Shown here piece by piece: positions 1 through 64,000 of a stretch of 64,000 bases of DNA. The notes below the pieces were generated by a model that saw only the letters and a program-made list of their open reading frames with translations, did no database searches and was not told the origin of the DNA. The number at the start of each line of letters is the position of its first letter. The stretch's first letter is position 1. The stretch comes from an uncultured Eubacteriales bacterium (GTDB taxonomy: Bacteria > Bacillota > Clostridia > Peptostreptococcales > Anaerovoracaceae): positions 56,240-120,239 of the forward strand of contig CACWSO010000006.1 of assembly GCA_902763505.1 (NCBI GenBank). Reading direction: 5' to 3'. A program made the translations under genes and the position numbers.

Positions 1-230
1 CTGATCACAAACAGATCCCCGATTCCAGCGGAAAAGATGCTTTCCGGTATCACTCTGGAATCCGAACAGGAAATGATGATTGCATACGGCTCCTGGCCTT
101 CCAACGCCGTCTTCCGGCGCATCTCTGCTGATACATCGCCGATTCTTGCCTTTGCATCTCCTGCCTTTGCGGCAAGATAGTTCTGATTGCCCTCAATGAG
201 CTTTTGTTTTGCTTCTGCTGCTGAAATCAT
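1..230 (-). CDS. Beta-carbonic anhydrase, partial (N-terminal 76 residues)
   Basis: The gene begins at an ATG at 228-230 and runs off the left edge of the window, so only the N-terminal part is visible. The translation contains CSDSRVIPE at residues 55-63 followed by IFSAGIGDLFVI. This is the beta-class carbonic anhydrase signature: Cys55 is a zinc ligand and Asp57/Arg59 form the catalytic dyad. The enzyme interconverts CO2 and bicarbonate. The ribosome site is a GAGGG run about 7 bases before the start. It lies 18 bases after the acetyltransferase gene and is probably the last visible member of the same minus-strand unit. The second zinc-binding motif (HxxC) lies outside the window. Confidence 0.85.
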   Translation of the reverse strand, partial: MISAAEAKQKLIEGNQNYLAAKAGDAKARIGDVSAEMRRKTALEGQEPYAIIISCSDSRVIPESIFSAGIGDLFVI

Positions 231-248
231 TTCCGTTCCCTCTCTTGA

Positions 249-812
249 TTACAATTTCCGGATGATCTTGGCTGGTACACCGCCGACGATGGTATCTGCA
301 GGAACATCCTGTGTGACTACAGCACCTGCTGCAACAACGGCATTATCGCCAATCGTAACACCTTTCGTCACGACGGCGTTCGCACCGATCCAGACGCGTT
401 TGCCGATATGAATCGGCGCCGGATGAAGCTGCTGTCTCTTCTCCGGTGCAAAATCATGATCCAAGGTTGCCAGCACGACGCCGTGCCCAATCAATGCACC
501 CTCATCAATGGTGATTCCGCCCTGATCCTGGAATTTGCAGCCGGCGTTGATGAAAACATTCCGGCCGATGGTGATGTTCTTGCCGAAGTCTGTATAGAAC
601 GGCGGAAATAGTCCGAACCCCTCGCCGACCGGTTTGCCGATCAGCTCTGAAAACAGCGATGCAAGTTCCTCCGGCTCGTGGTACTGTGTATTGATCTGCA
701 TGGTGATTTTCTGCGCCTGACGGCTATAGTAGCGCATCAGTTCAATCACCTCAAAGTCTTCGCCCAATGTGTCGCCGTTGTTGAAGTGCTCCAGTAATTC
801 TTTCAGTTCCAT
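249..812 (-). CDS. Sugar O-acetyltransferase (maltose/galactoside acetyltransferase family)
   Basis: 187 residues, the usual length for the LacA/Maa family of left-handed beta-helix enzymes, which move an acetyl group from acetyl-CoA to a sugar hydroxyl. The N-terminal Mac domain is helical (residues 1-60). Hexapeptide repeats follow from about residue 75 ([17 protein letters not shown]...) to the end ([20 protein letters not shown], then the family's typical end [12 protein letters not shown]). The catalytic His is expected in the LDHDF segment. An AAGGAGG ribosome site precedes the ATG. It sits downstream of a YgjV-like gene and upstream of carbonic anhydrase; the grouping gives no clear pathway and the true acceptor sugar is unknown. 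Confidence 0.85.
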
Positions 813-868
813 ATTCTAGCCTCCTTGGTCTCTTCTGCTCGAACTGTATGAATGGTCAAATTGTATGC

Positions 869-1402
869 TTAAAACCCGGAATCTGATTTGCCCATGGCTT
901 TCCAGCCGTATCTCCAGATGGAGATGAGGATGGATCCCAGTGTGATGGCTTCGTTCAGCACGCCTGCCCATGAGCCGATGATGGCGTCATAGCAGAGCCA
1001 GCACGGGGAGCCGCAAACCAGATTTCCCAGGCGGATTTTCTGTGCGTTATCCGTCCAGTAGGCGATGGTCGTTCCCACAACTGCTGCAAAAGGCAGCAAG
1101 CTGATTGGTCCCTGCCATGTCATGACAAAGGCAGCGGTAAAGAAAACGAGGAATATGATCACCGTCCACTTCGAACGAACCCACTTCCAGTCGCGGTATT
1201 TCATAAGCAGTCCGTTCCTGACGATGATGCCGACCAAATTCATCGCTCCGCTTGTCGCGCCGAGGAGCAGAAACTGGCAACAGAACATCGCCGTCCCTAT
1301 CAGCTGCATCAGAAACAATATCTTGTTGGATCTGATCTGATAGGAAAAGATGAAAAACAGTACTGCTACAAATCCGATTGCCTGAATAAATACGCCGTTC
1401 AT
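869..1402 (-). CDS. YgjV family inner-membrane protein
   Basis: 177 residues, almost entirely hydrophobic with about six membrane segments. It matches the YgjV family layout: an N-terminal segment with FFIFSYQIRSNKILFLMQ, a central WTV...FVMTWQGP region, and a C-terminal segment with CWLCYDAIIGSWAGVLNE. The function of the family is unknown. The gene starts 25 bases after the cation efflux gene stops, so the two are probably co-transcribed. The ribosome site is weak. Family assignment is from motif memory. Confidence 0.7.
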   Translation of the reverse strand: MNGVFIQAIGFVAVLFFIFSYQIRSNKILFLMQLIGTAMFCCQFLLLGATSGAMNLVGIIVRNGLLMKYRDWKWVRSKWTVIIFLVFFTAAFVMTWQGPISLLPFAAVVGTTIAYWTDNAQKIRLGNLVCGSPCWLCYDAIIGSWAGVLNEAITLGSILISIWRYGWKAMGKSDSGF

Positions 1403-1426
1403 AGTCTTCTAAAATGTCCTGTCCTG

Positions 1427-2530
1427 TTAGTCTGCTGCATCCACGTCGATAACAATCTGAAGTTCATAATCCGGATACAGTGCCTGTACTTCCTGCTGCA
1501 GGATGCCCAGTGCTTCTTCGTGGTCAATCTCGAAGCTGACAACCACATCGAAGCGTATTGTCTTCTTCACGGTATCCGCGTAGAATCCATGCAGCTGCAT
1601 GGCCCAGTCATGCTCCATGACTGTCTTCTGAATCTTGCTCCGGATGGCTGCCGCTTCATCATTTTTTGTATTGAAGGAATACACGCTGATGCCTGTCAGA
1701 ATCACGCCGGTTTCCTGATAGACTTTGAGCTGCAGTTTTCTTGTCAGCACGTCCACCTGGTCGACCGTCATCGTATCCGGCAGTTCCATATGGACTGTGC
1801 CGTAGAATTTTTCCGGTCCGTAATTGAACAGATTCAAATCGTAAGCACCGCGGATCTCCGGTTCTTCGTTTAGTAGTTTCCTGATCTGGCTGCCGATCTC
1901 CGCATCGCCGCGCTGCCCGATGATGTCGTTCAGCGTTTCAATCATCATCTCGATACCTGCCTTGATGATTACGATGGAAATGACGACGCCTACGTACGCC
2001 TCCAGAGAAATGCCCCAGATCAGGTAAACAATTGCAGAAGCAAGTACTGATGCTGAGAGAATCGCGTCAAAGGATGCGTCCTTGCCGGAAGCAATCAGTG
2101 CACCGGAATTGACCTTTTCACCCTGTTTTTTCACGTATCTTCCCAGAATCAGTTTTACGACGATGGCGACGGCGATGATGATCAGTGAGACCATTCCGTA
2201 ATCCGCTGCTTCCGGATGGATAATCTTCTTTACCGATTCCACCAGTGCCGTGATGCCGGCGTAAAGGACGATTGCGGCGACGATCATGGAACTGAGGTAC
2301 TCGATCCTTCCGTATCCGTGAGGATGCTTCTTGTCCGGCTGCTTGGCGCCGAGCTTCGCCCCGATGATCGTAATGACTGATGACAATGCATCTGACAAGT
2401 TGTTTACCGCATCCAACGTTACTGCGATGGAGTTTGAAATCAAACCTACGGCTGCTTTGAATGCTGCCAGCAGCACGTTCATGATGATGCCTATAATGCT
2501 AGTTCTGACGATGGTTTTTTCTCTGTCCAT
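1427..2530 (-). CDS. Cation diffusion facilitator family transporter
   Basis: About 367 residues. The family exports divalent metals (Zn, Fe, Mn, Co) in exchange for protons. Six membrane segments fill residues 1-210. The metal-site signatures are visible: NNLSDALSS in TM2 and the second aspartate pair region SGKDASFDAILSASV in TM5, followed by a cytoplasmic C-terminal domain (about 210-367) with the ferredoxin-like fold typical of the family. I start at the ATG at 2528-2530 (MDREKTIV) because a TTGGAGAC ribosome site precedes it; an upstream GTG would add ten residues. It lies 56 bases after gpx and 25 before the YgjV gene. The metal is not predictable from sequence alone. Confidence 0.85.
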   Translation of the reverse strand: MDREKTIVRTSIIGIIMNVLLAAFKAAVGLISNSIAVTLDAVNNLSDALSSVITIIGAKLGAKQPDKKHPHGYGRIEYLSSMIVAAIVLYAGITALVESVKKIIHPEAADYGMVSLIIIAVAIVVKLILGRYVKKQGEKVNSGALIASGKDASFDAILSASVLASAIVYLIWGISLEAYVGVVISIVIIKAGIEMMIETLNDIIGQRGDAEIGSQIRKLLNEEPEIRGAYDLNLFNYGPEKFYGTVHMELPDTMTVDQVDVLTRKLQLKVYQETGVILTGISVYSFNTKNDEAAAIRSKIQKTVMEHDWAMQLHGFYADTVKKTIRFDVVVSFEIDHEEALGILQQEVQALYPDYELQIVIDVDAAD

Positions 2531-2586
2531 TTTGTCTCCAATTTCTGTTGTCACTTCCACGATTGCTTTTGCGTCTGTGATTGCCG

Positions 2587-3132
2587 TTACAGGGCTGCTG
2601 CCACTGCCTTCTTGACCTCATCCATGTCTACTGTCGGCTCGAATCTGGCAACGACATTGCCCTCTCTGTCGACCAGGAACTTGGTGAAGTTCCACTTGAT
2701 GTATGCCTTGTCGCCAAACTGCTTGTTGTTTGCCTTTGCGAATTTATTCAGAGCAGCCATCTTGAGGCCTTTACCGAATCCTTCGAATGGCTTCTCTGTT
2801 GCCAGGAATGCGAAGAGCGGATCTGCTGTTTCGCCGTTGACATCGATCTTCGCGAACTGCGGGAACTCTGTTCCGAATTTCATGGTGCAGAACTGATGGA
2901 TCTCATCATCGGATTCCGGTGCCTGATTTGCGAACTGGTTGCAAGGGAAATCCAGAATCTCAAATCCCTGATCTCTCATTTCCTTGTACATTGCTTCCAG
3001 CGGGTCATAATGCGGTGTGAATCCGCAGCCGGTTGCTGTGTTCACGATCAGCAGCACCTTGCCCTCGTAGTCCTTCAGACTTACTTCATTACCTGCTCTG
3101 TCTTTTACGTTGAAATCATATATTGTTGTCAT
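2587..3132 (-). CDS. Glutathione peroxidase family thiol peroxidase
   Basis: 181 residues, the family's normal length. It has a thioredoxin fold with the peroxidatic cysteine Cys36 in NTATGCGFTP, then LDFPCNQFANQAP and the IKWNFTKFLVDREG block with the catalytic Trp/Asn. Bacterial members usually use thioredoxin rather than glutathione and reduce organic hydroperoxides. The AAAGGAG ribosome site overlaps the stop of the MarR gene, only 2 bases away. Pairing with an OhrR-type repressor strongly suggests induction by organic peroxide. Confidence 0.9.
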   Translation of the reverse strand: MTTIYDFNVKDRAGNEVSLKDYEGKVLLIVNTATGCGFTPHYDPLEAMYKEMRDQGFEILDFPCNQFANQAPESDDEIHQFCTMKFGTEFPQFAKIDVNGETADPLFAFLATEKPFEGFGKGLKMAALNKFAKANNKQFGDKAYIKWNFTKFLVDREGNVVARFEPTVDMDEVKKAVAAAL

Positions 3133-3134
3133 TG

Positions 3135-3581
3135 TTATTCTCCTTTCGAACTCCCTAATAATTCATATAACAGTTCATATAGATTTTGTGCTTTGTCCGG
3201 TGGCAGATCGATGCAGCTGCCAACATTTTCAGGGATATCTTTCGCCTGCTCCTGCAGTTTCCTTCCCTGCTGCGTCAGCGTGATCACGACGACTCTGTCG
3301 TCCTCCTCACTGCGTGATCTGGAAATGTACCCTGCCTGCTCCATCTTCTTCAGAAGCGGAGAAACGGTTCCGTTGTCCAGCATCAGCTTCTCGCAGATCT
3401 CACCGACCGGGATTCCGTCTTTTTCCCACAAAACCAGGAAGACGAGATACTGCGTGTAGGTCAGTCCCAGCTTTTTCAGCCATGGTGTGTAAAGACCCGT
3501 CACGCATCTCGCCGCCGCATACAGCGGGAAGCACAGTTGATTTTCCAGTTTCATCATTTCCTTGTAGTTGTTCTTGTTCAT
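3135..3581 (-). CDS. MarR-family repressor, OhrR-type peroxide sensor
   Basis: About 148 residues with a MarR winged helix. The N-terminal LENQLCFPLYAAAR carries Cys17 at the place of the reactive cysteine of OhrR, which releases DNA when oxidised by organic hydroperoxides. The recognition helix region is NGTVSPLLKKMEQAGYISR, followed by the wing RSEEDDRVV. I use the ATG at 3579-3581; a GTG three codons upstream is also open. It is the first gene of a two-gene unit with glutathione peroxidase, and direct repeats sit at its promoter, consistent with autoregulation. The redox role is inferred from Cys17 and context. Confidence 0.85.
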   Translation of the reverse strand: MNKNNYKEMMKLENQLCFPLYAAARCVTGLYTPWLKKLGLTYTQYLVFLVLWEKDGIPVGEICEKLMLDNGTVSPLLKKMEQAGYISRSRSEEDDRVVVITLTQQGRKLQEQAKDIPENVGSCIDLPPDKAQNLYELLYELLGSSKGE

Positions 3582-3626
3582 TCGCAGCACTCTTTCTGTT
3601 GCCTTTGCAATCTGCCTTCTTAATTA

Positions 3627-3677
3627 GCAATTATATTTGATGCAATTATATTTTACACAATATAAATCAACTGTCAA
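3627..3677 (-). promoter_or_regulatory. Promoter and candidate OhrR operator of the ohrR-gpx unit
   Basis: On the minus strand a TTGACA -35 (3672-3677) and TAAAAT -10 (3650-3655) are separated by 16 bases. Two copies of GCAATTATATTT (plus-strand reading) at 3627-3638 and 3642-3653, 15 bases apart, overlap the -10 and the transcription start. Their AT-rich content resembles OhrR boxes, so they are a candidate autoregulatory site. Confidence 0.65.
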
Positions 3678-3687
3678 GCATTTTGGA

Positions 3688-3724
3688 AAAAAATAATGCC
3701 GTGAGTTGTACTAACCCCACGGCA
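3688..3724 (-). terminator. Intrinsic terminator of the HD-domain gene
   Basis: Arms TGCCGTG (3697-3703) and CACGGCA (3718-3724) form a hairpin followed, on the minus strand, by a T-rich run (3686-3693). It ends the transcript of the gene that stops at 3746. Confidence 0.75.
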
Positions 3725-3745
3725 TATATCATCATATGGTTCATC

Positions 3746-4417
3746 TTAAATCAGCGGATGATCGTTGATAACGAGCTTGAACTGCAGTCCCAGTCTCTCG
3801 GCAGCTTTTCTGCAGAGGATCATGCGGTCCAGGAATATTTCGAAGTAATCCATCACGGAGCCGTACTCGGTATCGATTGTCAGTGTCAACTGGATAGATT
3901 TGTGATCATCATCGATCATCAGCTCCGCGCTCGTAACAGAATAGTTGACCCGGTCGTGTATATCAAAGGTTGCGATGTCTTCATTGCGGACGCGATTGCG
4001 GCGGACGTCACTCTTGTCTGCCAGAATCAGCGCTGCAGCAAGCGGACTGACCGGTACGCCGGTTCCTTCATCATGATTTCCTATGGCCGACACAATCGTG
4101 CAGATCTCTTCGGGCGGGAAGTTCAGGTGATCGAGAATTCTGAATGCCATCACCGCACCGGACTGACTGTGTTCAATGCGGTTGACGAGGTTGCCTATGT
4201 CATGCAGATAACCCGCTATCTTTGCCAGCTCCACGTTCCGTTCAGAATAACCAAGAGTCTGCAGAATGTACCCTGCTTTTTCCGCAACCATCGTGACATG
4301 GGCGAAGCTGTGTTCCGTATATCCCAGCGCTGACAGTGCAGCATCCGCCTGCCTTATATATGTATTGATTTCTTCGTTCTTTCTGACGTCACTGTATGTC
4401 ATGTTTTTCTTACTCAT
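3746..4417 (-). CDS. HD-domain phosphohydrolase-like protein
   Basis: 223 residues. HD superfamily metal ligands are visible in order: HSFAHVTMV (about 36-44), the HD pair in AGYLHDIGNL (about 68-77), a further His in SQSGAVMAF/ IGNHDEGTG, and Asp in LILADKSDV. Such proteins are often metal-dependent phosphohydrolases acting on nucleotides or phosphorylated signals. The C-terminal third is beta-rich and conserved in stand-alone clostridial HD proteins. It is a single-gene unit with its own terminator. The substrate is not deducible here. Confidence 0.75.
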   Translation of the reverse strand: MSKKNMTYSDVRKNEEINTYIRQADAALSALGYTEHSFAHVTMVAEKAGYILQTLGYSERNVELAKIAGYLHDIGNLVNRIEHSQSGAVMAFRILDHLNFPPEEICTIVSAIGNHDEGTGVPVSPLAAALILADKSDVRRNRVRNEDIATFDIHDRVNYSVTSAELMIDDDHKSIQLTLTIDTEYGSVMDYFEIFLDRMILCRKAAERLGLQFKLVINDHPLI

Positions 4418-4460
4418 TTTGTAACCCCTATCTTTTTATCACCAGCCACTGATGTAATAT

Positions 4461-4973
4461 TTATACCATTTTTATTGTAATCGTAACATCTCCCTGGCCG
4501 AGAAGTTCCGCCATTTCCTCAGGTGACTTATCTGTTATCTTACCTAAAGGCGTATAGGCCCATGTGTTGGATCCGTAAAACACAACGATATTGTCCCCGG
4601 CATACAGCATGATGTCCCCGGCTTCTGTTTCAATCTGCTTATCACTTGTCGGAAGGCTTATCCCCAACTCGCCGACCTGCTCGAAATCATCGTACATGGA
4701 CATGTCGATCACGAGTGGCTGCTTGCGGACTTCCTCTTTTAACGCAGCAACTGCATCATTATTCTCCCAATCGACCATTACTTCTTCATCTCCGATGAAC
4801 AGTTTCATTTCCATGCTCTCTTTCTGTATCGCTGATTCTGACTCTAATTCTGTTTCTGTTTCCGCACTTGCCTGGTCAGAAGTCGGTTCTTCCACCTGCT
4901 CCGATGCGCCACATCCTGCTGCGCATAATGCAAAAGCAAGAATCACCATGATTGTAAGTACTTTTTTCATCAT
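4461..4973 (-). CDS. Lipoprotein with cyclophilin-like fold
   Basis: About 170 residues. I start at the first of two adjacent ATGs (4971-4973), preceded by GGGAGAT; a signal peptide follows (MMKKVLTIMVILAFALCAAGC) with lipobox CAAGC, so the mature protein is anchored through Cys. After an acidic Ser/Glu linker comes a domain beginning MKLFIGDEEVMVDWE and containing IDMSMYDDFEQVGELG, AGDIMLYAGDNIVVFYGSN and TWAYTPLG, the pattern of the cyclophilin-like family found next to reductases. The start is one base after the stop of the aldo/keto reductase, so the pair is co-translated. No catalytic function is established. Confidence 0.8.
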   Translation of the reverse strand: MMKKVLTIMVILAFALCAAGCGASEQVEEPTSDQASAETETELESESAIQKESMEMKLFIGDEEVMVDWENNDAVAALKEEVRKQPLVIDMSMYDDFEQVGELGISLPTSDKQIETEAGDIMLYAGDNIVVFYGSNTWAYTPLGKITDKSPEEMAELLGQGDVTITIKMV

Positions 4974-4974
4974 C

Positions 4975-6069
4975 TTATCTCCCGAAATATGTCCTGATTT
5001 CCTGCATTCTATTACTCTGTGCAACGCTGAACGGACATCTATTGTCGCAGTGACCGCAGCCAGTACAGTCTGCTGCTGTGTGCTCGAGGGTGCGATAATG
5101 TTCTGCCGCAAGCAGGTCTCCTGCCTTTGCAAGATCGTAGTACTTGTTGATCAGACCGACATCCAGCCCTGCCGGACAAGGACTGCAGTGGTTGCAGTAG
5201 ACGCAGGTCCCTTCCGTATCGACAGGATCAAAGGACGCAATCACGGAATAGTCTCGTTCTTCTTCAGACAAATCGTGATAGGCAAGCAGTTCTTCCACTT
5301 CCTGCTTGTTGCGTGCTCCTGCCAGCACGGACAGCACCCCAGGTCTGTCGAGTGCGTAGTGAATACACTGCGCCTTCGTTAGTGCGACTTTGAACGGCGA
5401 TTGCTTCGCATCCAGCAGCTGCCCGCTGCTGAACGGTTTCATGACCGTGATGCCAAGGCCTTCAGCCTCACATCTACGATAGACACTGTTCCTGTCGCTT
5501 AAACTGCCCTTGGCGTATTCTCCTTCCCCACTGTCATAAGCCGGGTTAATGGAAAACATGAGCAGGTCAGGTCCGACTTCATCGAGAACCTTCTGTATGA
5601 CCGATGGCGTGTGCGATGAAAAGCCGATATGATGTACGACGCCTGCCTTCTTCAGTTCGTAGATGTAATCCAGGATGCCGTTCTCCTGAAAGGTTTTCCA
5701 ATCCTTTTCCTCGTCCAGACAATGGATGAATCCGTAATCGATATAATCTGTTTTGAGCTGTGAAAGCTGGCTGTCAACGGACCGTTTCACTGTATCCAGA
5801 TCCAGAGACCATCCATAGACGCCCTGCGAATACTCCGCTCCAAAATGAATCTGATAAAAAACATCTTTGCGGACACCTGCAAGTGCCTCGCCAAAGATCG
5901 GATACGTGTCGCCATGACCTGCTGCCAGATCGAAAATGTTGATGCCTCCTTCGACGGCGTGCTGTAATGCACGGACGCCTTCCTCCATTCCCGATTCAAA
6001 CAGGTATGCTGTGCCAAGTCCGATTTCACTGAATCTGTCACCTGTTTTTCGGTTTTGCCTGTACTCCAT
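4975..6069 (-). CDS. Aldo/keto reductase with C-terminal 4Fe-4S domain
   Basis: About 364 residues. The N-terminal part is an aldo/keto reductase barrel: GLGTAYLFESG, then NIFDLAAGHGDTYP (catalytic Asp region), IDYGFIHCLDEEKDW and IGFSSHTPSVIQKV. The C-terminal 80 residues carry two cysteine clusters, CVYCNHCSPCP and CTGCGHCDNRCPF, which bind two 4Fe-4S clusters. This architecture suggests a ferredoxin-linked oxidoreductase of anaerobes. I choose the ATG at 6067-6069 because of the AAAGGAGC site 10 bases upstream. It is followed directly by the cyclophilin-like lipoprotein. The substrate is unknown. Confidence 0.85.
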   Translation of the reverse strand: MEYRQNRKTGDRFSEIGLGTAYLFESGMEEGVRALQHAVEGGINIFDLAAGHGDTYPIFGEALAGVRKDVFYQIHFGAEYSQGVYGWSLDLDTVKRSVDSQLSQLKTDYIDYGFIHCLDEEKDWKTFQENGILDYIYELKKAGVVHHIGFSSHTPSVIQKVLDEVGPDLLMFSINPAYDSGEGEYAKGSLSDRNSVYRRCEAEGLGITVMKPFSSGQLLDAKQSPFKVALTKAQCIHYALDRPGVLSVLAGARNKQEVEELLAYHDLSEEERDYSVIASFDPVDTEGTCVYCNHCSPCPAGLDVGLINKYYDLAKAGDLLAAEHYRTLEHTAADCTGCGHCDNRCPFSVAQSNRMQEIRTYFGR

Positions 6070-6098
6070 TTTCTCTGCTCCTTTGCTCTTTTGTTCCT

Positions 6099-7010
6099 TT
6101 ACCTCTTTTCTCCTATCACCGGATTGACGAGCGGTTCCATCGAGAAACCATCCGGTCCTATGATACGGCACTCTGCTTTATCACCGTTGTTGATTGCGAA
6201 TGCCCGCGGCGTTCCCGTGGACAGAACATCACCCGCATACCAACCCTGAATGCTGCTGTGCAAAGACACCAGACGCGCAGGTTTGTGCGTCATGTTGGCA
6301 ACCACGTTCTTCGCATATATTTCACCATTATAGACGCTTTGAACCTCCAGTTTCAGCACATCTGGTACTTCATCCGGCGTAACCAACTGAGGGCCAAAGG
6401 AAAAAAACGTCGGAAAATTCTTCACGATGGTAAGATATCGCGGATTCCCTTCCACATACTCGTTGCCTTTGAGAATGCTCTCTTCCGTCATATCGAGAAT
6501 CGTCGTATACCCTGCCACCACATCGAGCCAGTTTTCCTCTGTAACGTCACGACAGTCCTTTCCAAGGATAATTCCCAGTTCCGCCTCCGCAGTGGTTCTG
6601 CAGGCCTCTCTGAGGGTCGGAAGCATGATTTCATCACCCGGTCCGATCAGTGTATCCGCCATTTTGAAGAAACTGCCGGGAAACCCCTGCGGCGGAGCAT
6701 CTCCGATATCCCCTGCGTGATCTGAATAGTTGAGGCCAATCCCGAAAATACGTTTCGGATTGCGGTACAGCGGTGCATACGTAACTTCCCCGTAAGGAAC
6801 CACTCCTGGAATGCCTTCGCATTCTTCCTTTCCGCCACTCCTGTACCAATTCGTGAGTTTCTTGAGTTCCCCTGTCTGGATGAGCTCAAACATTGTCTCA
6901 TTCCACACAGTGCCTTTTATCGCGTTGATTTCCCTGATTGGAAGGATTCCTCCATCAGTGACGATCCCCGCGATTTCTTTACCGTTTAGTTTGATGCTCG
7001 CAAGCCTCAT
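6099..7010 (-). CDS. Fumarylacetoacetate hydrolase (FAH) family protein
   Basis: About 303 residues. The FAH fold is recognised by RIFGIGLNYSDHAGD, the metal-binding ETEL-like segment (here TTAEAELGIILGKDC), VAGYTTILDMTEES and a C-terminal VLSTGTPRAF loop. Members cleave C-C bonds or decarboxylate/hydrate small oxo-acids using Mg or Mn. The ATG at 7008-7010 overlaps the stop of a 42-codon ORF in ATGA form, and the GGAGG ribosome site lies within that ORF. It precedes the ferredoxin-type aldo/keto reductase by 29 bases. The substrate cannot be assigned. Confidence 0.85.
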   Translation of the reverse strand: MRLASIKLNGKEIAGIVTDGGILPIREINAIKGTVWNETMFELIQTGELKKLTNWYRSGGKEECEGIPGVVPYGEVTYAPLYRNPKRIFGIGLNYSDHAGDIGDAPPQGFPGSFFKMADTLIGPGDEIMLPTLREACRTTAEAELGIILGKDCRDVTEENWLDVVAGYTTILDMTEESILKGNEYVEGNPRYLTIVKNFPTFFSFGPQLVTPDEVPDVLKLEVQSVYNGEIYAKNVVANMTHKPARLVSLHSSIQGWYAGDVLSTGTPRAFAINNGDKAECRIIGPDGFSMEPLVNPVIGEKR

Positions 7011-7135
7011 CGTATTTCTTCGCCTCCAAAGTCCTTTGCGCACTGCTCGAGTATCTTCTCAACGTCGGTCCCTATGATATCAAGTCCTGACATATGCACG
7101 CGTTGATATATAAAATCATCCTTATCTCTCTTCAT
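7007..7135 (-). CDS. Small hypothetical protein (42 residues)
   Basis: A 42-codon frame beginning MKRDKDDFIYQRVHM and ending KDFGGEEIR. It starts 4 bases after the stop of the acetyltransferase-glutaredoxin gene and overlaps the FAH gene by ATGA, so it fills the gap between two co-directional genes exactly. That packing is the main argument for it being translated. Its own ribosome site is weak. I see no known domain. An alternative is that it is only an untranslated spacer carrying the FAH ribosome site. Confidence 0.4.
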   Translation of the reverse strand: MKRDKDDFIYQRVHMSGLDIIGTDVEKILEQCAKDFGGEEIR

Positions 7136-7139
7136 TGAC

Positions 7140-7667
7140 TCATGAGATTGCTTTTTCAAAAACAGTCCTGACGGATTCCTTGATGTCGTCGTATCCCTGT
7201 GACGGATTCGCTTCGTATATTTTTTCTTTACCGATGAACATGCTTGGAACATAGTAATACTGATAGCCGGAGATGCCGGCAGGTGGATCCTGCTCATTGA
7301 TACGCTCAATTTCTATGTTCCCGTATGCAGGGTTTTCCTGTATCAGCTCTTCTATGGCCTTGTTTGCATTTGCGCAATATGGACAGCCCGGCAGATAAAA
7401 AAACGTAATCTTTTTTCCGCCGTGTTTTTCCAGCCATTTCACAGCATAAGAGCAGGTCGCCCGGACCTCGCCGCCGTTCTTTTTGATATCTTCGACAGCT
7501 GCTTCTACGAGCTTTCCTGCAACGCCCTGTCCTCTCAACGATCCGTCAACGATTGTATGCTCGATGGTATAGACTCCTGGTTCTGTCAGCGGAAATGTGA
7601 TCTCCGCCAATACCTTGCCGTTTTCATCTACTCCGTAGATGCGGTTCATTTCATGTATGAATTTCAT
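7140..7667 (-). CDS. Fusion of a GNAT-like acetyltransferase domain and a glutaredoxin domain
   Basis: 175 residues. Residues 1-82 match the short YidJ/Gcn5-related acetyltransferase type: EHTIVDGSLRGQGVAGKLVEAA is the acetyl-CoA loop and CSYAVKWLEKHG its end. Residues 84-175 are a glutaredoxin-like thioredoxin fold with active site CPYC in FYLPGCPYCANAN and the cis-proline segment YYYVPSMFIG. The two domains are joined without a linker. A GGTGA ribosome site precedes the ATG. The fusion suggests a thiol-linked acetyl transfer or simple co-regulation; no experiment is known to me. Confidence 0.75.
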   Translation of the reverse strand: MKFIHEMNRIYGVDENGKVLAEITFPLTEPGVYTIEHTIVDGSLRGQGVAGKLVEAAVEDIKKNGGEVRATCSYAVKWLEKHGGKKITFFYLPGCPYCANANKAIEELIQENPAYGNIEIERINEQDPPAGISGYQYYYVPSMFIGKEKIYEANPSQGYDDIKESVRTVFEKAIS

Positions 7668-7699
7668 TTTTGTTCACCAGCTTTCTTTCTTCTCTTTCA

Positions 7700-7713
7700 A
7701 CCACATATGTGGT
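7700..7713. promoter_or_regulatory. 14-bp perfect palindrome upstream of the acetyltransferase-glutaredoxin gene
   Basis: ACCACATATGTGGT lies 33-46 bases upstream of the ATG at 7667 and just downstream of a possible TAGAAT -10 on the minus strand. The position suits a repressor operator. No regulator is encoded next to it. Confidence 0.35.
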
Positions 7714-7787
7714 GTTATTCTATGTTTAATCTATCACAAAAACGCCAACAGTGAAAGATTTGTCATCTGTTGTAATGCAAAAACATA

Positions 7788-7824
7788 AAAAGCCTTAGAA
7801 GCGTAATGCTTCCAAGGCTTTTCG
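7788..7824 (-). terminator. Intrinsic terminator of the flavodiiron gene
   Basis: Arms of AAAAGCCTT...AAGGCTTTT with inner GAAGC/GCTTC form a long hairpin 36 bases after the stop of the flavodiiron gene. A- and T-runs on both sides make it potentially bidirectional. Confidence 0.7.
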
Positions 7825-7857
7825 CACGAATGACATCGTGTTTTTTAATACGTATCG

Positions 7858-10422
7858 CTATTTCCACCCGTGGAGCATAGCCAGTGTCGTTTCGTAATCT
7901 GCCTTGCTCTGGTAGGCTTCCATGATTTTTGCGCTGATGGAAGTATCTCCAATCACAACTGCTCCTGCGAATACATCATGCAGGAAGTACAGTTTGATGT
8001 AGGTCAGCGTCCTTGGGTCGTCCACTTCAAGGGTCTTGTAGAATTCGCCTTCCTTCTTGCCGGTGTCTCCCATGGCGAAGAGGTCGATGCCGAATCCAGT
8101 GAAGCTGACTGCAGGTGTAATGCCTTCGTATACGAGGTCATCACCAACTGCATTGGCTCCGGCTACACGGCCCATCTCGACGGCCTGATTCCAGATGCCG
8201 ATGGATACGCCGCCCACGGCTGCCACATCTCCTGCCGCATAGATACCAGGCAGTGATGTTTCCATCTTGTCATTGACATTGATGAAGCGCTCTGCAGCGG
8301 CACCTGCATTCTGCAATACCTGTACATTTGCCTTTGTGCCTGTGGACAGGACAACCAGCTGCGCCGGCAGTTTCTCTGTTTCCAGCTGCACGCCGTCGGC
8401 TTCGATGCCGTTGATCTTAGCGCCGGTCAGAACGCGTATACCCTTGGCTTCCGCCGCTGCTTTCAGAACCTGTGAGCCAGTCTGATCCAGCTGACGTCCC
8501 ATGAGAGCAGGCGCCATTTCAACGACTGTGACGTTCCGTCCTGTCTTGATGAACTCAGAAGCTGCTTCCAGTCCCAGTACGCCGCCGCCGATCATAACGA
8601 TGTCCTTTACCTGCGGCAGCAGATTCTGGATATCGATGATATCTGTCACCTTGCGGATTACCTTCACGAATGGCTGATCTGCGCCCGGAATCGGCGGAAC
8701 AAAGCTCTCTGCGCCTGTCGCATAGACCAGTCTGTCGAAGCTTCTGCCGCTGCCGTCGGACAGCGTCAGCGTCTTCGCATTGTTGTCAATCGCCGTTACG
8801 GCAGTGCCGAAGGTGACCTTGATGTTGTTGCTGACATACCAATCCGGTGCTTTTGTAATAAATCCCAGAACGTCCGGTTTTGCCAGGATGTTCTTGGTCA
8901 GCATCGGTCTGTTGTAGCACGGCAGATCTTCGTTTGTGATGATTTCGATAGAAGCTGCATGATTTCTCTCACGTGCTGCTTCTGCCGCTGTAAGGGCAGC
9001 TACGCCGCCGCCTACGATGATCACGTTCAAAGGCTCCGTGCTGGTAAATCCGGTATTCGCAACACTGACAGGCACAAACTGCTCCGGTCCCACTCCGCAG
9101 ATCGGACAAGCGGAAGGCGGTACATCGCCATAAACGACTTCCCCGCAGACCAGGCACTTCCATGCCTGTGCGCCGCCTGTTGCAGGCGCTTCCTTCTTGC
9201 CGGATTTCTGCGCATCCCAGTGAGCCTTTGCCTTTAAGCCAAATCCATAACCGAAATCAAAGGCCTGCTGCATCTCGATTGGGGACGGTTTGAACTGAAC
9301 GCGGAAGCCTTCTTTATAGACATCCATATTCAGCTGATGCAGACGCTCAATCAGATGAGGCACGCCCTCTCCGGACCATCCGTATGCGCCAAATGCTGAC
9401 GCCGGTTTGCCGCCGTGCGTACCTGCAAAAATCGACGTCGTCAGATCCCAGATCGGTTTCAGGGCCTCTCCGAGGACAGTCGGCGTTCCGAAGAGCAGTC
9501 CGTCTGCCCAGTACATTTCACCAACAACTTCTCCTGCATCTGCATAGACCATGTCGTAGGCCTTGATTTCGATGTCAGGACAAGCCTTGCGGATACCATC
9601 TGAAATGACATCTGCCAAAGTCTTTGTATAACCATATGCCGCGACATACGGCATGACAACGACCGGATGCTGGTTTGGATTGACTTCTGTAGACCAGTCT
9701 CTGTAAACCTCGATCCAGTGCGGAATATCCTGATCAAGGACCGGACCGTGTCCCGGACAAATCATCGTGATGTTCTTGTCCTTGATCTTCTCAAGGGCTT
9801 CCAGAACATACGGCTTGAACGGTCCGATAATATTGTCGTAATAGTACTTCATCATCCGCATGGAGTTGTCCAGATCCGTTACGGTGGACTGGAGGATTCC
9901 CGGATGACTGTAGTGATTTCCGAAGGAATCGCATGGTACCAGGACGCCGTCCTCACGGATATAGGTCCACATCGTATCCGGCCAGTGCAGGTTCGGTACG
10001 ATCATGAACTCCAGCGTCTTATCGCCCAAAGGCAGAACATCGCCATCGCTGATTGGAATCGAACTGAACTCACGATTGCTGACTGCCTTCATGAAGCTCA
10101 GCGCAGTTGGTGTTCCCACCAGTTTGATTCCAGGATTCAGGTCGATGATCCGTTCAGCTGTGCCGGCGTGATCCGGCTCGGTGTGATTGACGATCAGATA
10201 ATCGATGTCCTCGATATTGATCAGCGTCTTCAACTGAGCGATATACTCATCTGCCCACTTTTCTTTGGCTGTTTCAAAAAGGGCAGTTTTCTCGCTGCCC
10301 TTCAGAAGATACGAATTATAGGTCGTACCAAAGTCAGTGTGCATAATGATATCAAAAACTTCCAGATCCGGGTCCAGGATTCCTGCCCAGTAGAAGTTCT
10401 TTCTTAATTCCATTGTGCTCAT
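7858..10422 (-). CDS. Flavodiiron protein fused to rubredoxin and NAD(P)H:rubredoxin reductase
   Basis: 854 residues in four modules. Residues 1-250 form the metallo-beta-lactamase-like diiron domain with the HxExDH motif (His80, Glu82, Asp84, His85 in VNHTEPDHAG). Residues 255-400 form an FMN flavodoxin domain (YGYTKTLADVI). About 424-460 is a rubredoxin (CLVCGEVVYG, then CPICG). Residues 470-854 form an FAD/NAD(P) reductase with NVIIVGGGVAALTAAEA and VMIGGGVLGLEAA. Such single-chain enzymes pass electrons from NAD(P)H to the diiron site and reduce O2 to water or NO to N2O without an external partner. The AGGAGAG ribosome site fixes the start. It is 29 bases after a flavoprotein gene and lies downstream of the choline operon, where oxygen removal would protect CutC. 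Confidence 0.9.
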   Translation of the reverse strand: MSTMELRKNFYWAGILDPDLEVFDIIMHTDFGTTYNSYLLKGSEKTALFETAKEKWADEYIAQLKTLINIEDIDYLIVNHTEPDHAGTAERIIDLNPGIKLVGTPTALSFMKAVSNREFSSIPISDGDVLPLGDKTLEFMIVPNLHWPDTMWTYIREDGVLVPCDSFGNHYSHPGILQSTVTDLDNSMRMMKYYYDNIIGPFKPYVLEALEKIKDKNITMICPGHGPVLDQDIPHWIEVYRDWSTEVNPNQHPVVVMPYVAAYGYTKTLADVISDGIRKACPDIEIKAYDMVYADAGEVVGEMYWADGLLFGTPTVLGEALKPIWDLTTSIFAGTHGGKPASAFGAYGWSGEGVPHLIERLHQLNMDVYKEGFRVQFKPSPIEMQQAFDFGYGFGLKAKAHWDAQKSGKKEAPATGGAQAWKCLVCGEVVYGDVPPSACPICGVGPEQFVPVSVANTGFTSTEPLNVIIVGGGVAALTAAEAARERNHAASIEIITNEDLPCYNRPMLTKNILAKPDVLGFITKAPDWYVSNNIKVTFGTAVTAIDNNAKTLTLSDGSGRSFDRLVYATGAESFVPPIPGADQPFVKVIRKVTDIIDIQNLLPQVKDIVMIGGGVLGLEAASEFIKTGRNVTVVEMAPALMGRQLDQTGSQVLKAAAEAKGIRVLTGAKINGIEADGVQLETEKLPAQLVVLSTGTKANVQVLQNAGAAAERFINVNDKMETSLPGIYAAGDVAAVGGVSIGIWNQAVEMGRVAGANAVGDDLVYEGITPAVSFTGFGIDLFAMGDTGKKEGEFYKTLEVDDPRTLTYIKLYFLHDVFAGAVVIGDTSISAKIMEAYQSKADYETTLAMLHGWK

Positions 10423-10451
10423 TGTAACTCTCCTAAAAGTACTAAGAGTAC

Positions 10452-10994
10452 CTAAAAGTACCGGCCGATTTTTTCCATGCCCGGAATGGCAGGTGTGTTC
10501 TGCACTGCACCAGCCTCAAAGACACTTGGTACGACTATGTGGCCTTTGTTCTCCCAGTGCATCAGCTCGGCGGTCTTCTCATATGATTTGACCAGCGGAT
10601 CAAATACGTCCATTTCGTTTGCTTCTCCGCAGACAACCAGGATGCTCTCCTTCACGCGTGTCTGCTTGCCGGAGCAATAGAACGAGAAGCACTTATCGAT
10701 GGCGGCTTTCAGCCCTGCCGGCCAGTTGAACCAGTACAGCGGCGTAAAGATCGCGATTGCGTCCGCCTGCATCAGATATCCTGAAAACTCAGCAAAATCA
10801 TCTGGAGCAGCGCAAACGCCTGTCTCAGCGCACGCCTGACAACCGATACAAGGGCCGATCTGCTTTCTGCCGGCATCAAAACGCAGGACCTGATTGCCTG
10901 CGCCGGCGACACCACGAATAAAGGCATCTGCCAGCTGGTCGGAATTGCCTCCGACTCTCGGGCTGCCGGTCAATACTAATATTGTCTTACCCAT
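10452..10994 (-). CDS. Flavodoxin-fold NAD(P)H-dependent FMN reductase-type protein
   Basis: 180 residues. The start VLVLTGSPR type signature is present (ILVLTGSPRVGGNSDQLAD), binding FMN phosphate, followed by CIGCQACAETGVCAAPDD, a cysteine set found in iron-sulfur flavoproteins of anaerobes, and FTPLYWFNWPAGLKAAIDK. It probably shuttles electrons. It is co-directional with the flavodiiron gene (29-base gap), and no promoter is obvious in the 29 bases between it and the hairpin at 11024, so it may depend on read-through from the choline operon. Confidence 0.8.
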   Translation of the reverse strand: MGKTILVLTGSPRVGGNSDQLADAFIRGVAGAGNQVLRFDAGRKQIGPCIGCQACAETGVCAAPDDFAEFSGYLMQADAIAIFTPLYWFNWPAGLKAAIDKCFSFYCSGKQTRVKESILVVCGEANEMDVFDPLVKSYEKTAELMHWENKGHIVVPSVFEAGAVQNTPAIPGMEKIGRYF

Positions 10995-11023
10995 TGCTCT
11001 ATGATCCTTTCAGACTACAACAA

Positions 11024-11056
11024 GACAGCGCAGGCAGGTTCTCTGCCTGCGCCGTC
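11024..11056 (-). terminator. Hairpin after the choline operon
   Basis: Arms GACAGCGCAGGCAG (11024-11037) and CTGCCTGCGCCGTC (11043-11056) with a 5-base loop. On the minus strand it is followed by TTGTTGTAG, a poor T-tract, so it may terminate only partly and let transcription reach the flavoprotein and flavodiiron genes. Confidence 0.6.
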
Positions 11057-11094
11057 TGACCTTATTTTATCTGAATGTCAAATAAGTGCTTTCT

Positions 11095-11400
11095 TTAGCC
11101 CTGATCCGGCTGCTGTGGGTTCTTTGGATCCGGCAGGATCTGCTCTACCTCGATGTGAGGTCTTGGAATTACGTGAGCGTGGAGCAGCTCGCCAACTCTC
11201 TGAGCAGCAGCAGCGCCAGCATCTACGGAAGCCTTGCAAGCGCCTACGTCGCCTCTTACCATAACGGTAACGAGTCCGCCGCCTACAAAGTTCTTACCGA
11301 TCAGGTATACGTTAGCAGCCTTTACCATAGCATCTGCTGCTTCGATGGATCCGATCAGTCCTTTGGTTTCGATCATTCCTAATGCATCATATTTTGCCAT
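11095..11400 (-). CDS. BMC-H microcompartment shell protein
   Basis: 101 residues, a single BMC domain of the PduA/CutN hexamer type. Hallmarks are [43 protein letters not shown] and AHVIPRPH. Hexamers tile the shell facets and their central pores pass small substrates. A short Pro/Gln-rich tail follows. It is the last gene of the choline operon, after pduL. It is one of four ordinary BMC-H genes in the locus. Confidence 0.95.
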
Positions 11401-11469
11401 TTTAAGTTTCCTCCTGTTTCTGAAAACTGTTTTGTTTTTACGATTTTATCTGTTATCTAAGTGTTTGAT

Positions 11470-12147
11470 TTACTTAATAAGCTTGAATGTTGTGTCGGAT
11501 GTGATTGCTAATGCATTTGCTTCTTCTGTATCCACATGGCATTCCAGTGCGTGACCTTCGCCGGCTCTGATCGCGACGTTGCCCAGGACGCCGCATCTTG
11601 GTCCGTCAAATTCGATCGAGACGGTCTGACCATTGGTTACGCCGTAGGCTGCAGCTTCTGCTGCTGTCATGTGAATATGTCTCTGGGCGACGATGACGCC
11701 CTCGGACAGTACGACAGTTCCCTTAGGACCGACCAATGTCGCTCCCGGAGAACCTGCCAGGTCTCCAGACATTCTTGTCGGAGGCTTGATTCCCAGCTTA
11801 AAGGAGTCTCCGAGAAGTAATTCAACTTGTGTTGCTTTACGAATCGGTCCTAATACACGAACCTTCTCTAACGCTCCTTTTGGTCCGACAATCGTAACTG
11901 TCTCCTTGCTGGCGAACTGGCCAGGCTGCTTCAGATCCTTGATCTTGGTCAGCTCATATCCTGGCCCGAACAGAACGTCCATATCCGCCTGTGACAGATG
12001 TAAATGTCTGTTGGAGATGCCCACCGGAATCGGTTCTACGCCACAGGCTGCCGGTGCAGGTGCACTTGCAGCAGGCGCAGCGCCGTTGCTGTAGTTGGCG
12101 GCCACCTCTAAGATCTGTTTCAATAAAGCTTCGTAATCCTGTGCCAT
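11470..12147 (-). CDS. pduL: PduL-type phosphate acyltransferase
   Basis: 225 residues. After an N-terminal amphipathic helix (MAQDYEALLKQILEVAANY) and an Ala/Pro linker, typical of a shell-targeting peptide, come the two barrel halves with the zinc ligands: PVGISNRHLHLS and VIVAQRHIHMTAAEA. The enzyme converts acetyl-CoA plus phosphate to acetyl phosphate, recycling CoA inside the compartment and allowing ATP formation outside. It starts 1 base after the stop of the aldehyde dehydrogenase gene, so both steps are co-expressed. Confidence 0.93.
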   Translation of the reverse strand: MAQDYEALLKQILEVAANYSNGAAPAASAPAPAACGVEPIPVGISNRHLHLSQADMDVLFGPGYELTKIKDLKQPGQFASKETVTIVGPKGALEKVRVLGPIRKATQVELLLGDSFKLGIKPPTRMSGDLAGSPGATLVGPKGTVVLSEGVIVAQRHIHMTAAEAAAYGVTNGQTVSIEFDGPRCGVLGNVAIRAGEGHALECHVDTEEANALAITSDTTFKLIK

Positions 12148-12148
12148 A

Positions 12149-13882
12149 CTATTCTCCTCTCAAAGCCTTTGTCATTGATTCGATCATTGCATTGAGCTGC
12201 TGTGTATCAATTGGCTTTGTCAGATCCGGTCCAACCGGCGGCACATTGACTGGTGCTGCCTGCATTGTTGCACCCTGATTCTGAATGGCCTGCGGTGACG
12301 GAGCACTCAGTACATCGTTTACTGTGAACGGTGTTCCGCATCCGCCGCAGCTTGGGCTGTAGGAAACAAATCCTGAATTGTTTGCTACAGGAGCCGGTGC
12401 AGGAGTTGCCGGAGTCAGCGTTGGAACTGCTGCCGGAGCTGCCGGTGCCGGTGCAGCTGGTGTGCAGGCGCCGATTCTCTCCAGTTCAGCTGTATGTGTC
12501 CATGTAGGATCCTGCTGAATCAGTGTTGTAACGTCCTTGATACCATAAGCGACTCTCTTGATGTTTACCAGGTGCATCGGAGTAACGTTCTCTGATACTG
12601 AGCTGCCGCCCCAGGTTCCGCATCCGAGTGTGAATGACGGAGCGAGACCAGTGCTGGCACCAACGCCACCCATTGTGCTTCCTGTGTTGACAACGATTCT
12701 CGAAGCAGGTTTTGCCGAGAATTCCAGAACCATGTTTCTATCCTCTGTATGGATACTCATGGTGTGTCCGATACCATTCTGCAGCAGATCCTTTGACAGA
12801 TCACAGGCTTCTCTCCAGTCTTTTACGACATAGAATGCCAGAACACTTGTCAGCTTCTCATAGGAAAGCGGATATCCATCGCCTACGCCTCCCTGCGGTC
12901 CGAGAAGGACTTTCGTTCCTTCCGGAATGCTGATACCTGCTGCATTTGCAATGACCTGTGGGCTGCGGCCTACGAACTTAGCGTTCATTGCGTGACCACC
13001 GTTCTTGAACAGAAGCTTGCAGACTTTGTCTGTTTCTTCTTCTGACATGAAGTAGCCGCCCTGACGCTTGAATTCAGCGATGACCGCGTCCTTATTGCAC
13101 TCTTCACATACGACTGACTGTTCTGATGCACAGATCGTGCCGTAGTCGAAGCTCTTGCTTGTGATAATGTTTGTAACAGCTTTCTGAACATTTGCTGTTC
13201 TTTCAATGTATGCTGGTGAGTTTCCTGCACCAACACCCAGTGCCGGTTTGCCGGCGCTGTATGCTGCCTTAACCATTCCCGGACCACCGGTTGCGATGAT
13301 GACCTTGACATTCTTGTGATGCATCAGTTCATCTGTCGCCTGCATGGAAGGCATGCTGCAGCATGCGATCGTATTTGCCGGTGCTCCTGCCTGTACGGCA
13401 GCTTCTGCCATCAGCTGTGCTGCTCTCAGCGTGCACTTCTTAGCTGATGGATGTGGTGAGAAGATGATTGCGTTTCTTGCTTTGACTGCAATCATCGCCT
13501 TGAAAATCGCTGTGGATGTTGGGTTTGTGGATGGAACGATACCCATAACCAAACCTACAGGCTCAGCAATCTTAATGATTCCAGTTGCCGGGTCTTCTTC
13601 GAGGATCCCGGATGTCTTCATGTTCTTAATCGACTGATAGAGTATTGTAGAAGCCAGATGGTTCTTGTATGTCTTGTCGGCAACTTTACCGAAGCCGGTT
13701 TCTTCGACTGCCATCTGTGCCAGTTCTACTGCATGCTCTTCAGCGACGCGGACCATGTTGACCAGAATCTTATCAATCTGTTCCTCAGTATATGTGGCGA
13801 TCTGTTCAGTTGCGATCTGTCCCAGACGCGCCATGTCTCTGACTTCCTGAACGGAACGAAGATCATAATCCATGTTGTCCAT
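12149..13882 (-). CDS. CoA-acylating acetaldehyde dehydrogenase of the microcompartment (CutF/EutE type)
   Basis: 577 residues. The aldehyde dehydrogenase core (1-460) has the catalytic Cys251 in [11 protein letters not shown] and the cofactor segments [14 protein letters not shown] and [14 protein letters not shown]. It oxidises the acetaldehyde released by CutC to acetyl-CoA with NAD. The C-terminal 110 residues are an Ala/Pro linker, a CGGCG patch, and a terminal helix [17 protein letters not shown] that looks like an encapsulation peptide. The AAGGGGGA ribosome site supports the start. A second homologue in the same operon lacks the catalytic Cys, so this copy is probably the working enzyme. 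Confidence 0.92.
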
Positions 13883-13930
13883 ATGCTATTCCCCCTTGGA
13901 AAGTCTAACTACTGTAATGGTTTCCCGTTC

Positions 13931-14272
13931 TTATTTTTTCAAGAACGCTTTGAACTCATCGATGAGTACCTTCTTGTTGGCATTCCTGATTTCTCTGCCG
14001 GCAATTCCGAATTCACCATTGAATTCTCTGGCCAGTGATCTCAAGTCAACGACTTTGACCTTCTGGAGCGCTTCCAGCGCTGCATCGACGCCGTACTTTT
14101 TGACGGCTGCTTCCAGAGCTTTACGGTCCTTTGGTGGTTCAGGCAGCTCTTCTGCTGCTTTCTGTGCAGGCTTCTCAGGTGCCTTCTCCGGCGCCTTTTC
14201 CGGTACCTTCTCTGGTGTCTTCTCAGGTGCCTTTACTGGTGCCTTCTCAGGTGCCTTTTCCGGTGTCTTCAC
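13931..14272 (-). pseudogene. Lys/Pro-repeat linker plus C-terminal helical domain, out of frame with the preceding shell gene
   Basis: The frame carries about eight KAPEK/KTPEK-type repeats, then a 60-residue helical domain (VDLRSLAREFNGEFGIAG, then NKKVLIDEFKAFLKK). The only start is a GTG at 14272 without a ribosome site, but the frame stays open back to 14317, where it meets the acidic end of the BMC-H gene. Reading LGDTPDPEPTPTEPAV from 14317 continues the acidic tail naturally. Loss of one T in a TTT run (TTA to TAG) would split an originally single 228-residue protein. I treat it as the detached 3' part of the shell gene. It may instead be reached by frameshifting or reflect a sequencing error. 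Confidence 0.55.
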
Positions 14273-14313
14273 CGCTGGTTCAGTTGGTGTAGGTTCCGGA
14301 TCAGGCGTGTCGC

Positions 14314-14616
14314 CTAATCATCCTCCTCTTCATCGTCGTCCTTGATGTGCTTAACGATGAGACCATCCAGAGTTTCATGTGGACGAGGGATAACATGTGT
14401 GGAGACGATTTCTCCGCCCATTCTCATAACGGCTGCTGCTGCTGCATCAACGGATGCCTTGCAAGCTGCAACGTCACCTGCGATGGTGATCGTTACCAGA
14501 CCGCCTTTAACGAATGTTCTCTCAACGAGAGTAACCTCAGCTGCCTTCAGCATAGCGTCGGCGCTTTCGATTGCAGGTACGAGACCTCTAGTTTCAATAA
14601 ATCCAAGTGCTTTCAT
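14314..14616 (-). CDS. BMC-H microcompartment shell protein (possibly truncated)
   Basis: 100 residues with one BMC domain: ALGFIETRGLVPAIESADAM, VKGGLVTITIAGDVAACKASV and THVIPRPH. After the domain comes an unusual acidic tail (HIKDDDEEEDD) that ends at a TAG overlapping an open -1 frame encoding a Pro/Lys-rich linker and helical domain. Shell proteins with such extensions occur in other microcompartment loci, so this may be the N-terminal half of a longer protein. Its AAGGAG ribosome site is good. Confidence 0.9.
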   Translation of the reverse strand: MKALGFIETRGLVPAIESADAMLKAAEVTLVERTFVKGGLVTITIAGDVAACKASVDAAAAAVMRMGGEIVSTHVIPRPHETLDGLIVKHIKDDDEEEDD

Positions 14617-14667
14617 TTTGAATTCTCCTTTTCAATAGAATAACGTTTCCTAGTAGTTTAGTAACGA

Positions 14668-15351
14668 TCAATACGTGCAGTAAAATACTTTAGCTTTTGT
14701 ATTTCCGCTGCTGAATATTACCTTGGAGCCCTTCTGTATGAACAGGCAGTCTCCAGGATATGCTGTGTGTGGTACACCGTCTACTGTGACGGTCATGTTG
14801 CCTTCTACGACATAGTAGATTTCCTGTGGTTCTACATCCCAGTTGAATGTGCACTGATCTACTGTCATAAATCCGGCATTCATAGCGCTGTCTACGTCTG
14901 CGCCAATCAGTTCCTGATACTGCACCTTGCCGTTGTCAGCAGGGTTTTCCAGTTCCAGAACTTCCATTTTGATTCCGCCGCCGCGGACGAGCTTGAAACC
15001 ATTTGCGTTTTCAGCCGTATACGGGGCTGCTTCTGCGGGAGCCGGAGCTTCGAAACAATCGTTCAGAAGTCCCTGTTCCGTCATTTTCTTCAGAGCATTG
15101 TATATCATCTCAGTGCTCAGTGCGTCGCCTCCTGCCGGTGCGGCTGCCGGTGCTGGCGTCGGTGCTGGTATGCATGCTGAATACGTTGCAGTCGCAGTCG
15201 GTGCTGCTGTACAATCTGTTACTTCCAGACCATTGTACTTGATAGCGTCCCGAGCTGCCGGTGTAACGATGGTGTTTTCATCGATACATACCGAATGTCC
15301 GCCCTGTGCGATGAGATCCTTTATGCTCTTCTCAGTGAGTAAGGTTTTCAT
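14668..15351 (-). CDS. eutQ: EutQ-like cupin protein
   Basis: About 227 residues. The N-terminal part (LLTEKSIKDLIAQGG, then TPAARDAI) is the short domain shared by EutQ and EutT N-termini; a long Ala/Pro linker follows; the C-terminal 120 residues are a cupin ending in IYYVVEGNMTVTVDGV and DCLFIQKGSKVIF. EutQ of ethanolamine systems has been reported to have acetate kinase activity and a role in shell assembly. I use the ATG at 15349-15351, with AAAGGA upstream; a TTG nine codons earlier is also open. It lies between BMC-T and BMC-H genes. Confidence 0.85.
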   Translation of the reverse strand: MKTLLTEKSIKDLIAQGGHSVCIDENTIVTPAARDAIKYNGLEVTDCTAAPTATATYSACIPAPTPAPAAAPAGGDALSTEMIYNALKKMTEQGLLNDCFEAPAPAEAAPYTAENANGFKLVRGGGIKMEVLELENPADNGKVQYQELIGADVDSAMNAGFMTVDQCTFNWDVEPQEIYYVVEGNMTVTVDGVPHTAYPGDCLFIQKGSKVIFSSGNTKAKVFYCTY

Positions 15352-15395
15352 CGGTCTTTCACATCCTTTCATCAACCAAACTATGATTTCTTAGC

Positions 15396-15944
15396 TTACA
15401 ATAATGACTCAATCAATCTATCTGAAGGTGATGGAATCACCTCAACATTGACAAGCAGTCCCTTTTCCTTTGCAATCGCCACGCCGGCGTCTGCACCTGA
15501 CTGCACTGCGGCAACCTCACCGGTAAATGTGAAGTACGCCTTGCCGCCGATTCCGTTGCCCAGACGAAGTTCGATTGCTTCGACCTCACCTGCCTTCAGG
15601 CATTCATCGGCAGCGATGATCATGGATGCCAGTGAGAATGATTCCATGATTCCTACTGCTTCCATGTGGTCCGGCATGGTCGCACATGTAATTGCAGGGA
15701 ACACTGAATCGCTGACATTCGGAATGACTATGGAATCAACATAGTATTCCTCAGCAAGCTCCTCACCAAGTCTTACAGATGTCTGGACCGCGGCCACGTC
15801 TCCGGTCACGATCGTGATGTATTTGCCTGGGCAGGAAGTGGTTGAGGATACGATTTCAACTTCGGAAACCTTAACCATCTGGTCCGCTACATAGATGCCC
15901 CGGGCAATACTGGTGAATTCGACCATTCCTATCGCTCTTTGCAT
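15396..15944 (-). CDS. PduT-like BMC-T shell protein with FeS-pore cysteine
   Basis: 182 residues with two tandem BMC domains (1-90 and 93-182: AVGIMESFSLASMIIAADE). It aligns with PduT, which forms trimers with a 4Fe-4S cluster in the central pore held by Cys38 of each chain; here Cys38 stands in SSTTSCPGKYIT at exactly that number. The cluster could carry electrons across the shell. The PduS-like gene lies 1 base upstream, the same pairing as in propanediol systems. Confidence 0.92.
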   Translation of the reverse strand: MQRAIGMVEFTSIARGIYVADQMVKVSEVEIVSSTTSCPGKYITIVTGDVAAVQTSVRLGEELAEEYYVDSIVIPNVSDSVFPAITCATMPDHMEAVGIMESFSLASMIIAADECLKAGEVEAIELRLGNGIGGKAYFTFTGEVAAVQSGADAGVAIAKEKGLLVNVEVIPSPSDRLIESLL

Positions 15945-15945
15945 T

Positions 15946-17277
15946 TTATACCCTCCTTATGGCAATATACTTATCTGTAACTTCTGTAACCTGTCCCGAA
16001 ATGCTGGCGTGAATTGGTGCGCCCAGTGCCTTTTCTGGGATCTGTCCTATCATCTGTCCGACACTGACGTTCTCTCCGACGCTTACGATCGGTGTGCACG
16101 GTGCGCCTACATGCTGGCTCAGAGGAATCTTCACCTCTGCAGGTGCAACTGTCTGTGTCGTAACAGGTGCAGGTTTATCAAATGCCTTCAGCCCAAGCCT
16201 TGCTATCAGCCGCTTGCTCGGCACCAGTCTGAAGGATCTTGAAATACGTGCTTTGTACTGTTTTTCTTTATCCGGCTGATACTTGATCTTCTCTGCCATC
16301 ATCTCATTACGCAGTCTCAGATTGTTCAGACGCGGATGCAGATTTGCCGGACATGAGAAGTATTCACAAAGGTTACACTGGCAACATAGCTGTGCCATCG
16401 TCTTGCCCTGAACATCGTCCAGTCCGTAGTTCGTGATGCGCATTGTCTTGTGCGGCTCCATATCGTGTCCAATCAGGAATCTCGGACAGAGATCCGTACA
16501 CATACGGCACTGCTCACATGTCGCCCTGTTGACTTTGCGGGCCTGATCCAATGTGCATGACTTTTTACGAATCAGCGGATGATTCTTCTTCAGGATAACG
16601 TATCCTTTGTTCTTCTTGACGACGGAACCGTTCCTGTCTTCCAGCAGCGGACCCATCATCGGACCGCCATCGATGATTTCATACTCTGAGAAATCCTCGA
16701 TGCCTGACTGCTTCAGAACATCCATAACCGGCGTTCCAACAGGAACCTTGAAAGTCTTCCGCTCAGGAATATCTCCTGCCAGGGTCACCCATGTTTCCGT
16801 TACCGGCTGTCCCTGGGAAGCGAGGTAAACGTTCATGGCTGTCTCTGCATTCAGTACAACGCATCCGCACATGATCGGAATACCTGTTTCCGGAACTGTC
16901 CTGCCGGTCAGTTCATAGACGAGAACCTGTTCGTCTCCGGCTGGATAGATGTCAGGCAGAATGCCTACAGACACATAGTCTCCCAGGCCGAGCCGTGCGA
17001 TGGTGTCTTCCAGAATCTGAATGACATCACCGTGCTTGCCTTTGATTCCTATAATTGCCTTTTTCGCATTGACCTGACGGCCTGCCATTTCGAAGCCGCG
17101 GATGATTTCCTCAGGGTACATGGCCATAATCTGCTGGTCGACCCTGAGCAGCGGTTCACATTCCGCTCCATTGAGAAGAATATATTCCGCCTCTGCGTTC
17201 AGTTTAACGTGGGTCGGGAACCCGGCGCCGCCGGCTCCGATGATTCCTGCGTCCCTTACCTGATCTAGCAAACTCAT
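15946..17277 (-). CDS. PduS-like RnfC-family flavo-iron-sulfur oxidoreductase
   Basis: 443 residues. The N-terminus has the NADH/FMN loop DAGIIGAGGAGFPTHVK; an SLBB domain follows (LAGDIPERKTFKVPVG); two 4Fe-4S clusters are bound by CEQCRMCTDLCPR and CCQCNLCEYFSCP; the C-terminus is a barrel-sandwich domain. PduS in B12-dependent compartments reduces cobalamin, but this locus needs no B12. A role in moving electrons from compartment NADH through the FeS shell protein encoded next door is more likely. Inference, not shown. Confidence 0.88.
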   Translation of the reverse strand: MSLLDQVRDAGIIGAGGAGFPTHVKLNAEAEYILLNGAECEPLLRVDQQIMAMYPEEIIRGFEMAGRQVNAKKAIIGIKGKHGDVIQILEDTIARLGLGDYVSVGILPDIYPAGDEQVLVYELTGRTVPETGIPIMCGCVVLNAETAMNVYLASQGQPVTETWVTLAGDIPERKTFKVPVGTPVMDVLKQSGIEDFSEYEIIDGGPMMGPLLEDRNGSVVKKNKGYVILKKNHPLIRKKSCTLDQARKVNRATCEQCRMCTDLCPRFLIGHDMEPHKTMRITNYGLDDVQGKTMAQLCCQCNLCEYFSCPANLHPRLNNLRLRNEMMAEKIKYQPDKEKQYKARISRSFRLVPSKRLIARLGLKAFDKPAPVTTQTVAPAEVKIPLSQHVGAPCTPIVSVGENVSVGQMIGQIPEKALGAPIHASISGQVTEVTDKYIAIRRV

Positions 17278-17295
17278 CTTTTCCTCTCCTACTTG

Positions 17296-17556
17296 TTAAA
17301 ACTCGCAATCTTCATCAATGATGCCCACGACCGCGGCGTCTGTCGGGATCGCGTCATCACCTGCCATTCTTCTTGCTGACGAACCAAGAGCGACCAGAAC
17401 GCGTTCGCCAACACCGGCGCCAACGGTATCGACTGCTACTACACGCTGGCCCTCATCTCTGCCGCCGATGACTTCGACGAGCATCAACTTGTATCCATTC
17501 AGCAGGTCAGTCTTTCTTGTTGACCAAATGTTGTCTACTACTCTCGCTGTAAGCAT
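17296..17556 (-). CDS. eutN: EutN/CcmL pentameric vertex shell protein (BMC-P)
   Basis: 86 residues, the normal length. Motifs include LTARVVDNIWSTRKTD, KLMLVEV and VAVDTVGAGVGERVLVALGSSARR, typical of BMC-P pentamers that cap the 12 vertices of the shell. It is the only BMC-P gene in the window, so it must provide all vertices. It lies between the PduS-like gene and a divergent BMC gene. Confidence 0.95.
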   Translation of the reverse strand: MLTARVVDNIWSTRKTDLLNGYKLMLVEVIGGRDEGQRVVAVDTVGAGVGERVLVALGSSARRMAGDDAIPTDAAVVGIIDEDCEF

Positions 17557-17561
17557 TTCTT

Positions 17562-17870
17562 TTATTCACCCTTCTTTCGTCTTTCCTCCGCATCGTCCTT
17601 GATTGCCTTGATGGCAGCTTCGACTGACGCGGTGTCTCCGAATATTGCTAACATTATCATATTCTGCGGACAGCTGCCGCGAATATCTTCTACGGTAACG
17701 CCGACTGTCTTTTCGGCGATATCGGACGCCACGACCATCTCGATCAGTTTCCCCTGAACGAGCCCTACTGCATCAATGTTTTCGGGTCTCTGATCCCTTG
17801 GGGAGCCTTTTCGATGCATCAGGATGTCGATCGTTCCTTTTGATGGCGTCTTTATGATCCTGAAATCCAT
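17562..17870 (-). CDS. Divergent small BMC-domain protein
   Basis: 102 residues. A basic N-terminal extension (MDFRIIKTPSKGTIDILMHRKG) precedes one BMC-like domain (DAVGLVQGKLIEMVVASDIA, then IMLAIFGDTASVEAAI). The domain lacks the usual GGxLVxxxxGDV pattern and the C-terminal region is short and charged. It may be a minor shell component or a lumen adaptor. It sits between eutJ and eutN. I recognise similar genes in glycyl-radical loci but know no function. Confidence 0.75.
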   Translation of the reverse strand: MDFRIIKTPSKGTIDILMHRKGSPRDQRPENIDAVGLVQGKLIEMVVASDIAEKTVGVTVEDIRGSCPQNMIMLAIFGDTASVEAAIKAIKDDAEERRKKGE

Positions 17871-17898
17871 GGCGCTCCTTTCTCTTCTAAACTACAAA

Positions 17899-18753
17899 TT
17901 AATACATTTCTTCCTGTTTACAACTGAGTGCGATGCCCAGCGGTGTTACGAACATCGGATTCTTCGGTTTGTATACCGGAATCCCAAGTCTCTTTTCGAG
18001 AGCCTTTTCAATACCCGTCAGACAGGCTGTACCTCCTACCAGGCAGATGGAATCAACATCGTGTCCCTCGATCTGCCGACGTATGATCGTCGCGCATTTG
18101 TCGATCACAGGTCCCATAACCGGGAAGATTTCTCTGTGATTCTTCACATCGCGCTTGTAGAGTTCTGCCTCTTCATACGGCATCTTGTACGCACCGGCCA
18201 ACACAAGTGAGAAATGGGTTCCTCCGGTCGGTTCATCGGCAATGTAGACGACTTCGCCATCCTTGAAGATTGAAATACCTGTCGTGCCGCCTCCGATGTC
18301 TACCACTGCGCCGTTTTCCAGTTTCAGAACCTGATTGGCTGCAGTCGGTTCATCAAGAACATTGCTGACCTCGAAACCTGCGCCCCTGACAACGTTTGCT
18401 ACAGCGCCGCCGTCGACATTTTCCGTTCCCGGCGGAATCGCTGCTGCTGCGTAGATCAATTCGTCCACACCAAGGGCTTCTTCCAGTTTCTCTTTCATTT
18501 CTCTGACCATGTGGATCGCGCCGACATAATCCACGACCATGCCGTCCCGCACCACGGTGGCGTACTTGTACGCGCCTGCTACCGGTTCGAAGTTCTCATC
18601 CAGTACCACGACTACCACGCAGGCAGTACCGAGGTCCACGCCGACGTAATAGATCGGGTCTTTTTTCTTCGAACGGATTGGATGTTCGACTACTCGCTCA
18701 AACTTCTCTACCAGTGTGTCACAGTAATCAAAGTTTATGCTTTTCTCTGACAT
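17899..18753 (-). CDS. eutJ: EutJ-like actin/Hsp70-fold ATPase
   Basis: About 284 residues. The actin-fold nucleotide-binding motifs are present: YVGVDLGTACVVVVVLDE (phosphate 1), AVVDIGGGTTGISIF (phosphate 2) and CLVGGTACLTGIE (adenosine). EutJ resembles a chaperone and is thought to help folding or assembly of compartment enzymes. I start at the ATG at 18751-18753 after GGAGGAGAAGG. It overlaps the preceding gene by 19 bases, implying translational coupling. Confidence 0.88.
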   Translation of the reverse strand: MSEKSINFDYCDTLVEKFERVVEHPIRSKKKDPIYYVGVDLGTACVVVVVLDENFEPVAGAYKYATVVRDGMVVDYVGAIHMVREMKEKLEEALGVDELIYAAAAIPPGTENVDGGAVANVVRGAGFEVSNVLDEPTAANQVLKLENGAVVDIGGGTTGISIFKDGEVVYIADEPTGGTHFSLVLAGAYKMPYEEAELYKRDVKNHREIFPVMGPVIDKCATIIRRQIEGHDVDSICLVGGTACLTGIEKALEKRLGIPVYKPKNPMFVTPLGIALSCKQEEMY

Positions 18754-19412
18754 CCTTCTCCTCCGAACGCTGCGCATATCATCTGATTCAGCTGATTAAT
18801 GATCTGGCAGACACGCTCAGGAATCTCCTTGTTGGTGCAGCGTACTTCCATGAGAACGACCAGAAATTCATGCAATGCGCATCTCAATTCATGCAAATGC
18901 AGTATCTCCTTGCCTTTCGCCATCTGAAGATGGAAACTGGTGATTTCAAAGCAATCTTCCAGTTCGCAGGAGAAGTTCTCACCATTGATACCACTGCACG
19001 GTGTGCACGCCAGTGCCGGGAAACTGCGTCCTTCTTCGTTCATCGCTTTGATGTCGTTGAAGTTTTCTCCCAATTCCAGCACCTTCTGTGCCATTACCGG
19101 ATCCTGATCGATGATATCGCTGGCCGTCTGCAAAAACAATGCACCTGTCGATCTTAAGGATGCCTCCAGACGTTTTTTGTTGAGAAGATCAGGGGTTCCT
19201 CCATTTGCCGATCTGTTCTGATTGTACTGGCCGACTACGACGCCGTCGCCAACCTGCATTGCCTCCCCATCAGCAGAATAAACGCTGATGTGACGATCCT
19301 GCAGGAACTGTCTGGCTCCCGGTGTCAGTCTGGTACCTGTATCAAGCTTATAGCTCGTGAACGGTGTACCCTTGTAAATCGTTCTCAAATCTTCTTCAGT
19401 AATATACTTCAT
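18735..19412 (-). CDS. EutT/EutQ N-terminal-like microcompartment protein, function unclear
   Basis: 225 residues. The N-terminus MKYITEEDLRTIYKG, then DTGTRLTPGARQFLQDRHI matches the N-terminal segment shared by EutT and EutQ. The rest is helical with cysteines in ALACTPCSG, NFSCELEDC and ELRCALHEF. EutT is a cobalamin adenosyltransferase, yet the key enzyme here is a B12-independent glycyl radical lyase, so either the protein has another role or serves another pathway. It overlaps EutP by 4 bases and EutJ by 19. Assignment to the family is moderate; activity is unknown. Confidence 0.6.
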   Translation of the reverse strand: MKYITEEDLRTIYKGTPFTSYKLDTGTRLTPGARQFLQDRHISVYSADGEAMQVGDGVVVGQYNQNRSANGGTPDLLNKKRLEASLRSTGALFLQTASDIIDQDPVMAQKVLELGENFNDIKAMNEEGRSFPALACTPCSGINGENFSCELEDCFEITSFHLQMAKGKEILHLHELRCALHEFLVVLMEVRCTNKEIPERVCQIINQLNQMICAAFGGEGCQRKA

Positions 19413-19870
19413 TGATCTTTGTCCCTTTCAATCATGAACTCACGTAGATGATTTTTTAGTTCTTCGATCCCCGTATTCTCTGTCAGGCTGACTGGGAAAT
19501 ACGGTGGCTCTACTCCAATCATTTTTAACTGCTTTTCGCAGATCGCCCTATTCTCCGGTTTCAGATCGGCCTTCATGATGACGCCAGTCACCGGGCACCG
19601 GAAAACTCTGGCAAATCCTGGAGAATATATTTCGGTAACATTGCTCTGATCCACCAGGATCAGGATGTGACCTGCATTGTTTTGTGCCGCGGATATGAGG
19701 TGCTTGTACATCCATGGGTTCTCAAGGTACGACCCAGGGACATCAATGGTGTACTTTCCAAAAATCATATCCTGCGTTTTTCTAAGCGGACCGTGATAGT
19801 CGTTGATGGCGTTGACCAAAGAGGTTTTGCCTGATTTGCCCGCGCCGATGACCATAATCTTTCGCCTCAT
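19409..19870 (-). CDS. eutP: EutP/PduV-family small GTPase
   Basis: 153 residues of Ras-like fold: P-loop GAGKSGKTSLVNA, switch DVPGSYLENPWMY and a base-recognition MKAD in GVIMKADLKPEN. EutP/PduV proteins associate with microcompartments and have been linked to their positioning and, in some systems, to phosphotransfer. It overlaps the EutS-like gene by 4 bases and the next gene by 4. A second EutP gene follows EutS paralogues in the divergent arm. Confidence 0.88.
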   Translation of the reverse strand: MRRKIMVIGAGKSGKTSLVNAINDYHGPLRKTQDMIFGKYTIDVPGSYLENPWMYKHLISAAQNNAGHILILVDQSNVTEIYSPGFARVFRCPVTGVIMKADLKPENRAICEKQLKMIGVEPPYFPVSLTENTGIEELKNHLREFMIERDKDQ

Positions 19871-20226
19871 GTCTTCGTCACCGCCACTGTCGTAAAGTCC
19901 ATCAGATCGTGCAGTGTCTGCGTAACCGCAGTCAATGCCGTTTCCACGCTGTCTACATCCCCTGCGATAACGACAGAACCGGTGAAACGGTCGAGAAAAC
20001 CGATTTCCACTTGTGCTGCCTTTGTCGCAATATCCGCAGCGATGATCGCTGTTTCATAGGGCGACAGTGTGAGTATTCCGATGGCGCCCAGATCGTCGAT
20101 TCCGAGACGTTCGTAGATATCCCCAACCGGTGCAGCGATGACATGAGCAATTGTCACCTGTTTGCCGGGTACCGACTCTTCGATGACACGATTCAGTTGT
20201 TGCTTTCCATCTTCAAGAAATCCCAT
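19867..20226 (-). CDS. EutS/PduU-type circularly permuted BMC shell protein
   Basis: 119 residues. The permuted BMC domain is recognised by RVIEESVPGKQVTIAHVIAAP, TLSPYETAIIAADIATKA and GFLDRFTGSVVIAGDV. These hexamers have a beta-barrel over one face and can be bent. It lies between CutD and EutP. Two paralogues with the same signature are in the divergent arm. Confidence 0.92.
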   Translation of the reverse strand: MGFLEDGKQQLNRVIEESVPGKQVTIAHVIAAPVGDIYERLGIDDLGAIGILTLSPYETAIIAADIATKAAQVEIGFLDRFTGSVVIAGDVDSVETALTAVTQTLHDLMDFTTVAVTKT

Positions 20227-20247
20227 CCTGTATCCTCTGTCTTATCG

Positions 20248-21195
20248 CTAGTGCCTGATTACGGATACCGGCAGATCATACTTCTTGATCCACCCTTCGA
20301 TACGGTCCAAATCTTCCTGTTCCAGCTTCACCTCATCGGTGATCGCATATTCCATATCCAACTGGCCGTACTTGTTTACGCCCATCTTGTGATATGGCAA
20401 CAGGTCGATTCCCTTGAAATTTTTGAGATCCTTATACGGAAGCAAAAATTCCATGGTGTTTTCGATTTCTTCCTGACTGTCGTTGACGCCTTTTAACATC
20501 GGCATACGGATCTGGACATTGTGCCTGCCCTCAAGCAGGGTCGCCAAATTGTCAAGAATAATCTCGTTGCGCACTCCGGTCAGTTCACTGTGACGATCTG
20601 AATCGAAGTGCTTGATATCAAACAGGAAGAGATCCACAAACTCGGCCAGTTTCAGAATCGTTTCCTTCTTACAGTAGCCGCAGGTTTCAATTGCGGTATT
20701 GATTCCTTCCTGTTTTGCTGCCTGCAGCAGTGAAAGTGCAGCCTCTGGCTGGGCAGTGCATTCACCGCCGCCCAGAGTAACGCCGCCACCTGAAACATCA
20801 TAGAATCCACGGTCTTCCTTAACGATATCCATCAGTTCGGATATGGTCTTCTGTTCTCCGCAGATTTCCAAGGCATTGTAGAGACAAGCGTCTTCACAGG
20901 CTCTGCATCCCACACAGTCGATGCTGCGATCCACGAAGTGTCCGTCGGGACCCATCTGATGGATTCCGACAGGACAAACCGGAACGCATGCTCCACAGGA
21001 GACGCAAACGTCACGTTTGAACATCACCTGTGTCTTACGCTGCAAGCCTTCTGGGTTAGCGCACCACTTGCATCTCAATGGACAACCCTTAAAGAATACC
21101 AGTGTCCTGACACCCGGGCCGTCATGCATATTATATTTTTGAATATTGAATATGACCGCTTTACGTTCGATCAAATCTCCATTCTTGCTGCTCAT
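20248..21195 (-). CDS. cutD: Choline TMA-lyase activating enzyme (radical SAM)
   Basis: About 315 residues. The radical SAM cluster is bound by Cys38, Cys42 and Cys45 in KGCPLRCKWCANPEG. Two additional ferredoxin clusters follow (CVSCGACVPVCP and CVGCRACEDAC), as in glycyl radical activases with an insert. It uses S-adenosylmethionine to place the glycyl radical on CutC. The ATG at 21193-21195 follows a GGGAAGG site; an upstream TTG would overlap it. The gene is 27 bases downstream of cutC. Confidence 0.94.
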   Translation of the reverse strand: MSSKNGDLIERKAVIFNIQKYNMHDGPGVRTLVFFKGCPLRCKWCANPEGLQRKTQVMFKRDVCVSCGACVPVCPVGIHQMGPDGHFVDRSIDCVGCRACEDACLYNALEICGEQKTISELMDIVKEDRGFYDVSGGGVTLGGGECTAQPEAALSLLQAAKQEGINTAIETCGYCKKETILKLAEFVDLFLFDIKHFDSDRHSELTGVRNEIILDNLATLLEGRHNVQIRMPMLKGVNDSQEEIENTMEFLLPYKDLKNFKGIDLLPYHKMGVNKYGQLDMEYAITDEVKLEQEDLDRIEGWIKKYDLPVSVIRH

Positions 21196-21222
21196 GTTAC
21201 GCCTTCCCTGCAATCAATCTAG

Positions 21223-23811
21223 TTAAAACTTAGTCAGCATTGTACGGCTGATGATTTCATCCTGTACATCCTTGCACAGTTCTGTGAAGAATGCGGAGTA
21301 TCCGGCAACACGTACAACCAGATCTCTGTAGCTGTCCGGATCCTTCTGTGCAGCCAGCATGTCTTCGTTGTTGACATAGTTGAACTGCATTTCGCCGTTA
21401 CCGAACATACTTGCTGTTCTCAGCAGTGTGATGATACCCTGCTCGCCTTCCGGCGTATCCAGAATACCAGGCATCAGCTTGAAGTTATGTACAAGACCGA
21501 TGTTCATATCATCGTTCGCCATCTTGGATACGGACTTGATGATCGCTGTAGGGCCCTTGTAGTCAGCACCCTGTGTCGGTGAAATACCATCGGACAGCGG
21601 AGTCCAAGCCTTACGTCCGTTAGCAGATGCTCCAGTCAGCTGACCAAACGGTGTGTTGTTCGAGATGGACAGTGTACCGTGGGACAGTCTGGAGTACAGT
21701 GTCTTGTACTTCTTGTGCTCATGCTCTGTAAAGTCGATGATGTCGTTGCAGAAGAAGTCTGCATAGTCATCGTCGTTACCATACTTCGGAGCTGCCAGGC
21801 AGTCTTTCTGAACCTGCTCATATCCGACGAAGTCAGCCTTCAGTGCTTCGTTGAGCTGATCCAGCGTGTACTTCTTGTCGTCGAATACCAGCTTCTTGAT
21901 TGCTGCCATAGAGTCAGCGTAAGTAGCCAAACCTGACCATACAACACCAGGTCCGAAGTTGTACATCGCACCGCCTGCTTCAACGCCGCGGCCATTTTCC
22001 ATACAACCTTCAAACATGATGGACATGAGTGGCTTCGGTGCCAGTTCCTTGTGGACTCTCTGTGAGATGACCGTCATAACGGATGTCCACTTCGTCATGT
22101 AGGAAATGGTAGCCTTAACAGCTGCGTCGAATTCTTCGAATGTCTTGTAGTTGCAGAGGTCTCCCAGATCCGGTGTAACCTGCTTGCCGTACCAGAGTGG
22201 AACACCGTGGTTCAGTGTCAGCTCGATGGCGATCGGCCACTGTGTATATGAAGTGGATGTCCACTGATACAGTCTGCCGGCCTTCTGCGGTTCTACGCAT
22301 CCCATCAGGCAGTAGTCTCTGGCGTCTTCTACGTCGATACCCTTCGCGAGCATCATCTTGATATGTGTATCGTCGAAGTGGCATGCTGGGAATCCCATTC
22401 CTGCTCTTACTACATCAACGATCTTTTCCATGTATTTCTGCGGTGACTTGTTGTGGATACGGCATGCCAGTGATGGCTGATAGATCTTAGTGAATCTTAC
22501 TGCATCCATCAGCAGGTATGTCAGGTCGTTTGTTGCATCTTCACCCTTACGAGTAACGCCGCCTACGCACATGTTTACGAATGGCTGATATCCTGCGAAG
22601 AACTTTGATGCGCCTTCGCTGGTTACCCACATCATCTCGGACATCTTGATCAGCATGCAGCTTGCCAGCTCGAATGCCTGATACTGTGTCATTCTGCCGG
22701 ATTCGATATCCGCCTTATAGAACGGATACATGTACTGGTCAACACGGCCGATGGACATACCAGTCTGGTTTTCTTCTACCGGAAGCAGTGATTCGATCGT
22801 CCATACGGACTGGATTGCTTCCCAGAAGTTTTCAGGCTTTCTGGCCGGTACCTTCAGGTTGACTTCTGAGATTCTCATCAGTTCCTGCTTACGTACAGGG
22901 TCATTGCACTGTGCTGCCAGCTGAGCAGCATATTCTGACATTCTTCTAGCGTAGATCATGACACCTTCTGTCGTATCGATAACGCCTTTGTAGAAGTAAA
23001 TCTTGTCAATATCTTCAGGGTTCGCATAATCCAGCTCAGCCAGATGTGCTTTTGCTTCATCCTGAATATCCTGCATGCCCTTCTTCATAAGGATGACGTC
23101 ATATCCAGGGTTGGAGTCGCCGCCGCCGTTCTCTGCGTGGTAGGAACAGTCTGATACATAAGATTCACCTGACAGTTCCCAGCCGCCGCACTCTCTGTAC
23201 TGGTCATAGCAGTGCTCTGCGACTGACTTGCCTCTCCAGAACGGAATCAGCTCTTCTCTGATGTATTTCTTGTCTTCTTCTGAAATGAAGAATGGATCCT
23301 GTGGTCTGGTGCCGATAGTCTCCAGCTCATCTTCCATCCACTCCCACGCGATATCCGGGGAGAATGCTCCTACACGAGGACCGCCAGTCGGGTTACCTAC
23401 GATCAGTTCGTTGTCCTGAATGATCAAAGGTGCTGTTTCGCAGCAACGTCTGAACGCTTTCGCTCTCAGGATGATCTTCGGCATACCCGGATGTTCCTTC
23501 GTAACCTCTGTAACCGCTCTCGCACGATATGTGGAGATGGACGGAACCTGCTTACGGTAGTTGTCCTTCAGTGCCAGAATACGAGGAGTAGGTCCATCCG
23601 GCTGCCAGCCTGGATCTGTCGGAGCAACGGATGCTGCCGGAGCAGCAGGCTGTGCTGCTGGTGCTGGTGCTGCCGCTGCCGGAGCAGCTGCTTCGCGCTG
23701 TGCGATATTGCTTGTCACACCTTCAAACATTCTCTTGAGGGCATCTCTTTCCTCAGGAGACATGTCTTTCGTTGCGGCTGCCAGCTTTTCTGAAAATTCA
23801 CGAATATCCAA
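21223..23811 (-). CDS. cutC: Choline trimethylamine-lyase, type I glycyl radical enzyme
   Basis: 862 residues. It cleaves choline into trimethylamine and acetaldehyde. The diagnostic residues are all present: Asp232 in GGDSNPGYD, Cys505 and Glu507 in MGCVEPQ, Thr in TSTSYTQWP and the radical Gly837 in RVAGYSAFF. The Cys-to-Gly spacing (332) equals that of the Desulfovibrio alaskensis enzyme (C489, G821). Residues 1-36 form an amphipathic targeting helix ([20 protein letters not shown]), followed by an Ala/Pro linker, so it is encapsulated. Its length marks it as the short type I form. cutD follows directly. Confidence 0.97.
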
Positions 23812-23845
23812 TGTTCTACCTCCCTTTCTTATAGGTTAATTATTC

Positions 23846-25354
23846 TCATTTATCATTCAATCCGTCGATCTTATTGATGATATCTCTCAACACCTGCTGC
23901 ACGCTTTTGACATCGTCTGCATAGTGCAGCTGTTCAATTGTTTTCGACGGGCTGTCTGTCAATCCTGTCCGTCCGAACATCTGGGCGTCTACTGTCTGCA
24001 TATCCCTGATGCCGAAACCGACTTTTCTCACATAGATCAGATTCCCCGGTGATACATTATCTGATGTAATACCATATCCTGCTGTACCGCTGCCCAATGT
24101 CATGGCCGGTGTCAGGTTTGTAGTAGCACCCATGCTGCCGAATGTTGCCGGTGTGTTCACCAGAACTCTTCCGACAGGCTTCTTGAGTGCGAAATCACGT
24201 ACTACATTTTCCGCCTTGGAATGGATCACCAGTGTATGCCCTTGCTTCAAAGTCAAAAGCAATTCGATGCATTTCTCACAGGCTGTCATCCAGTTCTCTT
24301 CGATGAAGTACGCCATAACCGGACCGAGTTTCACATGCGTGTACGGATTTCTCGTCGATGCATATTTCTCTTCAGAGATCAACAGTACGGTTCCTTCCGG
24401 TACGCTGAATCCTGCCTTCTGAGCCAGCTTCTCGGCCGGGATGCCGATCAATGCCTCATTGGCGCTGCCATCAGAATGGAATATGATGGAGGCCAGCTTC
24501 TTTGATTCCTCACTGCTCATGAACCATGTATGGTTACGACGGAATTCTTCTTTGACTTCATCCGCGATGGGAGCATCTACTACAACTGTCTGCTCCGCAG
24601 CAGGAAGCACTCCATTATCAAATGTCTTGCTTGCAATGATATCCCGAACCGCTTGTTGGATGTCAGCCGTTCTTTCGATAAAGACAGGACCATTTCCTGC
24701 TCCGCCGTAAATCAGCGGTTTGTTGGAGTCCTGCGCCGCCTTGAGCATCCCCGGAACGCCTGTATTCAGAATCATGGCTGTGTGCTCATGATTCATGAGT
24801 TCGATCGTTCCGCTGGCTGTTACTGTGTGCATGTAGCACACGGCTCCTTCGGGCATTCCCGCCGCTTCACCTGCTGCGATCATGATGTCCAGTGCTCTGC
24901 CGATGGTCTCCTTCGCTCTCGGATGAGGAGAGAACACAATGGCGTTGCCAGACTTGATCGCGATCAGTGTCTTGTAGATCGTTGTCGATACAGGACTTGT
25001 TGCCGGACAGAGTGCTGCGATCACACCCATCGGCACACCGATATCGACGATCCCCTTCTGCGGATCATCACTGATCACACCTACGTAGCGTTTGCCCCGC
25101 AGCTGTTCTCTAAGATACGTGCAGACAAAATGGTTCTTGGCATATTTGTCCTTCCAGTTACCGAAATCCGTCTCGTCAGCAGACAGGACCGCTAGTTCCT
25201 CGATATGAGGCTGTACTGCATCTGCCATTGCTTCGACAAATGTATCCAGCTGCTCCTGAGGCAAAAGCGCCAGCCATTGCTGAGCATGGTATGCATTCTC
25301 TGCCAGAATACGCGCTTCCTGGATGGAGAGAAGATCGTTATCTATGATATTCAT
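23846..25354 (-). CDS. Aldehyde dehydrogenase homologue lacking the catalytic cysteine
   Basis: 502 residues, collinear with the 577-residue dehydrogenase of the same operon. Cofactor segments are kept (ALCPATSPVSTTIYKTLIA, GGAGNGPVFIERTADI), but the nucleophile position reads NGVLPAAEQTVV: Pro251 (codon 24602-24604) replaces Cys251 of the partner. The raw sequence gives CCT there without ambiguity. It should not form the thioester, so it is probably a pseudoenzyme, perhaps a structural or regulatory partner of the active copy. The C-terminal helix (VQQVLRDIINKIDGL) resembles a shell-targeting peptide. It lies between the first shell genes and cutC. Confidence 0.9.
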   Translation of the reverse strand: MNIIDNDLLSIQEARILAENAYHAQQWLALLPQEQLDTFVEAMADAVQPHIEELAVLSADETDFGNWKDKYAKNHFVCTYLREQLRGKRYVGVISDDPQKGIVDIGVPMGVIAALCPATSPVSTTIYKTLIAIKSGNAIVFSPHPRAKETIGRALDIMIAAGEAAGMPEGAVCYMHTVTASGTIELMNHEHTAMILNTGVPGMLKAAQDSNKPLIYGGAGNGPVFIERTADIQQAVRDIIASKTFDNGVLPAAEQTVVVDAPIADEVKEEFRRNHTWFMSSEESKKLASIIFHSDGSANEALIGIPAEKLAQKAGFSVPEGTVLLISEEKYASTRNPYTHVKLGPVMAYFIEENWMTACEKCIELLLTLKQGHTLVIHSKAENVVRDFALKKPVGRVLVNTPATFGSMGATTNLTPAMTLGSGTAGYGITSDNVSPGNLIYVRKVGFGIRDMQTVDAQMFGRTGLTDSPSKTIEQLHYADDVKSVQQVLRDIINKIDGLNDK

Positions 25355-25384
25355 TTGTAATCACTCCCTCCGCCTGCATCTATC

Positions 25385-25699
25385 TTAATATGGTAATAAC
25401 TTATCTAAAGTGTAACGCTCGATGATCTTTTCGATGTCCGGATGCGGTGTAGCAATGACAACAGAACTGTAGACTTCTGTTCCCATTTCTGCGACTGCCT
25501 TAACGCCCGCTTCTACTGCGGACTTGCATGCGCCGACGTCACCTCTTACCAGTACTGAAATATATCCGGATGCAGTGTTCTCATATCCGATCAGCTCAAC
25601 TTCTGCTGCCTTTACCATAGCGTCTGCTGCCTGACAGATGAAGACCAGTCCGAATGTTTCGATCATTCCTAACGCTCTTCCGCTTCTTGCGCTTGCCAT
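25385..25699 (-). CDS. BMC-H microcompartment shell protein
   Basis: 104 residues with one BMC domain ([47 protein letters not shown]). The usual pore residues are altered (ENTASGY where other copies have GGGLV). I prefer the ATG at 25697-25699, eight bases from AAAGGA; an ATG two codons upstream is too close. Second gene of the operon. Confidence 0.93.
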   Translation of the reverse strand: MASARSGRALGMIETFGLVFICQAADAMVKAAEVELIGYENTASGYISVLVRGDVGACKSAVEAGVKAVAEMGTEVYSSVVIATPHPDIEKIIERYTLDKLLPY

Positions 25700-25716
25700 C
25701 TTCATTCATTCCTTTC

Positions 25717-26019
25717 TTAATAGATATCCACGTCGTGACAGGATACAATATCGCCAACTTCCGGAATTGGCCTAGGGATAACGTTCTGTGCTGTCAGTGT
25801 TCCGATTGCTGCTGCCGCTTTTGCACCTGCTTCGACAGAAGCCTTACAAGCTGCAACATCGCCGGTTACGATGATTGTAACGAGCGTAGATCCGATGTTC
25901 TCGTAGGATACGAGTTCAACCTCTGCTGCCTTGAGCATCTTGTCGCATGCTTCTACCGCCGGAACCATTCCGATGGTCTCGATGAATCCAACAGCCTCTT
26001 TACCATAAAATCTCGGCAT
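25717..26019 (-). CDS. BMC-H microcompartment shell protein (first gene of the choline operon)
   Basis: 100 residues with one BMC domain: AVGFIETIGMVPAVEACDKM, STLVTIIVTGDVAACKASVEAG and NVIPRPIPEV. AAAGGAG precedes the ATG. It is the first gene after the MerR-type promoter at 26104-26134, which gives it the highest expected expression. Only 12 bases separate it from the next shell gene. Confidence 0.94.
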   Translation of the reverse strand: MPRFYGKEAVGFIETIGMVPAVEACDKMLKAAEVELVSYENIGSTLVTIIVTGDVAACKASVEAGAKAAAAIGTLTAQNVIPRPIPEVGDIVSCHDVDIY

Positions 26020-26103
26020 TTGACATAACTCCTTTCTATATGTTGCTTCGTTTGGATTGGATAAACTATTTACCTTAATAAATATATAGTTATAGTTATT
26101 GTA

Positions 26104-26134
26104 ATTTTACAAGTTACTCTTAGAGTAATGTCAA
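26104..26134 (-). promoter_or_regulatory. MerR-type promoter of the choline operon
   Basis: On the minus strand TTGACA (26129-26134) and TAAAAT (26104-26109) are separated by 19 bases, the overlong spacer typical of MerR-activated promoters. The spacer contains the perfect dyad TTACTCTTAGAGTAA at 26114-26128. A MerR gene lies in the divergent arm. This would drive cutC, cutD and the shell genes. Confidence 0.8.
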
Positions 26135-26460
26135 GCAATGAATTCATGCTCCCGCCTATCATCACGACCTGGTGCTACACCCGATTCCCTGAAACCGTTT
26201 TATTGTAAGGGTTGTGCTCCCTTTTTGTTTAGAACAGCCATTTTTTAAAAGTTAATTTTTAACTGGGTATGATTCCCAATTATCGCACAAACATTCCCCT
26301 TAGGGGAATTCTTTACACAATTCAGATGGTCAAAACTGTTTGACGGATGCACAATTTTGAGGTATTGTGATTAGAGCATTGTTTGTTATCATCATATCAA
26401 TAGATTGTTAATTATATATCAATCTTTGTGTATCAATCATCAGAAAGGAGGCTTGACGGT
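26135..26460. other. Divergent intergenic region between the two arms of the choline locus
   Basis: No gene is seen. On the plus strand there is a perfect palindrome ATTCCCC-TTA-GGGGAAT at 26293-26309, similar in plan to the operator at 26114. A possible plus-strand promoter is TTGTGA and TATCAT with a 16-base spacer at about 26367-26394. Three TATCAAT copies occur between 26394 and 26440. The AAAGGAGG ribosome site of the first plus-strand gene is at 26444-26451. Confidence 0.5.
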
Positions 26461-26841
26461 ATGGATACCAATCAGGGAAACAGACCTGGTTCCGGACAGA
26501 TGAGAATCGTCCAGGAACTGGTAGCCGGAAAAGAAATCACCCTGGCCCACATCATTGGCGGTCCCCTTCCAATCGTTTACCAGAAGTTAGGCCTGAATCC
26601 TGATATTGACTATCGGACTTCCGCAATCGGAATCATGAACCTGACTCCACCGGAATCTGCGGTCATTGCTTCCGATATCGCTGTCAAAAGCGGCAATGTA
26701 TATCTGGGCTTCGCGGATCGTTTCAGCGGTACGCTGATCATCACCGGGGAGATTGCAGAGGTCACCACTGCGATTGAAGAAATCGTGAACTATTTTCAGA
26801 ACACGCTGGGCTATGTTGTCTGCCCAATCACGAAAAGATAA
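26461..26841 (+). CDS. EutS/PduU-type BMC shell protein, second copy
   Basis: 126 residues. It has the permuted BMC signature MRIVQELVAGKEITLAHIIGG, NLTPPESAVIASDIAVKS and GFADRFSGTLIITGEI. The start ATG follows AAAGGAGG by 9 bases. First gene of the plus-strand arm, followed by a closely related gene after a hairpin-containing gap. Confidence 0.92.
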   Translation: MDTNQGNRPGSGQMRIVQELVAGKEITLAHIIGGPLPIVYQKLGLNPDIDYRTSAIGIMNLTPPESAVIASDIAVKSGNVYLGFADRFSGTLIITGEIAEVTTAIEEIVNYFQNTLGYVVCPITKR

Positions 26842-26870
26842 CGCCATATTCATTTATATCTTGATTGACC

Positions 26871-26899
26871 AGGCAATTTCACGAGGAAATTGCCTTTGC
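26871..26899 (+). terminator. Intercistronic hairpin between two EutS-type genes
   Basis: AGGCAATTTC (26871-26880) and GAAATTGCCT (26886-26895) form a perfect 10-pair stem with a 5-base loop, followed by only TTGCT. It may be a weak terminator or an mRNA-stabilising stem that sets the ratio of the two shell proteins. Confidence 0.5.
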
Positions 26900-26931
26900 T
26901 ATCCTTATAGGCATTTCAGGAGGAATCATCC

Positions 26932-27381
26932 GTGAGCTACAAGGCCGGTGCAAAAGATACAATTGAAAATCAGGCGGCAATCGAGGCGCTCATCAACGAG
27001 GCCATGCAGTATGCGCAGGGCGGGCAGATCAGAATCATCTCCCCTCTGGTCTCCGGTAAGGAGATCACTCTGGCCCATGTCATCGGCACCTCTGATTACA
27101 GTGTCTATAAAAACCTGGGACTAGACATCGGTTTCCACGCCGGTGAAGACCCTACCGGCAAGTCCATCGGGATTCTCCACATGCATCCGGCGGAATCCGT
27201 TGTCATTGCAGCGGACATCGCTGCCAAATGGGGGGATATCAACATCGGATTTATGGATCGCTTCAGCGGCTCCATGATCATCACGGGCTCCCGTGCTGAG
27301 GTCGACAGCGCCATTGAAGAGAACTGCAGATACTTCGGGGAAACGCTGGGATACACCGTCTGCCCGATTTCCCACGAATAA
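26932..27381 (+). CDS. EutS/PduU-type BMC shell protein, third copy
   Basis: 149 residues, starting at a GTG with AGGAGG eight bases upstream. A 35-residue N-terminal extension precedes the permuted BMC domain (IRIISPLVSGKEITLAHVIGT, HPAESVVIAADIAAKW, GFMDRFSGSMIITG). It is clearly a paralogue of the preceding gene. Twelve bases separate it from the second EutP gene. Confidence 0.92.
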   Translation: MSYKAGAKDTIENQAAIEALINEAMQYAQGGQIRIISPLVSGKEITLAHVIGTSDYSVYKNLGLDIGFHAGEDPTGKSIGILHMHPAESVVIAADIAAKWGDINIGFMDRFSGSMIITGSRAEVDSAIEENCRYFGETLGYTVCPISHE

Positions 27382-27393
27382 GGAGTCTTTTCT

Positions 27394-27885
27394 ATGCGAA
27401 AACTGTTTCTCTGCGGCCGTTCAGAGGCCGGAAAAACATCCCTGACCCAGGCGCTCAAAGGCGAGCAGGTCCACTACCAGAAAACACAGTACGTCAAGAC
27501 CTGGGACATCACCATTGATACGCCGGGAGAATACGCCGAGACGAAAACCCTCGCGATGGCTCTGGGCATTTTTTCATTTGACTCCGATGTTGTCGGACTG
27601 CTTTGCGGCGCAGATGAACCCTATAATCTTTTTGATCCTGCAATCAACGGTGTTGTCAACCGCCCTATGATCGGCATCATCACCAAGATCGACGAGCCGA
27701 ACGCGAATGTGCCGATGGTCCGGAGGTGGCTGGAGGAAGCCGGCTGTGAACGGATCTTCCCCGTGGACAGTGTCACTGGGCGCGGTATCGATGAACTGAG
27801 AGATTATCTGTTGGAAGAAAAGCAGCCTTTGGATCTGGACCGCGTCATGGAAAACCAGCGCAAAGGCCTGAAAGATTGGGCGTAA
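27394..27885 (+). CDS. eutP: EutP/PduV-family small GTPase, second copy
   Basis: 163 residues. P-loop GRSEAGKTSLTQA, switch DTPGEYAETK and base-recognition TKIDEPN are present; VTGRGIDELRDYLLEEK is the usual C-terminal helix. It repeats the order EutS-type gene then EutP seen in the minus-strand operon. The MerR gene starts 4 bases after its stop. Confidence 0.88.
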   Translation: MRKLFLCGRSEAGKTSLTQALKGEQVHYQKTQYVKTWDITIDTPGEYAETKTLAMALGIFSFDSDVVGLLCGADEPYNLFDPAINGVVNRPMIGIITKIDEPNANVPMVRRWLEEAGCERIFPVDSVTGRGIDELRDYLLEEKQPLDLDRVMENQRKGLKDWA

Positions 27886-27889
27886 TAAT

Positions 27890-28762
27890 ATGGAACCTAC
27901 TTTATTCTCAATTGGCAAGGCTGCAGACATCTGCAGCGTCTCTACAAGAACACTCCGTTTTTATGAGCAGAATGGTCTCGTGATGCCTGATCGCGTAGAT
28001 GAGGAGAACAGGTATCGCTACTACAGCTATGAGACTTTACTTCGCGTGCAAACGATTCGGTATCTTCTGGATGAAGGCTTCCCTCTCGAAGAAATCAAGA
28101 AGATGCTCCACAAATACGATCTTGATACGATGAAACAGCATTTCAATACCCGAATCAAAGAAACAGAGATGGAGCTGCGGTACCTCAGACAAAGGCTGGC
28201 CAGCCTGAATGCCTGGCACTCTTTGCTCACAGAAGGCGATTATGTCCTTAAGCATAATGAGCAATCAGTCCATACAAAATATCTTCCTGTTCACAACTGT
28301 TTCTTCTTCCGGCATCAGCCTAAGAATGAAGAGGAACAGACAACAGCTTATATCGAAACCTCCTATTATTCAGAATGCAAACGGCGCGGCAATGATATGG
28401 TGGATATTGGTGGTTCAATCAATGTTCACTATGCATCCTTTGAGGATCGGATCCACGCCACTGTCCGTGAGATGACGCTTCTGCAGACCATGTACCCTGA
28501 CTCCGACAGTTATGATAACGCTCTGACATTCGTTGGGTTCTTATCGGCTGCCTGCTACCATATTGGGGACAGAAGCAACATCAAGACTACCTATCAGAAG
28601 ATCATTGACTGGTGCGACACACACCATTTCGCGCTCCGCGGAGATTCCTTTGAACGTCATGTTCTGGACGGCTATTCTGTCAGCGACGAAAATCAATTCG
28701 TTACAGAAATACTCCTGCCATTTGCGGACGAAGAGACCGTCATCGAAGCACAAAACTGGTAA
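27890..28762 (+). CDS. MerR-family regulator, probable activator of the choline locus
   Basis: 290 residues. N-terminal MerR helix-turn-helix and wing: FSIGKAADICSVSTRTLRFYEQNG, then YRYYSYETLLRVQTI, followed by a coiled coil (about 85-115) and a C-terminal ligand domain of about 170 residues ending in a CYHIGDRSN...DSFERHVLDGY...VTEILLP pattern. A paralogue with the same C-terminal plan is encoded at 31283-32125. It is co-transcribed with shell genes and lies just upstream of SMR genes with a MerR-like promoter. The inducer (choline or a product) is inferred, not seen. Confidence 0.85.
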   Translation: MEPTLFSIGKAADICSVSTRTLRFYEQNGLVMPDRVDEENRYRYYSYETLLRVQTIRYLLDEGFPLEEIKKMLHKYDLDTMKQHFNTRIKETEMELRYLRQRLASLNAWHSLLTEGDYVLKHNEQSVHTKYLPVHNCFFFRHQPKNEEEQTTAYIETSYYSECKRRGNDMVDIGGSINVHYASFEDRIHATVREMTLLQTMYPDSDSYDNALTFVGFLSAACYHIGDRSNIKTTYQKIIDWCDTHHFALRGDSFERHVLDGYSVSDENQFVTEILLPFADEETVIEAQNW

Positions 28763-28772
28763 AAAATTATTC

Positions 28773-28802
28773 TTGACTATGTCGCGGCGTCAAAGGTTAT
28801 TC
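28773..28802 (+). promoter_or_regulatory. MerR-like promoter of the SMR transporter pair
   Basis: TTGACT (28773-28778) and TTATTC (28797-28802) are 18 bases apart. The arms TTGAC and GTCAA are separated by 11 bases, the same arrangement as at 29739-29768, and both continue into GGTTAT. This suggests one MerR regulator acts on both promoters. Confidence 0.6.
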
Positions 28803-28843
28803 TATCGTTGAACTGGTTATTCCCGCACAAAAAGGAGTCTCTT

Positions 28844-29170
28844 ATGTTGATCGCATATCTTCTTTTGGCCGCATGCATCGCCGCGAATCTATTATCCTGT
28901 TCGCTGCTGACTGCATCCGACGGGTTCACAAAGCCTGTTCAGTCTGCGTCCGGAATCTTTCTGGCGATTCTGAACTATTTCCTGTTATCAAAGGCAATCC
29001 TGACCATCGATCTCAGCATCGCGTACGCGATCTGGGTTGCCGTTGGAATCATTGTTTCATCTTTGATCTCAGTGTTCTATTTTAAGCAGCATCTTTCAAA
29101 GACCGGGGTTATCTGTATCGGTCTGATTGCTTTTGGTTTAGTGTTCATCCACTTGTTCGGTACGATGTGA
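28844..29170 (+). CDS. SMR-family transporter subunit lacking the key glutamate
   Basis: 108 residues with four membrane segments. Anchored on the conserved S/T-D/E-G-F motif (ASDGF), the position of EmrE Glu14 holds Asn15 (AACIAANLLS). The GIIVSSLISVFYFKQ segment matches TM3-TM4 of SMR proteins. The true start is the ATG at 28844, six bases after AAGGAG. The partner gene, 21 bases downstream, keeps the glutamate, so the two probably form an asymmetric heterodimer. Choline or trimethylamine transport is suggested by context only. Confidence 0.85.
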   Translation: MLIAYLLLAACIAANLLSCSLLTASDGFTKPVQSASGIFLAILNYFLLSKAILTIDLSIAYAIWVAVGIIVSSLISVFYFKQHLSKTGVICIGLIAFGLVFIHLFGTM

Positions 29171-29191
29171 TTGGGAAGGAGGAAAATCAAA

Positions 29192-29524
29192 ATGAGTAAA
29201 AAAAGAGCTTATATCCACTTCGCTTTGTGCATCTTCTTCGAACAGTTGGGGAATCTGGCAATCAGCTATACAGATGGGTTTTCGAAACTTCTGCCCAGCA
29301 TTCTATGCGTTCTGTTTTACGGAATCTGCTATTTCTTCTTCGCCAAGAGTCTGAAGGTCATCAATCTGGCGGTCGGTTTCGCAGTGTGGTCCGGCGTCTC
29401 CATTATTGTCGTTGCCTGCATTTCCGTATTCCTGCTGCATTCCAACCTGAATTGGGCGGATTTTGTCGGCATGGGAATCATTCTGATCGGCATTATTGGG
29501 ATGAATGTGAAAGGCGAAGCCTAA
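29192..29524 (+). CDS. SMR-family transporter subunit with intact glutamate
   Basis: 110 residues with four membrane segments. Glu17 in CIFFEQLGN aligns with EmrE Glu14, and SYTDGF follows at the usual distance; GVSIIVVACISVFLL is TM3. A strong GGAAGGAGG ribosome site fixes the ATG at 29192. It is paired with a subunit that lacks the glutamate. SMR pairs are often obligate heterodimers exporting small cations; here a quaternary amine or trimethylamine would fit the locus. Confidence 0.87.
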   Translation: MSKKRAYIHFALCIFFEQLGNLAISYTDGFSKLLPSILCVLFYGICYFFFAKSLKVINLAVGFAVWSGVSIIVVACISVFLLHSNLNWADFVGMGIILIGIIGMNVKGEA

Positions 29525-29565
29525 TTAATGAAAAAAAACGTTTCTGTTGACGGAAAGGATTGTAG

Positions 29566-29594
29566 AGGTGAATTACCATAATTCACCTTTTTTA
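29566..29594 (+). terminator. Intrinsic terminator after the SMR pair
   Basis: AGGTGAATT and AATTCACCT form a stem with a short CCAT-type loop, followed by seven T's, 42 bases after the stop. It ends the plus-strand shell/MerR/SMR transcript. Confidence 0.85.
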
Positions 29595-29738
29595 ATGTTT
29601 TTATCCTTTGTTAAAAAGTTAGCAGTATCAAGGTTTTGTGAGAAATTCTGTACTATCTTGCGGTCTCATAATAACTATTATCAATAGTAAACCTTCACCT
29701 TGCGGCATGATTTCGACCCCAAAAACAGAAAAAACGCA

Positions 29739-29768
29739 TTGACCTTGACCTTGCGTCAAGGTTATAAT
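29739..29768 (+). promoter_or_regulatory. MerR-type promoter of the DMT-like transporter
   Basis: TTGACC (29739-29744) and TATAAT (29763-29768) are 18 bases apart. The spacer and -35 hold the dyad ACCTTGAC-CTTGC-GTCAAGGT (29742-29762). With the first TTGAC the layout TTGAC-N11-GTCAA-GGTTAT equals that of the SMR promoter. Confidence 0.8.
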
Positions 29769-29818
29769 CAACACAAGTTATTATCTATAATATACATTGT
29801 GAAATAAGAGGTGAATCT

Positions 29819-30916
29819 ATGGAAAATGTACAAAACGCTTCTGCATTAGCAGCAGCTAAAACTGCCAGAGATAAAGCCTTCTGGAAAAAGGGCCTGTTCA
29901 TCGCCATTTTTTCAGGCTTCCTCTACGGTGGTTACACATCCTTCATGACTGAAGGTATGATGCACGGCGTATGGAACGACATCTACGCAGATGTTCCGAC
30001 CGGCGTTGCGGCTGGCGTTTCCGCTTTCTTCATCGTCTACACAGTCAGCGCCATCGGCGCAGCCTGCGTTGACCTTGGATCCGCAATCTGGTCACTGTTC
30101 TACGGCGGCTGCATCGGCAGACTGGGCGACTTCAAGAGAACGCTCTCAACAAAGCCTGGTAAGATTCTGATCATCGCTGCAATCATCGGTGGTCCGCTGG
30201 CTTCAACAGCTTATGTAATTGGTCTGCAGATGGCTGGTTCCATCATCGTACCGATCGCGGCACTGAACGCTGCAATCGGCGCAATCATCGGCCACTTCGC
30301 CTTCAAACAGAAGACGACAAAGGGCATGGTTGTTGGTATCATTATCTGCTTCGCAGCAGCAACATTGATTGGTTCGTCTTCCATGACGGATCTGAACTTC
30401 TCCGGCGGCGCAGCTCTGGGATGTCTGGCGGCATTCATCGCAGCAATCGGCTGGGGTGTTGAAGGTGCTGTTGGCGGCTACGCATGCTGCATGGTAGATA
30501 CAGAAATCGCTATCATCATCCGTCAGTGCACATCCGGACTGGTAAATGCTATCATCCTCGTTTCTATCCTGTCCATCATGGGTGGCGACGGTATCGCTTC
30601 CGGATGGCACGTACTCGGTGCTTGTCTGACTGACATGCCTTCCTACTGGATGCTGTTCGTTGCAGGTGTATTCTCATCCTGGTCCTTCAAGTTCTGGTAC
30701 AAGGGTGCTGCAATGTGCGGTGCTGCTCTCGGTATGGGCTGCAACGGTGCGTATGCATTCTGGGGTCCGTTCTGGTGCATGATCGTCTGCGGATTTATCT
30801 TCGGACACGATGGATTCGTTCTTCCGGCTGTTGGCTGGATCGGCGCACTCGTCATGGTTGCTGGTATCCTGATTCTGGCAATTTCCCAGAACAAGGCCAC
30901 AATGCAGCAGGAATAG
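29819..30916 (+). CDS. DMT-superfamily-like membrane transporter of the choline locus
   Basis: 365 residues with about ten membrane segments. A short polar N-terminus precedes TM1 (GLFIAIFSGFLYGGYTSF); internal repeats around GGPLASTAYVIGLQMAG and AFIAAIGWGVEGAVGGY match the EamA/DMT fold of ten helices. AAGAGGTG precedes the ATG. It has its own MerR-type promoter, so it is controlled with the locus. It is the best candidate for choline uptake or trimethylamine export in the window; which is not decidable from sequence. An 87-residue gene follows 13 bases later. Confidence 0.75.
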   Translation: MENVQNASALAAAKTARDKAFWKKGLFIAIFSGFLYGGYTSFMTEGMMHGVWNDIYADVPTGVAAGVSAFFIVYTVSAIGAACVDLGSAIWSLFYGGCIGRLGDFKRTLSTKPGKILIIAAIIGGPLASTAYVIGLQMAGSIIVPIAALNAAIGAIIGHFAFKQKTTKGMVVGIIICFAAATLIGSSSMTDLNFSGGAALGCLAAFIAAIGWGVEGAVGGYACCMVDTEIAIIIRQCTSGLVNAIILVSILSIMGGDGIASGWHVLGACLTDMPSYWMLFVAGVFSSWSFKFWYKGAAMCGAALGMGCNGAYAFWGPFWCMIVCGFIFGHDGFVLPAVGWIGALVMVAGILILAISQNKATMQQE

Positions 30917-30929
30917 GAGGTGTATAGAT

Positions 30930-31193
30930 ATGAGACCATTATTCCAGGAAGTATTGCATCTGTACACAGACGGTAAAGAAAGAAGCCGTCAGATGGTGCA
31001 GGATGAGCTGAGAGATGTTTATGGCAACTTCAAAGCTTTCAAGGATCATCAGATGGACGAAGCGCTTCATACCGCAATGTCCAACGGTCTGATTGCAGAA
31101 AGCCATTGGGAGCTGGATGAAAACGGCAAACTGGTTATGTTCTATCAGTCCGATCAGGACATGATCGATCTGATCAACAGCTACATCAAATAA
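30930..31193 (+). CDS. Small hypothetical protein co-transcribed with the transporter
   Basis: 87 residues, charged and helical, with a pattern suggestive of a small winged-helix or adaptor domain (EVLHLYTDGKERSRQMVQDEL, then ALHTAMSNGLIAES and KLVMFYQSD). No cysteines or membrane segment. The TAGGAGG ribosome site overlaps the transporter's stop region. A strong terminator follows, so it closes the choline locus. Function unknown; it could regulate the transporter. Confidence 0.7.
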   Translation: MRPLFQEVLHLYTDGKERSRQMVQDELRDVYGNFKAFKDHQMDEALHTAMSNGLIAESHWELDENGKLVMFYQSDQDMIDLINSYIK

Positions 31194-31210
31194 AAACTAC
31201 AGCTTATGCT

Positions 31211-31241
31211 AAGAGGAGACCGAAAGGTCTCCTCTTTTATT
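31211..31241 (+). terminator. Intrinsic terminator with GAAA tetraloop
   Basis: AAGAGGAGACC-GAAA-GGTCTCCTCTT (31211-31236) forms a perfect 11-pair stem followed by a T-rich run. It ends the transporter transcript; the minus strand lacks a T-run. Confidence 0.92.
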
Positions 31242-31282
31242 ATTATATTTGATTGATTGCTTTTGTATTATATGTTCCAGAG

Positions 31283-32125
31283 TTATCTGCTCACCCCAAT
31301 GCGCACCTCCGTCACATACATATCGGAGTTGTTCGTCGTCCAACAATCTGTAACATACCGTTCCCAACTGTCCTCTGCCAACTTATAGCCGTGATTGGCC
31401 GCATACTGCTCTATTTTTTCATAGGTTTCACGAAGCGTGTCATGCGATCCGATATGATAACAGGAAAGCATCATTTCTCCGCCCATCTGTATCTGGTGTT
31501 CCGGTTTGCTTGGAAAGACCAGTTTCTGCATGATTCTCATCTTCTTACAGGTCCCATCCAATCTGTCTCTCCAGGATGGATATGTGATATTCACAGGTCC
31601 TGTGATTTCATTCTTAATTGATTCCAGATAATCGGTCCACTCCAGATTGATGACGGCCTCCCGGTCATCCGCGATAAAGTCCTGATCCATGAAACCGTAT
31701 TCCTGAGGTTCTATAAACTTGACGGACACTTCCCTCACATCGTTTTCAATGACGGTCTGCGCCTCTACCAGAAGATCATACCAGTCGCTGACCGACGTCA
31801 GTTTCACATTTACAGCCATTTGCTCATCCTGGAGTTCGTTGATTTTCACCAGGAATCCCCGCTCCATCTCACGGTATTCTTCGCTGTTCAGCAGACCTCT
31901 CATCTCCTCCAGCTTGAACCCCATCTGCTTATAATATTTCACGATGGTCAGGTCAAGCAGACTGTTTCTCGAATAATACCGATAGTGATTCGACGGTGAT
32001 ACTTTGTCTGGGCTGATGATTCCGATTTCATCATAAAACCGCAGCGCTTTTTTCGATACGTTGCATAGTTTGCTGACTTCTCCAATGGAATAGAATTCTT
32101 TGCTCTCTAATTCTGTCCTTGCCAT
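31283..32125 (-). CDS. MerR-family regulator, second paralogue
   Basis: 280 residues. N-terminal MerR domain FYSIGEVSKLCNVSKKALRF with YRYYSRNSLLDLTIVKYY, a coiled coil, and a C-terminal sensor domain. The end (CYHIGSHDTLRETYEKIEQ, DSWERYVTDCW, VTEVRIG) matches the end of the MerR protein at 27890, so the two are paralogues. It is the last gene of the DUF4125/TPR/DUF4037 operon, 26 bases after a DUF4125 gene, and convergent with the choline arm. It may link this operon to the choline locus. Confidence 0.85.
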   Translation of the reverse strand: MARTELESKEFYSIGEVSKLCNVSKKALRFYDEIGIISPDKVSPSNHYRYYSRNSLLDLTIVKYYKQMGFKLEEMRGLLNSEEYREMERGFLVKINELQDEQMAVNVKLTSVSDWYDLLVEAQTVIENDVREVSVKFIEPQEYGFMDQDFIADDREAVINLEWTDYLESIKNEITGPVNITYPSWRDRLDGTCKKMRIMQKLVFPSKPEHQIQMGGEMMLSCYHIGSHDTLRETYEKIEQYAANHGYKLAEDSWERYVTDCWTTNNSDMYVTEVRIGVSR

Positions 32126-32150
32126 GATCGCCCCGCCTTTGTCTTCTCTG

Positions 32151-32768
32151 CTACTGCCTTTGTGCTTCTTCTGCTGCCTTCAGGCTTTCGAATCCGTAGA
32201 AACTCACGAGTGTCTTCTGAATCTCCATCACCGGATTCTCCATGCGTTTGACATCACGCAAAATCAACTCGAGTGTGCCCTCCGAATAGGTCTTGTACTC
32301 GCCGACGCTGTAATCCCTGATAGAAGTGTCTAAATTGCTTTCTTCAGCCGGTCTGCCGGCTCTGGCCAGCGCCGGATATTCCGTTGCGTACTGTCTGTAC
32401 CCTTCCAGCTGCAGACTCACGATTTGCGCAATTAACTGCGCTTTTGTCTCCGTAAGCGCCGGCAGCCGGTCTCTGAGGTTCGCATTATAATAATCCGGAT
32501 CCGTGAATTCCATCATATATCCGTATTTTTCCGTAATGAGGTTGCGGCCAATCATACCGGCCGCAATCAAATCGTTCCGATAACTCTCCAACGTATCCGG
32601 CTGCAGAATGCTGTGCTGGCTGTACCGATTCGCATAGAATGTATCGTACTGATCCTGACAAGCCGCTCTGCCGCCCATATTCTGCGTTTTCTGGAACATT
32701 TCCCACTCACGGTTCACGATGTCATTGACGACCGCATCCTTTGGTGTGGTGGATCTGATAATGCTCAT
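32151..32768 (-). CDS. DUF4125 family protein, downstream copy
   Basis: 205 residues, mostly helical. The family core is visible: VNREWEMFQKTQNMGGRAACQ, FYANRYSQHSILQPDTLESY and RNLITEKYGYM, shared with the paralogue at 34608-35258 (EW.M, YSQHS....DTL..Y..DL, RN...EKY.YM). No signal peptide or membrane segment. AAGGAG precedes the ATG. It sits between a DUF4037 gene and a MerR gene. The family has no known activity. Confidence 0.8.
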   Translation of the reverse strand: MSIIRSTTPKDAVVNDIVNREWEMFQKTQNMGGRAACQDQYDTFYANRYSQHSILQPDTLESYRNDLIAAGMIGRNLITEKYGYMMEFTDPDYYNANLRDRLPALTETKAQLIAQIVSLQLEGYRQYATEYPALARAGRPAEESNLDTSIRDYSVGEYKTYSEGTLELILRDVKRMENPVMEIQKTLVSFYGFESLKAAEEAQRQ

Positions 32769-32804
32769 GCCTCTCTCCTTCTGATCTGTGTTCCGATCCG
32801 CGTA

Positions 32805-33740
32805 CTAATCCGCGTCTGCCATAACATGGAGGCTGCTGATCTGCGGGTCGCTGATTCCTTCCATAATTGACGGCAGATGATTCTGGAGGAACGGATCCCT
32901 CGTATTGCTGAATCCCTGCCTGCTGAGTTCATCTGCTGTGAACGTGCAGATTGATTCAATCAGCGCTTGTCTCTGTGTTGCTGTTTCCGCGCCGTTGCCC
33001 AGTGCAATCAGCTGAGAAAGTTCTGCAGCTGGTTTCGCGCAAAGGCTGAATGTCTGCATCCCACGAAAGGCCCATTTATAAAACGGCATGTATTTTCGTT
33101 CCAGCAGATACAGCATGCTCACCGCCGCCTTCACAAACTCCGCTGTCGCCAAATATGCAGCGTTCAGGTCTCCCCTATTGATGCAGCGAGGCACATTATA
33201 CTGTCCGCTCTGGGCCATTACCGCTGCCCTGGCGGCGATTTTCTTCCTCAGGACATCCTGAGGATAGAATCCCTGGAGCACGCTCCTGATTCTGGTAAAC
33301 TCTCCCTCCGGATCGGAAAACACTTCGCCGTTGGTCGCAATCGATAAAAACCGTTCCGGTATCCTGAGCCACTCCAGATTGGTGTGCGGAATATCCGTAC
33401 AGTTTGTAAATCTCGCGTAAAAGCGGTCAATTGGAATTACGCCAACTCTGCCTGCTCCTTCTGCCGTATTCTGGCGAGTATAACCCATATAATTGTTCGG
33501 CAGAGCATTGTACGCAGCCTGCAGATCGTTTCCAATCGCTCTCGCGGTGTCTCTGGTGATCCACACGCAAAATCCCGGCCCGAAATCATGATCCTGGGAA
33601 ATCTGATCGTCATATCCGTAGCATTCCGATCCCTCTCCTACAAGGCCGAAGGCCATTCGGTTCGCATACTGCGGGAATTGACCGCGCAGTGTGTCAGCAT
33701 ATTCGCCATAGTAGGCTTTTGCTAATTCCATTCCCTTCAT
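32805..33740 (-). CDS. DUF4037 protein with nucleotidyltransferase-like fold
   Basis: 311 residues. Residues 35-53 (GEGSECYGYDDQISQDHDF) fit the polymerase-beta-type nucleotidyltransferase signature: a GS loop followed by two acidic residues, here Asp50 and Asp52, that bind metal. The C-terminal two thirds are helical (FVKAAVSMLYLLERKYMPFY) as in minimal nucleotidyltransferases with a partner-binding bundle. The start overlaps the TPR gene's stop by TAATG. Predicted to transfer a nucleotide to a small molecule or protein; substrate unknown. Fold assignment is from motif reading. Confidence 0.78.
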   Translation of the reverse strand: MKGMELAKAYYGEYADTLRGQFPQYANRMAFGLVGEGSECYGYDDQISQDHDFGPGFCVWITRDTARAIGNDLQAAYNALPNNYMGYTRQNTAEGAGRVGVIPIDRFYARFTNCTDIPHTNLEWLRIPERFLSIATNGEVFSDPEGEFTRIRSVLQGFYPQDVLRKKIAARAAVMAQSGQYNVPRCINRGDLNAAYLATAEFVKAAVSMLYLLERKYMPFYKWAFRGMQTFSLCAKPAAELSQLIALGNGAETATQRQALIESICTFTADELSRQGFSNTRDPFLQNHLPSIMEGISDPQISSLHVMADAD

Positions 33741-34531
33741 TACTTGCCCTCTACTGTTTTAAGATTTCGTTCCATCATCTCATAAAAAGCATTCTTGCCG
33801 TAGTCGCGTTCAATCAGCTCCATCGCCTTTCTGAAATACGGCGCAGCCTGATCAGGTTTCTGCCAATAGTAATACAGGTTCCCCAACGCAGCTGTTGCTG
33901 CGGCATAGTGAGGATCCCTGCCCCCTGTTTCGAGCTCGTAGATGCTCATGGCTGCTTCTAACGTAGCCTTTGCATCTTCATATTTGCCAAGACGTGTCTG
34001 CACCTCGCCGAGGTTGACAAGACTCGTCGCCATTTCAAGTTTATACTGCGGCATGGAAACAATGATCTCTAAGGACCGCAGAGCGGCCTTTTCCGCCTCT
34101 TCGTAGTTATCCATCTCTCGGTACAGGGCACTGATGTTATTGCATAACGCTGCCATTCGGTAATCCGATCCGAATCCGCGGTACGCCAAGATAGCTTCCG
34201 CTGTGCGGAACATTTGGAGTGCGGTCTCATGCTCCCCTGCTACCATCACGATGTTTGCTCCGTTCTGCAAAGCCACCGCGAAATTCTCTGATGTTTCCTC
34301 GCCCATATTCTTGAGCAGCTGCAGCACCTTCTGGGACAGTTTAATCGCTTCATCGATATTCCCTGCTGCCCGGTAAAAACCAGCCAGTTCGTTGCTGACT
34401 GCTACGATTGCTGCTGTATCATTCTCTGTACGAGCTGCCGTCAGACTGTCAATCATAAACTTCTCGATAGCATCTGTGTCATGCTGCGCAAAATATCCAT
34501 CCAGTTTCTGATAAAATTCATTGATATTCAT
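33740..34531 (-). CDS. Tetratricopeptide-repeat protein
   Basis: 263 residues built of about five TPR units (AGFYRAAGNIDEAIKLSQKV, LCNNISALYREMDNYEEAEK, LVNLGEVQTRLGKYEDAKA, ALGNLYYYWQKPDQAAPYFR). No signal peptide, so cytoplasmic. TPR proteins act as scaffolds. GAGGAATC precedes the ATG. It lies between a DUF4125 gene and the DUF4037 gene with an overlap to the latter, so it may hold the DUF proteins together. Confidence 0.85.
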   Translation of the reverse strand: MNINEFYQKLDGYFAQHDTDAIEKFMIDSLTAARTENDTAAIVAVSNELAGFYRAAGNIDEAIKLSQKVLQLLKNMGEETSENFAVALQNGANIVMVAGEHETALQMFRTAEAILAYRGFGSDYRMAALCNNISALYREMDNYEEAEKAALRSLEIIVSMPQYKLEMATSLVNLGEVQTRLGKYEDAKATLEAAMSIYELETGGRDPHYAAATAALGNLYYYWQKPDQAAPYFRKAMELIERDYGKNAFYEMMERNLKTVEGK

Positions 34532-34560
34532 TATTGATTCCTCATATGTCTCCTGCTTTT

Positions 34561-34620
34561 GCTGTCGCGTTATGCTGTCGCACTATACTGTCTCGCACCC
34601 CGGCACGCTATACTGTTGCG
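34561..34620. repeat. Short imperfect tandem repeats
   Basis: Units such as GCTGTCGCGTTAT and GCTGTCGCACTAT (34561-34586) continue in more degenerate form (ACTGT, CGC, CTAT) to 34620. They fill the gap between the first DUF4125 gene and the TPR gene and overlap the last DUF4125 codons, suggesting slippage has lengthened the gap. Confidence 0.5.
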
Positions 34621-35258
34621 CCGCGACACGGTTTCATCTGCTGGGACGCAGCAAGCACTTCTGCCTTTTGCAGGGAATCCTGTCCAAAAAAGCTGACGAA
34701 CACTTCGAAAATATCCCTGATGTAATCCGGATTCAGACGTATATCGCGCAGAATCATCTGCAGCGTGGTGTCTGAGCGGAATACCAGTTCGCTTGTAATG
34801 TAGACCTCAATCGGCACAACATTCTCCATTGGATCGAACGCACGGCCAAGACTTGCCAGCGCAGGATATTCTGCGGCGAATTTATTCTGAGAATCCATCA
34901 TCAGAGGAACAATTTGTTCTATCAGGGATTTGACCATCGGGTCTTGCGGAAGGTTTGCCGGATCTTTCATATAAGCGTACTTCTCAGCCATAAAGTTTCT
35001 GTTCGTATGTGTTGCCACAGTAAGATCTCCCCGGTAAAGTCCGAGTGTATCAGAGTTCATGGCGCTGTGCTGGCTGTAGCGGACCTGATAAAAAGTTTCG
35101 AACTCCGCTTCATCGAGACGGTTCCCTTCTGCCTCGCGCATCTCCTGCATCATATTCCACTCCAGCTCTACGACCTCATAGATGATTCCATCCCGAAGGC
35201 AATCCTCTCTGATGAATTCCCGCTGGTGTTCCAGTGTAATGTCTGTTCTTCTTGCCAT
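34608..35258 (-). CDS. DUF4125 family protein, upstream copy
   Basis: 216 residues, paralogue of the protein at 32151-32768. It shares VVELEWNMMQEMREAEG, VRYSQHSAMNSDTLGLYRGDL and RNFMAEKYAYM. It is the first gene of the operon, with a strong AGGAGG ribosome site. Two different copies flanking a TPR and a nucleotidyltransferase-like gene suggest a heteromeric complex. Function unknown. Confidence 0.8.
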   Translation of the reverse strand: MARRTDITLEHQREFIREDCLRDGIIYEVVELEWNMMQEMREAEGNRLDEAEFETFYQVRYSQHSAMNSDTLGLYRGDLTVATHTNRNFMAEKYAYMKDPANLPQDPMVKSLIEQIVPLMMDSQNKFAAEYPALASLGRAFDPMENVVPIEVYITSELVFRSDTTLQMILRDIRLNPDYIRDIFEVFVSFFGQDSLQKAEVLAASQQMKPCRGATV

Positions 35259-35321
35259 GGTGAACCTCCTGTGGTTGCCAGTAAACTTCCTGACACTTAT
35301 ACATAATTATTTTATCATAAA

Positions 35322-35348
35322 AAAGTCCTGGAATAAATCCAGGACTTT
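35322..35348 (-). terminator. Intrinsic terminator after the 32-codon ORF
   Basis: AAAGTCCTGG (35322-35331) and CCAGGACTTT (35339-35348) form a 10-pair stem, followed on the minus strand by TTTTTT. It separates the radical SAM unit from the DUF4125 operon. Confidence 0.88.
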
Positions 35349-35374
35349 CATGATAATCCAAAATAATTGTTTCG

Positions 35375-35473
35375 TTAAAAAATCTCAGCGATCATACATC
35401 TTGCTGAACCGCCTCCGTTCTGCTCGATGCAATCCAGATCAGGCGTAATCAGCGTCATCTTTGATTCCGTCAT
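35375..35473 (-). CDS. 32-residue ORF coupled to a radical SAM gene
   Basis: The peptide starts MTESKMTLITPDLDCIEQN and ends GGGSARCMIAEIF, with Cys15 and Cys26. Its ATG lies 19 bases after the radical SAM stop with a GAGGTGA ribosome site, and a terminator follows, so it is a genuine short translation unit on paper. The C-terminal GGGSARCM resembles, from memory, the active-site Cys segment at the end of amidinotransferase/arginine-deiminase-family proteins, so it could be a remnant of such a gene. A precursor peptide modified by the neighbouring radical SAM enzyme is the alternative. Confidence 0.5.
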   Translation of the reverse strand: MTESKMTLITPDLDCIEQNGGGSARCMIAEIF

Positions 35474-35492
35474 CTTTCACGTCACCTCGCAA

Positions 35493-36626
35493 CTAAATCG
35501 ACCGCAATATCTCTTCCACTTGCGCGCGCTTCTCATACAAAACGCACCCGCCGTTGTGATCATCTTCAAGAAGGCTGCCCTCCCGCAATTCATGGAACAG
35601 TTTTGACTGCATCGCTTCTTTCAGAGATGTGTCCTTAACATTAATATCCGAATATGGCGAAAACGGACATGGCTCGGCTCCTCCGTGGGAATTGATGTGG
35701 AATAGTCCACGGCCTGCAGCAATACATCCTCCCGACGCCTTTTCATCTCCCGGAAATGATACGTAGACCATGTCCTGGAGTTCCTGCCGCAGTCTGATGA
35801 TTTCGGAATCAAGATACGAACGTTCTTGATCAGTTGGCGCAAGGTGCGCATCCTCTTCTGCCGTTGGTACATATTCAATGTAGACTACCAGTTTGCATCC
35901 CAACTTTGCCAGTTCCCCGAGAAACGCATCCGATGATACTTCTCTGACGTTCTCTGTCGTCACTGTAATGGATGCTCCGAAGATCATATTCTTTTCACGG
36001 AAGGAACGCATATTTTCCAGAAGGAGATCATAAATGCCCTCTCCCCTTCTGGCATCGGTTATTTCCCTTCCTCCTTCTATGCTGATTACAGGAACAAGAT
36101 TCCGGCATCGATCAAACATTCTGAAGTACTCTTCATCGATATAAGTACCGTTCGTAAATATCGGAAACAAAATATCCGGATGTTCTGATGCTGCCCTGAT
36201 AACATCCTTTCTCAGCAGAGGCTCTCCGCCAACGAGCATAATAAAACTAATGCCCAGTTCTTCCGCTTCCCGAAAGATGAAATCCCATTCTCCTGCACTC
36301 AGCTGCGCTACCGGTGTCTCATCATTGGTCGAATGGATTCCTCTGGCATAACAACCGGCGCAGTGCAGATTACAACTGCTTGTGATACTGGCAATGAGAA
36401 GCGGCGGAACGTGTTCTCCGGCTTTTCCCGCTTCTTTACGGATACGCGATGCCTTTCGGCTCGCGGTCGCAAACTTCAGAAGATATGCCGTTTCTCTCGG
36501 ATTCTTCGCAGTTGCTTTGAGAGAATCTGAGATGACACGCTCAACACCTTTTGTCATATATTCCTGAATATCGAAGGGTTTATTCTTAATGTTGTTGTGA
36601 CTGTACTCTCTTTTCATGTGATTCAT
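35493..36626 (-). CDS. Radical SAM protein with SPASM-like C-terminal region
   Basis: 377 residues. Cys85, Cys89 and Cys92 in TSSCNLHCAGCYARG bind the SAM cluster; FIMLVGGEPLLRKD is the GGEP motif; the C-terminal part has further cysteines (SGGCIAAGRGLF, GGAEPCPFSPYSDI, NGGCVLYEKR) suited to an auxiliary cluster. The product is unknown. Two ATGs are possible (36626 and 36617); a TATAAT lies 7-12 bases before, and no ribosome site is visible, so the mRNA may be leaderless. A 32-codon ORF follows. Confidence 0.82.
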   Translation of the reverse strand: MNHMKREYSHNNIKNKPFDIQEYMTKGVERVISDSLKATAKNPRETAYLLKFATASRKASRIRKEAGKAGEHVPPLLIASITSSCNLHCAGCYARGIHSTNDETPVAQLSAGEWDFIFREAEELGISFIMLVGGEPLLRKDVIRAASEHPDILFPIFTNGTYIDEEYFRMFDRCRNLVPVISIEGGREITDARRGEGIYDLLLENMRSFREKNMIFGASITVTTENVREVSSDAFLGELAKLGCKLVVYIEYVPTAEEDAHLAPTDQERSYLDSEIIRLRQELQDMVYVSFPGDEKASGGCIAAGRGLFHINSHGGAEPCPFSPYSDINVKDTSLKEAMQSKLFHELREGSLLEDDHNGGCVLYEKRAQVEEILRSI

Positions 36627-36687
36627 TATACTCTAAAATTGTGAAATGATGTCTTCAATACTTTTGTTGTAATTATCAGAATAATCA

Positions 36688-36722
36688 AAAAGCCTTGGAG
36701 ATGCAATATTCCCAAGGCTTTT
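36688..36722 (-). terminator. Intrinsic terminator of the redox operon
   Basis: AAAGCCTTGG and CCAAGGCTTT arms with a 13-base loop and T-run on the minus strand, 30 bases after the flavodoxin lipoprotein stop. Confidence 0.82.
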
Positions 36723-36752
36723 ATTGTTTTGTCATATCTCTTCTCTGCAGTG

Positions 36753-37382
36753 TTATTGTAATCCGTCGATCCATGTGCGAATTTCATCTTCCGAAGCACC
36801 GCCGGCAAACCGTTTTCCTTCGAGCCAGCTGCCGCTTCCCGCATTATCTGCCAGATTTTGTCCGCTCTGTCCGATATCACTACTGCCTGATGTACAGAAC
36901 GGAATCATTGTGATACCGTCAAAGTCATAGCTTTCTACAAAAGTATCCATAATACGCGGCTCTTGACCCCACCAAATAGGATATCCGATGTAGATCGTCG
37001 TATATCCTTCAAGCGATATTGGATCGCTTCCGATTTCAGGACGTGCAGATGAATCGTTCTGCTCATGCGTCGTACGGCTTTCTGCATTGTCATAGTCAAT
37101 GTCTTCGCTTGTATATTCTTCTGCTGCTTTGATTTCATATATATCTGCGCCGGTGATACCAGCGATTTTCTCTGCAACTCCTTTCGTGTTCCCCGTAACA
37201 GAGAAATACACAACAAGAGTATCCTTTCCAGAGTTGCTTCCTTCTGTTTCACCAGTTTGTTCTTCAGATACCGCCGATCCGTCATCTGTCTCGGCTGCTT
37301 CATCAGAAGTGTTGCTGCCCGAACATGCTGCCAACTCGATGATCATACAAAGTGTCAGCAGTATTAAAAGTATCTTTTTCAT
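36753..37382 (-). CDS. Flavodoxin-domain lipoprotein
   Basis: 209 residues. A signal peptide ends in lipobox LAACS; an acidic/Ser linker (about 20-50) follows; then a flavodoxin domain with the FMN loop YFSVTGNTKGVAEKIA, the segment GYPIWWGQEPRIM and FCTSGSSDIGQS. It is anchored outside the membrane. It resembles the cytosolic flavodoxin at 38907-39386 of the same operon, so one is an exported version of the other. Last gene of the TetR-controlled unit. Confidence 0.88.
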   Translation of the reverse strand: MKKILLILLTLCMIIELAACSGSNTSDEAAETDDGSAVSEEQTGETEGSNSGKDTLVVYFSVTGNTKGVAEKIAGITGADIYEIKAAEEYTSEDIDYDNAESRTTHEQNDSSARPEIGSDPISLEGYTTIYIGYPIWWGQEPRIMDTFVESYDFDGITMIPFCTSGSSDIGQSGQNLADNAGSGSWLEGKRFAGGASEDEIRTWIDGLQ

Positions 37383-37421
37383 AGTCCACTCCTTTATGAT
37401 TGATACGTTCTGTTCCTTTTT

Positions 37422-37841
37422 CTACTTCAGTTTGTTGTAATCGTTTTCCGAAACAGCCTCAAGCCACTCGTTGCTTGTTTCTTCTCCTTCAACTTCGATT
37501 GCGAGATGTGAGAACCACGAATCCGCTGCAGCCCCGTGCCAGTGCTTCACTTCGGCAGGGATATTGATGACCGTACCCGGTGTCATTTCTACTGCTTCTT
37601 TGCCCCATTCCTGATAATAGCCTCTTCCGCCGATGCAGATCAGTATCTGACCGCCGCCGTTCTTAGCATGATGGATGTGCCAGTTGTTGCGGCATCCAGG
37701 CTCAAATGTCACATTGAATACAGGAACCTGCTCTGTGGAAACAGGTGCGAGGTAACTCTGTCCTACGAAGAACTCTCCGTATGGATTCTCCTCACCGATT
37801 GGAAAGAAGATGCTATTCTGATACCTATCCTTCTCATTCAT
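37422..37841 (-). CDS. Cupin-domain protein
   Basis: 139 residues, a small cupin: NVTFEPGCRNNWHIHHAKNGG carries the first metal ligands (HIHH), then GRGYYQEWGKE and the second motif IPAEVKHWHGAA. Such proteins often accompany aldo/keto reductases and flavodoxins in quinone or aldehyde detoxification. It starts 4 bases after the aldo/keto reductase. Confidence 0.85.
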   Translation of the reverse strand: MNEKDRYQNSIFFPIGEENPYGEFFVGQSYLAPVSTEQVPVFNVTFEPGCRNNWHIHHAKNGGGQILICIGGRGYYQEWGKEAVEMTPGTVINIPAEVKHWHGAAADSWFSHLAIEVEGEETSNEWLEAVSENDYNKLK

Positions 37842-37845
37842 TTTC

Positions 37846-38892
37846 CTACCTCCCTATCTTCTGGTCCCCTGTGGACCACACGTGTTTTTCTTTCGCTGCC
37901 GCAGACTTGTTCTGCGCCATGACTCCTGCAAGCGGATGCGGAACATAAGGTTCCTCAAGATATGCCAGTTCTTCACCAGACAGCTCAAGTTCAACTGCCT
38001 TTGCCGCGCCTTCGATGTGATGGAACTTCGTTGCGCCTACTACCGGTGATGTCACCTTGGTGAGCAGCCATGCCAGTGAAACTTCTGTCATGCTGACTCC
38101 ATGCTTCTCAGCAAGTTCTGCCACGCGGCTGATGATCACGTTGTCCTGCTCCGCTGTCGCATCGTATTTGAACTTCGCGTAAGCATCTTCTTCGGCGCGC
38201 TTTGTTCCACCCTCTCCAGGCAGTCTCGAAAGCCTGCCGCTGGCTAAAGCACTGTACGGTGTGAGTGCGATGTTTTCTTCCTCACAATACGGCACCATTT
38301 CACGTTCTTCCTCGCGGAAAATCAGATTGTAGTGTCCCTGTACGGAAACGAACTTCGCAAAACCTTCCCTCTCTGCCAGTGCATTTGCCTTGGCTATCTG
38401 CCATGCAAAACAGTTGGAGATACCGATGTATCTTGTCTTCCCTGCCTTCACGGCGCGGTCGACTCCTTCCATAATATCTTCAATCGGAGTGTTCCAGTCC
38501 CACATGTGATAGATGTACAAATCAACGTATTCCATCCCGAGGTTCTTAAGACTGGTATTGATCATATTTTCTATATGCTGCTGACCGCTGACGCCTTGTT
38601 CTATTTCCTCCAGCGAACGAGGAAGAAATTTCGTCGCAACGACCACTTCGTCACGCTTCGCAAAATCATTCAGCGCACGTCCTACATACTGTTCGCTGGT
38701 ACCGCTCTGATACCCGATCGCCGTGTCATAGAAGTTGACACCGAGCTCCAATCCGCGCCGTATGATTTCTCTTGAATGTTCTTCATCGATGGTCCAGCTG
38801 TGCTGGCCTCTTGCCGCATCACCAAACCCCATGCAGCCCATACAGATGCGCGATACATTCAGATCTGAATTCCCAAGCTTTGTGTATTTCAT
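37846..38892 (-). CDS. Aldo/keto reductase
   Basis: 348 residues, full barrel. NFYDTAIGYQSGTSEQYVG carries catalytic Asp and Tyr, VVVATKFLP the Lys, YVDLYIYHMWD the His, and ISNCFAWQI follows. It reduces carbonyls with NADPH. Fourteen bases after the flavodoxin gene, in the TetR-controlled operon. Confidence 0.9.
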   Translation of the reverse strand: MKYTKLGNSDLNVSRICMGCMGFGDAARGQHSWTIDEEHSREIIRRGLELGVNFYDTAIGYQSGTSEQYVGRALNDFAKRDEVVVATKFLPRSLEEIEQGVSGQQHIENMINTSLKNLGMEYVDLYIYHMWDWNTPIEDIMEGVDRAVKAGKTRYIGISNCFAWQIAKANALAEREGFAKFVSVQGHYNLIFREEEREMVPYCEEENIALTPYSALASGRLSRLPGEGGTKRAEEDAYAKFKYDATAEQDNVIISRVAELAEKHGVSMTEVSLAWLLTKVTSPVVGATKFHHIEGAAKAVELELSGEELAYLEEPYVPHPLAGVMAQNKSAAAKEKHVWSTGDQKIGR

Positions 38893-38906
38893 CTAATCAT
38901 GCTCCT

Positions 38907-39386
38907 TTACAGTTCACTATCAAGCCAGTTTCTGATGACTGACTCGTTCGGGCGATTGATCTGAACGCCGTCTGCCCATTTCACACTGCCGCTAACATTC
39001 TTATGAAGTGCGGTATCGCTTCTTCCAACTCCACTTCCGCCTGATGTACAGAACGGAAGGATCGTCTTTCCCGAGAAGTCATAGCTCTCAAGGAATGTTT
39101 CTATGATCCGCGGTGCTACTCCCCACCAGATTGGGAAGCCAACGATCACTGCATCGTATGAATCCATGTCTGCTACAGTACCTGCGATTTCCGGTCTTGC
39201 GGAAGGATCGTTCATTTCAACGCTGCTGCGGCTGCTTTTGTTCATATAGTTCAGATCTGCGCTTGTGTATTTCTCCTTGGGAACGATCTCAAAGAAGTCG
39301 CCGCCGCTTACTCTTGCGATTTCTTCACCAACACGTTTTGTAACTCCGCTTGCGGAGAATACTGCTACTAATACTTTTTTACTCAT
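38907..39386 (-). CDS. Flavodoxin
   Basis: 159 residues. FMN loop VAVFSASGVTKRVGEEIARV, then GFPIWWGVAPRIIETFLES and PFCTSGGSGVGRSD, typical of long-chain flavodoxins of the BilS/DUF-type found in anaerobes. First structural gene after the TetR regulator. Related to the lipoprotein at the end of the operon. Confidence 0.88.
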   Translation of the reverse strand: MSKKVLVAVFSASGVTKRVGEEIARVSGGDFFEIVPKEKYTSADLNYMNKSSRSSVEMNDPSARPEIAGTVADMDSYDAVIVGFPIWWGVAPRIIETFLESYDFSGKTILPFCTSGGSGVGRSDTALHKNVSGSVKWADGVQINRPNESVIRNWLDSEL

Positions 39387-39414
39387 TTGCTTTATCTCCT
39401 ATTTTCCTTCTTTG

Positions 39415-40038
39415 TTAATTCTCCAAAAGCCTGATAAGGCAGTGATATGTGATTTCATAAATCGACTGATATTTATAATCTACTTCTGCATCTTTCATAG
39501 CCGCCTTCTGCTTGGCTGTTACCTCCGCGTACGGATAGATGCCGAACATAAACGGAAAGAAGACATATATAATCTGCTGTACTTCAGCTTCTGTCATACC
39601 TGAGCAATGCTTCTCAAGTATCTTCCTGAAATACTGCAAAGACTGTCCGTACGCTTTCTTGAACGATACCAGCAGTTCCTCCCTGCTGTTAGACTCCATA
39701 TCGTAATTGTTCATGGCCAGGAGCTTGAGAAGCTGTGCCCTCTTCTCAAGTGACTTAGCGATTAAATCGGCCAGCTGCTGCCCGGAATATTTCCGGTCAC
39801 TGTCCAGGATATCTTTCAAATCTGCGTTCCATCTGTCATATTCGCGTTCAAACAGTGCAAGAAAGATCTCTTCCTTTGTGTGAAAGTAGTTGTATATCGT
39901 CGGGCGTGAGAAGGATGTGGCATTACCGATCTCCTTGAGGGTGATGTCCTTGAAGCTCATCGTCTGGTATAGCTGTTCGCATGCGCCCACGATTTCATCT
40001 CTTCTCTGTGCAACGATTTCAGGCGTTCCCTTAAACAT
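39415..40038 (-). CDS. TetR-family repressor of the redox operon
   Basis: 207 residues. The N-terminal helix-turn-helix is ITLKEIGNATSFSRPTIYNYFHTKEEIFLALF; the rest is a helical ligand domain. It is the first gene of the operon and its promoter is embedded in two copies of a palindrome, so it should repress itself and the downstream flavodoxin, aldo/keto reductase and cupin genes. The inducer is unknown, perhaps a reactive carbonyl or quinone. Confidence 0.88.
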   Translation of the reverse strand: MFKGTPEIVAQRRDEIVGACEQLYQTMSFKDITLKEIGNATSFSRPTIYNYFHTKEEIFLALFEREYDRWNADLKDILDSDRKYSGQQLADLIAKSLEKRAQLLKLLAMNNYDMESNSREELLVSFKKAYGQSLQYFRKILEKHCSGMTEAEVQQIIYVFFPFMFGIYPYAEVTAKQKAAMKDAEVDYKYQSIYEITYHCLIRLLEN

Positions 40039-40060
40039 GATTAATTACTCCTTTCATGTA

Positions 40061-40113
40061 GTTGACACCGTGTCAACAAGTGCATTGTAGCATGGGGTTG
40101 ACACCGTGTCAAC
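40061..40113 (-). promoter_or_regulatory. TetR promoter with twin operators
   Basis: The 17-base palindrome GTTGACACCGTGTCAAC occurs at 40061-40077 and 40097-40113, 36 bases centre to centre. On the minus strand the -35 TTGACA (40107-40112) lies inside the outer copy and the -10 TACAAT (40084-40089) follows after 17 bases; the inner copy covers the transcript start. Confidence 0.92.
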
Positions 40114-40145
40114 TCTATGATGTCATTTTTTCGAAAAATGAAAAA

Positions 40146-40169
40146 GCTCCGGAGTTTTCTCTCCGCAGC
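40146..40169 (-). terminator. Intrinsic terminator of the DUF1638 gene
   Basis: On the minus strand GCTGCGGAG-AGAAAA-CTCCGGAGC is followed by TTTTTCATTTTT. One mismatch in the stem. Confidence 0.7.
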
Positions 40170-40282
40170 CTTTGATTGCTATTACGTATCAGATACTTAC
40201 TTTTTCATCTGCAAAGTTACTTTTTGATCTGGTGTTCCTCCCGCTAAATCCCGGTTTGTGCTTATCCGTTCCATCACTTATT

Positions 40283-40933
40283 CTAGACCAGCACATCTTC
40301 TCTGCGCACTGTTTCCCCCGGTTGTAGAACAAGGAACTGCTCGTCCCAGTCGCCCCGGAACAGTTTCTCCAGAAGATGCGTGCCGCCGTCCACATACTCG
40401 AGACCTGCTTCGAGCCAGTCCGCGTCTTCCTGCACTGCGCTTTTGTACGCGTCGCTTCTGCAATCGTTGATTCCTGTGTCGATGATCGTCATCATGTTGT
40501 AAAGCTTTTGCCAGTCTTTGTGGTATCGTGCTTTTGTAGCGGCATCGACCCGGGCGGTCATGCGTTCGAAAATGCCTTTGAATGATTCGGGCTTTTTATC
40601 TCGTACGTACAGATGATCAGGCTGTTTCAGGTTGCTTATGACACTGTCCCCTGTCTGCAGCAAAATCGATATGCAGTCATCGATTTTAGGTATGACCAGT
40701 GTCTGACTGGCTGAGATGCCTTCCCAGGAACCGCCGCAATAGCCCATGGCAATGAGCACCGTATCCGCGCCCTCCGGCAGCTTTTGAAATGCTTCTCTGA
40801 TATGCCCCCGCATCTCATCCGGATCCCGGTGATAAAGCTGATTCAGATATATGACCGGGTGATTTGTGCCTGCTCTGCTTTGTGCAGCGTCTACATAGTC
40901 CTGCAGGGAGCTGCATGCGATAATGACCTTCAT
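40283..40933 (-). CDS. DUF1638 family protein
   Basis: About 216 residues. Family features: IACSSLQDYVDAAQ at the start, LIAMGYCGGSWEGI, CISILLQTGDSV and YDKMHKD-like YHKDWQKLYNMM. The family is often near corrinoid methyltransferase genes but none is seen here. I use the second ATG (40931-40933), eight bases from GAGGG. Single-gene unit. Function unknown. Confidence 0.78.
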   Translation of the reverse strand: MKVIIACSSLQDYVDAAQSRAGTNHPVIYLNQLYHRDPDEMRGHIREAFQKLPEGADTVLIAMGYCGGSWEGISASQTLVIPKIDDCISILLQTGDSVISNLKQPDHLYVRDKKPESFKGIFERMTARVDAATKARYHKDWQKLYNMMTIIDTGINDCRSDAYKSAVQEDADWLEAGLEYVDGGTHLLEKLFRGDWDEQFLVLQPGETVRREDVLV

Positions 40934-41025
40934 AATCATTTCCCTCGTAAACCGATTTCAGTGTTTTTATATTAACAAAAAAGCCTCTGCGGCGAAAGAT
41001 GTTCCGCATGTTTCCCTGCAAAAGC

Positions 41026-41058
41026 AAAAGCCCCGAGATTGAATATCCAGGGGCTTTT
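41026..41058 (-). terminator. Terminator of the rpsB-tsf operon
   Basis: AAAAGCCCC and GGGGCTTTT pair across a 15-base loop; T-run on the minus strand, 60 bases after tsf. Confidence 0.85.
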
Positions 41059-41117
41059 GTATATAGCTTGTTTCGAATGATTGGCTTAGCCTTTGATTTG
41101 AAAAGTTAGCCTTTTAG

Positions 41118-42209
41118 TTACTTTTTCATCTGAGCTGCTACTTCTTCAGCAAAGTTTTCTTCCTTCTTCTCGATGCCTTCGCCGACTTCGAATCTGATGA
41201 CCTTAGTCAGTTTCAGATCCTTGTCAACGGTTCCCAGATACTGAGCAACCGTCTGCTTGCCGTCTTCCGCTCTTACATAAGTCTGATCAAGCAGGCAAGT
41301 TTCCTTCAGCTGCTTGGAAACACGTCCTTCAACCAGACCCTTGAAGATCTTGTTGTCGACGATTTCTTCCTTAGCTGCTACAGCCAGACCTGCCAGCTTA
41401 GCCTTTGCTTCTTCTGACAGGAAGTTTGGCAGATAGTTGAAATTGAACTTCTTGTCTGCTCTCTTTTCAGCCAGGATGGAAGTGTCTTCGTCGCCCCATA
41501 CTCCTTCGATAGCCTTGTCGAGAAGTCCGTTCAGGATTGGCTTAGGAAGTGAGAACGGATCGTTCAGTGCGCTTTCCAGAGTGATCTTTCTGATGTTAGC
41601 CAGCTCTTCATCTGAGATTTCATCTCTGCTGACATACTGAGGGTTCATTGCTGCAACCTGCATTGCAATGTTCTTCAGTGCAGCCTTGTTGTCATCATTG
41701 TCAGCACCGTCAGCTGCAACGATAACACCAATGTTTCCGCCGCCGTGAATGTAGGACGCCAGAACTTCTCCGGAAGCCTTGTCGATTCTTCTTACTGACA
41801 TGTTTTCACCGATCTTTGCGATGAGAGCTGTCAGAGCTTCTCCTACTGTTGACTCTCCGTAAGCCATAGCCTTGAATGCATCCATATCGTTGCTCTCTGC
41901 GTCTAGAGCCAGCTTAGCCAGACCTTCTACGAATCCGATGAACTCATCGTTCTTCGCAACGAAGTCAGTTTCTGAGTTGACTTCTACGATTGCAGCTGTC
42001 TTGCCGTCTTCTGAGAAAGCAGTCTTAACGAGACCCATAGCCGCGATTCTTCCAGCCTTCTTTTCAGCCTTTGCAAGACCCTTTTCTTTCAGGATTTCAA
42101 CAGCCTGATCCATATCTCCGTCAGCTTCGACGAGAGCCTTCTTGCAGTCCATCATGCCGGAGCCTGTCATTTCACGGAGTTCTTTTACCATCTGTGCAGT
42201 TACTGCCAT
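41118..42209 (-). CDS. tsf: Translation elongation factor Ts
   Basis: 363 residues, longer than the usual 280-310. EF-Ts recycles EF-Tu. The N-terminal UBA-like domain (VKELREMTGSGMMDCKKALVE), the TDFVAKN segment and a duplicated core are present; the extra length lies in the second core region. The ATG overlaps the rpsB stop (TAATG). Confidence 0.97.
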   Translation of the reverse strand: MAVTAQMVKELREMTGSGMMDCKKALVEADGDMDQAVEILKEKGLAKAEKKAGRIAAMGLVKTAFSEDGKTAAIVEVNSETDFVAKNDEFIGFVEGLAKLALDAESNDMDAFKAMAYGESTVGEALTALIAKIGENMSVRRIDKASGEVLASYIHGGGNIGVIVAADGADNDDNKAALKNIAMQVAAMNPQYVSRDEISDEELANIRKITLESALNDPFSLPKPILNGLLDKAIEGVWGDEDTSILAEKRADKKFNFNYLPNFLSEEAKAKLAGLAVAAKEEIVDNKIFKGLVEGRVSKQLKETCLLDQTYVRAEDGKQTVAQYLGTVDKDLKLTKVIRFEVGEGIEKKEENFAEEVAAQMKK

Positions 42210-43000
42210 TACTCTTCCTCCTTCACTTCTTCAGCTTCACCCTCTGTTGCCTTTGCTTCTTCTGCTTCTTCTACTGTTTCTTCAACTTCTGGAGCTGCTT
42301 CTCCTTCGTCAAAGCTTTCGCCCTGCTTTGCTTCGATGATTGCATCTGCCATGCAGCTTGCGATCAGCTTGACTGCTCTGATAGCGTCGTCATTTGCAGG
42401 AATGATGTAATCAACATCATCAGGGTCGCAGTTTGTATCAACGATACCTACTACAGGGATTCCCAGAGTCTTAGCTTCTGAAACGGCGATCTTTTCTTTC
42501 TTAGGGTCAACGACGAAGATTGCTCCTGGCATGCCCTTCATTTCCTTGATTCCGCCAAGGTTCTTGTCGAGCTTTTCGTATTCTGCTCTGAGCTTGAGAA
42601 CTTCCTTCTTTGACAGCTTATCGAATGTACCGTCTTCTTCCATTGCTTCGATGTCATAGATTCTCTTGATTCTCTGTGAGATCGTCTTGTAGTTTGTAAG
42701 CATGCCGCCCAGCCATCTCTGGTTTACGAAGAACATGTCGCATCTCTTAGCTTCGTCTTCGATTGCAGCCTGAGCCTGCTTCTTTGTGCCTACGAAGAGA
42801 ACCGGCTTACCTGACTCAGCAACTTCCTTCATGAAAGCGTACGCTTCATCGATTTTCTTTACAGTTTTCTGCAGGTCGATAATGTAGATACCATTTCTCT
42901 CTGTGAAAATGTAAGGAGCCATCTTAGGGTTCCATCTTCTTGTCTGATGTCCGAAGTGAACACCGGCTTCGAGTAACTGTTTCATTGAAATAACTGACAT
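42209..43000 (-). CDS. rpsB: 30S ribosomal protein S2
   Basis: About 263 residues. [22 protein letters not shown] at the start and [16 protein letters not shown] in the middle are diagnostic; the C-terminus carries an acidic tail ([19 protein letters not shown]). The ATG at 42998-43000 is set by AAAGGAG. First gene of the rpsB-tsf operon. Confidence 0.97.
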
Positions 43001-43238
43001 TCTTTTTCTCCTTTCGGTTTTTCGTCCTTCCACGCGAGGCCGCTCCGGGAAAAAACCTTCTGCACGCTTTTGCGCGACAGTCAATCGTGACCGTTAAGGC
43101 ACCGTCTTCCCTCAAACCCGCGTGTGCTGAATAATAAAAAAGTTAAATTGTTCCGGCGTTCTCCGCATCGCAGCAAAACCACCGCCATCCGCGGACGACG
43201 CCGACAATAAGTATACTTCAAAAGCAACGGCAATGCAA
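43001..43238 (-). promoter_or_regulatory. rpsB promoter and long leader
   Basis: TTGCAT (43233-43238) and TATACT (43210-43215) with a 17-base spacer form the promoter. The leader of about 200 bases before rpsB is GC-rich and has several inverted segments (for example around 43025-43080); S2 leaders of this kind bind S2 to regulate their own gene in other bacteria. No gene is seen in 43001-43336. Confidence 0.65.
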
Positions 43239-43336
43239 GAAAAAAGTGTAATAGTCCGGTGCCGTCTGGACGCAGTTTTTCTGCCCTTAAACTGATGATA
43301 ATTACTCTTTGGGTCGATTCTCTTCTGGTCAGTTTT

Positions 43337-43708
43337 CTAGCATCCTATTCTGTCGCTGTAATTTGTAATGTTTATATTATCTTTAATGTACTCGTCGTAC
43401 GCTTTTTTCAACTTAGCAAAGCAATGATTCCCGAGCCTTATGCTCATTCCTCCGAACATGATCACCTCATTGTTTCCGAGCCTGATAACATGCTGCATAT
43501 TGATAATGTAGCTTTGGTGCGGGTGCGCAAATCTCTCATCGAGCATAGGTGTCAACACATCGAATTTTCCATACACCCGAATGTCATCTCCCTCTGCAGT
43601 GTGAACGATGATTTGCCTTTTGAACTTTTCCAGGTAGAGGATATCTTCCAACTTGATCGCAAGTCTGGTTTGCCTTTTTCTAATATAGATCATTTTTTCT
43701 GTTCTCAT
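43337..43708 (-). CDS. LytTR-domain DNA-binding protein
   Basis: 123 residues, a stand-alone LytTR domain: IKLEDILYLEKFKRQIIVHT, VYGKFDVLTPMLD, FAHPHQSYIINMQHVIRLG. Such regulators bind direct repeats at promoters. No receiver or membrane domain is attached and no partner kinase is nearby, so the input is unknown. Confidence 0.88.
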   Translation of the reverse strand: MRTEKMIYIRKRQTRLAIKLEDILYLEKFKRQIIVHTAEGDDIRVYGKFDVLTPMLDERFAHPHQSYIINMQHVIRLGNNEVIMFGGMSIRLGNHCFAKLKKAYDEYIKDNINITNYSDRIGC

Positions 43709-43788
43709 TTCAAATAGACCTCCATCTAATAATCTATATCAGGCAGGTTGCATCTGGCCAGCACCGGACCCACCACATCAAATAAAAA

Positions 43789-43820
43789 AGCCCGGGCGAT
43801 TTCATTCCTCACCCGGGACT
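43789..43820 (-). terminator. Terminator after rpoZ
   Basis: CCCGGG (43791-43796) and CCCGGG (43812-43817) pair, with AG/CT extensions and a T-run on the minus strand. Confidence 0.78.
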
Positions 43821-43871
43821 ATTCCCTGTTGTTACCTGACTGCAGACCTTTTGCCGCAGTTGCTTGCCGGC

Positions 43872-44063
43872 TTAACCTTCTCTATATGTGATCAGATCCT
43901 CTGCGATTTCATTCGCTGCAATGGATACTGGCTTGCTTACTTCCTCTTCCGTAAGCTTTGGAACACCGTCAATGACCTCTCTGGCTCTCTTCGCAGCCAG
44001 AATGACCAGCGTGTAACGGCTGTCTGCCTTGGTTCTTATTTCATTTACTGATGGGTATAACAT
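43872..44063 (-). CDS. rpoZ: RNA polymerase omega subunit
   Basis: 63 residues. PSVNEIRTKADSRYTLVILAAKRAREV is the family hallmark. Omega helps assemble and stabilise RNA polymerase. It starts 2 bases after gmk, the usual arrangement. Confidence 0.93.
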   Translation of the reverse strand: MLYPSVNEIRTKADSRYTLVILAAKRAREVIDGVPKLTEEEVSKPVSIAANEIAEDLITYREG

Positions 44064-44065
44064 AA

Positions 44066-44635
44066 TTAGTCCTCCTTACCCTTTTCTATTCTCATTATTT
44101 GCTGCACTTGCCATACAGCTGCATTGATATCGTCATTTACGACCAGATAATCGTATCGATCCGCCTGGGCCATATCGTCCATGGCCTGCTGAATCCGGCC
44201 TTCAATCTGCTCCTCCGTCTCTGAACCTCTTCCCCTGATACGCTCTTTGAGCGCCTCGATTGAAGGAGGCGCGATGAAAATCAGAATCGCCTCGGGATAG
44301 GATTCCCGCACCTGAAACGCGCCGTGGTAGTCAATATCCAGCAGTACATTGTGTCCGCTCTCAGTCCACTCCACAATAGGACCTTTCGGTGTCCCGTAGT
44401 AGTTATCCACGAACTTATTGTACTCCAGGAGCTGCCCCTCATCCAAAAGCTCCAGGAACTTATCTTCGCTCACATAATAATAGTCGACGCCTTCGACCTC
44501 TCCTTCGCGAGCCGCCCTAGTTGTCATGGAAACAGAAAAGCGCATATTGCTGTCTGCCTCCAGTAGTTTCTTGCAGATTGTGCCTTTGCCGACGCCTGAC
44601 GGGCCGGATATGACAAATAATTTTCCTCTAGTCAT
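44066..44635 (-). CDS. gmk: Guanylate kinase
   Basis: 189 residues. P-loop GPSGVGKGTICKKL, substrate segment SVSMTTRAAREGEVEGVDY and EAILIFIAPPSIEALKER. It phosphorylates GMP to GDP. Located between a YicC gene and rpoZ as in other Firmicutes. Confidence 0.97.
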   Translation of the reverse strand: MTRGKLFVISGPSGVGKGTICKKLLEADSNMRFSVSMTTRAAREGEVEGVDYYYVSEDKFLELLDEGQLLEYNKFVDNYYGTPKGPIVEWTESGHNVLLDIDYHGAFQVRESYPEAILIFIAPPSIEALKERIRGRGSETEEQIEGRIQQAMDDMAQADRYDYLVVNDDINAAVWQVQQIMRIEKGKED

Positions 44636-44695
44636 CGTTTATCCTCTGGTCATCGACGTATTATACCACACTCCACGTTCTAATTACAGCAATTT

Positions 44696-45580
44696 TTACT
44701 CGATATTCTGGACTTGTTCTCTGATCTTCTCGATCTCACTCTTCGCGTCGAGCATCAGGGATGTGATTTCAATGTCATTGGCCTTGGAACCGATGGTGTT
44801 GGTCTCACGGTTCATCTCCTGCACCAGAAAGTCCAGTTTTTTGCCGATGGCGCCGCCGCCCTTTGTCAGGAACGTCTTCAACTGATCCATGTGGCTGTCC
44901 AGACGGACGAGTTCTTCTGTGATGCTTGCCTTGTCTGCGAAGATGGCCGCTTCAACCAGGATTCTCTCCTCCGGCACATCGACCTTATCCTCCAGGATAT
45001 CCTGGATGCGGCTGTACATCTTCTCCTTGTACTCGATGGCGACTTTCGGAGCGCGCTCGCCGATTTTGCGAACGATTTCTTTGATGATCTCTCCCCTTGC
45101 CAGCAAGTCTGTCGCCAGCTTCTCGCCCTCTCTGGTTCTCATCTCGTCCAGATTAGCAGCAGCCAGTTCTACTGCCTTGCAGATGGCTGCGGAAACTTCC
45201 TCCTCATCGGCTACGTCCGGAATGATCTTCAGGACGTCCGGCATGGAGGAAAGGAGCTTGATATCGATTTCCCCTTCCAGATCATAGCCGTCCTTCAGCT
45301 CTCTGAGACGTTCGATGTACTGGTCTGCAACGGGTTTGTTCAGACTGATGGTGATATCGCCTTCCGTGAGATTCTCCACGATGATGGAAACATCCACCTT
45401 TCCGCGCTTGACCTGATTTTTGATGATTGCCTTTAATTTCTCCTCTGCGAATGAATAACGCTTAGGCATCTTGATGCTGATGTCCGCGTACCTGTGGTTA
45501 ACTGTTTTGATTTCGGCGATCACGTTTCTTTTCCCGTCGGAAAATTCGCCTCTCCCGAAACCTGTCATACTTCTGATCAT
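44696..45580 (-). CDS. YicC/YloC family endoribonuclease
   Basis: 294 residues. Start IRSMTGFGRGEF, middle VNHRYADISIKMP, end FLVQEMNRETNTIGSKAND are diagnostic. YicC-type proteins form a channel-like oligomer with RNase activity. It precedes gmk, the normal neighbour. Confidence 0.93.
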   Translation of the reverse strand: MIRSMTGFGRGEFSDGKRNVIAEIKTVNHRYADISIKMPKRYSFAEEKLKAIIKNQVKRGKVDVSIIVENLTEGDITISLNKPVADQYIERLRELKDGYDLEGEIDIKLLSSMPDVLKIIPDVADEEEVSAAICKAVELAAANLDEMRTREGEKLATDLLARGEIIKEIVRKIGERAPKVAIEYKEKMYSRIQDILEDKVDVPEERILVEAAIFADKASITEELVRLDSHMDQLKTFLTKGGGAIGKKLDFLVQEMNRETNTIGSKANDIEITSLMLDAKSEIEKIREQVQNIE

Positions 45581-45652
45581 ACAATTTTCTCCTGTTTTCT
45601 CTTAATTTATGATACTATTGGTATTGTAAATCAAAAGGAGAGCTTAGTCAAA

Positions 45653-47395
45653 ATGTCCTATGACGGTGCCGTGACCTGCGCCATGACGCAGGAGCTCATC
45701 CGTGAGCTGACACAAGGCAAAATCGAAAAAATCTATCAGCCCGAGCCGGAACAACTCCTTCTGTCTGTACATACTGCAAAAGGCAGACGGAAGCTGTTTA
45801 TTTCCGCGTCCGGAAATCACTCAGCCGTCTACCTGACGGAAGCCTCTCCTGAGAATCCTGCCCATCCCCCGCTTTTCTGTATGGTGCTCAGAAAGCATCT
45901 GGGCGCCGCGCGTATCCAGTCCATCACCCAGCACAGCTGTGACAGAATCATTGAAATCGATCTGGAAACCGTCGATGAACTGGGATTCAACGTGAACAAG
46001 CGGCTCATCTGCGAGATCATGGGTAAGCATTCCAACGTGCTCCTCATCGATCTCGGGACAGGCAAAATCATCGAAAGCATCAAGCACGTCGGCATCGACG
46101 TGAACAGAGCCCGTCAGATTCTTCCGGGCAAGCACTATGAATACCCGCCTGAGCAGGAGAAGATTCCTTTCACAGAGGCAACGCAGGAGGATCTGGACTA
46201 TCTCATGGCCAATCAGCTGCAACCGGAAAGAAGTCTGCTCGCAGGTCTCAAGGGTATCTCTCCGGCGCTGGCACAGTCCATCGCCTGTGCAGATTCTCCT
46301 TACGGATTTCTGGAAGAGATGCGTTCATCCATCACCGCGGATCAGGATGCTCCCGACCATACTTCGGAATTCTGTGCTCCGCGTGTTTACGTCAAAGACG
46401 GTACGCCGGCCGATTTCCACATCGTGCCGCTTGCCGCATATGAAGCAGATGACTCCTACGAGCCGCTCTACTTCGATACCGTGAGCCAGGCTGCAGAATA
46501 CTTCTTCGTCAACCGCGAATCCTCGAACACCATCAAACAGAAATCCGGTGATTTGAAGCGTCTCATCAAAGGCCAGCTCGATAAGCTCCGCCTTAAGGTA
46601 CAGCGCCTCAACGAGGACATGGCAAAAGCAATGGATGCGGATAAGTACAGACTCCGCGGGGAACTGCTGAATGCAAATCTCCACCTGGTGAAGCAGGGCG
46701 ACAAATCCGTCACGGTCACAAGTTACTATGACGGAAGTCAGGTCGAGATACCGCTCGATCCGAAATACTCCCCTGCCCGCAACGCCCAGAACTACTTCAA
46801 GAAATACGGCAAGGCCAAGACTGCTCTCAAAGAGAAGCAGATTCAGCTGGATGAAACGATGGCCGAAATCGAGTATCTGGAATCCGTATATTCCTTTGCG
46901 GAAACAGCCGGTTCTGTGGAAGAAGTGGATCTCCTCAGAGCAGAACTGATTGAAGGCGGCTATCTCCGCTATAGAAAGAGTCGCGATGGCAGCAAAGGCA
47001 ACAGATCCGGCAAAGGCGGCAAAAACCGCGCCGCGAAACCGAAGCCGCATACTTACACCCTTCCTTCCGGGAAGACAGTTCTCGTGGGCAGGAATAATAA
47101 AGAAAACGATTTCCTGACATTCAAAAGGGCTTCCTCCTCTGACATCTGGCTGCACACCAAAGACATTCCGGGCTCCCATACGATTCTCCTTACGGAGGGC
47201 GAATCACCGACGGAAGAAGATCTTCGCATCGCTGCGCAGATTGCCGCATTTCACAGCAAAGGCAGGAGTTCCGCCAATGTCCCTGTCGATTACACCAAAG
47301 TCAGATATGTGAAGAAGCCTTCCGGCGCGAAACCGGGGTTTGTCATCTTTACACACAACAGGACACTCTATGTTGATCCTGTCGTCCCTGAATAA
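45653..47395 (+). CDS. rqcH: RqcH (NFACT family) ribosome quality control factor
   Basis: 580 residues. NFACT-N domain with YDGAVTCAMTQELIRELTQGKIEKIYQPE, coiled coils around 330-470 and an NFACT-R domain with SSSDIWLHTKDIPGSHTIL. It recruits Ala-tRNA to stalled large subunits and adds C-terminal alanine tails. I use the ATG at 45653, 11 bases after AAAGGAG; upstream in-frame starts lack a ribosome site. Older name: fibronectin-binding protein FbpA. Confidence 0.93.
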   Translation: MSYDGAVTCAMTQELIRELTQGKIEKIYQPEPEQLLLSVHTAKGRRKLFISASGNHSAVYLTEASPENPAHPPLFCMVLRKHLGAARIQSITQHSCDRIIEIDLETVDELGFNVNKRLICEIMGKHSNVLLIDLGTGKIIESIKHVGIDVNRARQILPGKHYEYPPEQEKIPFTEATQEDLDYLMANQLQPERSLLAGLKGISPALAQSIACADSPYGFLEEMRSSITADQDAPDHTSEFCAPRVYVKDGTPADFHIVPLAAYEADDSYEPLYFDTVSQAAEYFFVNRESSNTIKQKSGDLKRLIKGQLDKLRLKVQRLNEDMAKAMDADKYRLRGELLNANLHLVKQGDKSVTVTSYYDGSQVEIPLDPKYSPARNAQNYFKKYGKAKTALKEKQIQLDETMAEIEYLESVYSFAETAGSVEEVDLLRAELIEGGYLRYRKSRDGSKGNRSGKGGKNRAAKPKPHTYTLPSGKTVLVGRNNKENDFLTFKRASSSDIWLHTKDIPGSHTILLTEGESPTEEDLRIAAQIAAFHSKGRSSANVPVDYTKVRYVKKPSGAKPGFVIFTHNRTLYVDPVVPE

Positions 47396-47416
47396 TCCAG
47401 TCATACCTGAATAAAT

Positions 47417-47442
47417 AAGACCGGCTTGCGCCGGTCTTTGTA
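47417..47442 (+). terminator. Terminator after rqcH
   Basis: AAGACCGGC-TTGC-GCCGGTCTT followed by TGTATTTTCTT, 22 bases after the stop. Confidence 0.85.
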
Positions 47443-47469
47443 TTTTCTTATCCAAATCCTTGTTGTTTC

Positions 47470-48330
47470 TTAGCCGAGAATAAACTGGATCATGCTGTCT
47501 ATGACTTCGTCTCCTTTTGAGACTTTGTTTCCATTGTGAATTTCGTGGAGGAATCCAGGCCACTCGATCATGTCGACATTATTGCCTTTGCGCTTGAGAT
47601 ACTGAAAGGCTTTCCTGGTTCCTTCAATATTGCAGATTCCATCCTCCGTGCCGTGCATGAACATGGTCGGAATATCTTTCGCAGCGCCGTTGTTTTCAAG
47701 GGCTCCGCTCTCCAAGGCTTTGCCTGTTTCGAATCCATCAAGCGCGCACTGGAATGAAATGCGGCTGTGCACCATCGGATTATCGTTGTACGGCTTAACG
47801 GACTCCGGATTACCGAGGAGTTCCTCATCTACCGCACTGCTGATGCCGGCAGCCGGCGCAATCTTGCACATGAGTTTTGCAAAGGCAAGGACCGGTCCGG
47901 GAATCGGCCTGCCCAGTCTGATCCATGGTGCTGAAATCAGGTACTTCACCGGCAGATTATTGAATTCTCCTCTGTATCTGTAATCAAGGACCAGATTGCC
48001 GCCCATGCTGTGACCGTAGAGTATGATGTCTTTGCCCGGGTACTGTTTCTTAGCGTAGAGCAAAAGTTCACTGATATCTCTCAGAACTTCCTCTCTCGGA
48101 GCGCAGTGACCCTTCGGTCCGACGGAATTGCCATGACCTCTGAGGTCCATCCCAACTGTGGCGATGCCCTTCTTACGGAAGTGCTCTGCAACCCTGTCGT
48201 ATCTTCCGCCGTATTCACCGATTCCGTGAACGAGACAGACGACTCTGACCGGATTTGTGAGAGGCCAATGGACGCCCTCAATGATGCCCTTTTCCGTTTC
48301 CTTCAGTGTGAACGTTTCATACATTTTCAT
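47470..48330 (-). CDS. Alpha/beta hydrolase (monoacylglycerol lipase-like)
   Basis: 286 residues. The nucleophile elbow is YGHSMGGNLVL; oxyanion/loop VCLVHGIGEYGGRY; DLRGHGNSVGPKGH is typical of monoacylglycerol lipases; Asp in MHGTEDGICN and His in WPGFLHEIHNG complete the triad. No signal peptide. Probably cleaves lipid esters. GCAGGAGG precedes the ATG. Confidence 0.88.
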   Translation of the reverse strand: MKMYETFTLKETEKGIIEGVHWPLTNPVRVVCLVHGIGEYGGRYDRVAEHFRKKGIATVGMDLRGHGNSVGPKGHCAPREEVLRDISELLLYAKKQYPGKDIILYGHSMGGNLVLDYRYRGEFNNLPVKYLISAPWIRLGRPIPGPVLAFAKLMCKIAPAAGISSAVDEELLGNPESVKPYNDNPMVHSRISFQCALDGFETGKALESGALENNGAAKDIPTMFMHGTEDGICNIEGTRKAFQYLKRKGNNVDMIEWPGFLHEIHNGNKVSKGDEVIDSMIQFILG

Positions 48331-48496
48331 AGTCCTCCTGCAATTTCCATTTAATTACATATTTTCTGTTTTCTGTTACTCTGGCCGTTTACATTTATTG
48401 ACAACCGGAACTCTATTCACTACCTTTTATTGTGCGGGGCGCTAAACGGCCTCTCTGACTGCAGCATCACTTTTTGACAGAAAGGAGCTACATGAC

Positions 48497-48631
48497 ATGA
48501 AGCACAAATGTAGTTTTTGCGGATGCACTTATGAGACATTCTCGTTCAAACAGGGGTATGTTTGCGATGGCTGCCTTCAATATATCAAGAATATATACCC
48601 GCCTGATACTCAAGTAGTAGACAAGGATTGA
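48497..48631 (+). CDS. 44-residue zinc-finger microprotein of ClpX zinc-domain type
   Basis: The peptide begins MKHKCSFCGCTYETFSFKQG and continues YVCDGCLQYIKNIY. Two CxxC pairs (CSFC and CDGC) with the aromatic spacing resemble the N-terminal zinc-binding domain of ClpX. The AAAGGAG ribosome site is 10 bases upstream and a TTGACA is at 48398. Its last 22 bases overlap the 3' end of the convergent pseudouridine synthase gene. It could be an adaptor or anti-adaptor of a Clp protease; that is a guess from the motif. Confidence 0.7.
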   Translation: MKHKCSFCGCTYETFSFKQGYVCDGCLQYIKNIYPPDTQVVDKD

Positions 48632-49569
48632 CGCAATTTGCTCAGGACTTTCTGAAAATCTTCTGGAAGCGGGCTTTCGAACTCCATGTACTCACCCTTG
48701 ACCGGATGCACGAACCCCAGCACGCCGGCGTGGAGCATTTGTCTCTTCGCACCCTCTTTGTTCTTCGCGGGTCCGTACAGTTCATCCCCGAGCAGCGGAT
48801 GCTTGATATACGCCATGTGAACGCGAATCTGATGGGTTCTGCCAGTTTCCAATTTCGCCTCTACAAGCGTGAACTTCCCGAATCTCTCGAGCACCTTGTA
48901 ATGAGTGACCGCATTTCTGGCGCTCTCGAATCCAGGCATGCCATCTTTGATGACCGCATTCCTGAGCCGGTTCCTCGGATCCCGTCCGATGGGTTCATCC
49001 ACCGTTCCTTCGTCTTCCTTGATATTGTTGTAGACGATAGCCCTGTACCGTCTGTTGATGCTGTGTTCTTCCAGCTGTCGTGCCAGCCCGAGGTGGGCTC
49101 TGTCATTCTTTGCCGCCATCAGAAGGCCGCTCGTATCCTTATCGATGCGGTGAACGATACCCGGTCTGATGACGCCATTGATGGAGGACAGCTGATCGCC
49201 GCAGTGGTAGAGCAGCGCATTTACCAGTGTTCCGGAGTAATTGCCCGGAGCCGGGTGCACCACCATGCCTGCAGGTTTATCCACAACGATGAGTTCCTCG
49301 TCTTCATAGACCACGTTGATTGGGATATCTTCTGCTTCTGCCTCAAGCTTCTCAGGTTCAGGAATCGTGATTTCCACCCTGTCCCCTGCGCTGCATTTGT
49401 ATTTTTTTGATGTGCAAATCACACCATTGACCGATATGCCGCCCTTCTCGAACAGCTTCTGGATGAAACTGCGGGAATAATCTTCGAGACCTGCAGAAAG
49501 AACCAGGTCAAGCCTGGTTCCCTTCGTCTCTTCTGTAATATTGATTTCTTCTTTTAACAGGTTTCCCAT
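48610..49569 (-). CDS. RluD-family pseudouridine synthase
   Basis: 319 residues. N-terminal S4 domain (TRLDLVLSAGLEDYSRSFIQKL) then a catalytic domain with HRIDKDTSGLLMAAKND carrying the catalytic Asp and LETGRTHQIRVHMAYIKHPLLGDELYG. It converts uridines in 23S rRNA. 22 bases after lspA, the common order in Firmicutes. Confidence 0.94.
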   Translation of the reverse strand: MGNLLKEEINITEETKGTRLDLVLSAGLEDYSRSFIQKLFEKGGISVNGVICTSKKYKCSAGDRVEITIPEPEKLEAEAEDIPINVVYEDEELIVVDKPAGMVVHPAPGNYSGTLVNALLYHCGDQLSSINGVIRPGIVHRIDKDTSGLLMAAKNDRAHLGLARQLEEHSINRRYRAIVYNNIKEDEGTVDEPIGRDPRNRLRNAVIKDGMPGFESARNAVTHYKVLERFGKFTLVEAKLETGRTHQIRVHMAYIKHPLLGDELYGPAKNKEGAKRQMLHAGVLGFVHPVKGEYMEFESPLPEDFQKVLSKLRQSLSTT

Positions 49570-49591
49570 GTCATATGTCCCTCAGCAAGGC

Positions 49592-50038
49592 TTATGCTTC
49601 ATCCTTCAGCGCCCGCAGCGCATACAGCAGAATCAGACCGCATCCTACGCATATGCAGATATCCGCAATATTGAACACCGGGAACCACCCGAAGTCAAAC
49701 ATGTCTACAACATATCCATATGCTGCTCTGTCTATCACGTTGCCGATACCGCCGCCGCACACAAGGGAAAGCCCCACGTTGAAAAACAGCGGATTCTTCC
49801 TGCGGAAAGCGAACAGATAAATAAGTCCTGCCGCAAGCAAAACCGACGTAGACACCAGTATGATATTCTCATGCCCGGCCATCATGCTGAAAGCGACTCC
49901 TGTGTTCTGCACATAGGTGATGTGAAAGAAGTCACCCAGCACCGGAACTGATTCCCCAGGGCTGAATCCGCTCGTCATCATGAACTTGACGATGCGGTCA
50001 AAGATGATGACGCCGATGATAATCAATGCCCAGATCAT
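49592..50038 (-). CDS. lspA: Lipoprotein signal peptidase
   Basis: 148 residues with four membrane segments. Catalytic Asp pair: GGGIGNVIDRAAYGYVVDMF and FNIADICICVG; YVQNTGVAFSM is also conserved. It removes signal peptides from lipoproteins such as those at 4461 and 36753. Overlaps divIVA by ATGA. Confidence 0.95.
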   Translation of the reverse strand: MIWALIIIGVIIFDRIVKFMMTSGFSPGESVPVLGDFFHITYVQNTGVAFSMMAGHENIILVSTSVLLAAGLIYLFAFRRKNPLFFNVGLSLVCGGGIGNVIDRAAYGYVVDMFDFGWFPVFNIADICICVGCGLILLYALRALKDEA

Positions 50039-50589
50039 AATTTTCCGGTGTGTATGGTATCCTGCGTTACAATTGTCTCGAGCGGTTCTTCATCTTCCGC
50101 AACAGGCAGATCTTCGAAATCCACAATGCTGCTCACGGACAACTCTTCCCCTCTGCTCGATTCAAATCTCTGCAGTTCATTTTCAAGCATTCTCTTATAG
50201 CGGTTTCTGAACTCCTCATATCTGGCTCTGAGGTTCTGCGTTTCCTTTGTCAGTGCTTCTGATTCCTCACGGGCGTTCTTTCTCATGAGTGCCGCGTCCA
50301 GTTCCGCATTCTTGAGCAGAATCTCCGCACGCTTCTCAGCGCTTGCAGAGATATCCGTCATCAGTGATTTTGCAGCTTGAAGAGTCTCTGCAACGCTTCC
50401 CTCTGTTGTCTTGAGGCGCTGCAGCTCATCTACGAGTCTGCTATTCTCTTCACGCGTCTCGCGGAGTTCATTGAGAAGGCTGTCGAGGTCTACCGTGATC
50501 TCATCAAGAAACTCGTTGACTTCTTCTTCCTTATATCCTCTGACCGCTTTCGTGAAGACTTTTTCCTGTATATCGATAGGTCTAATCAT
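50035..50589 (-). CDS. divIVA: DivIVA-family cell pole/division protein
   Basis: 184 residues. N-terminus MIRPIDIQEKVFTKAVRGYKEEEVNEFLDE is the membrane-binding domain; the rest is a coiled coil to about residue 150. It senses negative curvature and recruits division or pole proteins. Follows sepF, the usual order. Confidence 0.92.
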   Translation of the reverse strand: MIRPIDIQEKVFTKAVRGYKEEEVNEFLDEITVDLDSLLNELRETREENSRLVDELQRLKTTEGSVAETLQAAKSLMTDISASAEKRAEILLKNAELDAALMRKNAREESEALTKETQNLRARYEEFRNRYKRMLENELQRFESSRGEELSVSSIVDFEDLPVAEDEEPLETIVTQDTIHTGKL

Positions 50590-50628
50590 CGATCGTTCCT
50601 CTCTGAAGTCCTACTTCCAGCTGAAGGA

Positions 50629-51117
50629 TTACTTCCAAGGATTCTCATCCGTACCGGCGAAGCTGTAAGGCTTATTCTCACCGTCAGCAAAGATAGCTAC
50701 GTTTTCAGGTGCGAAGATAAAGATGTTGTTTGCTACCTTCTGTACATTTCCGTTGAGCGCGTAAGTTGCGCCGCCGAGGAAGTCAAAGATCTTTCTGGCT
50801 GTATCTGTATCCAGCTTTTCCAGATTTACGATAACCGGTTTTCTGCTTCTCAGATTGTCAACCAGTCTGGCGCATTCATCGAAGCTTGCAGGTTCGATGA
50901 CAACCAGTTTGAATGCATTTGTAATTGATTTTACTGTTTTATTCTGCATCGGTACAATATTCTTCGTTTCATATTTCTGGGAAGGAGCTGCTGTTCTAGG
51001 AACTGCCGGCGTCCTCTCCGGATAAGATGATGTCTTATATGTTTCTTCTTCAAATTCTTCGTCTTCGTCGTATTCTTCGATACCAATTAGATCTCTGAAT
51101 TTATTAAACATTCCCAT
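50629..51117 (-). CDS. sepF: Cell division protein SepF
   Basis: 162 residues. MFNKFRDLIGIEEYDED is the membrane-binding start; the C-terminal domain has NLEKLDTDTARKIFDFLGGA. It anchors FtsZ. The start overlaps the YggS gene by 14 bases with GGAGG inside that gene. Confidence 0.95.
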   Translation of the reverse strand: MGMFNKFRDLIGIEEYDEDEEFEEETYKTSSYPERTPAVPRTAAPSQKYETKNIVPMQNKTVKSITNAFKLVVIEPASFDECARLVDNLRSRKPVIVNLEKLDTDTARKIFDFLGGATYALNGNVQKVANNIFIFAPENVAIFADGENKPYSFAGTDENPWK

Positions 51118-51841
51118 TTTTCTTCGCCTCCTGATCTTTTCTGTACTGCACGTAATCTCTCTCTCCGAAGATTGCGCTTCCTACTCTTACTAAATTCGAT
51201 CCCGCTTCAATCGCTACTGCAAAATCGTGTGACATGCCCATTGACAGATATTCGAAGTCAAGCTTCGAATCATCTATCTGTGCCAGTTCATCGTACTTTG
51301 CTTTCACGCCGTCAAAGTACGGTTTGACATCTCTCGGGTCTTCTGCGATAGGTGCCACACTCATGAGCCCTTTGATTCTGATATTTTCACATGTGTCCAG
51401 GATTTCTCTGACCAAATCACCTGCGCCGTCGATCGTAACGCCGAATTTGCTTTCTTCCTCAGCAGGGTTGATCTGTACCAGAATATCCATGGTCTTGCCT
51501 GCTGCCTTTGCGCGTTTGTCGATCTCCTTGGCAAGTTTGATAGAATCCACTGAATGGATCATATCGACTTTGTCTATGATATATTTGACCTTGTTAGTCT
51601 GAAGATGTCCGATCATGTGCCATCTTACCGGCTTGACAGCATCATACTTGTCCATGATCTCCTGCACTTTGTTCTCACCGATGTCCGTCGTTCCCGCATC
51701 GATAGCGGTGTTGATTTCTTCCGGTGTTCTCGTCTTGCTAACGGCGACGAGTATCACATCTTCGCCATTTCTTCCGGATGCTGCTGCCGCATCGGATATC
51801 TTTCCTCTTACTGTCTCAAGATTTTTCTTTATATCTTCCAT
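51104..51841 (-). CDS. YggS-family PLP homeostasis protein
   Basis: 245 residues. VILVAVSKTRTPEEI carries the PLP lysine; IGHLQTNKVKYII and LSMGMSHDFAVAIEAGSNLVRVGSAIFG are diagnostic. It is a small PLP carrier with no known enzymatic role. Sits before sepF as in most Firmicutes. Confidence 0.95.
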   Translation of the reverse strand: MEDIKKNLETVRGKISDAAAASGRNGEDVILVAVSKTRTPEEINTAIDAGTTDIGENKVQEIMDKYDAVKPVRWHMIGHLQTNKVKYIIDKVDMIHSVDSIKLAKEIDKRAKAAGKTMDILVQINPAEEESKFGVTIDGAGDLVREILDTCENIRIKGLMSVAPIAEDPRDVKPYFDGVKAKYDELAQIDDSKLDFEYLSMGMSHDFAVAIEAGSNLVRVGSAIFGERDYVQYRKDQEAKKNGNV

Positions 51842-51877
51842 GTCAGCTTGTTATCCTCCCTCCAGCTGTTATTCATC

Positions 51878-52936
51878 CTATTGTTCTGCGTTTTCAGTCG
51901 CCTGCTTAGCGGCTTCCTCTTCCAGTTCTTTTTCGAGTGCTGCCTGCGGATCTCTCAGGACTTCCTGATACACTCTAACGGTCTCCACCTGTTCATACTT
52001 GTCGTTGACATATATGGACTCATAGATGACAGATTGATTGCCGTCGGTGATCTTGACCTTGATCGGTTTGAAGTATGTGTCTCCGTCTTTCGTCTTTACG
52101 TAAACACCCGGCTGTCCGTCCTTCTCAATGATGCACTCATTATCCACGATCAATCCTACTGTGTTGCTCTGCACGATAGTGACGTCAACCTCCCTGGCGC
52201 TGGTGAAATCTGTGTAGTAGACATCCAGATAAATCACCATTTTGAAGAACTCGCCTTCCTGCTTGATGCTTTCCACGCGGGCATCGAGAGTCTCTTCACC
52301 GATCGTAACGCGGACCTTCTGGCCTTCCTCATACTTGCTGACGTCTTCCTTGCTGATCCAGCAGAGGATGTACCAGTTGTCGTCATCTGAGATTTTGAAG
52401 ATCGGTTCGCCCTGGTTGACCTTCTCCCTGCTCAGATCCATCTGTTTCGGGCTGAAACTTTCGGCTTCCTCTTTCGTAATCTTATCAATGTTGCTGCTGC
52501 AGAAGTACTTCTCGTAGCCATCGATGGACATGCTTAAAACGCCGCTGATCGGAGCTTTGCTTGTCTCACTGACCAGATCATACCCCTTCAGCAGTTCCAT
52601 GCTTTCCTCGTACTTGCCCCTGATGTTCGATTCTTTGTTTTCCCCCTCAGGTTCTGTGATACTGACGATTGTCGTGCCTTTTTTGACCACGGTGCCGTCT
52701 TCTACTTTGTACTCCATGGTACCCGTTTTATCAGCAAGGCACACTGCCTCATCCTTGACCACGTAGCCCTTCGCTTCGCAGGAAACTTCCAGCGTTCCGT
52801 TCTCAAGAACCTGCGTTGTCTCGAACTTATCGGACACTTTCGGCATCTGAAAAACAACAATATATAGTAGAACGAGTACTGCCAAATATAGAATCAGTAT
52901 TCGCCTTGTTTTCTTGGTAATCCTTATTCTCATCAA
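51878..52936 (-). CDS. HlyD-like membrane fusion protein of the division cluster
   Basis: 352 residues. One membrane segment (ILILYLAVLVLLYIVVF), then a barrel-sandwich hybrid part (VVKKGTTIVSITEPEGENK), a short coiled coil and beta-barrel (PIFKISDDDNWYILCWISKED, GQKVRVTIGEE). No ABC or RND partner is nearby, which is typical of the copies next to yggS/sepF in Clostridia. Role in division or envelope is inferred from position. Confidence 0.82.
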   Translation of the reverse strand: MMRIRITKKTRRILILYLAVLVLLYIVVFQMPKVSDKFETTQVLENGTLEVSCEAKGYVVKDEAVCLADKTGTMEYKVEDGTVVKKGTTIVSITEPEGENKESNIRGKYEESMELLKGYDLVSETSKAPISGVLSMSIDGYEKYFCSSNIDKITKEEAESFSPKQMDLSREKVNQGEPIFKISDDDNWYILCWISKEDVSKYEEGQKVRVTIGEETLDARVESIKQEGEFFKMVIYLDVYYTDFTSAREVDVTIVQSNTVGLIVDNECIIEKDGQPGVYVKTKDGDTYFKPIKVKITDGNQSVIYESIYVNDKYEQVETVRVYQEVLRDPQAALEKELEEEAAKQATENAEQ

Positions 52937-53000
52937 TTAATTCTACAACAAAAGCAATAGGCTTGCAATGCACAAGATATAGATTTTGACCGTCTCCGGC

Positions 53001-53777
53001 TTACTCCTCTTCTACCTTGTCTATGATCTGCCGCTCTGCTTTACTGAACCTCTTCGTCCCGTCTTCGTTTTTATCGTTTCTGTGAGAGATGAACGCTTCG
53101 TAGAGATCCGGTCTTCTCACCTTGGTCAGTCTCAAAGACCGCTCCAGTTTCCACAGCGCAATGTTCTGGTGGTGTCCGCTCATGAGCACCTCCGGCACTT
53201 CCATTCCCCTGTACTCCCTCGGCTGAGTATACTGAGGATGCTCCAAAAGCCCTGAGTACACGGACTCATTCAGCGCGGAATCCTCATTGCCCAAAACTCC
53301 CGGGATCAGTCTTGCCACACTGTCGATCAGCACCATGGCAGGAAGCTCACCTCCTGTAAGCACGTAGTCCCCGATGGAGATTTCCTCTGCATCCCAGTAG
53401 TCCAACACTCTTTGATCCACGCCTTCGTAGTGGCCGCAGAGAATCACGAAGCCGTCCAGATTCGCCAGTTCCTTGATCTTCTCTTCATCCAGAATCCTGC
53501 CGCGCGGTGACATGTAGACCACTTTTCTTGCCTTTGCATCTACATGCTCCATGGCTCCGAAAATCGGGTCTGCCATCATGACCATACCACCGCCGCCGCC
53601 GAAGGGATAATCGTCCGCACGGTTGTGCTTGTCATTGGAAAAGTCCCGAATGTTCGTAAGCCTCACGTCAATCAGACCTTTCTCCGACGCTCTGCCCAGT
53701 ATGCTGTCTTCTGTCACCGGACGGAACATCTCCGGAAAGAGAGTCAGAACATCAATTGTAAGTCCCTTTTTATCCAT
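53001..53777 (-). CDS. trmD: tRNA (guanine-N1)-methyltransferase
   Basis: 258 residues. Trefoil-knot SAM site: HYEGVDQRVLDYWDAEEISIGDYVLTGGE and ARLIPGVLGNEDS. It methylates G37 of tRNAs. 21 bases after rimM, the classical pair. Confidence 0.97.
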   Translation of the reverse strand: MDKKGLTIDVLTLFPEMFRPVTEDSILGRASEKGLIDVRLTNIRDFSNDKHNRADDYPFGGGGGMVMMADPIFGAMEHVDAKARKVVYMSPRGRILDEEKIKELANLDGFVILCGHYEGVDQRVLDYWDAEEISIGDYVLTGGELPAMVLIDSVARLIPGVLGNEDSALNESVYSGLLEHPQYTQPREYRGMEVPEVLMSGHHQNIALWKLERSLRLTKVRRPDLYEAFISHRNDKNEDGTKRFSKAERQIIDKVEEE

Positions 53778-53798
53778 CTTACTCTTATCCCTTCTGTG

Positions 53799-54290
53799 CT
53801 ACAGCATCCCTTCTATGAGACGGAACGTGATGCGTCCGGTCTCCTCATTTATTTCAAGAACAAAAGCAGGAACACTCGGAATGAGCACCTGTTTTCCTTC
53901 ATCTGTTACTACTTCAAAAACATCCTGGGCGGTGTTCTGAATCACATCTTTGACCACGCCAAGATGGCTGCCGTCTTCCTGAACCGCTTCCATCCCAATC
54001 AAATCCCTGATGTAATGCTGGCCTTCCGGAAGCTCCGGAAGATCGTCCTCCGTGACGAAAATCTCTCTGCCTCTTACCTTCTCTGCCGCAGTTCTGTCGT
54101 CGATGCCTTCCAGTCCCAGGATTACCATGTTCTTCTGCGTCCTAACACTTCTTACAGGCATGAGCTCATCTTCCACGTAAAGCGCTTCGGTATTCGCATA
54201 TATGTCTGCACTGTCTGAATAATTGTAGACTTTGACTTCGCCTTTGAGACCGACAGCGCTGACGATTTTTCCTATGAGTATTTTTTCCAT
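53799..54290 (-). CDS. rimM: Ribosome maturation factor RimM
   Basis: About 163 residues. IGKIVSAVGLKGEVKVYNYS opens the N-terminal barrel; the PRC-barrel has HYIRDLIGMEAVQEDG. It aids 30S head assembly by binding S19. I use the ATG at 54288-54290, the family's usual MEKILIGKI start, although no good ribosome site is visible and two upstream ATGs are in frame. A strong hairpin sits directly upstream. Confidence 0.9.
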   Translation of the reverse strand: MEKILIGKIVSAVGLKGEVKVYNYSDSADIYANTEALYVEDELMPVRSVRTQKNMVILGLEGIDDRTAAEKVRGREIFVTEDDLPELPEGQHYIRDLIGMEAVQEDGSHLGVVKDVIQNTAQDVFEVVTDEGKQVLIPSVPAFVLEINEETGRITFRLIEGML

Positions 54291-54301
54291 AACATTATCA
54301 T

Positions 54302-54331
54302 GGGGCATGTCGGCGAAACGCCTCATGCCCC
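54302..54331 (-). promoter_or_regulatory. Strong hairpin at the rimM start
   Basis: GGGGCATG-TC-GGCG-AAA-CGCC-T-CATGCCCC forms a nearly perfect stem with no T-run, 11 bases upstream of the chosen rimM start. It could be an RNA processing site or control rimM translation. Confidence 0.55.
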
Positions 54332-54345
54332 TGTATGTGCAGTCT

Positions 54346-54576
54346 CTATTGAACTATTTCAACAATTACTTTGGCGTTGGCCTTCGTGGCCGCCGCCTTG
54401 ACAACTGTTCTGATTGCCTTTGCGATCCTGCCTTGTTTGCCGATGACTTTTCCCATGTCATCTGAAGCGACACGCAGCTGAATAACAGTAGTGCCATTTG
54501 ACTCGGTCTCGGATACTTCTACGGCTTCCGGATGTTCAACCAGTGACTTTGCAATTGCACTAACTAATTCTTTCAT
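54346..54576 (-). CDS. khpA: KH-domain RNA-binding protein KhpA
   Basis: 76 residues, a single KH domain with the GxxG loop in GKVIGKQGRIAKAIRTVVK. KhpA pairs with KhpB in other Firmicutes to bind many RNAs and influence division. Between rpsP and rimM as usual. Confidence 0.93.
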   Translation of the reverse strand: MKELVSAIAKSLVEHPEAVEVSETESNGTTVIQLRVASDDMGKVIGKQGRIAKAIRTVVKAAATKANAKVIVEIVQ

Positions 54577-54591
54577 TGGATCACCACTTTC

Positions 54592-54831
54592 TTAAAGAAT
54601 ACCCGCCTGCTTGAACAGTTTCTTAACTGTATCTGTAGGCTGAGCCCCTGTTTCCAGCCACTTCTTAGCAGCTTCTTCGTTGATCTTGATTTCAACAGGA
54701 TCCTTCAGCGGTGCATAGTATCCCAGCTCCTCGATGAATCTTCCATCTCTTGAAGCTCTTGCGTCTGCAACAACTACTCTGTAGAAAGGCTTCTTGTGTG
54801 CGCCCATTCTCTTCAATCTGATTTTTACCAT
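54592..54831 (-). CDS. rpsP: 30S ribosomal protein S16
   Basis: 79 residues. [29 protein letters not shown] is diagnostic, ending with [19 protein letters not shown]. 15 bases upstream of khpA. Confidence 0.97.
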
Positions 54832-54908
54832 TACTTACTCCTCCTGATTTATTTATATTATATTCTTTGAATGGTTTAATGATATTGGTTGGCCGGTACG
54901 GCCGTTTT

Positions 54909-56252
54909 TTAGAATCCCTTGAATCCGCCGAACATTCTGCTCATCTTGGCGGCTGCCTTCGGGTTCATCATCTGCTTCATCATCTTGCGGGATTCTTCGT
55001 ATCTCTTGATGAGCTGGTTGATCTTCTGAACCGGCTGGCCTGAACCTGCCGCGATTCTCTTTCTTCTGCTGGCGTTGAGCAGTCTCGGGTCTTCCCGTTC
55101 CGCTTTCGTCATGGACTGGATGATTGCCTCATAACAGATGAAGTCTTTCTCGCTCTGCTCCAGATTCACGTTCTTATTGCCCGATACGCCCGGAAGCATG
55201 TCCAGCATCTTGGCGATGCCGCCCATGTTTCTAATCTGGCCCATCTGTTCGAGGAAGTCCTCGAGAGTGAACTTGTTCCTTTTGATCTTCTCTTCGAGTT
55301 TGGCTGCCTGCTCTTCGTCGTAGTCCACCTGAGCCTTCTCAATGAGTGACATCATATCGCCCATTCCCAGGATACGGCTGGCCATTCTCTCCGGATGGAA
55401 CTCATCGAGTTCATCCATCTTTTCACCCATACCGACGAACTTGATCGGTCTGCCTGTGACCTTCTTCGTAGAGAGCGCGGCACCGCCTCTTGAATCACCG
55501 TCCATCTTCGTCATGATGACGCCGTCGATTCCAAGAGCGTCATTGAAACCTTCCGCTGCGTTGACGGCATCCTGACCAGTCAGTGCGTCGACGACGAGGA
55601 GAATCTCATGCGGTTTGATTTCCTTCTTCAGAACCTTCAGTTCTTCCATGAGTTCCTCATCGATCTGCAGACGTCCGGCAGTATCCACGATCAGAACGTT
55701 GTAGCCCTTGACCTCCGCTTCCTTGATGGCCGCCTTGGCAATCTTGGAAGGATCCTTCGTGTCTCTCATGGCGAAGACCGGTACGTCCACACTCTGACCT
55801 ACCACTTCCAACTGATCGATTGCCGCCGGTCTGTAGATGTCGCATGCACAGAGCATCGGTTTCTTGCCGTTCTTCTTCAGCCACAAAGCCAGCTTGCCGC
55901 AGGTCGTTGTTTTACCAGTACCCTGCAGACCTACCATCATGTAGACGGTAAATCCCTTCGGTGAATATGTCAGTTTGCTGCTGGCGCCGCCCATCAGTTC
56001 AATGAGCTGATCGTTTACGATTTTGATGACTTGCTGCGCCGGAGTCAGACTCTTCATCACCTCTTCGCCAAGTGCTTTTTCCTTGACGTCGGCGACGAAT
56101 TCCTTGACCACCTTGAAGTTGACATCCGCTTCAAGGAGGGCCAGCTTGACTTCTTTCATCGCTGCGTTGATGTCAGCTTCCGTCAGGCTGCCTTTGCCTT
56201 TGAGTCCTTTGAAAACTCCTTGCAGTTTGTCCGATAATCCCTCAAATGCCAA
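54909..56252 (-). CDS. ffh: Signal recognition particle protein Ffh
   Basis: 447 residues. N and G domains with GLQGTGKTTTCGKLALWL, DTAGRLQIDEELM and TKMDGDSRGGAAL; the Met-rich M domain binds SRP RNA (MMKQMMNPKAAAKMSRMFGG). It targets nascent membrane proteins. Preceded by ylxM, the usual partner. Confidence 0.97.
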   Translation of the reverse strand: MAFEGLSDKLQGVFKGLKGKGSLTEADINAAMKEVKLALLEADVNFKVVKEFVADVKEKALGEEVMKSLTPAQQVIKIVNDQLIELMGGASSKLTYSPKGFTVYMMVGLQGTGKTTTCGKLALWLKKNGKKPMLCACDIYRPAAIDQLEVVGQSVDVPVFAMRDTKDPSKIAKAAIKEAEVKGYNVLIVDTAGRLQIDEELMEELKVLKKEIKPHEILLVVDALTGQDAVNAAEGFNDALGIDGVIMTKMDGDSRGGAALSTKKVTGRPIKFVGMGEKMDELDEFHPERMASRILGMGDMMSLIEKAQVDYDEEQAAKLEEKIKRNKFTLEDFLEQMGQIRNMGGIAKMLDMLPGVSGNKNVNLEQSEKDFICYEAIIQSMTKAEREDPRLLNASRRKRIAAGSGQPVQKINQLIKRYEESRKMMKQMMNPKAAAKMSRMFGGFKGF

Positions 56253-56291
56253 TTTGTTTCTCCTTAGATTGCCGCTGCATCACGGCTGTTT

Positions 56292-56657
56292 CTATATCTC
56301 CAGCTGCTGGATCTCGCTTCTGATCTGCTCGAGCTTCCCGGCAACGCTGTCTGTTGCCTTTGCAGCTGCCATATCTATCGCTTCATCCAGTTCCTCGCTG
56401 ATGCTGCTGATTGCGTCTCTCGTTGCGCTGAACCGTTCGACCAGACCGAGCTTGTACTCATAATCCTCCAGCGCCTTCTGGGCCTTGTGCAGCGCGTCAT
56501 GCACGCCCTGCCTGCTGATGCCGAACTCCTCGGCAATCTCCGCCAGGCTCAGGTTCTCTTCGTTATACAGCTCCAGGACCTCCCTCTGCCGCTCTGTCAG
56601 CAGCTCTCCATAAAAGTCATAGAGCAGACTTTGTTTCGTAATATCGTCGAACTTCAT
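56292..56657 (-). CDS. ylxM: YlxM family helix-turn-helix protein
   Basis: About 121 residues. LLYDFYGELLTERQREVLELY then LSLAEIAEEFGISRQGVHDAL is a sigma-4-like helix-turn-helix. YlxM proteins modulate the SRP in some bacteria. I use the ATG at 56655-56657; the ribosome site is weak. Confidence 0.88.
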   Translation of the reverse strand: MKFDDITKQSLLYDFYGELLTERQREVLELYNEENLSLAEIAEEFGISRQGVHDALHKAQKALEDYEYKLGLVERFSATRDAISSISEELDEAIDMAAAKATDSVAGKLEQIRSEIQQLEI

Positions 56658-56721
56658 ATCTGAACAGCTGAATGTTTCAGCGCCTTTCAATCTGACAAGC
56701 TTCTCCGCTTGACACTCGAGT

Positions 56722-56751
56722 AGTATACACTGCGGCGATGCAGCCTGTCAA
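56722..56751 (-). promoter_or_regulatory. Promoter of the ylxM-ffh operon
   Basis: TTGACA (56746-56751) and TATACT (56722-56727) with an 18-base spacer on the minus strand, about 65 bases before ylxM. Confidence 0.82.
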
Positions 56752-56776
56752 GCAGAAATACTTAACATCCATAAAA

Positions 56777-56806
56777 AAGAGAAGGAGCAATCGTTCCTTC
56801 TCTTAG
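56777..56806 (-). terminator. Terminator after rplT
   Basis: AAGAGAAGGA and TCCTTCTCTT (56777-56804) with an 8-base loop; T-run on the minus strand, 25 bases after rplT. Confidence 0.88.
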
Positions 56807-56828
56807 TATTCTCATTTTGTATGTCAGC

Positions 56829-57182
56829 TTACATTGCCTTCTTAGCTGTTTCGCAGAGTGCTGTGAACGCAGCCGGGTCGCTGATTGCCATCTCTGAAAG
56901 CATCTTTCTGTTGATGTCAACGCCTGCCTTCTTGAGGCCGCCGATCAGCTTTGAGTAGCTCATGTCGTTCATTCTTGCTGCTGCATTGATTCTTGCGATC
57001 CAGAGCTTTCTGAAATCTCTTTTCTTGTTCTTGCGTCCTACATATGCGGAACGGAGAGCTCTCATCGTTGCAGGCTTCGCTGCTCTGTATGTGCTGTGCT
57101 TGGAGCCGTAGAAGCCCTTCGCCATCTTCAGTACTTTCTTATGTCTCTTATGTGCGTTTAAACCTTTTTTAACTCTTGCCAT
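56829..57182 (-). CDS. rplT: 50S ribosomal protein L20
   Basis: 117 residues. [25 protein letters not shown] and [21 protein letters not shown] are diagnostic. In Firmicutes L20 binds the infC leader to repress the operon. Last gene of infC-rpmI-rplT. Confidence 0.97.
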
Positions 57183-57194
57183 TTCAATACCTCC

Positions 57195-57392
57195 TTACTT
57201 GCTCAGAACTTCCTTGATTCTTCCGTGATCTGCACTGGTTAATGTAGTGGACTGTCTGAGTCCTCTCTTTCTCTTCTGGCTCTTCTTAGTAAGAATGTGG
57301 CTCTTGTATGCTTTATTTCTCTTAACTTTTCCTGAACCTGTTAACTTAAATCTTTTGCATGCGCCTCTGTGAGACTTCATTTTGTTTGCCAT
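57195..57392 (-). CDS. rpmI: 50S ribosomal protein L35
   Basis: 65 residues. [23 protein letters not shown] opens the protein, as in all L35. It lies 12 bases before rplT. Confidence 0.97.
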
Positions 57393-57424
57393 ATCGTCCT
57401 CCTATGTTAATTATTTCTTAAACT

Positions 57425-57940
57425 TTACTTGTCGTTCTTCGGCGTGAGAATCATCGTCAGACTCCTGCCTTCGAACTTAGGCTTCTTTTCTACGTCGCCT
57501 ACGTCTGAAACGGCTTCAGCAAATTTCTCCATGACTTCCTGTCCTGTTGAAACATAGTCACGTTCTCTGCCCCTGAATCTCAGGCTGACCTTAAGCTTGT
57601 TGCCATCTTTCAGGAACTTCGCACCTGTCTTCGCCTTAACCATGATGTCATGATCTTCGATAAAAGTAGACAGTCTGATTTCCTTAATCTGTGTCGTATG
57701 CTGCTTCTTCTTGGCTTCCTTCTCCTTCTTCTGCTGGTCGTACTTGTACTTACCGTAATCAAGTATCTTGCAGACAGGCGGTTCCGCCTTCGGAGCGATG
57801 CACACCAGATCAAGGTTTTTCTCTTCAGCCAGTCTCAATGCCTCATCTCTGGACATGATTCCCAGCTGTTCCCCATCAGCAGAAATGACTCTCATTTCTC
57901 TGGCACGAATTTCTTCGTTGATCAAAGATTCCTTTGCTAT
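57425..57940 (-). CDS. infC: Translation initiation factor IF-3 with AUA start
   Basis: 171 residues. INEEIRAREMRVISADGEQLG begins the N domain and DKNVGDVE-like DVGDVEKKPKFEGRSLTMIL ends the protein. No ATG/GTG/TTG lies at the expected start; the codon is ATA (57938-57940), nine bases after a perfect AAGGAGG. Rare start codons in infC allow IF-3 to repress its own synthesis. An upstream ATG would add 40 unsupported residues that cross the attenuator hairpin. Confidence 0.93.
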   Translation of the reverse strand: MAKESLINEEIRAREMRVISADGEQLGIMSRDEALRLAEEKNLDLVCIAPKAEPPVCKILDYGKYKYDQQKKEKEAKKKQHTTQIKEIRLSTFIEDHDIMVKAKTGAKFLKDGNKLKVSLRFRGRERDYVSTGQEVMEKFAEAVSDVGDVEKKPKFEGRSLTMILTPKNDK

Positions 57941-57991
57941 TGTTCTGTACCTCCTTCGTACATAACCGTATCCAAACGGCATAAAGAAAAA

Positions 57992-58134
57992 CGCGGATAC
58001 AAAAGTATCCGCGCGCAAAAAGCCTAAAGGCTTACTTACTATATCAACCCGGGCGCCCATGCTCCCAAGGTGAGAAGCGGATAACTTCTGCTTAATACCT
58101 TGAGTATACTATCATAGGGTCCGAGCCTTTGCAA
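57992..58134 (-). promoter_or_regulatory. infC leader: promoter and attenuator
   Basis: Promoter TTGCAA (58129-58134) and TAGTAT (58106-58111), spacer 17. The leader holds a terminator CGCGGATAC-AAAA-GTATCCGCG (57992-58013) followed by TTTTTCTTT, located before infC. The arrangement matches L20-controlled attenuation. Confidence 0.8.
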
Positions 58135-58150
58135 GTAGTTTTTTACGTAT

Positions 58151-59080
58151 TTACAGCAGTTTTTCCAGATATTCCGCTGCTTCGTCGATATCCTCCTCCG
58201 CAAAGACCTTAAAACCAGCATCCCGCAGCATTTCAACGGCCAGGCCCTGACCTGGAATCTTCGTATCCGTAAACGTTCCGTCGTAGATGAACTTGCTTCC
58301 GCAAGATGGGCTGTCCTGTTTCATGATGCAGAACGCCACGTCGTTTTCCTTCGCAAGGCGCACCGCTTCAAGAGCACCCTTGGTGTATTCTTCTGTCACG
58401 TCCGGTCCAGTGCTGGCGATCACCTTGTCGCCCTGCCGCTGAGAGTCAGGACGCGGCGTCGGCAGTCCTCCAAACACTTCCGGGCAGATCGGAATCAGTC
58501 TTCCTTCTTCCTTCCACTTCAGAAATGTCGGATGTGTCTCCGGCACTTCCCCGCCGTCGTATCTTACAACTCTTCCGCCGTAAAGGCATTCACTTACCAG
58601 AATCTTAAGCATTGCAACCTCCTTCTCCATACGTTTACATTCAAACGGTCCGCTGATATATACTTTGGGATCCACCACACGGTATCCCAGTTTTTCGTAA
58701 AATCCAACTGCAACGACACGGCTGTCGACACCGATTCTCTTAAATCCGAGCTCGCGAATCCATTTCTCAGCCTCCGACATTGCCTTTGCGCCGAGCTCTC
58801 TTCCCCGGTACTCTGGAAGAACGACCATGCGGCCGATGTTTGCCATTCCGCCGCCCGCATCAAAAAACCTGCATGTAGCCACGGGGTAACCGTCATCCAA
58901 GAGCACAATGTATTTCGTTCCCGGTCCATCCAGTTCATCGAATTCATCCCGCAGAGAGATGTGATGCTGGCGGTTCATCCCTTCGATCCGCACCGAATAG
59001 GCGCCGGCTCTCTGCCACTCCTCCTCTGCGCGCATGACTTCTATTTTGTTGTTCATCGGATATTCTTTACTCATAGCCAT
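58151..59080 (-). CDS. Fusion of a GNAT acetyltransferase and a DUF523 domain
   Basis: 309 residues. Residues 1-150 are a GNAT domain (GGMANIGRMVVLPEYRGRELGAKAM is the acetyl-CoA loop). Residues 157-309 are DUF523: LKILVSECLYGGRVVRYDGG, PICPEVFGGLPTPRPDSQ and CIMKQDSPSCGS, where the Cys residues may bind a metal cluster. The first ATG is 2 bases from a TATAAT; starts at 59074 and 59056 are also possible. DUF523 proteins are usually separate, so the fusion is notable. Confidence 0.82.
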   Translation of the reverse strand: MAMSKEYPMNNKIEVMRAEEEWQRAGAYSVRIEGMNRQHHISLRDEFDELDGPGTKYIVLLDDGYPVATCRFFDAGGGMANIGRMVVLPEYRGRELGAKAMSEAEKWIRELGFKRIGVDSRVVAVGFYEKLGYRVVDPKVYISGPFECKRMEKEVAMLKILVSECLYGGRVVRYDGGEVPETHPTFLKWKEEGRLIPICPEVFGGLPTPRPDSQRQGDKVIASTGPDVTEEYTKGALEAVRLAKENDVAFCIMKQDSPSCGSKFIYDGTFTDTKIPGQGLAVEMLRDAGFKVFAEEDIDEAAEYLEKLL

Positions 59081-59087
59081 ATTATAA

Positions 59088-59119
59088 CAGAACAGAGGAT
59101 CAAATGATCCCCTGTTCTG
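59088..59119 (-). terminator. Terminator of the surface phosphoesterase gene
   Basis: CAGAACAGAGGATC and GATCCCCTGTTCTG with an AAAT loop, one mismatch, about 10 bases after the stop. The following TTATAAT on the minus strand is both a weak T-run and a -10-like box for the next gene. Confidence 0.7.
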
Positions 59120-59128
59120 CTTTATTTT

Positions 59129-62100
59129 TTACTTTGTCTTTACTGCTTTCGGCAGAGACCATTCAGAGTAGAAGTTCTTGCCGCCATACTTGGTATAGGT
59201 TCTCACTTGAACATAGTACTTGGTCTTCTTTGCAAGCCCCTTAATCTTCTTACTCTTTGAGCTCTTGCCCGCAGTTGTGTACTTGGCTCCGCTCATGATC
59301 GGGCTCGTTGAATATCTGATCTGGTATCCATTGAACTTCTTCTGATTTGCCTTGCTCTGCTTCTTCCACTTAGCTGTGAACGCATTCTTTGCTTTACTAA
59401 CCTTAAAGGATTTAACATAGTAGTTGGCGTAACCATTAAGAATGTGCCTGTTCATTATTTCTCCGCATACTGTGCACTGATAATAATCCAGGCCGTCTTT
59501 CAGATAACCCGCTTTATTCACCACGTGTTTCCATTTGTGACCGAGGGCAGGAATCCCTTTCTGCTCAACGATTGTTTTGTCGCAGACGGAGCAATGGCTT
59601 CCTTCCGTCTTGCCTGGTTTTGTGCAGGTCGCCGGTACTGCCTCGTCGATCACGATTGTGTGAGGGACCATTGCAAGTTCCTTTGTTTCTGTCACGCTGC
59701 AGCGTTCACATGTTTTGGTCATTTCACCCTTTTCGGTGCATGTGGCAGGTTTGGCGACTTCCCAGGTTCCCCACTTGTGACCGAGTTCATCGATGTTCTC
59801 AACCGTCTTGGCTTGAACTTTAAAAGCATCGTTTGTGAACGCCTCTGATGTGTAGGTTGTTTCGCCCTTTACTTCACAGGATGCAGGTTTCGTTACCTCT
59901 CCGGCTGCGTTAACTGTTTCAGTCTCAGTTTCACCGCATTCAGCGCATACTCGAGTCGCGGTGACTTTGCTGAAGTCATCTGCCCATTCGTAAGTAGGAA
60001 CCCCGAAATTGTGCGTATGTGCTGCCGCTTCAACTTTTTCAAAAAGATAGATTGTTTGTGAGGTCGAATTGTAGGTCGAAGCGAATCCGTTTTCGTAGTA
60101 AACCGTGTAGGTGTTCTGACCGCCGATGTGCTGCAGCTGGTTGTCGGTATACGTCCAGTATCTGTCAGCATACTGCTGCCCACTAAAGATCTTGACTTCT
60201 CCGCTCTTGCCTTCCAAATAATCTGTACCGTTTGTGATGTTGAATCCATCTCTATTGGCGTCAGCAGTCCAAACGATATTTGCTTCCTCAGCGGATACGT
60301 ACTTATCAGATGCTCCGTCTCCGTCAGCATCTCCTTTCCTGATTACGACGCCTGTGCTCCCCATGTCGGCTCCGCCCGAAGTTCCGCCTGGATTGGTCAG
60401 CGCATATGCGCTTCCTGCATGGTTAGCATTTACAATCAGGTAATCCTTTCCGTCTGTCATCTGATCTGTCTGTTTGTAAATTGTTCCCTCAGCAGGTGCT
60501 GGGTCATCAGGTTCATTTGCTCCGCTTCCTGCTTTTGCGAAGAGGCGAATCGTTGCCCCTTCAGATTCTTCCTTGCTCGTTCCGAAGACCCCATCGCTGC
60601 AAGTCACATAATATGTTCCTGAACTGCTCGTTTCGTAAGATAACTTGCCGTTTGCATAGAATACTGCCCGTCCGCTGGTATAGGTCATGATGCCATTGCT
60701 GCTTGTTGGATAGAAGTATCTTCCGTCATTTGTCAGATAGCCATCTGATGTGTACTCCCATACCACATCCGTATCATCTGTAAGAATGAACGCCGGATCA
60801 TCTTCCGTTGCTGCTGTAATGTCAAATGCAGCTGAAGTAATATCATCGCTTGCATTCTTGATGGCATATACGCTTCCGTCATCCTTCGTAACGGCGATGA
60901 TATATTTCTGACCGTCTTCAAAAGTGTTTACTTCTTCATAGCGGGTTCCATCTGCTGGCGTCGGGTCGTCCGGTGTAGGGTCATCCGGTTCGTCCGGGCC
61001 GAATGGCGAGACAATTCCTTCCTTGACCTTTTCATAAAGATAAACCTTACCATCAGTCGAATTATAGGTCGACTTAAATCCGCCGTCATAATATACCTTG
61101 TAAGTGTTGTTGCCACCTTCATGCTGCAGCTGGTTTCCAGTATAAATCCAGCCTCTGTCAGCATACTGCTGTTCGCTAAAGATCTTGACTTCTCCGCTCT
61201 TGCCTTCCAGATAATCGCTTCCGTTCTTGATGTTGTATCTGGATTCATTGGCAGAGGCTGTCCATACGATGCCGGTTTCATCAGCAGAGATATACTGATC
61301 AGATGTTCCATCACCGTCAACATCTCCGCTCTTGATTATGACGTCTGTGCTTCCCATATTGGCTCCGCTTGTAGTTCCGCCAGGATTGGTCAGGGCGTTC
61401 GCACTTCCGGCTTTGTTGGAGCTTACAATCAAATAATCCTTACCGCTCGCAAACTGATCTGTCAGTTTGTAAACTGTTCCGTCGGTTGGCGTCGGATCAT
61501 CCGGTGTCGGATCGTCTGGCGTACCCGGTTCGCCGTCTACATAAGTTCCATCCTCGGTATATTCATAGAATGTGGAAGTTGTGGCGTTTTCTTCAGACCG
61601 TAATGTGAAAATGTTCGTCACAGACTCATTTCCATTTCCGTGTGTGAGGTATTTATCCCCCGCGTCACTCTGGGATGCATTTGTGCTTTTTAATATATTT
61701 ACAATTGCTTTGCTATCTGAGGTCGTTGCAGAAATGGTCCATACATCCGAAGTATCATCAAGTTTCAGTGTACCATCATAACCTTCGTGATTATTTGGAA
61801 CGTAAGTACCATTCAGATACTCTCCATTCTGACTCTGAATATAATATCCGCTGCCATCTTCACTTTCCGTAAATGTCCAAAGCAGCTTTTCCGGAACCAC
61901 ATCTTCTCCTACTGTGTATTTCTCCCCTGCGAGGCCATTGTAAGTGAACTGCTGGTTTCCGTCAGAACCGTTTGTGTATCCTTCCTCAGCGTCTTCGGAC
62001 GTTAAGGCATAACCATCACTGGCTAGAATGACATACTTCTTACCATTCTCTGGTGTTACCCCCTGGCCTGCCGGCTTGGTAACGGTAACCTCACATGTAT

Positions 62101-63811
62101 CTTCAAGAGAACCGTCCGCATAAGATGCAGTGATTGTCGCTGTTCCAGGTGCAACACCGGTTACTTTGCCGGAGTTTACGGTTGCAACGGAAGTATTACT
62201 GCTTGACCAGGTAACATTCCTGTTTGTCGTATCTGAAGGAGTATATGTAACAGTCAGGTTTTCCGAGGAACCTGCTTCCAGTTTCAATGTTTTTGGAGAA
62301 ATCGCGATAGCAGTAGCATTTATCGGCGTCCCTTCAGTGAAAGTACCACCGTTGGTAACATTTACGCCGTTTGCATCATAATATGAGAATGTCAGCTTCT
62401 CTTCGCTGTCAATCGTAATGACCAGACCCTTTCCTTTTACAAAGGCGCTTCCACTACCGTACTCACTGTCACTCATACAACCCGCAGCTGCATAATAGAA
62501 GTTAATATCCTTGCTTTTACCATTCGCATAGTCCAAGCTGTCTCCAGGTCCATAGACTTTATCATAATGCGTATCAGATACAGAATGATTGTGTCCCCAG
62601 AGAAGGACAATCTTTTTGCCATCCGCTGCAGCATCGTTAAGCGCATCGATTACAAGATCCGCATTGACGGTCGATCTGCCGCCCATGCCATAATAACCGC
62701 TGCTGCTTCCAAAATAATGTAATGGATAATGTGTTAAAACAATAATCGGCTTATCGTTTCCGAGATCGCTAAGGTCACTGATAAGATCATCGATCTGTGA
62801 CTGTGGATAATTATCACTGTTGTTGTTCCAGTTGTCTGTTCCAAGGCAGTAAATAATATAGTTGCTGCCCGTTAATCCAACCTCCCCCTTTTTATAGTTT
62901 TCTTTTACCGGATTCGTTGTTGAAGCGTACTTACCGTTATAGAATTCATGGTTGCCTGTCGTATAAACAGCATTGGAAATGCCCTTTTGGGAAACAACAT
63001 TCATAACTTCCTGCGTGTATGTCCAGAACTGACTTTCATTTGCGGAAGCTGATCCCATATCGCCGCAAAAGCCTATGGCATTAATGCCCGTATATATCGA
63101 TGCGATTTTATCGAGCCATGTGCCAAGTCTGTCGGCAGCTTTGTTATCTGAAGAATTGTGTATGTCGGAGGTGAAGACTAATACCGTTTTACCATTAGTC
63201 GGTGTGCCTATCGTATCCCCTTCTTCTGCAGTTGCTTCTTCCTCTGCAGCTGTTTCTTCCTCTTCAGGCGGACCGCGGGTATCTTCTACGTTTCCGTCCT
63301 GACCCGTTTCGATTTCGGATTCAACGAACAGGGACAACCCATCTCCATCGTTGGATGCTTCAAAGTCCTGTGAAAAACCTAAATAAACAGGAGTATCACC
63401 CCCGGACTTCTTACCTACTGCAAGATCCCCGTTTTCATCCAGTCCAATCACATAGTCTCCATTGACCAGTAAGGTACCGCCCTCAACTTTCACCGCTGTC
63501 CATATAGCGCTGTCTGATGGATCTTTGATGTATTGGCCGTTGTCATCGGATATTACTTCTGTCGTTGCTGAGGTGACGCTTTCGCTGCCCCTTTCGAGAA
63601 TACTAACGGAACCACTGTCACTGCGCGCAACTAAATAGTTCTGTCCTGATTTCAATGTGTCTGTAAGCATGTAGACGATTTCCGTTGTATTGGAATCATT
63701 AGTCCCTGCATACACTTTGTTCAGCGAAAGATAGCTGGACTGGCCGACAATCATCATGAAGCCGACCAAAAAAGCAAACAATCGCTTACTCCGTTTCGAT
63801 ACCTGTAACAT
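59129..63811 (-). CDS. Large secreted metallophosphoesterase with repeated domains
   Basis: 1560 residues. Signal peptide 1-35 (LFAFLVGFMMIVGQSSYLSL). About 40-165: a YLVARSDSG-type repeat. Acidic linker 170-200. About 208-480: calcineurin-like phosphoesterase with Asp216/His218 (TSDIHNS), GDMG, GNHE (286-289), THYPLH (360-365) and GHNH (406-409). About 503-580: bacterial Ig-like domain. Then about four repeats of KDYLIV...IVWTA...YLEGKSGEVKIFS...YLYEKV separated by DDPTPDDPTP linkers. Near the C-terminus come Cys/His segments (CERCSVTET, CSVCDKTIVEQ, CTVCGE) and an FN3-like domain (YQIRYSTSP, YYVQVRTYTKYGG). No LPXTG anchor. Probably an extracellular phosphatase or nucleotidase. AGGAGC precedes the ATG. 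Confidence 0.9.
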   Translation of the reverse strand: MLQVSKRSKRLFAFLVGFMMIVGQSSYLSLNKVYAGTNDSNTTEIVYMLTDTLKSGQNYLVARSDSGSVSILERGSESVTSATTEVISDDNGQYIKDPSDSAIWTAVKVEGGTLLVNGDYVIGLDENGDLAVGKKSGGDTPVYLGFSQDFEASNDGDGLSLFVESEIETGQDGNVEDTRGPPEEEETAAEEEATAEEGDTIGTPTNGKTVLVFTSDIHNSSDNKAADRLGTWLDKIASIYTGINAIGFCGDMGSASANESQFWTYTQEVMNVVSQKGISNAVYTTGNHEFYNGKYASTTNPVKENYKKGEVGLTGSNYIIYCLGTDNWNNNSDNYPQSQIDDLISDLSDLGNDKPIIVLTHYPLHYFGSSSGYYGMGGRSTVNADLVIDALNDAAADGKKIVLLWGHNHSVSDTHYDKVYGPGDSLDYANGKSKDINFYYAAAGCMSDSEYGSGSAFVKGKGLVITIDSEEKLTFSYYDANGVNVTNGGTFTEGTPINATAIAISPKTLKLEAGSSENLTVTYTPSDTTNRNVTWSSSNTSVATVNSGKVTGVAPGTATITASYADGSLEDTCEVTVTKPAGQGVTPENGKKYVILASDGYALTSEDAEEGYTNGSDGNQQFTYNGLAGEKYTVGEDVVPEKLLWTFTESEDGSGYYIQSQNGEYLNGTYVPNNHEGYDGTLKLDDTSDVWTISATTSDSKAIVNILKSTNASQSDAGDKYLTHGNGNESVTNIFTLRSEENATTSTFYEYTEDGTYVDGEPGTPDDPTPDDPTPTDGTVYKLTDQFASGKDYLIVSSNKAGSANALTNPGGTTSGANMGSTDVIIKSGDVDGDGTSDQYISADETGIVWTASANESRYNIKNGSDYLEGKSGEVKIFSEQQYADRGWIYTGNQLQHEGGNNTYKVYYDGGFKSTYNSTDGKVYLYEKVKEGIVSPFGPDEPDDPTPDDPTPADGTRYEEVNTFEDGQKYIIAVTKDDGSVYAIKNASDDITSAAFDITAATEDDPAFILTDDTDVVWEYTSDGYLTNDGRYFYPTSSNGIMTYTSGRAVFYANGKLSYETSSSGTYYVTCSDGVFGTSKEESEGATIRLFAKAGSGANEPDDPAPAEGTIYKQTDQMTDGKDYLIVNANHAGSAYALTNPGGTSGGADMGSTGVVIRKGDADGDGASDKYVSAEEANIVWTADANRDGFNITNGTDYLEGKSGEVKIFSGQQYADRYWTYTDNQLQHIGGQNTYTVYYENGFASTYNSTSQTIYLFEKVEAAAHTHNFGVPTYEWADDFSKVTATRVCAECGETETETVNAAGEVTKPASCEVKGETTYTSEAFTNDAFKVQAKTVENIDELGHKWGTWEVAKPATCTEKGEMTKTCERCSVTETKELAMVPHTIVIDEAVPATCTKPGKTEGSHCSVCDKTIVEQKGIPALGHKWKHVVNKAGYLKDGLDYYQCTVCGEIMNRHILNGYANYYVKSFKVSKAKNAFTAKWKKQSKANQKKFNGYQIRYSTSPIMSGAKYTTAGKSSKSKKIKGLAKKTKYYVQVRTYTKYGGKNFYSEWSLPKAVKTK

Positions 63812-63949
63812 AAGCTGCTCCTATCTCATCCTTGAATTCCAAATAAATAACGATTGGCCGAGTGTGCTTGCTTCCGTTCTAAAGAGTGGTTGGAAGTTTA
63901 CACGGTCAAGTCCTAATTGTGGTGTAAATTGCTCATCCCGCATATTTGC

Positions 63950-64000
63950 TTATGCTGCATCGAGCAATGCCTGTTGAGTTGATGCAATGTCTTTCAGTTT
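63950..64000 (-). CDS. 3' end of an unidentified gene, partial
   Basis: The last 17 codons read KLKDIASTQQALLDAA followed by TAA at 63950-63952, and the frame is open to the window edge. The composition looks coding and helical, but it is too short to identify. No other frame in 63812-64000 is convincing; this stretch otherwise holds the upstream region of the surface gene, where I see no clear promoter. Confidence 0.35.
   Translation of the reverse strand, partial: KLKDIASTQQALLDAA

Follow-up and report, generated by a model that had tools for sequence, protein, structure and literature searches.

In every GRM1 locus with two aldehyde dehydrogenases (AldDHs), one of the two carries Ser or Pro at the position of the catalytic Cys, and inactivity of this copy together with a role as scaffold or regulator was suggested at the same time (Axen, 2014; PMC4207490). 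A later study marks it in GRM1A and GRM1B as a "putatively inactive second copy" (Sutter, 2021; PMC8217296). That GRM1 loci hold a Cys-less second AldDH is already known from these two studies (PMC4207490, PMC8217296). In the open-licence literature, no experiment on the function of this GRM1 protein or on its binding to CutC was found. In a related system, the GRM2 compartment of Klebsiella pneumoniae, CutF was reported to enlarge assemblies of full-length, but not of N-terminally truncated, CutC and was proposed to be a cross-linker (Kalnins; PMC6971018). In that report, the AldDHs of this family are described as tetramers, the GRM2 CutC uses an N-terminal domain of ~330 aa, and encapsulation in the presence of CutF is given as not certain (PMC6971018).

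The DNA analysed here (the window) is a 64,000-nucleotide stretch from an uncultured Eubacteriales bacterium, with a choline utilization (cut) locus on its minus strand. It encodes the choline trimethylamine-lyase CutC (P0003, 862 aa; 21223..23811, minus), which scored 1602.6 bits with TIGR04394 (cut-off 1050), and the CutC-activating enzyme CutD (20248..21213, minus), which scored 544.8 bits with TIGR04395 (cut-off 360). Just upstream of the Cys-less AldDH lie two genes (25385-25705 and 25717-26019; 25385..26019, minus) that we take to be BMC-H shell-type genes, and homologues occupy the same place in relatives. CutC and CutD above their cut-offs, together with shell-type ORFs in the locus and in its relatives, assign the locus to GRM1 (type I cut), and it follows the rule of two AldDHs with one lacking the catalytic Cys (PMC4207490).

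Several other ORFs surround the cut genes. A BMC-H type ORF (14314-14616, in the region 13931-14616, minus) ends after an acidic run and is followed in another frame by an ORF that is rich in Pro, Glu and Lys and contains a short helical domain, while both parts of this region form one ORF of 227-259 aa in L117, L155 and L201. The same BMC-H end is common to L112-L116 and therefore reflects a split gene or frameshift and not a read error. Downstream of the cut genes, an 854-aa protein (7858-10422, minus), apparently a flavodiiron-rubredoxin-oxidoreductase fusion, might protect the oxygen-sensitive lyase. A 365-aa membrane-transporter-like protein (29819-30916, plus) possibly carries choline or an amine; its counterparts next to the cut loci L142 and L165 share 43% and 49% identity with it.

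The Cys-less AldDH (P0001, 502 aa; 23846..25354, minus) was identified from its ORF and translation, Pfam membership, fold and trees. It belongs to the ALDH superfamily (PF00171, 76.6 bits against a gathering cut-off of 23), and its score with the EutE-type acetylating acetaldehyde dehydrogenase model TIGR02518 (520 bits) lies under the cut-off of 620.1. An AlphaFold monomer model of the protein is predicted to share the fold of the Listeria enzyme 3k9d, with a TM-score of 0.84 relative to the model and of 0.93 relative to 3k9d. The codon CCT at 24602..24604 (minus; 24604-24602 as read) encodes Pro251 in the context SKTFDNGVLPAAEQ. The second AldDH (P0002, 577 aa; 12149..13882, minus) scores 751 bits with TIGR02518 (cut-off 620.1) and is the likely catalyst. 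Both AldDH ORFs lie on the minus strand, a detail missing from the original prediction, and the original prediction that the two proteins are collinear and that the shorter has Pro in place of the catalytic Cys was borne out by their alignment (40% identity and 62% positives over 461 aligned aa), in which Pro251 faces the Cys of the 577-aa paralogue. Alignment with the acetaldehyde dehydrogenases 3k9d and 5j78 likewise places the Cys of GTICASEQ opposite Pro251. A read error at 24602-24604 is ruled out by nine near relatives from separate records (L032-L040, 68-99% identity), all of which have Pro within GVLPAAEQ or GLLPAAEQ. The position directly before cutC is also correct, as 34 nt separate the AldDH stop from the listed cutC TTG start. 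The proposed C-terminal targeting-like helix is plausible: the model predicts a helix at residues 480-498 (23861..23917, minus) after a low-confidence linker, and this segment is a possible encapsulation peptide. In L013/L089, the AldDH ends at a TAG without the C-terminal helix and cutC then follows; an AldDH-cutC fusion was considered for these two and rejected, as the reading frame shows that the TAG terminates the AldDH.

To describe the active site, conservation was counted in 66 non-redundant Cys-less copies and 41 Cys copies; these sets were split by the presence of the Cys, so that Cys in 41/41 is a definition and a tree of 111 rows is the test. Residue 251 of the 66 Cys-less copies is Ser in 35, Pro in 23, Ala in 4, Thr in 3 and Met in 1. 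By parsimony on the 111-row tree, the six letters at this site require 14 changes. The idea that Ser251 has taken over as nucleophile was discarded, as Pro, Ala, Thr and Met occupy the same site. Among the hallmarks of the EutE type, the window copy lacks the catalytic Cys (Pro251) and the Asn of TNP (Ser120; 24995..24997, minus) and retains the His of GHT (His373). The Asn of TNP, which we take to be the oxyanion residue, is present in 41/41 Cys copies, and the 66 Cys-less copies have Ser (62), Asn (3) or Gly (1) there. Further replacements fall in residues 200-217 (24704..24757, minus), in which the window copy has Val200 (TGG to TGV) and Tyr216-Gly217 (GVG to YGG); Gly200 is changed to Val in 65/66 Cys-less copies, Gly216 to Tyr in 56/66 and Val217 to Gly in 64/66, and Gly200 and Gly216 presumably belong to the nucleotide-turn and active-site segments. 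His373 is retained in 65/66. Glu341 is kept in 62/66 Cys-less and 41/41 Cys copies and is Val in the window copy (24332..24334, minus); the corresponding Glu419 of a homologue was described as contacting the nicotinamide ribose (PMC5311937). For Cphy1178, a homologous microcompartment AldDH, activity of the C269A mutant was reported as "completely abolished" with an essentially unchanged structure (PMC4762007). As judged from these replacements, the window protein is a catalytically dead AldDH that has lost several active-site residues besides the Cys. A separate feature of the Cys-less clade is Lys361 (within 24155-24298, minus), which is invariant (66/66) and found in 0/41 Cys AldDHs; it is flanked by Cys359 (66/66) and Cys362 (65/66, and also 26/41 Cys AldDHs).

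The Cys-less copy is under purifying selection: of nine comparisons with relatives, the six with dS <2 gave dN/dS values of 0.024-0.050 (simple Nei-Gojobori counts), L039 gave 0.072 at saturated dS, and L040 and L055 were undefined. Comparable counts were 0.029-0.048 for the active copy (five pairs with dS <2, with 0.067 and 0.077 in two saturated pairs) and 0.014-0.134 for cutC (nine pairs). In the Cys-less clade, 133/455 positions are conserved at ≥95%, compared with 114 in the Cys AldDHs. In a Clostridium ljungdahlii study, growth on choline induced the gene at the place of the Cys-less copy by log2 7.2, the lyase by 7.9 and the active AldDH by 5.6 (PMC12016505). Gene order suggests that this induced gene is the Cys-less AldDH of L042.

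In the 111-row tree, a single branch (SH-aLRT 100) separates all 69 Cys-less rows from all 42 Cys rows; a quick method was used, and the alignment included site 251 itself. An AdhE-rooted tree, also obtained by a quick method and with two long Cys-less branches flagged, united 27/27 Cys-less rows in one clade (SH-aLRT 100). The Cys-less clade has a single origin. It joins (SH-aLRT 100) four Cys AldDHs, three from GRM2-type loci and one from Enterococcus, and the sister relationship to the GRM2-type CutF makes the Cys-less copy the counterpart of GRM2 CutF. Active GRM1 AldDHs occur in two separate places of the tree, one with Bacillota and Fusobacteriota rows and the other with Desulfobacterota rows. 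On the evidence of the trees, the Cys-less copy did not arise by a recent duplication of the active one. The topology suggests that the active GRM1 copy was added or exchanged.

The neighbourhood of cutC was examined in a CutC-only survey of partly overlapping samples of 391, 193, 250, 197 and 247 genomes under strict E-value limits. TIGR04394 covers only residues 75-862 of the window CutC, and residues 1-74 (23590..23811, minus) form an N-terminal extension that we propose as a docking region. CutCs were classed by the start of their alignment to the window CutC, at residue 1-2 or at residue 49 or later, and all 52 distinct CutC places, which are related by descent, were examined. A Cys-less AldDH ORF lies directly upstream on the same strand in 41/41 places with the short extension and next to 0/9 CutCs without a recognisable extension, and both long GRM2-type CutCs (2/2) have a Cys AldDH ~1.4 kb upstream. 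Among the nine unextended CutCs, L189 is near three shell-type genes, L181 has a distant Cys AldDH relative 1.7 kb upstream, and the two in L164 and L184 lie on contigs that also carry a complete cut locus. No shell-type gene was detected by similarity in the stretch examined around the unextended CutC relatives in L162, L163, L181, L183, L190 and L192. In a set of 80 loci picked by AldDH similarity, 77 have cutC, every one aligning from the extension onward; 73 have a Cys-less AldDH and four a Cys AldDH (L108 of Enterococcus and L109-L111 of GRM2 type). In the Enterococcus locus L108, which lies outside the survey, the CutC is short and extended and the AldDH has the Cys. The extension therefore does not require a dead copy, and it accompanies the CutF lineage, dead or active.

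Two segments of the Cys-less AldDH are candidate contact surfaces, namely the N-terminal helix at residues 1-30 (25265..25354, minus; helix 3-28 in the predicted model), which is conserved even in the most divergent copies, and residues 353-400 (24155..24298, minus), in which 31 sites are conserved at ≥90% in Cys-less copies versus 15 in Cys AldDHs. The cofactor and oxyanion core contains 46 sites conserved at ≥90% in the Cys-less clade. In the divergent L142, L186 and L187, the core retains 12, 23 and 24 of these 46 sites, whereas the two segments together retain 35, 36 and 35 of 45 sites (11/14 in residues 1-30 of each, and 24, 25 and 24 of 31 in residues 353-400). The contrast, strong for L142, is moderate for L186 and L187, whose sequences nearly duplicate each other. 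All three have lost conserved cofactor and oxyanion loops and have retained the gene and its position; L142 was absent from the profile-search matches and came to light when the neighbourhood of its CutC was read. L103 shows the opposite trend, with 16/31 sites kept in residues 353-400.

Our preferred reading, to which we give about an even chance, is by analogy with the GRM2 system: the window protein would be a dead AldDH of the CutF lineage that acts in the GRM1 choline microcompartment as a structural partner of CutC and organises the enzymatic core. An oligomer of the AldDH fold would bind CutC, most likely at the N-terminal extension of the lyase, and the C-terminal helix of the dead AldDH would perhaps contact the shell, so that both contacts gather the enzymatic core. 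Acetaldehyde would be oxidised by the second, Cys-bearing AldDH, which would be exchangeable, and the organising role would have been kept from the CutF lineage while catalysis was dropped. That the protein oligomerises, binds CutC and organises the core is suggested by the CutF-CutC cross-linking reported in GRM2. Since the GRM1 CutC is without the ~330-aa GRM2 domain, its contact cannot be identical to that in GRM2. The adjacency to extended CutC in 41/41 places, the CutF kinship, the persistence of residues 1-30 and 353-400 beyond the core and the co-induction on choline count for CutC as the partner; the correlations in Bacillota-type loci (below), a cofactor core kept beyond the need of a pure scaffold, L103, L108 and the kinship of the surveyed places count against it. 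L108 leaves the odds of this reading as they were, since an extended CutC is predicted alongside any AldDH of the CutF lineage, whether dead or active. A wider reading, offered tentatively and at a little under even chances, is that assembly has been split from catalysis: the dead AldDH would be a dedicated CutC-binding core organiser in which catalysis was lost once and which has since remained the constant partner of extended CutC, and the catalytic AldDH would have become replaceable from lineage to lineage and even from one compartment to another.

The original prediction of a pseudoenzyme kept for a structural, cofactor-holding or shell-targeting role, perhaps in a mixed oligomer, holds in so far as catalytic residues are lost and selection maintains the copy; among the classes of explanation, a structural role has the best support. 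The mixed oligomer is weaker and not favoured. Tetramers with the active AldDH, whereby the Cys-less subunit tunes, stabilises or targets that enzyme, would fit the tetrameric state described for the family (PMC6971018) and the co-occurrence of the two copies: a search of 19 genomes (20 loci were named, with L048 left out) matched the active AldDH strongly in 17/17 genomes with the Cys-less copy, each with the Cys, and a second set gave a match in 13/13. Against this, the active copies belong to two distinct lineages with 40% identity to the window copy, and the small cut locus of genome G303 (L145, L146), with cutD, cutC, Cys-less AldDH and shell-type genes, has no active AldDH in the 19.5 kb examined; at E ≤ 1e-85, the only other AldDH matches in G303 are the active AldDH, which belongs to a different compartment locus ~166 kb along the contig, and an AdhE. 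Distance correlations point both ways, as the partial r of the Cys-less copy over all 36 loci is 0.49 with CutC and 0.02 with the active AldDH, and 0.60 and 0.11 in the 20 Desulfobacterota-type loci, but in the 16 Bacillota-type loci the best correlation is that between the two AldDHs (0.73, versus 0.12 with CutC). As the direction differs between the two types of loci, distance correlation was dropped as proof of the partner. Altogether, mixed tetramers appear rather unlikely.

We regard as slightly less probable still that the protein serves the pathway as a reservoir or regulator by holding NAD, CoA or acetaldehyde. Uptake of soaked CoA by the Cys-to-Ala homologue Cphy1178 C269A was reported (PMC4762007), and binding is conceivable for most members because they keep the cofactor core, including His373 (65/66) and Glu341 (62/66); however, Gly200 and Gly216 are replaced by Val and Tyr, the window copy has Val341, and L142 and L186/L187 keep gene and position without the conserved loops. 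Residual enzymatic function, through another nucleophile or in another reaction, is very improbable. Cys116 near the site is found in 59/66 Cys-less and 0/41 Cys copies and His373 is kept, but Cys116 is Val, Ser or Pro in 7/66, Asn120 is replaced in 63/66 and the drift at residue 251 leaves no nucleophile there. The loss of a catalytic residue by itself would also be expected if the copy were decaying or the sequence misread; both are practically excluded by the low dN/dS (0.024-0.050), the Pro shared by nine near relatives, the 133/455 positions conserved at ≥95% and an ORF in the same place in 41/41 surveyed loci.

A CutC-organising role of the dead AldDH of GRM1 loci, if true, would account for part of the assembly of trimethylamine-producing compartments in gut and sediment bacteria and would provide a scaffold part for engineered compartments. 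Annotation may in that case credit the wrong AldDH. In D. alaskensis, Dde_3283, numbered next to CutC (Dde_3282), is listed among acetaldehyde-converting genes in one study (PMC4215793), and gene order suggests that it is the Cys-less copy. The kinship to the GRM2-type CutF and the link to the CutC extension make a puzzle noted since 2014 directly testable.

Compared with known systems, the window copy is in the same locus type and has its replacement at the same site as the Cys-less GRM1 AldDHs of Axen and Sutter, with no difference in the copy itself; what is added here, relative to the open-licence literature searched, is Ala, Thr and Met at residue 251, further active-site losses, the single origin, the GRM2-type CutF kinship and the tie to extended CutC. 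The fold is the same as in the acetylating acetaldehyde dehydrogenases 3k9d (Listeria, 44% identity) and 5j78 (Geobacillus, 40%), but the window copy has other residues at the catalytic Cys, at the oxyanion Asn and in the TGG and GVG segments. GRM2 CutF resembles it as the sister lineage, in lying upstream of cutC and in its C-terminal helix. In contrast, CutF has the Cys (in the four loci examined), lies ~1.4 kb from cutC and has a partner CutC of ~1150 aa with a long N-terminal domain, whereas the window AldDH has Pro251 and lies directly before the gene for a CutC of 862 aa.
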